This document shows, one piece after another, positions 1-11,961 of a stretch of DNA of 11,961 nt. Every line of letters starts with the position of its first letter. Position 1 is the first letter of the stretch. Under the pieces are notes generated by a model. That model saw only the letters and a program-made list of their open reading frames with translations. It ran no database searches and was not told the origin of the DNA. The position numbers were made by a program, and so were the translations under genes. This stretch comes from a bacterium (GTDB taxonomy: Bacteria; CAIJMQ01; JAADFP01). The DNA lies in contig JALUVB010000096.1 of assembly GCA_027021085.1 (NCBI GenBank), positions 1-11,961 of the forward strand, in the 5' to 3' direction.

Positions 1-66
1 ATTCGTATAGTGGGAGACCCTAAAAATCATTCTTCTTCCCGTTTACTGGAAAAATTAAAAAAGTGA
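1..66 (+). CDS. C-terminal end of an unidentified protein (partial)
   Basis: An open frame enters from the left edge and ends at a TGA at 64-66. Only about 21 residues are visible, rich in Lys, Ser and Leu and ending in ELLKK-like basic residues (RLLEKLKK). The stop overlaps the GTG start of the next gene by a GTGA, the tight junction typical of co-translated genes, which supports it being real. The following gene is an LPS-core glycosyltransferase, so another envelope gene is plausible, but this fragment is too short to assign. No motif is recognisable. Confidence 0.55.
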   Translation: MRIVGDPKNHSSSRLLEKLKK

Positions 67-1070
67 GACTTGATTCTTTATATCTGAAAAAGGTCCTGAT
101 TATACGCACCTCCTCCCTGGGCGATGTCATACATTCCCTGCCCTTTCTCTCCTCCCTGAAAAAAAGCTTTCCCTCTCTCCGGTTTTACTGGCTGGTTAAA
201 TCTTCCCTGTCCCCGCTTCTCCGGGACAATCCTCACCTGCAGGGAATCATCTCCTGGGAAAAGAGAAATGCATGGGAAGCATTAAGCAAATTGAAGGCCC
301 TTGCCTTTGATGCTGCTTTCGACTTACAGGGATTGCTGCGCTCTGCCCTCTTACCCTTCCTGGTTAGAATACCCCACCGCTGGGGAATGGCAAACAGCAA
401 GGAAAAGGTAGGGGTTTTCTATACGGAAAGTTTCTTGCCTTCCTCTTCCCATATAGTAGACCAGTACCTGGATTGGGCAGAATCTCTGGGGGCAGAGAGA
501 ATAGTTGAATTTCCCCTGCCCCGGGAAGAAAAATGGGAGAGAAAAGCAGAAGATTACTTCTCTTCCTCCCGTAAAAAAGTAATTATAATCCCGGGCGGAG
601 GATGGGCAAATAAAAGGTGGCCACAGGCAAAATACAGCAAGCTTATTGTTTCTCTTGCCCGAAAGGGGTTTGACGTATTTGTTTTCTGGGGAAAGGAGGA
701 ATGGGAACTGGCAGACAGAATCAGGGTGACCTCCTCCCATAAAGCTAACCTTCTCCCCTGCCTGGATATCCCCGGCATGGTCTCCTTCTTCAAAAGAGCA
801 GACGTTATCGTGGGAGGGGATACGGGCCCCCTGCACCTGGCTGCTGCCCTGCAGGTGCCCGTAGTAGGAATCTACGGCCCTACAGACCCCCAGAGGAATG
901 GACCCTATGGAAAAAACAATAAAATTATTTTTAATGCCCCGCCCTGTGCTCCCTGCTGGAAAAGGAAATGCGGAAAGAAAGACAATGCCTGTCTAAAGGA
1001 GATAAAGGTAGAGAAAGTGTGCAAAGCCGTGGAAGAGCTTATCGGCAGGGATAAAAGGGAAAAAACCTAA
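63..1070 (+). CDS. Glycosyltransferase family 9, ADP-heptose:LPS heptosyltransferase-like
   Basis: A 335-residue GT-B enzyme of the WaaC/WaaF (GT9) family. These enzymes transfer heptose from ADP-heptose to the LPS inner core at the cytoplasmic face of the inner membrane. The N-terminus carries SLGDVIHSLP (residues 18-27, with the family's catalytic Asp at D21). The C-terminal Rossmann domain has IIPGGGW then KRWP (184-187), and the nucleotide-sugar loop GGDTGPLHLAAAL (251-263) followed by GIYGPTDP. The tail has the cysteine series C295, C298, C303, C310 often seen in this family. The GTG at 63 is chosen because it overlaps the upstream stop and leaves the normal short lead before the first beta strand; the Shine-Dalgarno is weak. 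The acceptor sugar cannot be told from sequence, so heptosyltransferase I, II or another GT9 activity all remain possible. Confidence 0.9.
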   Translation: MRLDSLYLKKVLIIRTSSLGDVIHSLPFLSSLKKSFPSLRFYWLVKSSLSPLLRDNPHLQGIISWEKRNAWEALSKLKALAFDAAFDLQGLLRSALLPFLVRIPHRWGMANSKEKVGVFYTESFLPSSSHIVDQYLDWAESLGAERIVEFPLPREEKWERKAEDYFSSSRKKVIIIPGGGWANKRWPQAKYSKLIVSLARKGFDVFVFWGKEEWELADRIRVTSSHKANLLPCLDIPGMVSFFKRADVIVGGDTGPLHLAAALQVPVVGIYGPTDPQRNGPYGKNNKIIFNAPPCAPCWKRKCGKKDNACLKEIKVEKVCKAVEELIGRDKREKT

Positions 1071-1179
1071 ATACTTTCTGCGCTTTTCTGGTAAAATGTT
1101 AGATACTGCTCTCCCGATGGCTTAGGAGAATTAAAATGCAAACAATGTCCCCATTTATCCTGCTTAGAGGAGTTTTAGG
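1071..1179 (+). other. Gap upstream of glyS with a cysteine-rich open frame lacking a start codon
   Basis: This 109-nt gap holds no clear promoter or terminator. One frame (1095-1178, stop TAG one base before the glyS ATG) is open and reads like coding sequence, with Cys at C1107, C1137, C1146 and C1161 (base positions) and an ending KCKQCPHLSC then LEEF. It has no ATG, GTG or TTG after the stop at 1092-1094. An ATG at 1096 is out of frame by one base. A second short frame, ATG 1136 to TGA 1181-1183, has a good AGGAG at 1124-1128 and overlaps the glyS start as ATGA, but would encode only 15 residues. The glyS Shine-Dalgarno AGGAG lies at 1168-1172. Confidence 0.35.
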
Positions 1180-3282
1180 ATGAAAAACCTGCTTCTGGAG
1201 ATAGGCGTGGAGCCACTTCCCGCTGCCTTCTCCCTCCCCCTGATTAACAACCTTGCAGGTGCCATAGAAAGCCTTTTAAAAGGCCTGGGAGTCAATTTCC
1301 AGGAGAAATTCGTTCTGGGCAGCAACAGAAGGCTGACCATACTGATAGAAGGCGTGGATGAATACACCCCCTCCCGGGAAGAAGAGAAGCTGGGGCCTCC
1401 CTGGGAAAAGTCTTTTACCTCAGAGGGCAAGCCGCTTCCCCCGGCCATGGGGTTTGCAAAGAAATTCGGTGTACCTTTAAAAGAACTGCGCAAAATAAAA
1501 AACCGCCGGGGAGAATACGTGGGAGTGCTGGTAAGAGAAGAGGGGAGATTGGTAAAAGATATTTTAAAAGAAGAAATCCCCCGCATAATTCTCTCTCTCA
1601 AGCTGCCCCAGAGCATGTTCTGGGGGGAAAGAACTATCCCCTTTCTCCGTCCCATACGCTGGCTGCTCTGTCTCTGGGGAGAGGAGGCTCTCCCGTTCTC
1701 CCTGCAGGGAATAGAGGCAGATAGATTCTCTCACGGCCATTTTATCCTCTCGCCGGTAAAAATCGCAATCAAAAGCGCTAACCGCGCAGATTACCTAAAT
1801 ATCCTGAAAAACCATTTTGTAATATGTGACCCGGGGGAAAGAGAAAAGGTAATTCATGAAGGGATAGAGAAAAACCTCCTTGAAAATGAAGCCATCATAG
1901 AAATAGGAAAAATCACAAATAAAGCCGCCTGGAGCACAGAGCATCCCTGCATAATGAGGGGCAAATTCCCGGAGAAGTTTCTTTCCCTTCCCGCCGAAGT
2001 GCTTACCGCTTCCATGGTGGAACACCAATCCTACCTTCCCCTCAGGAAAGATAATACCCTGCTAAACGCATTCATCGTGATAGGAGACGGCGAGGAAAAG
2101 AATAAAGAGATAATGATAAAGGGGCACGAAAAAGTTCTGGTGGCACGTCTCTGCGATGCCGAATTTTTCTTCCGGGAAGACCAAAAAATCCCCCTTAGCA
2201 AACGGGTCAAACAACTCTCCTCCCTAACCTTCCACGAAAAGCTGGGGAACCTCTACGACAAGACAAAGCGCATTATTAAGCTTACCGAGAGAGCCAGTGA
2301 TATTCTTTCCCTTTCTGCGGAGTGGAAGGAGATTACCCTGCGGGCTGCCTACCTGTGCAAGGCTGACCTGCTCACAGAAATGGTCAACGAATTCCCTTCC
2401 CTGCAGGGAATAATGGGGGGGAAATACGCACTCCTGCAGGGAGAGAGAGAAGAAGTGGCCAAAGCCCTGGAAGATGAGTACTTTCCCTTTTCTCCCTGGA
2501 GAAAGGAGCTGCCCAGGAACATCGCGGGGAGAATTCTCTCCCTGGTGGATAAATTAGATACTATCTGCAGTTATGCTGCGCTTGGCCCCCTTCCCACGGG
2601 CTCTTATGACCCTTTTGGCTTGAGAAGGCAGGCGCTGGGAGTGATAAGCATCATCCTGGGCAAAGAGGGGAACCGCATAAATATAGAGAAGGGACTACCC
2701 GTTCCTTTGAGGCAATTGCTTGCTGACTTACCCCTGTGGGGAAAGAAAAGCGTAACGGAAGAAGTCATTGGTTTCATATACAATCGTTTTCGCAGTGTCC
2801 TCTTGGAAGAAGGGCTAAGATATGATATAGTAGAGAGTGTTTTGGCTACTGGAGATGAGTCTCTCCAGGATGTATACTTGAAAGCCGCGGCTTTAGGAGA
2901 CCTTCAAAAAAAGGGAAGATTCTCACAGATAATGACACCTTACAAAAGAATTGCAAACATACTGAAACAGGCAGAAGAGAGGCGCGTTTTCGCCGGGACA
3001 GGCAAGGTAGAGGAAAAGCTTATCACTGAAAAAGCAGAAGAGGCCCTGTGGGAAAAAGCCCGGGCAATGCGGACGGAAATCCCCCGCTACCTGGAGAAAA
3101 GGGAGTATAATAAGGTACTGCATTGCCTGATAGGGCTAAAGCCTTCCGTAGACATGTATTTTGACCAGGTGTTGATAATGGAGGAGGATCCTTCCCGCAG
3201 AAGGAATCATCTTGCCATATTAAATGAAATTTACCGGATGTTTTCCCCTCTGGTTAACTTTTCCTTGCTCAAGGAAGAATAG
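1180..3282 (+). CDS. glyS: Glycyl-tRNA synthetase beta subunit
   Basis: A 700-residue beta chain of the bacterial alpha2beta2 glycyl-tRNA synthetase, about the usual family length. The beta chain binds tRNA-Gly and is needed with the alpha chain (GlyQ) to charge it in the cytoplasm. Visible family landmarks in order are the N-terminal EIGVEPLP (7-14), LRPIRW (156-161), [14 protein letters not shown] (270-283), [17 protein letters not shown] (315-331), [17 protein letters not shown] (394-410) in the HD-like region, [10 protein letters not shown] (474-483), and a C-terminal DALR-type anticodon-binding part ending in an LxxLxxxVDxxFDxVxxMxED-type stretch. The ATG has AGGAG seven bases upstream. 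The oddity is context: glyQ, normally directly upstream, is absent from the visible neighbourhood. The next gene, trpB2, starts 17 nt downstream, so they are probably co-transcribed. Confidence 0.96.
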
Positions 3283-3299
3283 AGAGAAGGAGAGAAACT

Positions 3300-4652
3300 A
3301 TGGATAGAAAAATTTTTTTGCCCGAAAACGAAATCCCCAGAGCCTGGTACAACTGCCTGCCTGATTTACCCAAACCACTGCCTCCGGTTATCCATCCCGG
3401 GACAAAAAAGCCGATTACTCCCGATGATTTAGCCCCCATTTTTCCCATGTCCCTGATAGAGCAGGAAGTATCTTCCCAGAGATGGATTGACACCCCGGAA
3501 GATATACTGGACAAATACCTCCTCTACCGTCCCACCCCTTTACATCGTGCATACAACCTGGAAAAAGCTATAGGGACAAAAGCAAGAATTTATTTCAAAA
3601 ATGAATCTGTCTCCCCCCCCGGCTCCCACAAACCTAACACGGCTATTGCCCAGGCCTACTACAATGCAAAAGAAGGGGTAAAAAGGATAGCCACGGAAAC
3701 CGGGGCAGGACAGTGGGGCTCAGCCCTCGCCTTTGCCACCAAGATGTTCAACCTCCAGTGTACTATCTACATGGTGAAAATCAGCTACGAGCAAAAACCC
3801 TACCGCAGGCTTTTAGCCCAATCCTGGGGGGCTGAGATGATTGCCTCTCCCTCCCGGAAGACCCGGTTTGGCAGAAAGATGCTCGAGCAAGACCCCGATT
3901 GCCTGGGAAGCCTGGGAATCGCCATCTCTGAGGCAGTAGAGGATGCCGTGGCGCACGAAGACACAAAGTATTCCTTAGGCAGTGTTTTAAATCACGTGCT
4001 TCTGCACCAGACAGTGGTAGGGCTGGAAACCATTAAACAATTAAAGATGGTAGGAGAGAAGCCCGATGTGCTCATCGGCTGTGTGGGCGGCGGCAGTAAC
4101 TTCGCCGGGCTTGTCCTTCCTTTCCTGCCCGATAAATTATCAGGAGAAAATATAAGGTTCTTAGCGGTTGAACCGCGTGCCTGCCCCACCCTGACCAAGG
4201 GATTATACAAGTATGATTTTGGCGATACTGCCTGCACCACGCCTCTTTTGAAAATGTACACGCTGGGACATGACTTTGTTCCTGCGCCCATTCACGCAGG
4301 AGGCTTAAGATACCACGGGGCAGCGCCCATAGTATGCCACCTTTACGACATGGGCATCATAGAGGCTGTTGCCTACTACCAGCAGGAAGTATTCCAGGCA
4401 GCCCTGCTCTTTGCACAAACCGAGGGCTTCCTGCCGGCTCCGGAAACAGCCCATGCCATAAAAGCGGCTATTGACGAGGCAAAGGATGCGCCCGCAGGCA
4501 AAGTGATTGTCTATAGTCATTCCGGCCATGGACACTTTGACCTTTCCGCCTACGAGGCATACTTTGCCGGGAAACTGGAAGACTACGAATATCCGGAAGA
4601 AAAAATTAAGGAATCACTGGAAAAATTACCCGAAATAGAATTAGGAGGTTAA
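3300..4652 (+). CDS. trpB2: Tryptophan synthase beta chain, TrpB2 type (PLP enzyme)
   Basis: A 450-residue fold-type II PLP enzyme that condenses indole with L-serine to give L-tryptophan. It belongs to the longer TrpB2 subgroup rather than the roughly 400-residue TrpB1. The signs are the extended N-terminus (about 70 residues before YRPTPLHRA) and the subgroup-like strings [15 protein letters not shown] (108-122) and [15 protein letters not shown] (132-146), then [15 protein letters not shown]111 in GSHKPN is the predicted Schiff-base lysine, and [11 protein letters not shown] (260-270) is the PLP-phosphate loop. The ATG has AAGGAG at a good distance. No trpA or other trp gene is visible, which fits the known habit of TrpB2 to act without TrpA, for example salvaging free indole. 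A run of eight C at 3613-3620 lies just before the K111 codon. The start of ppdK follows after two bases. Confidence 0.94.
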
Positions 4653-4654
4653 AA

Positions 4655-7366
4655 ATGGAAAAGTATGTTTATTTCTTCGGTGATGGTTATGCAGACGGCG
4701 ATGCTTCCATGAAAAATCTGCTGGGAGGCAAGGGAGCCAACCTGGCCGAGATGGCCCGTTTAGGGATACCTGTCCCTCCCGGTTTCACGATTACCACGGA
4801 AGTCTGCACCTACTTCATGAAAACCAACGGCAAGTATCCCCCCAGCCTGGAAAAAGAAGTTGATGAAGCATTAAAAAGGGTAGAGAAAATTACCGGCATG
4901 AAGTTCGGTGACACCGACAACCCCTTACTCTTTTCCGTACGTTCGGGAGCACGCATATCCATGCCAGGCATGATGGAGACAGTGCTTAACATCGGACTGA
5001 CCAGTGAAACTGCCCAGGGGTTAATCAAGAAAAGCGGGGATGAAAGGTTCGTTTACGATGCCTACCGCCGGCTTATCATGATGTACTCGGATGTAGTAAT
5101 GGAAAAGGCCAAGGGCATAGAGCCGGAAGGCGGCATAGGTATCCGGGAAAAACTGGAAGAAGAACTCAGCAAAATGAAAAAAGAAAAAGGGGTGGAGTAT
5201 GATACCGAGCTTGAGGCAGAAGATTTAAAAAAGCTCTGTGAAATCTTCAAAAAGAGGGTAAAAGAGGTGCTTAAAGAAGAATTTCCCGATGATGCCCACA
5301 AACAGCTCTGGGGAGCAATCTCTGCCGTCTTCTACTCCTGGAACGGCAAACGCGCCGTATCTTACAGAAAAATCGAAGGCATCCCCGACGAATGGGGTAC
5401 CGCGGTAAATGTGCAGACAATGGTTTTTGGCAACATGGGAGAAAACTCTGCCACAGGAGTAGCCTTTACCAGAAACCCTGCCACGGGGGAAAACGTATTC
5501 TACGGTGAATTCCTGGTTAATGCCCAGGGCGAGGACGTGGTAGCAGGCATCCGCACCCCCCAGGCTATCAACGAAGCCTCCAAGAGCGAAGCCTCAAAAC
5601 ACCTTCCCTCCCTGGAAGAACTCATGCCGGAACTTTACCGGCAACTGGTGGAGATAAAGAACAAGCTGGAGAAACATTACCGGGATATGCAGGACATAGA
5701 GTTTACCATCCAGGAAGGTAAACTATACATTCTCCAGACGCGTACCGGCAAAAGAAACGGCATCGCAGCCATAAGAATGGCCGTGGAGATGTGCCTGGAA
5801 GGGCTTATAAGCAAAGAAGAAGCAATCATGCGGGTGCAGCCCATACAGCTGGATGAACTGCTCCATCCCATGATAGACCCCGCCGCAGAGGCAAAAGCCA
5901 GGCAACTTGCCAGGGGTCTTCCTGCCGGCCCGGGAGGCGGCCACGGACAGATTGTCTTCACCGCCGACGAGGCAGAAAGATGGGCTAAGGAAGGCAAGAA
6001 AGTTATCCTGGTCAGAAACGAGACCAGTCCGGAGGATGTGCACGGCATGCACGCCGCAGAGGCAATCCTCACTGCTACCGGCGGGATGACCTCGCACGCC
6101 GCCCTGGTGGCCAGAGGCTGGGGGAAATGCTGCATAGTAGGGGCCGGAACACTGCAGATAGATGCGGCCAAAAAAATCATGCGGGTAGACGGAAAAGTGC
6201 TTAAAGAAGGAGACTGGATTACTCTCAACGGCACAAAAGGGATTGTCTACGAGGGGAAACTGGACCTCATCCCGGCAGACCCGGAAAAGAACGAAGTCTA
6301 TAAACACTTAATGCGCTGGGCTGACAGCGTACGCAAGATAGGGGTCAGAACAAATGCTGACAACCCGCAGGATGCTGCCACAGCCAGGAGGTTCGGCGCC
6401 GAGGGAATTGGCCTCTGCCGTACAGAACATATGTTCTTCGGTCATGACAGAATCACTGCCATGCGCGAGATGATTCTTGCTGACACGGAAGAAGGAAGGA
6501 AGAAAGCCCTGAAAAAACTTTTACCCTACCAGAAAAAAGACTTTATGGGCATATTTGAAGCCATGGCCGGACTTCCCGTGACCATAAGAACCCTGGATCC
6601 CCCCCTGCATGAATTCCTGCCCCAGGATGAAAAGAGCCAGCAGGAAATGGCGGAGGAATTAGGCATATCGGCAGAAGAAGTAAAAGAGAAAGTCAACGCT
6701 CTGCACGAGATGAACCCCATGCTGGGGCACAGAGGCTGCAGGCTGGGAATAACCTATCCTGAGATTACCGCCATGCAGGCACAGGCAATCTTAGAAGCAG
6801 CCTGTGAACTGGCAAAGAAGGGGGTTGAGGTATATCCGGAGATTATGATTCCGCTGGTGGGCAGCAAGGCAGAACTGGAGAACCAGAAGAAAGTGGTGGA
6901 TGAAGTGGCAAAAGAAGTTATGGCAAAGTACGGGGTAGAAGTGAAATATTCCGTGGGCACCATGATAGAAATACCCCGGGCAGCGCTCACTGCTGACAAG
7001 GTTGCCGAATGCGCAGAGTTCTTCTCTTTTGGGACAAATGACCTGACCCAGCTGACCTACGGATTCAGCCGGGACGATGTGGGGAAATTCCTGCCGGAGT
7101 ACATAGAGAAGGGAATACTGCCCAAGGACCCCTTCCAGACCATTGATGTAGAGGGGGTGGGGAAACTGGTGGAGATGGGTATTAAAAACGGCCGCTCCAG
7201 GAAGAAAGACCTCAAGGTCGGTATATGCGGAGAACACGGAGGAGACCCGGAATCAGTCAAATTCTGCCACCGGGTAGGGATGAATTACGTGAGTTGTTCT
7301 CCCTTCCGGGTTCCCATAGCCAGGCTGGCAGCTGCTCACGCCTCCCTGGAAGAAAAAAAGAAGTGA
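4655..7366 (+). CDS. ppdK: Pyruvate, phosphate dikinase
   Basis: A 903-residue cytoplasmic enzyme catalysing pyruvate + ATP + Pi to and from PEP + AMP + PPi, full length for the family (about 870-900). The N-terminal ATP-grasp part starts with FGDG then GGKGANLAEMARLGIPVPPGF (23-43) and has SVRSGARISMPGMMET (94-109). The swivelling domain has GGMTSHAALVARGWGKCC (476-493), with phosphorylated His481. The C-terminal TIM-barrel PEP/pyruvate domain has GLCRTEHMFF (586-595), NPMLGHRGCRLGI (687-699), FGTNDLTQ (792-799) and KVGICGEHGGDP (854-865), with catalytic Cys858. AGGAGG at 4643-4648, within the end of trpB2, sets the start. Its stop overlaps the start of the adenosine-specific kinase. In anaerobes PPDK can serve PPi-dependent glycolysis or gluconeogenesis; the direction cannot be inferred. 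No regulatory protein (DUF299/PpsR type) gene is in view. Confidence 0.97.
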   Translation: MEKYVYFFGDGYADGDASMKNLLGGKGANLAEMARLGIPVPPGFTITTEVCTYFMKTNGKYPPSLEKEVDEALKRVEKITGMKFGDTDNPLLFSVRSGARISMPGMMETVLNIGLTSETAQGLIKKSGDERFVYDAYRRLIMMYSDVVMEKAKGIEPEGGIGIREKLEEELSKMKKEKGVEYDTELEAEDLKKLCEIFKKRVKEVLKEEFPDDAHKQLWGAISAVFYSWNGKRAVSYRKIEGIPDEWGTAVNVQTMVFGNMGENSATGVAFTRNPATGENVFYGEFLVNAQGEDVVAGIRTPQAINEASKSEASKHLPSLEELMPELYRQLVEIKNKLEKHYRDMQDIEFTIQEGKLYILQTRTGKRNGIAAIRMAVEMCLEGLISKEEAIMRVQPIQLDELLHPMIDPAAEAKARQLARGLPAGPGGGHGQIVFTADEAERWAKEGKKVILVRNETSPEDVHGMHAAEAILTATGGMTSHAALVARGWGKCCIVGAGTLQIDAAKKIMRVDGKVLKEGDWITLNGTKGIVYEGKLDLIPADPEKNEVYKHLMRWADSVRKIGVRTNADNPQDAATARRFGAEGIGLCRTEHMFFGHDRITAMREMILADTEEGRKKALKKLLPYQKKDFMGIFEAMAGLPVTIRTLDPPLHEFLPQDEKSQQEMAEELGISAEEVKEKVNALHEMNPMLGHRGCRLGITYPEITAMQAQAILEAACELAKKGVEVYPEIMIPLVGSKAELENQKKVVDEVAKEVMAKYGVEVKYSVGTMIEIPRAALTADKVAECAEFFSFGTNDLTQLTYGFSRDDVGKFLPEYIEKGILPKDPFQTIDVEGVGKLVEMGIKNGRSRKKDLKVGICGEHGGDPESVKFCHRVGMNYVSCSPFRVPIARLAAAHASLEEKKK

Positions 7367-7863
7367 TGGAAATAAAAGCGGTTAAAATAAAAAACATTCC
7401 TGAGGGAGCAAACCTTATCCTGGGACAGAGCCACTTCATAAAAACAGTGGAAGACCTATACGAGGTAATAGTCACCTCGCTGCCCTCGGTGAGGTTCGGC
7501 CTTGCCTTCGTGGAGGCCTCCGGCGCCTGCCGGGTGAGAGGAGAAGGGAATGACGAGGCACTAAAGAAGGTTGCGCTGGAAAATGCCCTGGAGATAGGAG
7601 CAGGCCATACCTTCTTAATCATTCTGCAGGACGCTTATCCCATCAATGTCTTAAACGCGGTAAAGATGGTGCCCGAGGTATGCAGAATCTTCTGCGCCAC
7701 GGCAAATCCCGTAGAGGTCATTGTAGCCGAGACAGACCAGGGGCGAGGGATCTTGGGGGTAGTGGACGGAATGAAACCAAGAGGTATAGAACAAGCAGAA
7801 GATATTAAATGGCGAAAAGGGCTGCTTAGAAAGCTGGGATATAAGTTAGACTATAGACCATAG
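7366..7863 (+). CDS. Adenosine-specific kinase (DUF355/PF04008 family)
   Basis: A 165-residue protein of the small adenosine-specific kinase family, known mostly from archaea and deep-branching bacteria and proposed to phosphorylate adenosine to AMP. It matches the family over its whole length: GQSHFIKTVEDLYE (20-33), FGLAFVEASG (44-53), GNDEALKKVALENA (61-74), IGAGHTFLI (77-85), YPINVLNAVK then VPEVCRIFCATANPVEVIVAET (103-123), and GRGILGVVDG (126-135). The ATG at 7366 shares its A with the ppdK TGA, so translation is probably coupled; a longer frame from 7225 would run into ppdK and is not used. The last residues (LDYRP) and the stop are encoded by a heptamer tandem repeat that continues downstream, so the natural end may once have been at about GYKL. 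The AMP product links it to PPDK. Confidence 0.88.
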   Translation: MEIKAVKIKNIPEGANLILGQSHFIKTVEDLYEVIVTSLPSVRFGLAFVEASGACRVRGEGNDEALKKVALENALEIGAGHTFLIILQDAYPINVLNAVKMVPEVCRIFCATANPVEVIVAETDQGRGILGVVDGMKPRGIEQAEDIKWRKGLLRKLGYKLDYRP

Positions 7864-7966
7864 ACTTTGGACCGGAAGAGAGAAAAGGCAAGATGCAAGG
7901 TGCAGGATAGTGAACGGTGAATGGCAGGTTGGTTTCCTGGTAATCCTGGTTTCTTGGTGTCCTGGG
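7847..7966 (+). repeat. Mosaic of degenerate 7- to 9-base tandem repeats
   Basis: The stretch opens with four heptamers in perfect register: TAGACTA, TAGACCA, TAGACTT, TGGACCG (7847-7874). After a 13-base purine-rich spacer come GCAAGAT, GCAAGGT, GCAGGAT (7888-7908), then AGTGAAC, GGTGAAT, GGCAGGT (7909-7929). A longer unit follows: TGGTTTCC, TGGTAATCC, TGGTTTCT, TGGTGTCC (7930-7962), then TGGG. The first block overlaps the 3' end of the adenosine-specific kinase gene and provides its stop. No direct or inverted terminal repeats and no ORF of note are present. This resembles short tandemly repeated repetitive (STRR) heptamers known from some cyanobacteria, but the words here differ and their function is unknown. 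Confidence 0.75.
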
Positions 7967-8014
7967 AGATTATCTTAGGAATGATATAAAGCATACCCCG
8001 CTCTACTCCCACGC

Positions 8015-8042
8015 TTGTTTTTGCCAAAACGTGTGCTATAAT
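8015..8042 (+). promoter_or_regulatory. Sigma70-type promoter for the HU gene
   Basis: A perfect TATAAT at 8037-8042 is preceded by TG at 8034-8035 (extended -10). A half-matching -35, TTGTTT at 8015-8020, lies 16 bases upstream. Transcription would start near 8049, leaving about 30 nt of leader that contains the Shine-Dalgarno GGAGGTGA (8066-8073), six bases before the HU ATG. It is the clearest promoter in the window. Confidence 0.75.
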
Positions 8043-8079
8043 GAATTGTGATAATCAAAACGAGGGGAGGTGAACAAGT

Positions 8080-8349
8080 ATGAATAAAGCTGAGCTGGTA
8101 GAAAAGGTGGCAGAGGCTGTTTGCACAAAAAAGGAGGCAGAGGCAGCAGTGGATGCCGTAATTGGTGCTATCACTGAGGCATTGAAGAAGGGAGAAGATG
8201 TAAGGCTGGTAGGCTTTGGGACATTCCAGGTTAAGAAAAGGGCAGCAAGAGAAGGGAGAAATCCCAGGACTGGAGCTACTCTCTCTATTCCTGCAAAGAA
8301 GGTTCCTGTGTTTAAAGCTGGAAAATCACTCAAAGACGCTGTTGCCTGA
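8080..8349 (+). CDS. hup: HU-family nucleoid DNA-binding protein
   Basis: An 89-residue protein of normal HU/IHF length. HU dimers bend and compact chromosomal DNA. The N-terminal helices start [12 protein letters not shown], the core has GFGTF (45-49), and the DNA-gripping arm has [14 protein letters not shown] (59-72) with the intercalating proline at P62. The end is [14 protein letters not shown], as in many bacterial HUs. Arm sequence and length favour an HU homodimer over an IHF subunit. The ATG is fixed by a strong Shine-Dalgarno at 8066-8073. It has its own promoter and terminator and therefore looks monocistronic. C15 in helix 1 is a little unusual for HU. Confidence 0.97.
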
Positions 8350-8365
8350 TTATTCTCTTTATTTT

Positions 8366-8417
8366 ATTAAAAAGGGCAATTCTCGAAAGGACCAACTTCG
8401 GGGTTGCCTTTTTTAAT
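8366..8417 (+). terminator. Rho-independent terminator after hup
   Basis: The left arm at 8366-8380 (ATTAAAAAGGGCAAT) pairs with the right arm at 8403-8417 (GTTGCCTTTTTTAAT). This gives about 15 base pairs including two G-U, with the GC part at GGGC/GCC, closing on a 22-nt loop and with a six-T run at 8409-8414. The A-rich left arm means it could also stop transcription from the other strand. The loop has a smaller competing hairpin, CAACT/GGTTG around TCGG, which would use part of the right arm. Confidence 0.75.
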
Positions 8418-8445
8418 TGATTTTTGTCCTGTTTTTTGCTATTTT
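8417..8445 (+). promoter_or_regulatory. Probable promoter of the memo operon
   Basis: TTGATT at 8417-8422, 17 bases, then TATTTT at 8440-8445, with TG at 8437-8438 giving an extended -10. The last -10 base is seven positions from the A of the memo ATG at 8452, so the expected transcription start coincides with the start codon. The region is T-rich, so chance matches are a concern. The supporting facts are the terminator just upstream and the lack of any Shine-Dalgarno before memo. Confidence 0.5.
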
Positions 8446-8451
8446 TAGACG

Positions 8452-9255
8452 ATGTTCAGGCAGGCTAAATTTGCAGGGGATTTTTATCCAAGCGACGTCT
8501 TCACTCTACAGGATTTTATCCGGAATCTCCTGCAAGAAGGTATTCCGCGGGAACGGGTAATGGGAGCTATTGTACCGCATGCGGGGTACCTTTTTGCCGG
8601 GAAAGTGTATGCAGATGTTTACTCCCGCATCGAGATTCCCTCCAAAGTTGTGCTGTTAGGCCCTAATCACAAGGGCGAAGGGCCCTTGTCGTCCATCTGG
8701 GACAAGGGGTCCTGGGCAACTCCCTTGGGAAAGGTAAAGGTGAACGAGGAGATTGCCGATGCGCTGCTTTCCTATTCCAGGTTTTTAGAAGTGGATACGC
8801 GTTCCCACGCAGAGGAGTATTCCCTGGAAGTGCAGCTCCCCTTTCTGCAACATATTAACCCCCGGATAGAAATTGTGCCTGTGCTCCTCTCTCCCTCTGA
8901 CTATGAAGTGTACCAGGACCTGGCAGATGCACTCAGCAACATAGGGAAAGAGTGGGAAGAAAATATCCTGTTTCTGGCTACCACGGACTTTACCAAGTAC
9001 CAGCCGCAGGAAGAAGCAGTGCATAATGATAGTTTGACCATGGAAATATTTGAACGCCTGGACGACCTGCTTTTGCTGGAGAGGATGGAACACCACCAGA
9101 TAGATATGTGCGGTTATGTCCCGGTAGTAGTGAATATTTTAGCCTGCAAGGCACTGGGAGCAACAAGGGGAGAAGTTGTATCCTACGCTACAAGCGGAGA
9201 GGTAACTGGATACTACGATGAAGTAGTAGGATACGGAGGCATTATAATAAAGTGA
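8452..9255 (+). CDS. amrB: Memo-family protein (AmmeMemoRadiSam system protein B)
   Basis: A 267-residue protein of the Memo family, related in fold to class III extradiol dioxygenases and, in bacteria, often found with an AMMECR1 protein and a radical SAM enzyme in an uncharacterised system. Family marks are the N-terminal AKFAGDFYP (5-13), VPHAGY (41-46, H43), GPNHKG (70-75, H73), HAEEYSLEVQLPFLQ (119-133), TTDFTKYQ (177-184), H191 and CGYVPVV (220-226). H43, H73 and C220 align with the metal ligands reported for human MEMO1. An in-frame TAG two codons upstream (8446-8448) means the ATG at 8452 is the first possible start. It has no Shine-Dalgarno and sits where transcription should begin. 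The two usual partners are not in view. The next gene starts after one base. The exact reaction is unknown. Confidence 0.93.
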   Translation: MFRQAKFAGDFYPSDVFTLQDFIRNLLQEGIPRERVMGAIVPHAGYLFAGKVYADVYSRIEIPSKVVLLGPNHKGEGPLSSIWDKGSWATPLGKVKVNEEIADALLSYSRFLEVDTRSHAEEYSLEVQLPFLQHINPRIEIVPVLLSPSDYEVYQDLADALSNIGKEWEENILFLATTDFTKYQPQEEAVHNDSLTMEIFERLDDLLLLERMEHHQIDMCGYVPVVVNILACKALGATRGEVVSYATSGEVTGYYDEVVGYGGIIIK

Positions 9256-9256
9256 T

Positions 9257-9763
9257 ATGCTGCAAGTTTATACTGGCGACGGCAAGGGCAAAACTTCCGC
9301 TGCCATAGGTGCAGCCACGCGTGCGCTGGGCAGGGGATGGCGAGTATTGCTCATTCAGTTTTTTAAACCCGAGCCGTCCGGAGAGATTCAGGTGCTTGCC
9401 TGCTTTGCGCCCTTGCTTGAGATCATAAGAAGCCAGGTCCCGCATCCTCTCTTCTCCAAAGAGCAAAAAGAAACAGTGCAAACCAAGTTAAAAGAGGAAT
9501 GGCAAAGCATGCTTTCCCGTATAGAGAGAGGGACATGGGACATGCTTATACTGGATGAAATGAATGTGGTTTTAACCGGGGCTTTCCTTACCTGGGAAGA
9601 AGTTTCTCCTCTCCTGAGGTTCCTGCCCGAGAAAGAAATTATCTTTACCGGCCGGGGGATAATCCCTCCCCTGGAAAGGAAGGCAGACCTCATCACCGAA
9701 ATGGTGGAGAGAAAACATCCCTATGAGCGTGGGCTCCCGGGAAGAGAAGGCATAGAGTACTGA
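9257..9763 (+). CDS. cobO: Cob(I)yrinic acid a,c-diamide / corrinoid adenosyltransferase (CobA/BtuR type)
   Basis: A 168-residue cytoplasmic P-loop enzyme that moves the 5'-deoxyadenosyl group of ATP onto Co(I) corrinoids to form adenosylcobamides, in synthesis or salvage. Motifs in order are GDGKGKTSAAIGAA (7-20, Walker A of the family's GxxGKGKT form), RVLLIQFFKP (29-38), DMLILDEMN (95-103, Walker B-like), and the C-terminal signature TGRG then ADLITEMVERKHPYERGLPGREGIEY (143-168). This is the CobA/CobO/BtuR family, not the PduO or EutT type. Length is near normal, slightly short between residues 45 and 70. It starts one base after the memo stop without a close Shine-Dalgarno, so it probably depends on translational coupling. 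With the downstream RACo-like gene it points to corrinoid cofactor handling. No cobalamin riboswitch is seen upstream. Confidence 0.92.
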   Translation: MLQVYTGDGKGKTSAAIGAATRALGRGWRVLLIQFFKPEPSGEIQVLACFAPLLEIIRSQVPHPLFSKEQKETVQTKLKEEWQSMLSRIERGTWDMLILDEMNVVLTGAFLTWEEVSPLLRFLPEKEIIFTGRGIIPPLERKADLITEMVERKHPYERGLPGREGIEY

Positions 9764-11157
9764 TGAAAAAATTAAGGCTGGCAATAATCATCATAATCGG
9801 AATATTCACCATATCTTCTGTTCTGGCCATTTTCTTTGTTTCCTATAATGCCCTGACGAAAGAAAGCATTGCCCTTTTTGGCGAATACCAGCTTGCCCTT
9901 ACCCAGGAGGCAGGAAAGAGGTTTGCTGACTGGATAGAGAAGCTTTACGGAGAGATATACTGGCTGTCCCGCTTCCTGGGCGACACCAGCGAAGAAGCCT
10001 GGCTGCCCCTTATGCAGGATACCTGGGAAAGGATAAGAAGTGGGAACAAGCGCACCATCAAAGAAATCTGGCTACTGGATAAGGAAGGAAAAGGTAAGCT
10101 GATCCTCCCTATCGACGCCGGGGACTTTTTCATAGGAAGAAGTTTCTCCTACCGTGCTTACTTTAAAAGGGTGAAAAAAACCCTGCAACCAGAACTTACC
10201 CTGCCCTTTATAGGAAACGACGGGCGTTATCGAATTGCCCTGGTGGTACCCTTCAAGAAGGATGGTAAATTTAACGGGGTAATAGGGATTTCTCTTTCCC
10301 CGGAAACTCTTTACAGGAGCCAGTTCCACTTTCTTCGGCTGGGCCAGGGAAGCCAGATGGCCCTTGCGGATAAAGAAGGCAATGTGATTCTTTCTCCCAT
10401 GTACATAGGGGAGAAAATCTCCCTGCTAAAAGAAAAAGAGAAATTATATCCCCTCAACTCGCGGGTAATCAGGGGAAAGATTTTCTTTGGCAGGAGGGGG
10501 CTTTCCCCCCACAGCATAATCGCCTATGTGCCACTACATTTATTCGGCTACTCTTACACCCTGCTTGCCTTCACTCCCCAACAGGAGGCCCTGCTGTTTC
10601 CCATGAGCGTTCTCCGCCTTCCCCTTGTATTTACTTTTATTGCCATTGGTTTTATAATACTGGGCTTTTATTCCTTCTGGGAGAGGATGAAGATGAGCGA
10701 TAAACTTTATAAGCTCAGTGTAACGGACGGATTAACCAAGTTGCGCAACCATCATAACTTCTATACCATCTTACCCCGCGAAATAAAGCGGGCAGAGCGC
10801 TACAATCGTCCCCTTACCCTGATTATGTCGGACGTGGATGGATTTAAAAAGTATAATGACACCTACGGGCATCTGGAGGGAGACAAGGTACTGGAGAAAA
10901 TAGGGGAAATACTGCAGAAATCCCTGCGGGCAGGAATAGATTCTGCCTTCCGCTACGGAGGAGATGAGTTCGCCATACTACTGCCCGAAACCAGCGTAGA
11001 GGAAGCCAGGAAGATTGCTGGCAGGATAAGGGAAAATTTCGCCGACGAGGGTCTTTCCCTGAGCATGGGCGTGGTGGAATGGAAGAAAGGTTGGGATGAG
11101 AAAACATTTGTCAGGGAGGCAGACCGAGCACTCTACAAAATGAAGAAGGCAAAGTGA
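9763..11157 (+). CDS. Membrane-bound dCache-GGDEF diguanylate cyclase
   Basis: A 464-residue sensor enzyme predicted to make c-di-GMP from two GTP. One membrane helix lies at about 7-27. An extracytoplasmic sensing part runs over about 30-280 with dCache features: IWLLDKEGK (102-110), FSYRAYFKR (128-136), IALVVPFKKDGKFNGVIGIS (158-177), and a second lobe with ALADKEGNVILSP (200-212). A second helix follows at about 284-304, then a cytoplasmic GGDEF domain: TDGLTKLRNHHNF (321-333), DVDGFKKYND (357-366), YGGDEFAILLPE (398-409) and a final ADRALYKMK (453-461). The active-site GGDEF is intact. The inhibitory RxxD site is not canonical: D393 is in place, but the arginine position holds A390, with R389 one residue off. 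Its ATG shares an A with the adenosyltransferase TGA. The ligand is unknown. Confidence 0.93.
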   Translation: MKKLRLAIIIIIGIFTISSVLAIFFVSYNALTKESIALFGEYQLALTQEAGKRFADWIEKLYGEIYWLSRFLGDTSEEAWLPLMQDTWERIRSGNKRTIKEIWLLDKEGKGKLILPIDAGDFFIGRSFSYRAYFKRVKKTLQPELTLPFIGNDGRYRIALVVPFKKDGKFNGVIGISLSPETLYRSQFHFLRLGQGSQMALADKEGNVILSPMYIGEKISLLKEKEKLYPLNSRVIRGKIFFGRRGLSPHSIIAYVPLHLFGYSYTLLAFTPQQEALLFPMSVLRLPLVFTFIAIGFIILGFYSFWERMKMSDKLYKLSVTDGLTKLRNHHNFYTILPREIKRAERYNRPLTLIMSDVDGFKKYNDTYGHLEGDKVLEKIGEILQKSLRAGIDSAFRYGGDEFAILLPETSVEEARKIAGRIRENFADEGLSLSMGVVEWKKGWDEKTFVREADRALYKMKKAK

Positions 11158-11961
11158 AATCTTTTTATACAATTAAATTCCTTCCCGAAAATAAGGAAAT
11201 CCAGGTGCTGGAGGGAGCTTCTCTACTCTTTGCCGCCATTAAAGCCGGTATAACCATAAATACCCCCTGCGGCGGGAAGGGTATCTGCGGAAAATGCCGG
11301 GTGGTGATTTTACCTGCTCCTCCTCCCACCCCGCAGGAAAAAAGGATTTTAAGCGAGAAGGAGATAGAAAAAGGCTGGCGGTTATCCTGCCAGCACCAGG
11401 TAACCTGTAACCTTAAGGTAGAAATCCCCTCGTCTTCCCGTTATTTTCGCCAGGTCATTCTTACCAAAATGCATGGAGGCAAAGTCTCCCTTTCTCCCCC
11501 GGTAAAAAGGGTCTCCTTTCCCATGCCTTCTCTTTCCCTGGGAGAGAGAAGCATAGGGGAAAAGGTGCTTCCTCCCCATCTGCATCTTGACCTTTATTCC
11601 TTACGACACCTGGCGCAAAGCTTCAAAAAAGGCAGGGCTTTCTCTTCTGTGGTAAATGCTCACCAGGTCCTGGAGGTAAAGCAGGAGGGAAACCTTTTGG
11701 GCATAGCCTTTGATATCGGCACCACCACGGTAGTGGGATACCTGGTGAACCTGGAAAGCGGGGAAATGATAGATGTCCATGCCATTACAAACCCCCAGGT
11801 AATTTACGGCGATGACGTAATCTCTCGTATTGAGTATGCTGCCCGGGAAGACGGGCTCAAAGATTTGAGCCAGGCTATCCTGGGGGGAATAAATACAATA
11901 ATAAAAGAACTCTGTAAAAAGAACCAGCTTTCCCCGGAAGAAATTTTCGAGCTCAGCGTAG
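11154..11961 (+). CDS. RACo-like 2Fe-2S ferredoxin/ASKHA ATPase for corrinoid protein reactivation (partial, 3' end outside window)
   Basis: The first 269 codons of a protein built like RACo, the ATP-dependent reductive activator that returns accidentally oxidised Co(II) corrinoid proteins to Co(I). An N-terminal plant-type 2Fe-2S ferredoxin domain has C39-x5-C45-x2-C48 (TPCGGKGICGKC) and C79 (RLSCQHQ). A linker follows, then the start of the DUF4445 ASKHA domain with GIAFDIGTTTVVGYLVNLESG (183-203, nucleotide-phosphate loop) and NPQVIYGDDVISRIEYA (213-229). The GTG at 11154 overlaps the cyclase stop as GTGA and has AAGAAGG at 11143-11149. The first residues (FYTIKFLPENKEI) form the expected first ferredoxin strand, so the start is convincing. 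Usual partners are the corrinoid iron-sulfur protein or methyltransferase corrinoid proteins, none of which is in view. The substrate protein cannot be decided here. Confidence 0.9.
   Translation, partial: MKSFYTIKFLPENKEIQVLEGASLLFAAIKAGITINTPCGGKGICGKCRVVILPAPPPTPQEKRILSEKEIEKGWRLSCQHQVTCNLKVEIPSSSRYFRQVILTKMHGGKVSLSPPVKRVSFPMPSLSLGERSIGEKVLPPHLHLDLYSLRHLAQSFKKGRAFSSVVNAHQVLEVKQEGNLLGIAFDIGTTTVVGYLVNLESGEMIDVHAITNPQVIYGDDVISRIEYAAREDGLKDLSQAILGGINTIIKELCKKNQLSPEEIFELSV

Follow-up and report, generated by a model that had tools for sequence, protein, structure and literature searches.

Background

The STRR words of cyanobacteria include the heptamers CCCCART, CAACAGT and TTAGTCA. The neisserial intergenic mosaic elements are intergenic mosaics of repeat modules and CGTC-type hairpins; described in these general terms, they may resemble the arrays reported here, which also combine repeat modules with hairpins. 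Ordered heptamer words are not known from them.

Intergenic heptanucleotide repeats are known from bacteria as long simple sequence repeats (Mrazek 2007, via PMC4679880). TAACTGA repeats occur in Beggiatoaceae, and different heptamers are mixed in Microcystis (PMC4679880). GGGAATC repeats are found in Xanthomonas and GGGGAYT repeats in Nostoc (PMC4692102). It has been proposed that the contact length of the polymerase favours slippage by 7 nt (work cited in PMC4679880). A different class of intergenic repeat is formed by the CGTC-tagged REP palindromes, including dRS3 of Neisseria, which consist of a head, an AT-flanked GC-rich stem, a short loop and a CCA tail, and for which no dedicated transposase is seen (PMC3733652).

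The array considered here lies in an 11,961-nt stretch of DNA (the window) from a bacterial genome of 1.93 Mb in 307 contigs (the source genome, G000). Most of the array anatomy was drawn from 461 kb of this genome and 873 kb of a genome of the same genus (G001); the relatives of the same class available for comparison were few. The arrays share with known heptanucleotide repeats the 7-nt unit, the intergenic location, the tandem arrangement and the change in 7-nt steps, but differ from them in their words, in the degeneracy of their units and in a fixed order of several words together with REP hairpins. Furthermore, they are anchored behind stop codons, whereas the repeats of Maribeggiatoa stand before start codons. 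Neither TAACTGA nor the Xanthomonas repeat words occurred in tandem in the samples of the two genomes. An earlier note on this DNA, made from the sequence alone, had been reminded of the cyanobacterial STRR heptamers; a kinship by sequence is not supported, with no tandem occurrence of the three STRR words in the 461 kb and 873 kb searched. Heptamer repeats and REPs are thus known, and the stop-anchored mosaic grammar described below appears to be new; in a limited literature search, no published case came up in which heptamer words and REPs follow each other in a fixed order behind stops.

The array behind the kinase gene

The window array lies between the genes for an adenosine-specific kinase and an HU-type DNA-binding protein and comprises the following features:

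7366..7863, plus strand: adenosine-specific kinase gene (PF04008, residues 10-160 of 165)
7847..7874, plus strand: module A, four heptamers of TAGACYN type that anchor the array next to the stop (from the sequence and genome-wide matches; retained by both G001 versions at the orthologous position)
7861..7863, plus strand: kinase stop codon TAG, given by the third heptamer (from the sequence)
7888..7908, plus strand: three GCARGRT heptamers (from the sequence; tandem form unique in the genome)
7909..7922, plus strand: module B, two AGTGAAY-type heptamers (genome-wide double-unit matches)
7930..7965, plus strand: module E, 8/9-mers of TGGTTTCC type (TRF; E follows B in 37 transitions)
8037..8042, plus strand: TATAAT between the array and the HU gene (from the sequence; same words in both G001 versions)
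8080..8349, plus strand: HU-type DNA-binding protein gene, downstream neighbour of the array (PF00216)

The tandem blocks of differing heptamer words that the earlier note described at 7847-7966 are present in the sequence as stated. The letters at 7847-7874 read TAGACTA TAGACCA TAGACTT TGGACCG and are followed by a 13-nt linker, by GCAAGAT GCAAGGT GCAGGAT (7888-7908), by AGTGAAC GGTGAAT (7909-7922) and by the 8/9-mer block at about 7930-7965. Lag-7 matching is 0.48 inside 7847-7966, and in the window as a whole, lag 7 is best matched in stretches beginning at 7838 and 7874.

The last codons of the kinase gene, TTA GAC TAT AGA CCA TAG, are array sequence and encode LDYRP and the stop, in agreement with the earlier claim that the first block supplies them. 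Both same-genus kinase orthologues keep LDYRP* together with the repeats. In the other family of the class, three readable homologues have no repeats and terminate with ...GYKR*, and because of these differing ends the LDYRP tail is most likely derived from the array, as had been suspected when it was described as looking added. The further expectation that gain or loss of a 7-base unit would alter the stop was only half correct: in silico, loss of a unit extends the kinase from 165 to 201 residues (36 added), whereas gain of a unit leaves it at 165. On the 3' side of the array, TATAAT at 8037..8042 marks the return of conserved sequence; a consensus scan called no promoter there. Judging from its sequence, it is probably part of the HU promoter.

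Abundance and module order

The double unit of TAGACYN, TAGACYATAGACY, has 185 exact matches in the source genome and the double unit of the AGTGAAY type, RGTGAAYRGTGAAYRG, has 73, compared to 0 for the reversed control in each case. In G001, TAGACYATAGACY has 87 matches (control 0), and in other genomes of the same family and class it has 0 to 7, mostly no more than the control. The mixed-word arrays are therefore genome-wide and not a local oddity, as the earlier note had proposed. Among the words it singled out, this applies to the TAGACYN and AGTGAAY types and fails for GCARGRT: the double unit GCARGRTGCARGRTGC was found in the source genome only at the kinase-HU locus, so that GCARGRT as written gets no backing as a family-wide module. 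Related words of the GATGCAGRAT type are present at other loci.

While these whole-genome counts represent genome averages, the contigs for the lag and period analyses were picked for carrying arrays, and the following densities apply to such contigs: in about 300 kb of the source genome, self-matching of noncoding DNA is 32.4% at lag 7 versus 23.9% at lag 6 and 26.0% at lag 8, and 178 period-7 segments stand against 12 expected under a second-order Markov model, with at most 43 for other periods. The noncoding autocorrelation peaks at lags 7, 14 and 21 in both genomes, and coding DNA shows no lag-7 peak. A tandem, intergenic 7-nt unit, the hallmark of bacterial heptanucleotide simple sequence repeats, is thereby found here.

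The vocabulary consists of four main heptamer families, A (TAGACYN), B (AGTRARY), C (GTAGYGR) and D (AACTNRC), beside which stand the non-heptamer modules E (TGGTWTCC), P (a REP hairpin) and the short modules Q, R, S and H. They follow the grammar (GTAGYGR)-TAGACYN-AGTRARY-TGGTWTCC-REP hairpin, of which the order in the window, A, GCARGRT, B, E, is a shortened form lacking the hairpin. The modules succeed one another in a marked order, with 55 transitions from A to B, 37 from B to E and 11 from E to P. Within 153 of 163 arrays the modules are co-oriented. A or C opens 48 of 62 arrays in the source genome and 64 of 90 in G001, and stands at the array end on the same strand in 18 and 24, respectively. 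The right ends are variable, since the last modules differ between arrays, and P is missing from many of them. An orientation of the arrays by replication strand is unlikely because contigs hold arrays of mixed orientation, as judged by eye.

Module P resembles the CGTC-tagged REPs in form (PMC3733652), with a comparable succession of head, stem, loop and tail and likewise with no dedicated transposase seen. Of about 93 hairpins, 66 are of the TGTC/CCA and 8 of the CGTC/CCA form, the head thus being mostly one base off CGTC. Module P differs from these REPs in this mostly TGTC head, in being embedded in heptamer composites and in its absence from the window copy. A Y1 transposase-like gene of 225 aa (L180, 626-1303; G000:C45) sits amid three TTACACCCCSGGGGTGTAA palindromes, a sequence different from the array REP hairpin; an array stands a few hundred bases away.

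Position at gene ends

The gene context of the arrays was taken from genes called by codon usage. A first pass with unfiltered ORFs gave no clear orientation bias and left many arrays in spurious ORFs; codon-scored genes were used instead. In tandem gaps, 40 arrays turn their A end toward the 3' end of the upstream gene and 8 turn it toward a 5' end (p=3e-6). The 40 arrays facing 3' ends begin a median of 5 nt behind the upstream stop, which matches the clustering at gene ends that the earlier note had proposed to check and not the position just upstream of start codons that characterizes the TAACTGA repeats of Beggiatoaceae. Eighteen arrays start at or within a gene end, and the stop is TAG in 14 of these genes, compared to 198 of 1079 genes generally. 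According to a looser ORF-based count, in which some ORFs are doubtful, an A block lies no more than 25 nt from 50 gene ends. At 24 of these, an A heptamer supplies its TAG as the stop codon: the first unit in 12 cases, the second in 5 and the third in 7, the window included.

The frequency of stops depends on the strand. On the favoured strand, stops account for 15% of the triplets of A, 19% of those of B and 21% of those of C, versus 8%, 0 and 0 on the other strand. Each of the three frames contains stops on this favoured strand, the one presented by most arrays. Where an array adjoins a gene in this orientation, translation therefore ends quickly whatever the frame.

Relatedness and turnover of the copies

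Composites of different loci can be aligned over 250-520 bp at 66-90% identity. Segments of 150-270 bp are common to different loci at 90-96% identity, non-repeat linkers included, and a 263-bp copy with 90% identity lies between unrelated flanks at two loci. Since the composites are alignable and their linkers nearly identical, the copies, judged by these alignments, share descent, and the alignable length indicates that many of them come from shared composites and did not arise by slippage at each site independently. When related copies are aligned, in pairs that are not independent of one another, gap lengths peak at 7, with 63 gaps versus 16 gaps of 6 nt and 15 of 8 nt; 46 of the 63 lie inside or beside blocks. 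The whole-unit change in copy number typical of heptanucleotide repeats is thus observed. The earlier suggestion of a family-wide slippage or templated process holds with respect to the genome-wide occurrence and the 7-nt steps; templating finds no support in these data. Recombination breakpoints at heptamer blocks were considered as well. Shared segments do not end preferentially near blocks (75% of ends versus 86% of interior positions); recombination at the repeats therefore lacks support, which counts against the explanation preferred below.

Orthologous gaps of the two genomes were defined by flanking genes matching at about 80-88% identity. In 13 of 14 comparisons, a gap with an array in the source genome also has one in G001, under a lenient criterion of one pattern hit and with the window counted twice because G001 has two versions of the locus. 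Four further gaps have an array in G001 only, and no clean empty site was present in the pairs inspected. The interiors of the arrays are largely replaced between the genomes, while the orientation, assessed by eye, is mostly kept. In all three versions of the kinase-HU gap, TTAGACTATAGACC and the tail LDYRP* are kept, followed by divergence until a conserved stretch before HU. The modules GTTTAGNGTTTA and CGCAACCG have 18 and 19 copies in the G001 sample (for example L185, L195) and 0 in the G000 sample, which suggests lineage-specific amplification. The two G001 versions of the kinase-HU region (L133 = G001:C25 and L138 = G001:C26) are each about 88% identical to the window; they are probably due to a bin that mixes two strains or species and not to a duplication.

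Discussion

On balance, and with moderate confidence, we consider the composite arrays to be shaped by replication slippage, ectopic recombination and selection for stops in three frames. In this explanation, 7-nt units would be gained and lost by slippage, and whole blocks would pass between dispersed arrays by ectopic recombination, either gene conversion or template switching. Selection against read-through would set the bias in position and orientation, as an array in the favoured orientation would end translation at once at the 3' end of an abutted or invaded gene, while the opposite orientation would mostly leave the frame open. This explanation is based on the 185 and 87 matches versus 0, the restriction of period 7 to noncoding DNA, the ordered and co-oriented modules and the segments shared between loci. 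It also draws on the gap peak at 7, the replaced interiors at orthologous gaps, the stop-facing A ends and the strand bias of stops. Two further observations count against it: in convergent gaps the preference for the A end is weak (13/18, p=0.08), and arrays are also found in divergent gaps, where stop supply cannot matter. Apart from this supply of stops, the array is probably tolerated repeat DNA without sequence-specific function.

The dispersal of composites with a common block order could also mean that a transposase mobilizes them as non-autonomous elements; a REP-associated tyrosine transposase with the hairpin module as its substrate would be one candidate. The 263-bp copy between unrelated flanks, the REP form of the hairpins and two Y1 transposase matches in the source genome would fit such elements. 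Nevertheless, we regard this as unlikely, given that the right ends vary and no terminal motif other than heptamers is common to the copies, in conflict with the fixed termini of a MITE. In addition, the Y1 transposase gene near an array is flanked by its own palindrome TTACACCCCGGGGGTGTAA, the hairpin is absent from many arrays including that of the window, and the same gaps are occupied in both species. Retention at orthologous gaps, together with the strongly biased position and orientation relative to the 3' ends of genes and the many copies with REP hairpins, would be expected of functional 3' elements under selection at gene ends, such as terminators, mRNA stabilisers or protein binding sites. 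This is improbable for an array content that is replaced between species and for arrays that occur in divergent gaps as well; moreover, the window array is predicted to be less structured than shuffled sequences (z +1.74), has no terminator-like site and gave no match in an Rfam search.

Heptamers are the commonest long bacterial repeats (PMC4679880), and the 7-nt gap peak is what independent local slippage at each site would produce, the arrays being ordinary simple sequence repeats without exchange between sites. This possibility is already disfavoured, and we give it very little weight, because block order and non-repeat linkers are common to loci at 90-96% identity and lineage-specific modules recur in many loci. 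An artefact of assembly or binning might be suspected in a fragmented metagenome genome of 307 contigs with many arrays at contig ends, but it can practically be dismissed, as arrays also lie inside long contigs and recur with conserved edges at orthologous gaps of another genome. It is also quite doubtful that a dedicated directional process writes ordered heptamer modules behind stops, with the TAG-bearing word first, and rewrites them in each lineage. If it did, array-encoded tails and stops would be a feature common to unrelated proteins.

The arrays show that degenerate heptamers can be assembled into composites whose order is conserved and whose position is markedly related to gene ends. 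Genes can receive stop codons and C-terminal tails from them, and from one species to the next their content turns over while the sites stay fixed. With many parallel copies in a natural system, it becomes possible to test why 7 nt is the favoured repeat length in bacteria, a long-standing question.

Degenerate phased heptamers are not confined to these genomes. Five consecutive AGT-N4 units were found in 116 of 386 broadly sampled genomes, compared to about 0.006 expected per genome in random sequence. All four main words described here contain AGT or ACT, and one of these triplets is present in 10 of 17 heptamer arrays from foreign contigs versus 1.9 expected. AGT was considered as a universal anchor and rejected: among 145 genomes, 39 were AGT-phased when assessed by eye, versus 42 for TGA and 37 for GAT, and AGT is therefore not special. 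TAG-, ATG- and GTA-phased arrays occurred in about 21 to 22 of these genomes each. Intergenic mosaics of several degenerate heptamer words are also seen in unrelated genomes (L261-L282, for example L267 and L276). In L268 and L271, a long ORF ends in overlap with the array, which seems to provide the stop codon.
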